From assembly GCA_030621995.1 (NCBI GenBank), contig JAUXGP010000017.1:1-13548 (forward strand): a stretch of 13,548 bases of DNA. The letters are read 5' to 3'. The translations under genes and the position numbers were made by a program. The notes beneath the pieces were generated by a model. The model ran no database searches and was not told the DNA's origin. It worked only from the letters and a program-made list of their open reading frames with translations. Shown in pieces: positions 1-13,548 of this stretch (position 1 is the stretch's first letter; every line of letters begins with the position of its first letter). The stretch comes from Psychrilyobacter sp. GTDB lineage: Bacteria > Fusobacteriota > Fusobacteriia > Fusobacteriales > Fusobacteriaceae.

Positions 1-503
1 ACAGCAAAAGGTCTGAGAGCAGATATTTTTCCTGATCCCCCTCTTTTTCCACCCCTTACTTCACCTAAAAGTTTCACCCTTTGAAAACCGGTATTATAAC
101 CCAGTCTCAATCCAAATTCCACCTGGGTCTCTCTACTGCTTATTCCTTTATAGCCATCTTCCATATCAGAATTATTTAATTGAGTTGCCCCTATTACTCC
201 TCCAACACCTTGAAGCGCTATCCCTCCAAAAAGCTGAGAAAAGCCTGTAAGCGTCAATTTAGAATTTAATCTGTGTTTATAGCCTATTTCAGTACCTAAA
301 ATATAAAGATTTTTACTCTCTAACATTATAAGCGGTATATAACGTGGTTGTTTTTCCTCTATTTGATAGAGTTTACTCCCATACCCTGCCATAAATCCTA
401 AAGAGAATTTATATTTTGACTCCGTTTCCTTCGCCGGTATATTATTTTCTGAAAAACTCAATACAGATAATAAAATAAAGACAACTAAAATTATTCTTTT
501 CAT
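1..503 (-). CDS. MipA/OmpV-family outer-membrane protein, 5' part only
   Basis: The reading frame opens with ATG at 503-501 and stays open to the left edge (167 complete codons), so the C-terminus is missing. A strong GGGAGGGGAG ribosome site lies just upstream. Residues 1-19 are a Sec signal peptide (MKRIILVVFILLSVLSFSE) with likely cleavage after Ser18. The mature part has alternating short strands typical of a small beta-barrel: FSLGFMAGYGSKLY, then YIPLIMLESKNLYILGTEIGYKH, then VEFGLRLGYNTGF, matching the pattern of MipA/OmpV proteins (Pfam MipA). These sit in the outer membrane; E. coli MipA is described as a scaffold for murein enzymes, but the role of distant members is unknown. Family assignment is by eye; another small porin-like barrel is the main alternative. 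It follows the MOSC gene on the same strand after 137 bp, probably as its own transcription unit. Confidence 0.6.
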   Translation of the reverse strand, partial: MKRIILVVFILLSVLSFSENNIPAKETESKYKFSLGFMAGYGSKLYQIEEKQPRYIPLIMLESKNLYILGTEIGYKHRLNSKLTLTGFSQLFGGIALQGVGGVIGATQLNNSDMEDGYKGISSRETQVEFGLRLGYNTGFQRVKLLGEVRGGKRGGSGKISALRPFA

Positions 504-640
504 ATCTCCCCTCCCTAATTTTAAACTTACTTTTAATTTTACCATATTAAGGGAGATAAATCTTCCATTATGGTATCAAATTTTGGAGAAAGATTGCCTA
601 CTATTTTGATATAGCTCTACCTAACATCAAAACATCAACT

Positions 641-1060
641 CTAATCATTTAATGTTACCTCTATTAAATCATCTTTTTTAAGATTACCACCATGAAGAAC
701 TTTTGCAAAAATACCTTCATGATACATGGTATTATAATGGTCTTCTATTAAAACATCTTTTTTTCCTATTTGAGTTATTTCTAAAATAACTTCTTTTCCA
801 AATTTTACTTTTGTTCCAACTGCAAGTTTAAACAAATCGATATTTTCAATTATAATGTTTGCTTCAAAAGTTCCAAGAGTCAAATCATTTGCCTTAAATT
901 TATCAATAGATTTTTTCGATAAAATACTAATTTGATGTCTACCTTCGGTAGCATGAATATCATTAATTACACCGAAATCAGTTTTTAATTCTATAGTATC
1001 GTATTCAATTTTTGCTGTGCCTCGTTCTTTTCCAATAAAAAGATTACTAACTTTCCCCAT
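641..1060 (-). CDS. MOSC-domain protein of the Moco operon (cysteine-less)
   Basis: This is a 139-residue single-domain protein. A TTG at 1072 is in frame, but GGAGG at 1066-1070 sits 5 nt before the ATG at 1060, so ATG (MGKVSN) is taken as the start. It begins 1 bp after the moaA stop and its ribosome site lies inside the last moaA codons, which implies translational coupling. MOSC-like features in order are: GRHQISIL about residues 41-48, an ENIDLFKLAVGTKVKFG stretch, ITQIGK, then EGIFAKVLHGG and a closing KKDDLIEV. MOSC domains bind or transfer molybdenum or sulfur on pterin cofactors, and stand-alone forms often sit with moa/mog genes. The family usually has a Cys shortly after the IGK motif; here the sequence is IGKKDVLIEDH and the whole protein has no Cys. 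Its job is therefore inferred only from its neighbours. Confidence 0.8.
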   Translation of the reverse strand: MGKVSNLFIGKERGTAKIEYDTIELKTDFGVINDIHATEGRHQISILSKKSIDKFKANDLTLGTFEANIIIENIDLFKLAVGTKVKFGKEVILEITQIGKKDVLIEDHYNTMYHEGIFAKVLHGGNLKKDDLIEVTLND

Positions 1061-1061
1061 A

Positions 1062-2027
1062 TTAACCTCCAATTTGAAACATATTTTTTTTAATTATAAC
1101 ACCTTGATTTAATTTATGCTCTTTTGGTTTTTCTTTAATAATTTCTAATAATTTTTCTTCAAGTTTATATTCATCATAGGCATATTCTTTTAAATCATAT
1201 TCCACATCAGAATGTAAACATAATTTCAAATTACCAGTTGAAGTCAATCTAACTCTATTACAATTACTACAAAAACCACAGCTTATAGGATTAATAAGAC
1301 CCACTCTACCCTTATAACCTGGTATTTGATAATAATCTGCAGGTGAATTTTTATCTTTTTTTATTACACGTTCTAACTTTTTCATTTTTTTAAGAACTAT
1401 TTCATTTGATAAATATCTATCTCTTGACCAATTAGAAGTATTACCAATCGTCATTAATTCAATAAACCTAACATCATAATTATTATCCTTTGTTAAATTC
1501 ACTAAATTTTCTATTTCATCATCATTAAAACCTTTTACTAAAACAGTATTTAATTTTATAGGTTCTAACCCAACTTTTTTAGTTTCTTCTATACCTTCAA
1601 GAACATCTTTTAAATTGCTACCACGGGTAATCAAAGAGTATTTTTTTTCATCCAAAGAATCTATTGAAATATTTACTCTATCTAATCCAGCTTCTTTTAA
1701 TTGCTTTGCATATTTTTTTAATAATAAACCATTGGTAGTTAATGTGATTTCAGTAATGCCTTCAATATTAGAAATTTTTCTAACTAAATCTACAATATCT
1801 CTTCTAACTAAAGGCTCACCACCTGTTAATCTTATTTTTTTAACGCCAAGTTTTGCAAATACACTAACAATATTTGTAATTTCTTCAAAAGACAGAATTT
1901 CATCATGTAGTTTAAATTCAGTCCCTCCTGCAGGCATACAATATTTACATCTACTATTACATCGATCCGTAACAGAAATTCTTAAATATTCAATTTTTCT
2001 ATTGAAATTATCCTTTAGTATTTTCAT
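1062..2027 (-). CDS. moaA: GTP 3',8-cyclase MoaA
   Basis: Radical-SAM enzyme that, with MoaC, turns GTP into cyclic pyranopterin monophosphate, the first step of molybdenum/tungsten cofactor synthesis in the cytoplasm. The 321-residue length is normal. The N-terminal SAM cluster motif is C23-x3-C27-x2-C30 (DRCNSRCKYCMP), followed by LTGGEPL at 67-73. The C-terminal substrate-side cluster uses C253-x2-C256-x13-C270 in CSNCNRVRLTSTGNLKLC, with an extra Cys at 250. The protein ends in the conserved Gly-Gly tail (QIGG). The start is fixed because an in-frame TAA lies directly before the ATG; the ribosome site is weak (GGGGA about 15 nt upstream). The ATG overlaps the TGA of a short upstream frame (ATGA), so expression may depend on coupling. 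It lies downstream of wtpC in the same operon. No moaC, moaE or moeA is in view. Confidence 0.97.
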   Translation of the reverse strand: MKILKDNFNRKIEYLRISVTDRCNSRCKYCMPAGGTEFKLHDEILSFEEITNIVSVFAKLGVKKIRLTGGEPLVRRDIVDLVRKISNIEGITEITLTTNGLLLKKYAKQLKEAGLDRVNISIDSLDEKKYSLITRGSNLKDVLEGIEETKKVGLEPIKLNTVLVKGFNDDEIENLVNLTKDNNYDVRFIELMTIGNTSNWSRDRYLSNEIVLKKMKKLERVIKKDKNSPADYYQIPGYKGRVGLINPISCGFCSNCNRVRLTSTGNLKLCLHSDVEYDLKEYAYDEYKLEEKLLEIIKEKPKEHKLNQGVIIKKNMFQIGG

Positions 2028-2131
2028 TTATCATCATTTTCCCCATTAATTCTAATTACTTCAATTAATTTTATTATTCTATCATCTTCTTCTAAATCTT
2101 TGATTGTTCTAATGTTTTTAGGCTCAATAAT
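2024..2131 (-). pseudogene. 3' remnant of an unrecognised gene between wtpC and moaA
   Basis: Between the wtpC stop and moaA a frame of 35 sense codons reads (minus strand) IIEPKNIRTIKDLEEDDR followed by IIKLIEVIRINGENDDK and a TGA at 2026-2024, which overlaps the moaA ATG as ATGA. The peptide looks like a real amphipathic, charged C-terminus, and the ATGA junction is typical of genuine co-translated neighbours. There is no ATG, GTG or TTG in the frame: tandem in-frame stops lie just upstream and overlap the end of wtpC. I do not recognise the peptide. The likely reading is the tail of a gene whose 5' part was deleted, leaving its coupling junction to moaA. A non-canonical ATT start, or chance, remains possible. 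Confidence 0.4.
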
Positions 2132-3131
2132 TTATTAGATTAATATGTTCATGATTAAAACCAAGTGTGACCGTATCACCTAAATTAATCTTCATCTCCA
2201 ACAACCTGTTAATTGTAAGAAATGCAATATACACCTTTCCACAATTCGAAATTTTGATTTCCTTATGCATACCAAAATCTATAATTTCTATAATTTCTCC
2301 TCTAAATTCATAATCTGTATCTAATGAACCCTTTGATAGTAAAATGTTTTCAGGTCTTATACCTAATCGAATTGGTTCATTAACACCAAATAAAATAGCT
2401 TCCTCTTTATTTAGATCAATCAACGTCTTCATACCTACGAAATCAGCAACAAATTCAGATTTTGGATATTGAAATATTTCATCAATGGCACCCGATTGTA
2501 AAATTTTTCCTTCATTCATTACTGCCATTCGATCTCCTAAACAATGAGCCTCTTGAAAGCTATGTGTCACCATAATCGTCGTCATTTTTAATTCATCGTG
2601 TATCTTTTTAATCTCCCACTGGATTTTCTCTTTTGTATTTGGATCCAATGCTGACAACGGTTCATCTAAAAGCAAGATCTCCGGTTCTACAATAAGCGCT
2701 CGTGCCAAAGACACACGTTGTTTTTCCCCTCCACTTAAATTTTCAGGACGTCGATTCAAAAGATGACTGATCTTTAGGAGGTCTACCAAACGATCAAAAT
2801 TATTTTTATATTTTATAGCCCCTTTGTCTTTCTTAAAATTAACACCATACCATATATTTTTTGAAACACTCATATGTGGAAAAAGATTATAATCTTGATA
2901 GCAAATACTTATATTTCTTTTTTCAGGCTTTTGTGAAATTATATTTTTTCCATTCAAATATATGGCACCTCTTTTTATAGGCACCAAACCTGCTATGGAC
3001 TCTAACACAATACTTTTACCAGAACCTGTAGGCCCCGAAAGAATAAAAAATTCCCCCGGATTTACCTGTAAGTTAATTTCATCTAATACAAAATCCCCTA
3101 ACGCCGTATATAACCCTTCTACTTTTATCAT
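2124..3131 (-). CDS. wtpC: tungstate/molybdate ABC transporter ATPase WtpC
   Basis: ATP-hydrolysing subunit of an oxyanion importer, on the cytoplasmic face of the WtpB permease dimer. Residues 1 to about 230 are the nucleotide-binding domain: Walker A GPTGSGKS at 33-40, Q-loop Gln79, signature LSGGEKQR at 132-139, Walker B ILLLDEP with Asp156/Glu157, D-loop SALD, and switch His190. The remaining 100 residues form a regulatory/TOBE-like domain (LGIRPENILLS, then a beta-rich tail), as in ModC, WtpC and other CysA-like ATPases. Length (335 aa) is normal for the group. Its ATG overlaps the wtpB stop as ATGA, showing tight coupling. Tungstate rather than molybdate is inferred from the WtpA-type binding protein in the operon; sequence alone does not fix the anion. 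Confidence 0.9.
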   Translation of the reverse strand: MIKVEGLYTALGDFVLDEINLQVNPGEFFILSGPTGSGKSIVLESIAGLVPIKRGAIYLNGKNIISQKPEKRNISICYQDYNLFPHMSVSKNIWYGVNFKKDKGAIKYKNNFDRLVDLLKISHLLNRRPENLSGGEKQRVSLARALIVEPEILLLDEPLSALDPNTKEKIQWEIKKIHDELKMTTIMVTHSFQEAHCLGDRMAVMNEGKILQSGAIDEIFQYPKSEFVADFVGMKTLIDLNKEEAILFGVNEPIRLGIRPENILLSKGSLDTDYEFRGEIIEIIDFGMHKEIKISNCGKVYIAFLTINRLLEMKINLGDTVTLGFNHEHINLINY

Positions 3132-3925
3132 AATTTTACTCGCTTTCTATTATTAGATGCCACCAGCCTTAATGCAATAAAAAGAACCATTGCTATCATC
3201 ATTAATATTGCGGTTACTGGTATAGCATAAATAATGCCATAAGTCGAAAACCGTTCATAAATAAGGGTAGGTGCAATCATAGGATGATATGCCAATATAA
3301 TAACTGCACCAAACTCACTGATACTTCTCGCCCAAGTGATAATCATACCACTTAGGAGGTCTCGCCATGCCAATCGAAAAGTGATTGTAAAAAAAGTCTT
3401 AAAATGACTTGCTCCTAAACTCCTCGAAACGTTTTCCATTCTTACTGGAATCCATTTAAATGCCTCTTTTGCCGAATTAAACATCAATGGCAGACTTACA
3501 AATAACATCGCTATTACAATGGCAATTTCTGTTCCTAAAATATCTATATTATGTGCCACCATAAATTTCCCCAGAGCACTTCTTGGTGATAAAACTGTTA
3601 GTAGTGCGATTCCCACCACAGTATGTGGCATAACCATAGGAATATCGATAATACTCTCTAAAAATCGTTTGCCGTAGAATTCATGTCTTTCAATATAATA
3701 TGCAAAGGAAACCCCTAACACAAATGCCAATAACATCGAATAAGTTGCACATTTCATACTAAGTAATATGGATTGCATGATCTTCTTATCATGAAGTGCT
3801 TCAATCATCAAATCTTTTTGGATCCAATTAAATGTATTAATGAGTGGTCCTAATATAAATATTAAAATAAGCATTCCTGAAATCAAAGAAAAAATATAAA
3901 ATATCTCTGTTTTTTTGCCAAACAT
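3128..3925 (-). CDS. wtpB: tungstate/molybdate ABC transporter permease WtpB
   Basis: Inner-membrane subunit of 265 residues, likely a homodimer with about six helices. The frame could begin at GTG 3940, but GGAGG at 3932-3936 is 6 nt before the ATG at 3925, so MFGKKTEIF is the better N-terminus. The binding-protein-dependent permease signature is clear: SRSLGASHFKTFFTITFRLA, the EAA loop that docks onto the ATPase, followed by ISEFGAVIILAYHPMIAP, a stretch shared by ModB/WtpB permeases. The IPMVMPHTVVGIALL segment also fits that family. It starts 22 bp after the wtpA stop and overlaps wtpC by 4 bp, so the three transporter genes are one transcription unit. Confidence 0.9.
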   Translation of the reverse strand: MFGKKTEIFYIFSLISGMLILIFILGPLINTFNWIQKDLMIEALHDKKIMQSILLSMKCATYSMLLAFVLGVSFAYYIERHEFYGKRFLESIIDIPMVMPHTVVGIALLTVLSPRSALGKFMVAHNIDILGTEIAIVIAMLFVSLPLMFNSAKEAFKWIPVRMENVSRSLGASHFKTFFTITFRLAWRDLLSGMIITWARSISEFGAVIILAYHPMIAPTLIYERFSTYGIIYAIPVTAILMMIAMVLFIALRLVASNNRKRVKL

Positions 3926-3947
3926 GAACCACCTCCCCACAATTAAA

Positions 3948-4949
3948 TTATTTTACAATATATTGTAATTTTTTTGGTAAATTTTCAGCACCAAATACCT
4001 TAATATTATCTAGTACAGGCTGTCCAGCCTCTTCTAATAATCTTAATCCCTGCTCTTTATCAAATAAAAATTTAAAAAATTCTATAGCAACCTCATTATT
4101 TTTACCGGTATTTGGCATAGTCAAACTATAAACGATTGGTTGACCTTTTTTAGTGATGAATTCGCCTGGTGCTTTTCCATCTAGTTCAATCGTTGATTTG
4201 GCATAATCCTCTTTGTACTCAATTGAACTTAAATTAATCTCTTTAGGTAATTTAATATACATTAAATCCGGATTTTTTTTTGCACGTTGCTTCCCTACAG
4301 ATTCATATTCAAACGCATAATCTAAAGCACCCGTCTCTAACATTGCTATCAATTCTACTGACTTTGCTCGAACATTTTTTTCAGGACAATTTTCAAGTAA
4401 TTTAGCATTTAAACCTTCGACGCCATAATGATTTTCTGCTAGCTGCCACAATAACACAGATCTATAACCACATGGATCAGCATTAGGATCACTATGACCA
4501 TAATTAACTCCCTCTTGTGTTAACACATCATACCAATTTTCAGACGTAATTTCATCAGCATACTTGCTCTCTTTTGAATACATAATCACCATTGAATTTT
4601 CTGCAAACAGCGCATTCCAATTTGCGAACTTCGGCATAACTAATGTATCGATAACCGTATAATCTGCAGAGCACAGTATATCTACTGAATCGCCAAATTC
4701 TGTTACCTTTCTTGCAATTGTTCTACTCCCACCTGGAGTTCTAATAACATCTACCTTTGGGTATTTTTCTTCAAATGCTTGCTCTAAGGATTCAAATGGT
4801 ATTGTTAAACTTCCTGCATGATAAATAACCAGATTTCCCTCTAATTGGTTCTCTGTCATCTCAACATCATTACTTGCATCCTGACATCCACCTAGTACCA
4901 ATACTCCCAACATCAATATAATCAACCATAAAATTTTCTTTTTAAACAT
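3948..4949 (-). CDS. wtpA: tungstate/molybdate-binding lipoprotein WtpA
   Basis: Extracytoplasmic solute-binding protein that delivers the oxyanion to WtpBC. Residues 1-22 form a lipoprotein signal peptide with a lipobox ending in Cys22 (VLVLGGC). The mature protein shows WtpA hallmarks in order: VIYHAGSLTIPF (41-52), PGGSRTIARKVTEFGDSVDILCSADY, NWNALFAENSMVIMY, NYGHSDPNADPCGYRS, and DYAFEYESVGKQ. These resemble archaeal WtpA more than ModA, hence tungstate as the favoured ligand; WtpA proteins bind both anions with tungstate preference. Length of 333 aa is usual. The ribosome site is AGGGGG, 8 nt before the ATG at 4949. It is first in the operon, with a promoter candidate about 45-70 bp upstream; no Moco riboswitch is visible in the short leader. 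Confidence 0.9.
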   Translation of the reverse strand: MFKKKILWLIILMLGVLVLGGCQDASNDVEMTENQLEGNLVIYHAGSLTIPFESLEQAFEEKYPKVDVIRTPGGSRTIARKVTEFGDSVDILCSADYTVIDTLVMPKFANWNALFAENSMVIMYSKESKYADEITSENWYDVLTQEGVNYGHSDPNADPCGYRSVLLWQLAENHYGVEGLNAKLLENCPEKNVRAKSVELIAMLETGALDYAFEYESVGKQRAKKNPDLMYIKLPKEINLSSIEYKEDYAKSTIELDGKAPGEFITKKGQPIVYSLTMPNTGKNNEVAIEFFKFLFDKEQGLRLLEEAGQPVLDNIKVFGAENLPKKLQYIVK

Positions 4950-4993
4950 CTTACAATCCCCCTAAAATCTTTTTTTTAAAAATATCCATCTAC

Positions 4994-5022
4994 TTTATAC
5001 TATTTTTTTTTAATAAAATCAA
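4994..5022 (-). promoter_or_regulatory. candidate sigma-70 promoter of the wtpABC-moaA-MOSC operon
   Basis: On the minus strand TTGATT (5022-5017) and TATAAA (4999-4994) are separated by exactly 17 nt. Transcription would start near 4987, giving a leader of about 38 nt before wtpA. The spacer is A-rich. This is the best match in the 200 bp upstream of wtpA, but the region is very AT-rich, so a chance match is possible. Confidence 0.5.
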
Positions 5023-5153
5023 ATTTTACCTACAAAACAGTAGGCAAATAGAAAGTAATTTTAATGGAAATTTTTAATGATATTAATATAGATATCAGAT
5101 AATCATGTTTTTGTTTGATATGATAAAATCGAATAGAAAAATGGAGGTTTAGC

Positions 5154-5243
5154 ATAGTAAAAAAGCGATTTAGTGACGAAGTAAAAGAAACGATAGTGAG
5201 ATTGTATAACAATGGGAATACACACCTTACATTGTATAATTAA
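5154..5243 (+). pseudogene. relic of an IS3-family transposase OrfA N-terminus
   Basis: The frame from 5157 reads VKKRFSDEVKETIVRLYNNG and then NTHLTLYN before a TAA at 5241-5243. The first 20 residues are the classic start of IS3-type OrfA proteins (KRFSxExKxxIVxLY, first helix of the HTH). A GGAGG at 5143-5147 sits 6 nt before ATA 5154-5156, where an ATG start would be expected, so the start codon appears mutated. Homology ends after about 22 residues, and no second helix, OrfB or terminal inverted repeat was found. The following ORF is in the same frame, separated only by the TAA. Only a short stretch supports the call. Confidence 0.6.
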
Positions 5244-6623
5244 ATGCAACAAAAAAAGATCCATAGAAACTTTCCTGGTATAATATATGTGCTAGCAAAC
5301 ATTAAAGGAGGTTTCCTTTTAATCGACATTCAAGACAAGTTAGAAAATTCTTGGACTCATGAACAAATAGCTGGAAGAGCAAAGTTGGATAAGTTATACA
5401 ACATATCATTTAAAACTATCTATAGAGCAATAGAAGATGGATTTGTTTCAGAAAATGCTGTTAAATTATTGCCTAGAAAAGGTAAAGTTAAAAAGAATGG
5501 AGTTATAGAAAAAAGAGGTAGTATACCAGATAAAAAAATGATAGAAGAAAGACCGCAAGAAGCAAATAATAATTTAAAGTTTCTTCCCCCTGAGGCAGAA
5601 ATTGAAACAATAACTATACTAAAACAGCTAAATAAATCAAGTAGAGCCTTAGCAGAGTTAAAAGCATATTCCGAGATGATTCCCAATAAAGATATATTGA
5701 TAAGCTCCTTAGCCCTTCAGGAAGCCAAAGCCAGTTCAGAGATAGAAAATATAGTAACGACCAATGACAACCTTTATAAATCCATTGTTACCGAAAAAAC
5801 TATAGATCCCAATACCAAAGAAGTTCTTAACTATCGAAAAGCTCTTTGGAAAGGGGTTGATCTGGTTAAGGCAAGTGGTTTTATTAGTACCAATATTATA
5901 TTGGAAATACAGCAGATGTTGGAAGATAACAAAGGCGGAATTAGAAAAATATCGGGAACAGCTCTCAGAAATTCTCTCACTGGAGATGTAATATACACTC
6001 CTCCTGCTGGAGAATCCCTCATCAGAGACCTTCTGGCGAATCTGGAAGAATACTATAATATAGAAACAGAAGTGGATCCATTGATAAAATTAGCTGTATC
6101 TCATTATCAATTTGAGGCAATCCATCCATTTTATGATGGTAATGGAAGAACCGGCCGTATTTTAAATATCCTGTATCTTCTCAAAGAAGAACTCCTTGAT
6201 TCTCCCATACTCTACCTAAGTTCATACATTATAAAAAATAAACAGAGTTATTATAGTCTCCTAAATAAAATAACTACAGAAAATAACTGGGAAGAATGGA
6301 TTTTGTATATACTGAAAGCCATAGAATTTACAGCAAAGGAAACCTTAGAGCTGGCCAAAGAGATAAAGGCACTGATTGATAATACTGTCGCTGAAGTCAG
6401 AGAAAAGCTGCCAAAAATTTACAGTAAAGAGCTTATAGAGTTTATATTTACTGAAATTTATACAAAGGGATCCCACTTAGTAGAAAAAGGATTTGCCAAT
6501 AGAAAAACTGTTTCAAAATATTTGAAATCATTAGAAGAGATAGATATTTTAAAGAGTGAAAAAATGGGAAGGGAAGTAATCTATATAAATATACATCTTT
6601 TTAATCTGTTAAAAAATAAATAG
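5244..6623 (+). CDS. Fic-domain AMPylase fused in frame to an IS30 transposase fragment
   Basis: 459-residue ORF of two unrelated parts. Residues about 107-459 are a class II Fic protein, normally near 350-370 aa. It has the N-terminal LKFLPPEAEIET entry, the inhibitory helix motif S164-SEI-E168-N169 that blocks ATP binding, the complete catalytic loop H294-PFYDGNGRTGR-305, and a C-terminal winged-helix-like segment (NRKTVSKYLKSLEEIDILK). Fic enzymes transfer AMP from ATP to a hydroxyl of a target protein; the target is unknown. Residues about 28-106 come from an IS30 transposase. The ATG at 5244 has no ribosome site, so the true start is uncertain: the in-frame ATG at 5538 (MIEERPQEANNNLKF), still inside the IS30 part, is an alternative and would give 361 aa. 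No Fic-derived ATG survives at the junction. Catalytic residues look intact, so it may be active if translated. No antitoxin partner is adjacent, as expected for self-inhibited class II enzymes. Confidence 0.85.
   Translation: MQQKKIHRNFPGIIYVLANIKGGFLLIDIQDKLENSWTHEQIAGRAKLDKLYNISFKTIYRAIEDGFVSENAVKLLPRKGKVKKNGVIEKRGSIPDKKMIEERPQEANNNLKFLPPEAEIETITILKQLNKSSRALAELKAYSEMIPNKDILISSLALQEAKASSEIENIVTTNDNLYKSIVTEKTIDPNTKEVLNYRKALWKGVDLVKASGFISTNIILEIQQMLEDNKGGIRKISGTALRNSLTGDVIYTPPAGESLIRDLLANLEEYYNIETEVDPLIKLAVSHYQFEAIHPFYDGNGRTGRILNILYLLKEELLDSPILYLSSYIIKNKQSYYSLLNKITTENNWEEWILYILKAIEFTAKETLELAKEIKALIDNTVAEVREKLPKIYSKELIEFIFTEIYTKGSHLVEKGFANRKTVSKYLKSLEEIDILKSEKMGREVIYINIHLFNLLKNK
5325..5561 (+). 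mobile_element. internal fragment of an IS30-family transposase
   Basis: Encoded residues 28-106 of the chimeric ORF read like the middle of an IS30 transposase: DKLENSWTHEQIAGRAKL (family pattern: W-S-P-E-Q-I-A-G), then ISFKTIYRAIEDG (pattern: ISHETIYRxIY), then LLPRKGKVKKNGVIEKRGSI and PDKKMIEERP (pattern: RKGKxxK...KRGxIPxxxxIxERP). The N-terminal HTH and the entire DDE catalytic domain are absent, so it cannot transpose. The frame is undisturbed. The left join lies near 5320 and the right join near 5560. No target duplication or terminal repeats were found. Confidence 0.8.
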
Positions 6624-6778
6624 ATTCCTAAAATCAACAAAAATTAAACACTGATGATTTTTGAAACTATAGGATCGTAAATAATCTTTTTAGGAGCGTA
6701 AATTTAATTTCTAAGAACAAAAAAAAATTTAGAAAAAAAATATAAAAACTCCTACAAAAAATAAATAAATTAAAATAG

Positions 6779-6808
6779 TTGACCAAACTACTTTTAATAT
6801 AGTATAAT
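6779..6808 (+). promoter_or_regulatory. sigma-70 promoter of the mtsABC(-metK) operon
   Basis: TTGACC (6779-6784) and a perfect TATAAT (6803-6808) are 18 nt apart. Transcription would start near 6815, about 30 nt before the riboswitch aptamer. The -35 box lies in the loop and arm of an imperfect hairpin (6772-6795, nine pairs with one bulge) followed by TTTT, which could end fic transcription or act as an operator. The rest of 6624-6846 is very AT-rich and shows no coding potential. Confidence 0.7.
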
Positions 6809-6846
6809 AATTTCGTTAAAATAAATTATAAATTAAATATGCAACA

Positions 6847-6948
6847 TCTTATTAAGAGAGACTGAGGGAATTGGCCCTATGACGTCCGGCAACCCCCATT
6901 TAGGGAAGGTGCTAAATCCAAGCGATTTTAGGTCGTGAAGATAAGAGG
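6847..6948 (+). promoter_or_regulatory. SAM-I (S-box) riboswitch aptamer
   Basis: The conserved S-box core is present in order: AAGAGAGACTGAGGGA, TTGGCCCTATGA, CCGGCAACC (6886-6894), AAGGTGCTAAATCC (6906-6919) and GAAGATAAGAGG (6937-6948). P1 is TCTTAT (6847-6852) with ATAAGA (6941-6946). The 3' strand of P1 also matches the 5' strand of the terminator: ATAAGAGG (6941-6948) complements CCTCTTAT (6963-6970). That gives the classical switch: SAM bound means P1 forms and the terminator folds; SAM absent means the antiterminator forms and transcription continues. The downstream genes (an ECF transporter and metK) fit SAM/methionine control. Confidence 0.95.
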
Positions 6949-6960
6949 AATAAAACTTTC

Positions 6961-6990
6961 AACCTCTTATTGTAAAATAAGAGGTTTTTT
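6961..6990 (+). terminator. riboswitch-controlled intrinsic terminator
   Basis: Perfect 10-bp stem AACCTCTTAT (6961-6970) and ATAAGAGGTT (6977-6986) with a 6-nt loop, followed by a T run (6985-6990). Its 5' strand competes with the riboswitch P1 3' strand (6941-6948), which makes it the expression platform of the S-box. Confidence 0.92.
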
Positions 6991-7002
6991 ATTATATTAC
7001 AA

Positions 7003-7225
7003 AACTCTTTCCTTGTTGGCGTTTTCCCTTTACTCCTTTCCTATTGGCGTTTCCTCTCAAATCAGAGGAAACTATCGTAATAGCTTCGAAGCGTTACGTT
7101 GGTTTCTCTTCACATCGTAAAATTCACTTTTTCTAAAAGTAAATTTTTCGTACTCGTGATCGAGAAACCGTAAGAGGGAGGAGTCGAAGAGAAACCTGGG
7201 AGGAAGAGTCACAAGGAGGAAGAAA
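7003..7225 (+). repeat. structured leader repeat, copy A (before mtsA)
   Basis: Positions 7003-7110 match 10381-10488 at 106 of 108 positions; 7162-7197 match 10495-10530 exactly, and similarity continues to the start codon. Elements in order: a pyrimidine-rich 5' arm (7003-7050) with two TTGGCGTTT-type boxes; hairpin TTTCCTCT-CAAATC-AGAGGAAA; the near-palindrome CGTAATAGCTTCGAAGCG followed by TTACG; hairpin GGTTTCTC with GAGAAACC; and a purine-rich 3' arm with three GGAGG sites, the last (7213-7219) being the mtsA ribosome site. The 5' arm can pair with the 3' arm (ACTCCTTTC with GGGAGGAGT). In this copy the GGTTTCTC hairpin is extended by 51 nt (7111-7161) that carry their own stem (7119-7131 with 7135-7147). 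It lies downstream of the riboswitch terminator and so would be part of the mRNA leader. Confidence 0.9.
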
Positions 7226-7768
7226 ATGAAATTAACTACAAAAAGTGTCGTAGCCATTGGGATAGGAGCCGCACTCTATGGTGTACTATCTGCTGTATCA
7301 CTGCCTATCGGACCAAATACATCCCTTAGGATAGCTGTTGCACTGCTTACTATATTCGGTGCATTATTCGGCCCATTGGTTGGATTTTTAGTTGGATTTA
7401 TCGGTCATGCTCTGAACGATACTATGATGTATGGCGGAGTATGGTGGAGCTGGGTTATGCTGTCTGCTATGATGGGATTTTCCATGGGATTTATAAAGTT
7501 AGACAAAAGTTTTGACCCTGAACATGGGATTTTAAATAAAAAACATATAGTTAAACTATATATATACGCAGTGATCGGGATGATCTTGGCTGGCCTTGCA
7601 GCCTATATCGGGGATGTATTCTTCTACGGCGAGCCTTCAAACAAGGTATGGATTCAAATCCTTATAGCCACCGCTTCAAACTTTGTCGTAACGGCTGGAC
7701 TGGGAATTCCTGCTGTAATTATGCTATCTAAAAGAAAAGGAAAATATAAAAATTTAACAGCCGAATAA
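7226..7768 (+). CDS. mtsA: ECF transporter substrate-binding S component (UPF0397-like), methionine-regulated
   Basis: 180-residue integral membrane protein with about five or six hydrophobic helices. It shows the UPF0397 signature: VAIGIGAALYGVLS near the N-terminus, PIGPNTSLR, then LTIFGALFGPLVGFLVGFIG and HALND, and a WWSW motif. S components bind the vitamin or metabolite and dock onto a shared T/A energising module. The module genes follow directly, and a SAM-I riboswitch precedes the operon, so the cargo is probably methionine or a precursor; subsystem annotations call this type the methionine-regulated ECF transporter MtsABC. The substrate has not been shown by sequence. AAGGAGG ends 6 nt before the ATG. 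The ribosome site is the end of repeat copy A. Confidence 0.85.
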   Translation: MKLTTKSVVAIGIGAALYGVLSAVSLPIGPNTSLRIAVALLTIFGALFGPLVGFLVGFIGHALNDTMMYGGVWWSWVMLSAMMGFSMGFIKLDKSFDPEHGILNKKHIVKLYIYAVIGMILAGLAAYIGDVFFYGEPSNKVWIQILIATASNFVVTAGLGIPAVIMLSKRKGKYKNLTAE

Positions 7769-7796
7769 AATTTGAAAACTAAGTAAGGAGATACGA

Positions 7797-9503
7797 ATGA
7801 AAAATGAAAGACCAAAAAATATTATTGAGTTTAAAAACTTTACATTTCAATATAGGAGTTTGGGAACTCCTACATTAAAAAATATAAACCTGTCTATACA
7901 GAGCGGAGAAAAAGTACTCATTGCCGGTCCGTCAGGCTCGGGGAAATCCACCCTGGGGCATTGTCTCAATGGGTTGATCCCATTTTCTTATTCCGGAGAG
8001 ATCAGCGGCGGATTAAACATAAATGGCATAGAACCACACAAGACCAGCATTTTTGATATCAGCAGTCATGTATCTACCATCCTACAAGATCAAGATGGCC
8101 AGTTTGTAGGGCTGAGTGTAGGAGAAGATGTAGCTTTCAGAGATGAGAACAGTAATGTTTCCATAGAGATCATGAAACAGAGTGTCAAGACAGCTCTAAA
8201 AAATGTAAATATGGAAAACTATATCCACAAAAGTCCGCAAGAACTGAGCGGCGGATTAAAACAGCGGGCTTCCCTGGCGGGAATAATCATGAGTGATGCA
8301 CCTATTCTGCTCTTTGATGAACCCCTGGCAAACCTGGATCCTGCAAGCGGCAGGTCTGCCATGAAATTGATCTCATCTGTCCATGAGAGATCAAATAAAA
8401 CTATCATTGTTATAGAACATCGGATTGAAGATGTTTTAGCTGAAACATTTGATAAAATTATTATTATCGATAATGGCATCATAGTGGCATCAGGCACTCC
8501 TGCAGAATTAATTTTAGACGGATCATTGAGGAGTTTTGGACTGCGTGAACCCCTCTATATTGAAACTATGAGATATGCTGATATCGACCTCAAGGAATTA
8601 GACATCTTAAATATAGAAAGTTTAAATACCCCGAATATCAAACAAAATATAGAGAACTGGATAAAGAATGTAGAACCTAAAATTTCATCTTATGGTGAAA
8701 AAATATTAGAGGTCAAAGATCTGACTTTCTCATACAATAAAAAAGACAATATAATTGAAAATATAAATTTTGATCTGTATAGAGGAGAGATAATTTCCCT
8801 TTTAGGAAATAATGGAGCAGGTAAATCCACCCTGTCTAAGGTCATCACAGGGATCTGTAAAAAATCAAACGGGACTATCTCCTATAAAGGAGAAAATATA
8901 GACAGCTGGAGTATTAGGAGGAGAGGGCAGGAGATCGGTTATGTTATGCAGAATCCAAACCACATGATTACCCAGGAAACCCTTTTAGATGAGGTCAGTT
9001 TTGGGCTGAAACTCCGTGGATACAAAAAAAATGAGATTTTGGAAAAAGCCGAAAAAACCCTAAAGATCTGCGGGTTATATTCCTTCAGAAATTGGCCGAT
9101 AACCGCTCTCAGCTACGGGCAGAAAAAAAGGCTCAGTATAGCGACTATATTAGCTTTAGACCCCAGCATCCTAATCTTAGACGAGCCTACAGCTGGTCAG
9201 GATTATAAACACTATTTAGAATTTATGCAGTTTATAGAAAAATTGAGTAAAACCGGCTTAAGCATTATCTTTATCACCCACGATATGCACCTGGCTCTAG
9301 AGTACAGTAATCGTGCCATTGTACTATCTGATGGCCGGATTATTCGAGATGATACAGTATCAAATGTATTGTCCCATACTGCGACTTTAGAACGGGCTAA
9401 TTTAAAGAAGATCTCTGTTTCAACATTAGCTGGCATCCTTGAAATAGATGAAAAATTGATGCTGGAAACTTTTATAAATTATGATCACAGTGAGGTGGTA
9501 TAG
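7797..9503 (+). CDS. mtsB: ECF transporter duplicated ATPase (two fused ABC domains)
   Basis: 568 residues with two complete nucleotide-binding domains in tandem, the fused EcfA1/EcfA2 form that powers the MtsA/MtsC complex from the cytoplasmic side. Domain 1: Walker A GPSGSGKS at 44-51, signature LSGGLKQR at 150-157, Walker B LLFDEP with Asp174/Glu175, switch His in IVIEHR. Domain 2: Walker A GNNGAGKS at 337-344, signature LSYGQKKR starting at 438, Walker B LILDEP with Asp462/Glu463, switch His in FITHDM. The second signature has Tyr in place of the first Gly, a common variant in ECF ATPases. A linker of about 60 residues (roughly 240-300) joins the domains. Start ATG has AAGGAG 6 nt upstream and lies 28 bp after mtsA. 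Both catalytic Glu are present, so both sites may hydrolyse ATP. Confidence 0.93.
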   Translation: MKNERPKNIIEFKNFTFQYRSLGTPTLKNINLSIQSGEKVLIAGPSGSGKSTLGHCLNGLIPFSYSGEISGGLNINGIEPHKTSIFDISSHVSTILQDQDGQFVGLSVGEDVAFRDENSNVSIEIMKQSVKTALKNVNMENYIHKSPQELSGGLKQRASLAGIIMSDAPILLFDEPLANLDPASGRSAMKLISSVHERSNKTIIVIEHRIEDVLAETFDKIIIIDNGIIVASGTPAELILDGSLRSFGLREPLYIETMRYADIDLKELDILNIESLNTPNIKQNIENWIKNVEPKISSYGEKILEVKDLTFSYNKKDNIIENINFDLYRGEIISLLGNNGAGKSTLSKVITGICKKSNGTISYKGENIDSWSIRRRGQEIGYVMQNPNHMITQETLLDEVSFGLKLRGYKKNEILEKAEKTLKICGLYSFRNWPITALSYGQKKRLSIATILALDPSILILDEPTAGQDYKHYLEFMQFIEKLSKTGLSIIFITHDMHLALEYSNRAIVLSDGRIIRDDTVSNVLSHTATLERANLKKISVSTLAGILEIDEKLMLETFINYDHSEVV

Positions 9504-10331
9504 GTGGCTGCAATCGGAACTTTATATATCGATAAAAAATCTCCTATCCATTCATTGGACGGCAGTATAAAACTGCTAATGTTGTTAGTTTGGACAGCGG
9601 TAGCCTTTATGTTTATAGATATCAGAGTATTTTTAGGGCTTATCCTAGGCGGTACTCTGCTTATTCGAATGGCAAACATTACATTTAAAGAGGTTAAACC
9701 ATTGGTAGTATTTTTACTGATATTTACCCTTTTCAACTCTATATTTTTAGTCTTAATCACCCCTGCCTATGGTTCGGAACTTATAGATTGTTATACACCG
9801 ATATTTAATATTTTAGGGAGACCGCTTACCTATGAAACACTGTGGTTTGCCGTGACATTATCTCTAAAATACCTGTCTATCCTGCCTATAACCATTATAT
9901 TTATTTTTACTACCCATCCCAGCAGGTTTGCAAGTAGTTTAAATAAGATCGGGGTCTCATATAAGATTGCCTATGCAGTCAATATAGCTCTCAGGTATAT
10001 TCCGGATGTCAGAGATGAGTTCGTAAATATCATGCATGCCCAGGAAGCTCGTGGAGTAGCCTTTAGAAAGGGTGAAGCCAGCCTTATAGGCAGGTTTAAA
10101 AACTACAACACCATCCTTATCCCCTTGGTTTTATCCTCTTTAAATAGGGTAGAAGTAGTCTCAAACGCTATGAATCTGCGTGGATTTGGATCTGAAAAAA
10201 CCAGAACTTGGTACAACGGGAAAAGATACGGGAAGTTAGATTTCTTAGCTGTCTCATTCCTTATAATAGGAGGAGTAGCAGGAGTCCTGGTAAGTAAATT
10301 TTATCTGAGCGGATTTTGGTATCCATTTTAA
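9504..10331 (+). CDS. mtsC: ECF transporter transmembrane T component (CbiQ family)
   Basis: 275 residues, with about five hydrophobic helices and two coupling helices. The diagnostic T-component motifs are the Ala-Arg-Gly boxes: EARG with A182-R183-G184 and NLRGFG with L225-R226-G227, which contact the two ATPase domains. It starts with GTG at 9504, immediately after the mtsB TAG; GAGGTGG at 9492-9498, inside the end of mtsB, serves as ribosome site, so translation is coupled. T components link S proteins to the ATPases. No hairpin terminator follows, and the next 50 bp are almost pure A/T. Confidence 0.92.
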   Translation: MAAIGTLYIDKKSPIHSLDGSIKLLMLLVWTAVAFMFIDIRVFLGLILGGTLLIRMANITFKEVKPLVVFLLIFTLFNSIFLVLITPAYGSELIDCYTPIFNILGRPLTYETLWFAVTLSLKYLSILPITIIFIFTTHPSRFASSLNKIGVSYKIAYAVNIALRYIPDVRDEFVNIMHAQEARGVAFRKGEASLIGRFKNYNTILIPLVLSSLNRVEVVSNAMNLRGFGSEKTRTWYNGKRYGKLDFLAVSFLIIGGVAGVLVSKFYLSGFWYPF

Positions 10332-10380
10332 AAAAAAAATAAACAATTAAACAATTAATAATTTAAAATAAATAATAAAT

Positions 10381-10557
10381 AACTCTTTCCTTGTTAGCGT
10401 TTTCCCTTTACTCCTTTCCTGTTGGCGTTTCCTCTCAAATCAGAGGAAACTATCGTAATAGCTTCGAAGCGTTACGTTGGTTTCTCTTGTTTAAGAGAAA
10501 CCGTAAGAGGGAGGAGTCGAAGAGAAACCTAGGAGGAAGAGTCAAGGAGGAAAAAGA
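10381..10557 (+). repeat. structured leader repeat, copy B (before metK)
   Basis: Second copy of the element found before mtsA, 3378 bp downstream in direct orientation. It differs at two positions in the first 108 nt (10396 and the CCTGTT/CCTATT site). The variable arm is short here: GGTTTCTCTT (10479-10488), GTTTAA, then GAGAAACC (10495-10502). The purine arm again ends in AAGGAGG (10544-10550), the metK ribosome site, 7 nt from the ATG. There is no second riboswitch or terminator in front of this copy. The stretch 10332-10380 is AT-only spacer and shows no convincing promoter. Confidence 0.9.
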
Positions 10558-11712
10558 ATGACTAACAAAACTTATTTTACATCGGAATGTGTATCACCGG
10601 GACATCCAGATAAGATTGCAGACCAAATTTCAGATGCAGTATTAGACGCATGTTTAGCAGATGATCCAAAAGCAAGGGTAGCTTGTGAGACTTTTTGTAC
10701 CACGGGACAAGTCGTAGTCGGAGGAGAGATCACTACAACTACCTATGTAGATATTCAAAGAATCGTCAGAGATAAGATCGACGAAATCGGATATAGACAG
10801 GGAATGGGATTTGACTCAGACTGTGGTGTATTAAATGCAATCCATTCTCAATCACCTGACATTGCTCAAGGTGTAGATACCGGGGGAGCAGGAGACCAAG
10901 GAATTATGTTTGGAGGAGCTGTAGATGAAACTCCAGAACTTATGCCTTTGGCCCTTGTTTTATCCAGAGAGATCATCAGAAAATTAACTACTATTACCAG
11001 AAGCGGGGAATTAGCATGGGCTAGACCAGATGCCAAATCTCAAGTAACATTAGCCTATAACGAAGATGGAAGTGTTGATCATGTAGAAACTGTAGTTGTT
11101 TCTGTTCAGCATAATCCTGAAGTTTCAAATGAAACTATCAAAGAAGATATTATAAAATTAGTTATCACTCCTGTTTTAGAGAGTTATAATCTAGATATAA
11201 AAAAAGTAAATCATTTCCATATCAATCCAACTGGTAGGTTTGTAATCGGCGGGCCAAATGGAGATGCAGGACTTACCGGCAGAAAAATTATCGTAGATAC
11301 ATACGGTGGATTTTTCCGTCACGGTGGGGGAGCATTCTCTGGAAAAGATCCTTCAAAGGTAGACAGATCAGCTGCTTATGCTGCCAGATGGGTTGCAAAA
11401 AACATTGTAGGAGCTAAATTAGCTACCAAGTGTGAAATACAGCTTTCATATGCCATAGGAGTAGATCATCCTACATCTATCAAGGTGGATACTTTTGGAA
11501 CTGGAACAGTGGAGGAGATTGCATTAGCTCAAGCTGTAATGAAAATATTTGACCTTTCACCTAGAGGAATCGAGGGAGCTCTTGAACTTAGAGAACCTAA
11601 ATTTAAATATCAAGATTTAGCTGCCTTTGGACATATCGGCAGAACTGATATCGACCTTCCTTGGGAGAGATTAAACAAGGTAGAGGAGTTAAAAAAAGCA
11701 TTAAATATATAA
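10558..11712 (+). CDS. metK: S-adenosylmethionine synthetase
   Basis: Cytosolic enzyme that joins methionine and ATP to give SAM, phosphate and pyrophosphate; it acts as a tetramer with Mg and K ions. 384 residues, the normal bacterial length. Motifs in order: [19 protein letters not shown] (from residue 13; GHPDK at 15-19), the signature [10 protein letters not shown] at 110-119, and the phosphate loop [17 protein letters not shown] beginning at 255. The Lys and Asp residues used by the family for metal and ATP binding lie in these motifs. It sits downstream of mtsABC on the same strand without an intervening terminator, so read-through from the SAM riboswitch promoter would place it under SAM feedback; repeat copy B forms its leader. 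GC content is visibly higher than in the wtp/moaA genes. Confidence 0.98.
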
Positions 11713-11715
11713 TTG

Positions 11716-11756
11716 AAAAAAGATGATCTCTGTATTTTACAGAGATCATCTTTTTT
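11716..11756. terminator. bidirectional intrinsic terminator between metK and the POT gene
   Basis: Near-perfect long hairpin: 5' arm AAAAAAGATGATCTCTGTA (11716-11734), loop TTT, 3' arm 11738-11756 ending in TTTTTT. The A run on one side and T run on the other give a U tail on both strands, so it can stop metK on plus and the convergent transporter gene on minus. Confidence 0.93.
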
Positions 11757-11763
11757 CATCCTA

Positions 11764-11794
11764 TGGTGGTGTGTTTGACAAGACCCACCACCAA
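11764..11794. other. GC-rich hairpin in the convergent gap
   Basis: TGGTGGTG and CACCACCA form an 8-bp perfect stem around a 15-nt loop, just beyond the metK terminator and 20 bp from the end of the transporter gene. No T run follows on either strand, so it is not a standard terminator; it may protect 3' ends or be incidental. Confidence 0.5.
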
Positions 11795-11814
11795 AAATTG
11801 CACAGGTCGAGTAA

Positions 11815-13200
11815 TTAAGCTATTACTTCTTCTGCTTCTTCTTCCTCTACAACTAAGCCGTTTAACTTCTTATCTAATCCCCAAAGGATAATTCCAGCGA
11901 AGATAGCAATTGCTGCAATAACAAGATATGCCTTTGCAAAGTCAAACTTTAGCGTATATGCATATAAGTAACCATATGATTTACCTGCAAAGAACACTGC
12001 TAATACCCAGATACTCATCATCCCAGTTAGTAATCTTGGTGGCGAGAACTTTGCGATAAATGAATTCCCAAGTGGAGAGAACACCATTTCACCAGTGGAT
12101 AGTACAACACCCATTGCAATTATCCAAGCGATAGGAGCAAGATTGTTTCCTCTTGAAATGTCAGCTACTGCAAATATCACATAAGATGACCCTAGAAGTA
12201 TCATACCTAAGGCAGTTTTCTTAAACATGCTTAAGTCACCCTGAGGTCTCTTAGCCAATCTAGACCAAAGCTTACCCAGTATAGGCCCCAATGCAATACA
12301 CATGAATGCGTTTAATGAATCAAACCAAGCTGTAGGGATTGTAAAGTTTCCAATCATCCAGTTTGCAGCTCCGTTGTCTCCACCCCAATAATAATAAACT
12401 GGCATATATGCTAAGTACCATAGTATCCAGAAGATAATTGAGAAGAATGATACTAAGACTATAGCAGCAACTCTTTTCTTTTCTATTGTGGTCAAAGGAA
12501 TTTTCTCTTCTTTCTCTTCAACTTTTTTCTCTTCTTTATTCTCAGCTATTTTAAATGGCTTTTTACCTGTGTCCCCTAGAAATCTCCAACCATATACAAA
12601 GAAGATTGCATTAACAAACATTACTATTGCAATAACTAAGAAACAGAAAGAATATCCTTTAAATCCTACAAGCAAACCGATAATAGTTGTTCCCAAGAAA
12701 GCACCAACATTAACGAATGAATACTGAGTAGAAAATGCTCCGTCTAATTCACCGGGATCATCGAAAAGTCTACCTGTTATAGCGTTTGTCTGACACTTAA
12801 ATAATCCTGTCCCTAAAGATAGTAAGATAATCATTAAGTTAACCATCCCGGTACTATTAGCTTGCCATCCCACTAAGTAACCTGCTCCCATGAGTAACAT
12901 ACCGATAGGCACAAGGTATCTGGCTCCAAATACTCTATCTGAAAGATATCCTCCAATTATTGGTGCTAAGTAAGTAAATGCTACCAAGTTTGCTGTCATC
13001 TTTGCTGCATCCCCTGGTCCAATTCCTAATCCACCATCTGCTATCTTAGCAACTAAGAATACTGCGATTAACCATTTAGCTGAGTAAAACGCAAATCTTT
13101 CAAATACGAAAGCCATTGAACACACATAAAATCCTAATGGCTTTTTTCTTGCTTTTTCCATCTTCATCCCCCCTGGTTGTTTCATTTTTTCTTTTGTCAT
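11815..13200 (-). CDS. POT/PTR-family (proton-coupled oligopeptide type) transporter
   Basis: Polytopic inner-membrane protein of the major facilitator superfamily, about 12-14 helices, 461 residues from the ATG at 13200. Family marks: FERFAFYSAKW near the N-terminus (the ERFxYY element), GGYLSDRVFGARYLVPIGML (loop 2-3 MFS motif) and FSTQYSFVNVGAFLG, equivalent to the PTR2 FYxxINxG motif. A charged, Glu/Lys-rich cytoplasmic loop (roughly NKEEKKVEEKEEKIP) splits the two halves, and the C-terminus is acidic. The frame is open to 13305, but a poly-G ribosome site (7 G, 13208-13214) favours 13200; ATG 13161, 6 nt after another G6 run, is an alternative. Relatives import di- and tripeptides with protons; substrate here unknown. 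The first Glu of the ExxER motif is replaced by Phe. Confidence 0.85.
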   Translation of the reverse strand: MTKEKMKQPGGMKMEKARKKPLGFYVCSMAFVFERFAFYSAKWLIAVFLVAKIADGGLGIGPGDAAKMTANLVAFTYLAPIIGGYLSDRVFGARYLVPIGMLLMGAGYLVGWQANSTGMVNLMIILLSLGTGLFKCQTNAITGRLFDDPGELDGAFSTQYSFVNVGAFLGTTIIGLLVGFKGYSFCFLVIAIVMFVNAIFFVYGWRFLGDTGKKPFKIAENKEEKKVEEKEEKIPLTTIEKKRVAAIVLVSFFSIIFWILWYLAYMPVYYYWGGDNGAANWMIGNFTIPTAWFDSLNAFMCIALGPILGKLWSRLAKRPQGDLSMFKKTALGMILLGSSYVIFAVADISRGNNLAPIAWIIAMGVVLSTGEMVFSPLGNSFIAKFSPPRLLTGMMSIWVLAVFFAGKSYGYLYAYTLKFDFAKAYLVIAAIAIFAGIILWGLDKKLNGLVVEEEEAEEVIA

Positions 13201-13437
13201 TTTTATTCCCCCCCTTTTTTTTAATTTAACCTTACAAAACTTAATTTTAAAAGTGAATTTTTTCTTTTTCAATCTTATATTACCTCTTTTTTCATCTAAA
13301 AACAAATTTATTTTATTTTTTTGTTCTTTAAACGAAAAAAATGCTTTATTTATTCACTTTTAAATCAATTTACAAACATCAACTCCATTAATAAAGTATA
13401 AGTTTTTTTAGTTTTACAGAAATATAAGGTTTTTTCT
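13201..13437 (-). promoter_or_regulatory. AT-rich leader and promoter region of the POT gene, with a 13-bp inverted repeat
   Basis: No gene is supported here. The arms TTTAAAAGTGAAT (13246-13258) and ATTCACTTTTAAA (13352-13364) are perfectly complementary and about 93 nt apart, so the leader RNA could form a long-range stem. A weak promoter match on minus is TTGTAA, 17 nt, TAAATA, ending near 13341; a TATACT at about 13398-13403 is another possible -10. Next to the start codon lie runs of A8 and G7 (minus strand, 13222-13208). The low-complexity composition makes all promoter calls here uncertain. Confidence 0.35.
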
Positions 13438-13473
13438 AAAAAAAAGAGGAGATAACCAAACGGCTATCTCCTC
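13438..13473 (-). terminator. intrinsic terminator of a minus-strand gene to the right
   Basis: On the minus strand GAGGAGATA (13473-13465), a 10-nt loop and TATCTCCTC (13454-13446) form a 9-bp stem followed directly by eight U (A run 13438-13445 on plus). It faces leftwards, so it closes a transcription unit that enters from beyond the right edge. Confidence 0.88.
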
Positions 13474-13526
13474 CTCTATATATAAAAGTTGTTGAACACT
13501 TACATCTGTTGTTTTAGGGTCACCAA

Positions 13527-13548
13527 TTACTTAGTGATGTTTCCTACT
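13527..13548 (-). CDS. possible last codons of a gene beyond the right edge
   Basis: On the minus strand a frame reads VGNITK and then TAA (13529-13527), 54 bp before the terminator stem. The position fits the 3' end of the gene that the terminator serves. Only seven codons are visible and a second frame also stops nearby (RKHH, then TAA), so the frame and even the coding nature are uncertain; a structured RNA gene is an alternative. Confidence 0.25.

Follow-up and report, generated by a model that had tools for sequence, protein, structure and literature searches.

The question raised by the window, the 13,548-nt stretch of Psychrilyobacter DNA analysed here, is whether two nearly identical stretches lying just 5′ of the start codons of mtsT and metK represent a regulatory RNA of methionine and SAM genes or copies of a mobile palindrome. 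The twin repeat reported in a preliminary description was reproduced by alignment and by a repeat finder, with 106/108 identity between 7003–7110 and 10381–10488 and a second exact block (36/36 nt) starting at 7162 in copy 1 and at 10495 in copy 2. The fold of each copy was stronger than those of 200/200 shuffles, with z -4.4 for copy 1 and z -4.2 for copy 2. Both copies were composite, a complete inner element being nested within a split outer element, and copy 1 additionally contained a second palindrome at 7110–7159 (Table 1). Inserts similar to the latter were seen by eye in the hairpin loops of other copies of the element. The evidence presented below indicates that the twin stretches are very probably not a regulatory RNA but a mobile palindrome; each probably represents a nested copy of a non-coding, palindromic mobile element that is dispersed in the genome and also has DUF559-bearing forms.

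Table 1. Features of the SAM-I gene cluster and of the two composite repeat copies in the window
Feature	Position (nt)	Strand	Basis
SAM-I riboswitch aptamer (RF00162), just upstream of copy 1	6846..6947	+	cmscan, 78.1 bits, E 2.5e-17
Terminator-like stem of the SAM-I riboswitch, then T run	6961..6986	+	pattern scan
Copy 1 outer (split) element, left half	7004..7031	+	sequence, element ends
Copy 1 inner complete palindromic element, 153 nt with nested insert	7032..7184	+	covariance model match, 70 bits, E 1.1e-12
Second palindrome, nested in hairpin C loop, TCACATCGTAAAATT...CGTACTCGTGA	7110..7159	.	missing from copy 2
Copy 1 outer element, right half	7185..7209	+	sequence
mtsT Shine-Dalgarno region, beyond the element	7213..7221	+	AGGAGG retained in element-free relatives
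ECF transporter S component (PF07155), first gene of the SAM-I cluster	7226..7768	+	Pfam domain
Copy 2 outer element, left half	10382..10409	+	sequence
Copy 2 inner complete palindromic element, 108 nt	10410..10517	+	covariance model match, 87.8 bits, E 6.7e-17 (one of the 17 elements used to build the model)
Copy 2 outer element, right half	10518..10542	+	sequence
metK Shine-Dalgarno region, beyond the element	10544..10552	+	AGGAGG retained in element-free relatives
metK, fourth gene of the SAM-I cluster	10558..11712	+	Pfam S-AdoMet synthetase domains

A SAM-I riboswitch upstream of mtsT was also present in 5/5 relatives having this gene, and metK lay immediately 3′ of the last transporter gene in the window and in five relatives. 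Because of this adjacency, both copies belong to one gene cluster, mtsT and metK are not independent cases, and the link of both copies with SAM is explained by the riboswitch upstream of the cluster. The preliminary description had proposed a new family of cis-regulatory RNA leaders, acting as a translational switch or thermosensor for methionine and SAM genes. The strong folds and the position of the copies before two start codons are consistent with such a leader, as is the predicted minimum-energy fold of copy 1, in which part of the mtsT Shine-Dalgarno region is paired, but a SAM-I riboswitch already occupies the site and the element was scattered before unrelated genes in either orientation. 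The repeat had also been credited with supplying the Shine-Dalgarno sequences; the terminal arm, however, ends at 7209 in copy 1 and 10542 in copy 2, AAGGAGGAA lies outside it at 7213–7221 and 10544–10552, and relatives without the element retain AGGAGG near the ATG. Moreover, the element was missing at metK in 4/7 genomes having the gene and at mtsT in 4/6, being present at metK in 3/7 (two of them with remnants of 22–24 nt only) and at mtsT in 2/6. Classified copies lying between co-directional genes numbered 51, of which 32 were oriented with transcription and 19 against it. A search of Rfam with the repeat itself gave no family at E≤1. A new riboswitch or thermosensor was rejected on the basis of the Rfam result, the absence in relatives and the mixed orientation, and a methionine/SAM leader of any such kind is considered very unlikely. 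The pairing predicted for copy 1 could possibly affect translation; any effect on translation of mtsT or metK would be a side effect of a hairpin in the mRNA.

The element unit was 100–110 nt in length; its terminal stem, ACTCTTTCCTT/AAGGAAGAGT, enclosed two hairpins, both conserved, and a middle part that varied. In its own genome the repeat gave 38 match rows on both strands, and the covariance model had matches in 7/8 genomes of the genus and in 11/98 genomes of the phylum Fusobacteriota. These matches were scattered in both orientations, the pattern that the preliminary description had itself associated with a repeat rather than a leader, and its alternative suggestion, a mobile palindromic repeat that had landed before genes, is supported by this genome-wide dispersal on both strands. 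The hairpins were conserved, with 407/425 cells paired versus at most 395 in 1000 shuffles, and compensatory changes on both sides were found at 8/25 hairpin positions. No consistent target-site duplication was seen by eye in the flanks of 51 copies and at the metK, mtsT and obg sites. No matches of the repeat were found in plasmids, and a search of viral contigs for the pattern at its 5′ end was likewise negative. In G007, arms about 690 bp apart did not form one element but came from two different ones next to an ordinary gene.

At the metK site, inspection by eye revealed the 177-nt composite in G000, the terminal hairpin alone in G002 (24 nt) and G005 (22 nt), and nothing in G001, G004, G006 and G007. 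Likewise, the mtsT site contained the composite in G000, the same ends enclosing a different interior in G004, and nothing in G002, G005, G006 and G007. The interior had changed at two further sites, at one of them within a single MAG; for the window copies, the common interior could alternatively have arisen through gene conversion. Recruitment of the element as intercistronic hairpins for mRNA stability or operon tuning, a REP/BOX-like side role compatible with a mobile origin, might be suggested by the location of 51/54 classifiable copies between co-directional genes, often near a stop or start codon. However, 64/72 gene pairs in the background of the same loci were also co-directional, so that the apparent preference was dropped, and interiors varied between species at the same site; such recruitment is regarded as improbable.

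Longer relatives of the element possessed a DUF559 nuclease gene between or beside the hairpins, and a DUF559 gene was identified between opposed element ends (PF04480, E 2e-32). Half-profiles of the element, which miss the mtsT copy of G004 and the remnant of G005, matched within 500 nt of 10/15 small non-vertical DUF559 loci of the phylum (one of the ten, L205, being marginal at E 0.04), with no match at the remaining 5/15, and within 500 nt of 0/7 fixed-locus copies. This set of 15 and 7 excludes L216 (judged by eye to be Vsr), L218 (where the match covers 42 positions in another frame, of 141 codons), L213 and L229–L237 (mostly in long ORFs; L234 is a weak match in a 178-codon frame), and L239, which is the second piece of L228. 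In an unselected control of metK, mtsT and obg loci, 6/21 matched, four of them being the window's own or the two obg DUF559 loci; a first control had given 0/12, its loci having been chosen beforehand as element-free. Because the unselected control gave 6/21, our confidence that DUF559 moves the repeats was lowered slightly from an even chance, and we now place it just under even. All 11 element-bearing genomes fell among the 22/98 genomes of the phylum with PF04480, and G005 and G006, with two and six model rows, respectively, had fixed-locus DUF559 only, plus one match inside a long ORF in G006.

The flanks of the DUF559 genes were also compared. Inverted upstream and downstream flanks (z≥4) occurred at 4/13 non-vertical Fusobacteriota loci, 0/6 fixed-locus copies, 2/5 plasmid loci and 1/56 control ORFs, and a cruder test for hairpins on both flanks gave 5/13 non-vertical, 1/5 plasmid and 1/6 fixed-locus loci versus 2/58 control ORFs, with 0/5 for DUF559 loci of viral contigs. 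Among 20 stretches around terminal arms, five read closely and the others checked for halves of the element and for the sizes of their ORFs, the nameable frames between opposed arms were DUF559 in L181, L184 and L185, while the L180 frame was an ordinary gene with a separate element on either side. Alignment of the DUF559 proteins, which matched PF04480, showed conserved D, ExD and H residues, and residues of the DFYC/ExDG motifs were changed in three aligned fixed-locus copies. In Foldseek the structure model resembled 3hrl and I-Bth0305I (3r3p) and, weakly, Vsr (1vsr); by this model and the conserved residues, the protein has the catalytic fold of EDxHD/Vsr-like nucleases. The dN and dS values were 0.20 and 0.93 for DUF559 at the obg site and 0.19 and 1.38 for a fixed-locus pair; purifying selection does not single out element-borne DUF559.

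The link between DUF559 and palindromes recurred in other phyla, with unrelated repeat sequences. Matching inverted flanks (z≥4) were found at 19/44 DUF559 loci (17 genomes) of other bacterial phyla versus 0/44 control ORFs, the remaining 25/44 loci being below this threshold. Of 50 places listed outside the phylum, 49 were taken, the 50th sharing a long ORF with L263, and five of the 49 were dropped from the flank test (four in long ORFs and one with a flank too short); L255, L268 and L299 contain in-frame stops, and their downstream flank was counted from the first of these. A Pseudanabaena plasmid record contained the DUF559 flank at 11 places, its own included, P. galeata had a 112-nt copy of the Pseudanabaena flank without the gene, and a Photobacterium replicon contained its DUF559 flank at at least 40 places, again including its own. 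Among the matches listed from the open-licence literature, none concerned a link of DUF559 with repeats or palindromes, nor did those listed for repeats of Fusobacteria or Psychrilyobacter or for nested palindromes.

Bacterial MITEs such as ERIC and Correia elements are short, ORF-less and intergenic, with inverted terminal arms. The Psychrilyobacter element resembles them in all these traits, but differs in having no visible target duplication, in nesting in hairpin loops, and in that a DUF559 nuclease rather than a DDE transposase was found between its ends. The same palindromic element might nevertheless belong to a conventional MITE family whose mover, a DDE insertion sequence, was lost or unsampled, DUF559 being a homing-type hitch-hiker inserting into palindromes. 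This explanation shares the core of the preferred one and differs in the mover. It accords with the terminal inverted repeats, with the many dispersed ORF-less copies, and with the element of G038, which travels within a larger inverted-repeat element, but the recurrence of the DUF559–palindrome link with unrelated repeats in other phyla argues against it, as do, weakly, the nameable frames between opposed arms, which were DUF559 or, in L180, an ordinary gene; we consider it rather unlikely. To our knowledge, the pneumococcal BOX, RUP and SPRITE repeats differ from the element in name, sequence and host, and we know of no link between them and DUF559. They are small structured interspersed repeats, as is the Psychrilyobacter element, judged parasitic and likely to affect co-transcribed genes, and in one case a BOX element is combined with T box riboswitches into a composite structure (PMC3049150). 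The REPIN/RAYT system (PMC3116915) comprises dispersed extragenic palindromes and one small associated DNA-processing gene; the element is likewise palindromic, dispersed and extragenic, with a single small DNA-processing gene associated, but this gene encodes a DUF559 (EDxHD/Vsr-like) nuclease instead of a Y1 tyrosine transposase, and each unit encloses two hairpins within its terminal stem. Mobilisation as a REPIN-type repeat by a RAYT was largely refuted and is extremely unlikely, as the sole PF01797 copy found in the genus was degenerate, being interrupted by four in-frame stops, and came from a genome with two model rows, and none was found in the other 7/8 genomes; a miss is possible, since 5/8 genus genomes are incomplete or fragmented to some degree. 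The modelled DUF559 protein is similar in catalytic fold to EDxHD homing endonucleases such as I-Bth0305I, (PMC3943268, PMC9403480), but its gene lies in or beside dispersed palindromes rather than in an intron or intein.

Under the preferred explanation, the short copies would be ORF-less, MITE-like forms of DUF559-bearing elements. The nuclease, with its EDxHD/Vsr-type fold, may recognise and cut palindromes; repair from another copy, a homing-like step, would then spread the palindrome and exchange interiors, and insertion into hairpin loops would give nested copies. Alternatively, DUF559 may be a hitch-hiker for which palindromes are a safe site. More tentatively still, and at clearly less than even odds, DUF559 nucleases may move a bacteria-wide class of dispersed palindromes in a REPIN-like manner, a Vsr/EDxHD-type nuclease replacing the tyrosine transposase, with cutting of palindromes and copying of interiors leading to nested palindromes. 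Short palindromic repeats occur commonly in the intergenic DNA of bacteria, and many of their families have no mover known to us. As the present case illustrates, a riboswitch-controlled gene cluster may contain a composite repeat that can be mistaken for a new regulatory RNA. Should a link of the little-studied DUF559 nucleases with palindromes hold across phyla, the origin of such repeats would become directly testable with one small protein.

The repeats preceding mtsT, the ECF transporter S component gene (mtsA in the preliminary description), and metK were near-identical structured stretches as described, their 5′ blocks agreeing at 106 of 108 positions and a further 36-nt stretch being fully identical, and the folding of each surpassed that of 200/200 shuffled sequences. 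The proposal that they represent a new cis-regulatory RNA family of SAM/methionine genes was not borne out, since the repeat was dispersed, its own genome yielding 38 rows at E ≤ 1 in a DNA search, with hits to both strands and to many contigs. It matched none of the 4227 Rfam families searched at E ≤ 1. A SAM-I riboswitch precedes mtsT both within the window and in each of the five relatives having this gene, and it is therefore the riboswitch that accounts for the methionine link; in the relative G001, a SAM-I riboswitch was located at metK. Nor did the repeat supply the Shine-Dalgarno sequence, as had been claimed: AAGGAGG was situated just 3′ of the terminal arm, and element-free relatives have AGGAGG near the ATG. 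The leader-RNA reading thus fails, and the alternative raised in the same description, a mobile palindromic repeat, holds for both copies on the basis of dispersal, site variation between species, and nesting. The last transporter gene ends before metK in the window and in G002, G004, G005, G006 and G007 of the same genus, the transporter genes and metK forming one cluster. No terminator-like site was detected by pattern scan on the plus strand from the last transporter gene to metK, and two promoter-like matches (10340–10369 and 10348–10376, 9/12 each) were present before metK, in a scan giving 22 such promoter-like sites versus 12.7 expected; judging from sequence, the transporter genes may be co-transcribed with metK. 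Just 3′ of metK there was a perfect inverted repeat (11714–11758; 21-bp arms, 3-nt loop), probably the metK terminator, and a Fic-domain protein of the SoFic type was encoded upstream of the riboswitch (5244–6623).

Features of the mtsT–metK region and of the dispersed element
Feature	Window position	Sequence	Relation	Source
SAM-I riboswitch	6846–6947		directly upstream of copy 1	Rfam search
Terminator-like stem	6961–6986		3′ of SAM-I riboswitch	pattern scan
Copy 1, outer element halves	7004–7031 and 7185–7209
Copy 1, inner complete element	7032–7184
Copy 1, extra palindrome	7110–7159		in hairpin C loop
Copy 2, outer element halves	10382–10409 and 10518–10542
Copy 2, inner complete element	10410–10517
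Element terminal arms		ACTCTTTCCTT...AAGGAAGAGT
Element hairpin A		GTTTTCCCTT...AAGGAAAAC
Element hairpin C		GGTTTCTCTT...AAGAGAAACC

Extracted copies with defined ends gave a unit of about 100–110 nt, in which hairpin A, a variable middle and hairpin C were arranged in this order between the terminal arms. In 17 elements, the un-nested ones chosen among 31 segments, 407 of 425 cells were paired under a pairing scheme derived from the same 17, whereas 1000 shuffles averaged 384 and never exceeded 395; both-side changes occurred at 8 of 25 paired positions. This supports conservation of the hairpins, although the test does not distinguish action at the RNA level from action at the DNA level. 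Inserts similar to the extra palindrome of copy 1 were recognized by eye in hairpin loops of other copies from the genus; thus, palindrome-in-palindrome nesting recurs in this family. Hairpin loops at window 7110–7159 and at loci L013, L015, L032, L037, L059 and L061 contained, as judged by eye, members of a second family of palindromes with the approximate form TCACGARTATTA...AAATGTGA. Three loci (L036, L041 and L046) of G038, a genome of another genus, carried element copies embedded in a larger inverted-repeat element whose ends, CAATGTCATCAAGCTAAGG...CCTTAGCTTGATGACATTG, appear IS4-like, and a 10-bp direct repeat was noticed by eye outside this larger element in two of the three (L036 and L046). 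At L007/L016, on contig C247 of the window's own genome (G000), the same gene sequence flanked the element on both sides in inverted orientation, either a real inversion or an artefact of assembly or amplification.

With a covariance model, the element was detected in 7 of the 8 genus genomes (0 to 69 rows each, both strands of one place often being counted twice) and in 11 of the 98 phylum genomes searched. Context was classified for 71 places among the matches listed, down to about 40 bits and one strand each, omitting four places at 40.1–40.5 bits and everything weaker. Fifty-one lay between co-directional genes (32 with and 19 against transcription), two lay between convergent and one between divergent genes, five overlapped an ORF as predicted by a crude gene caller, and 12 were near contig ends; since background gene pairs at the same loci comprised 64 co-directional, six divergent and two convergent, the element had no clear context preference. 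The metK site was filled in G000, retained a terminal-arm hairpin of 24 nt in G002 and 22 nt in G005, and had no element in G001, G004, G006 and G007, nor was any found at the second metK genes of the latter three. The mtsT site, filled in G000, had the same ends with another interior in G004 and no element in G002, G005, G006 and G007, G002 carrying one upstream of the riboswitch rather than at mtsT. Same ends with changed interiors were also seen at rsmI (G004 versus G007) and between two contigs of the MAG CSMAG_112, which could derive from different strains, and three further compared sites had small changes only. These findings indicate that interiors can change at fixed ends. No target duplication was evident at element copies, and the element may have been moved by a DDE transposase since lost.

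In G007, a long element had a 129-codon frame in place of the middle between its hairpins, encoding a DUF559 protein (PF04480, E 2e-32). The predicted AlphaFold structure (mean pLDDT 81) resembled 3hrl, an endonuclease-like protein, and the homing endonuclease I-Bth0305I, with a weaker similarity to Vsr. The nuclease belongs with the EDxHD homing enzymes (PMC3943268, PMC9403480), and one DUF559 protein, from Caulobacter, is described in the literature as Vsr-like (PMC12907096). PF04480 was found in all 8 genus genomes and was of two kinds, copies at one fixed locus versus copies among palindromes. The former were present in 7 of the 8 (L204, L206, L207, L210, L211, L215 and L217); the DFYC and ExDG residues were changed in the three aligned (L217, L206 and L207), and on these residues the protein is perhaps domesticated. 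Profiles of the element halves matched within 500 nt of 10 of the 15 small non-vertical DUF559 loci in the phylum, several on one side only and L205 only at E 0.04, and none of the seven fixed-locus copies. In an unselected control of metK, mtsT and obg loci, matches occurred at 6/21, four of these six being the window's own loci together with the two obg DUF559 loci; a first control gave 0/12 with loci chosen as element-free. All 11 element-bearing genomes fell within the 22 of 98 having PF04480, although they are related and do not represent 11 independent events; four nevertheless belong to other genera (G011, G013, G038 and G086). At obg, an orthologous DUF559 pair had dN 0.20 and dS 0.93, the corresponding values for a fixed-locus pair being 0.19 and 1.38; therefore, both kinds are under selection. 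In G000 and G007 the obg site had the DUF559 form, and in G002, G005 and G006 this gap was occupied, as judged by eye, by another palindrome, no obg match being found in the remaining three genus genomes. This third palindrome, TTGAAAATTGAAAGT...ACTTTCAATTTTCAA, lay upstream of obg at L220, L221 and L223, in the gap used by the DUF559 element in G000/G007. At L227 (G038, contig C1, about 1484193), DUF559 was flanked on either side by a copy of another multi-hairpin repeat, CCCTCTCAGTCACTGCGTGACAGCTCTCCC..., presumably one common in gut Firmicutes.

Beyond the phylum, a plasmid search gave five records encoding a DUF559 relative at E ≤ 1e-8. The Pseudanabaena gene was flanked on its two sides by inverted copies (z 39) of a CCCCC-rich palindrome that occurred at 11 places in its record, its own included, and a 112-nt copy of this palindrome without a DUF559 gene was present in P. 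galeata. The Photobacterium flank occurred at at least 40 places in its replicon, its own included, and those of two Picosynechococcus plasmids at 3 and 7 places; the Synechocystis case was weak. In a wider search of 291 genomes, PF04480 was found at E ≤ 1e-25 in 33 sharing only their domain with the source organism, with 50 listed places, of which 49 loci were taken and, after exclusion of five, 44 tested. Inverted repeats matching between the two flanks (z ≥ 4) were found at 19/44 DUF559 loci (17 genomes) versus 0/44 control ORFs from the same loci, although such a match may reflect similar hairpins in either orientation because hairpin arms are self-complementary. Many of the 19 had C-rich/G-rich hairpins near the frame. 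No flanking palindromes of the kind were found at five viral-contig DUF559 loci.

The element and the DUF559 gene were thus associated physically and phylogenetically, and the nuclease gene is conserved. DUF559 would cut palindromes in an extruded or single-stranded state, and repair templated by another copy would then spread interiors and, at times, whole elements. That DUF559 moves the element is put at slightly under an even chance; that such nucleases move a bacteria-wide class of dispersed palindromic repeats, as a REPIN-like system, is a more tentative proposal. Both estimates were lowered, the former from even and the latter by a smaller step, because the unselected control was less clean than the first. 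On a rival reading, DUF559 may be a hitch-hiker at palindromes rather than their mover. Similar repeats are known to be moved by the Y1 transposase RAYT, which was found in just one of the 8 genus genomes and was broken there; the element would work similarly to REPIN/RAYT (PMC3116915) but without RAYT. It is like the pneumococcal BOX repeats (PMC3049150) in being a structured repeat able to sit beside riboswitches. Among the matches listed, no link between DUF559 and palindromic repeats was found in the open-licence literature. The link between DUF559 and palindromes is the surprise of this analysis; it is testable and may be general.
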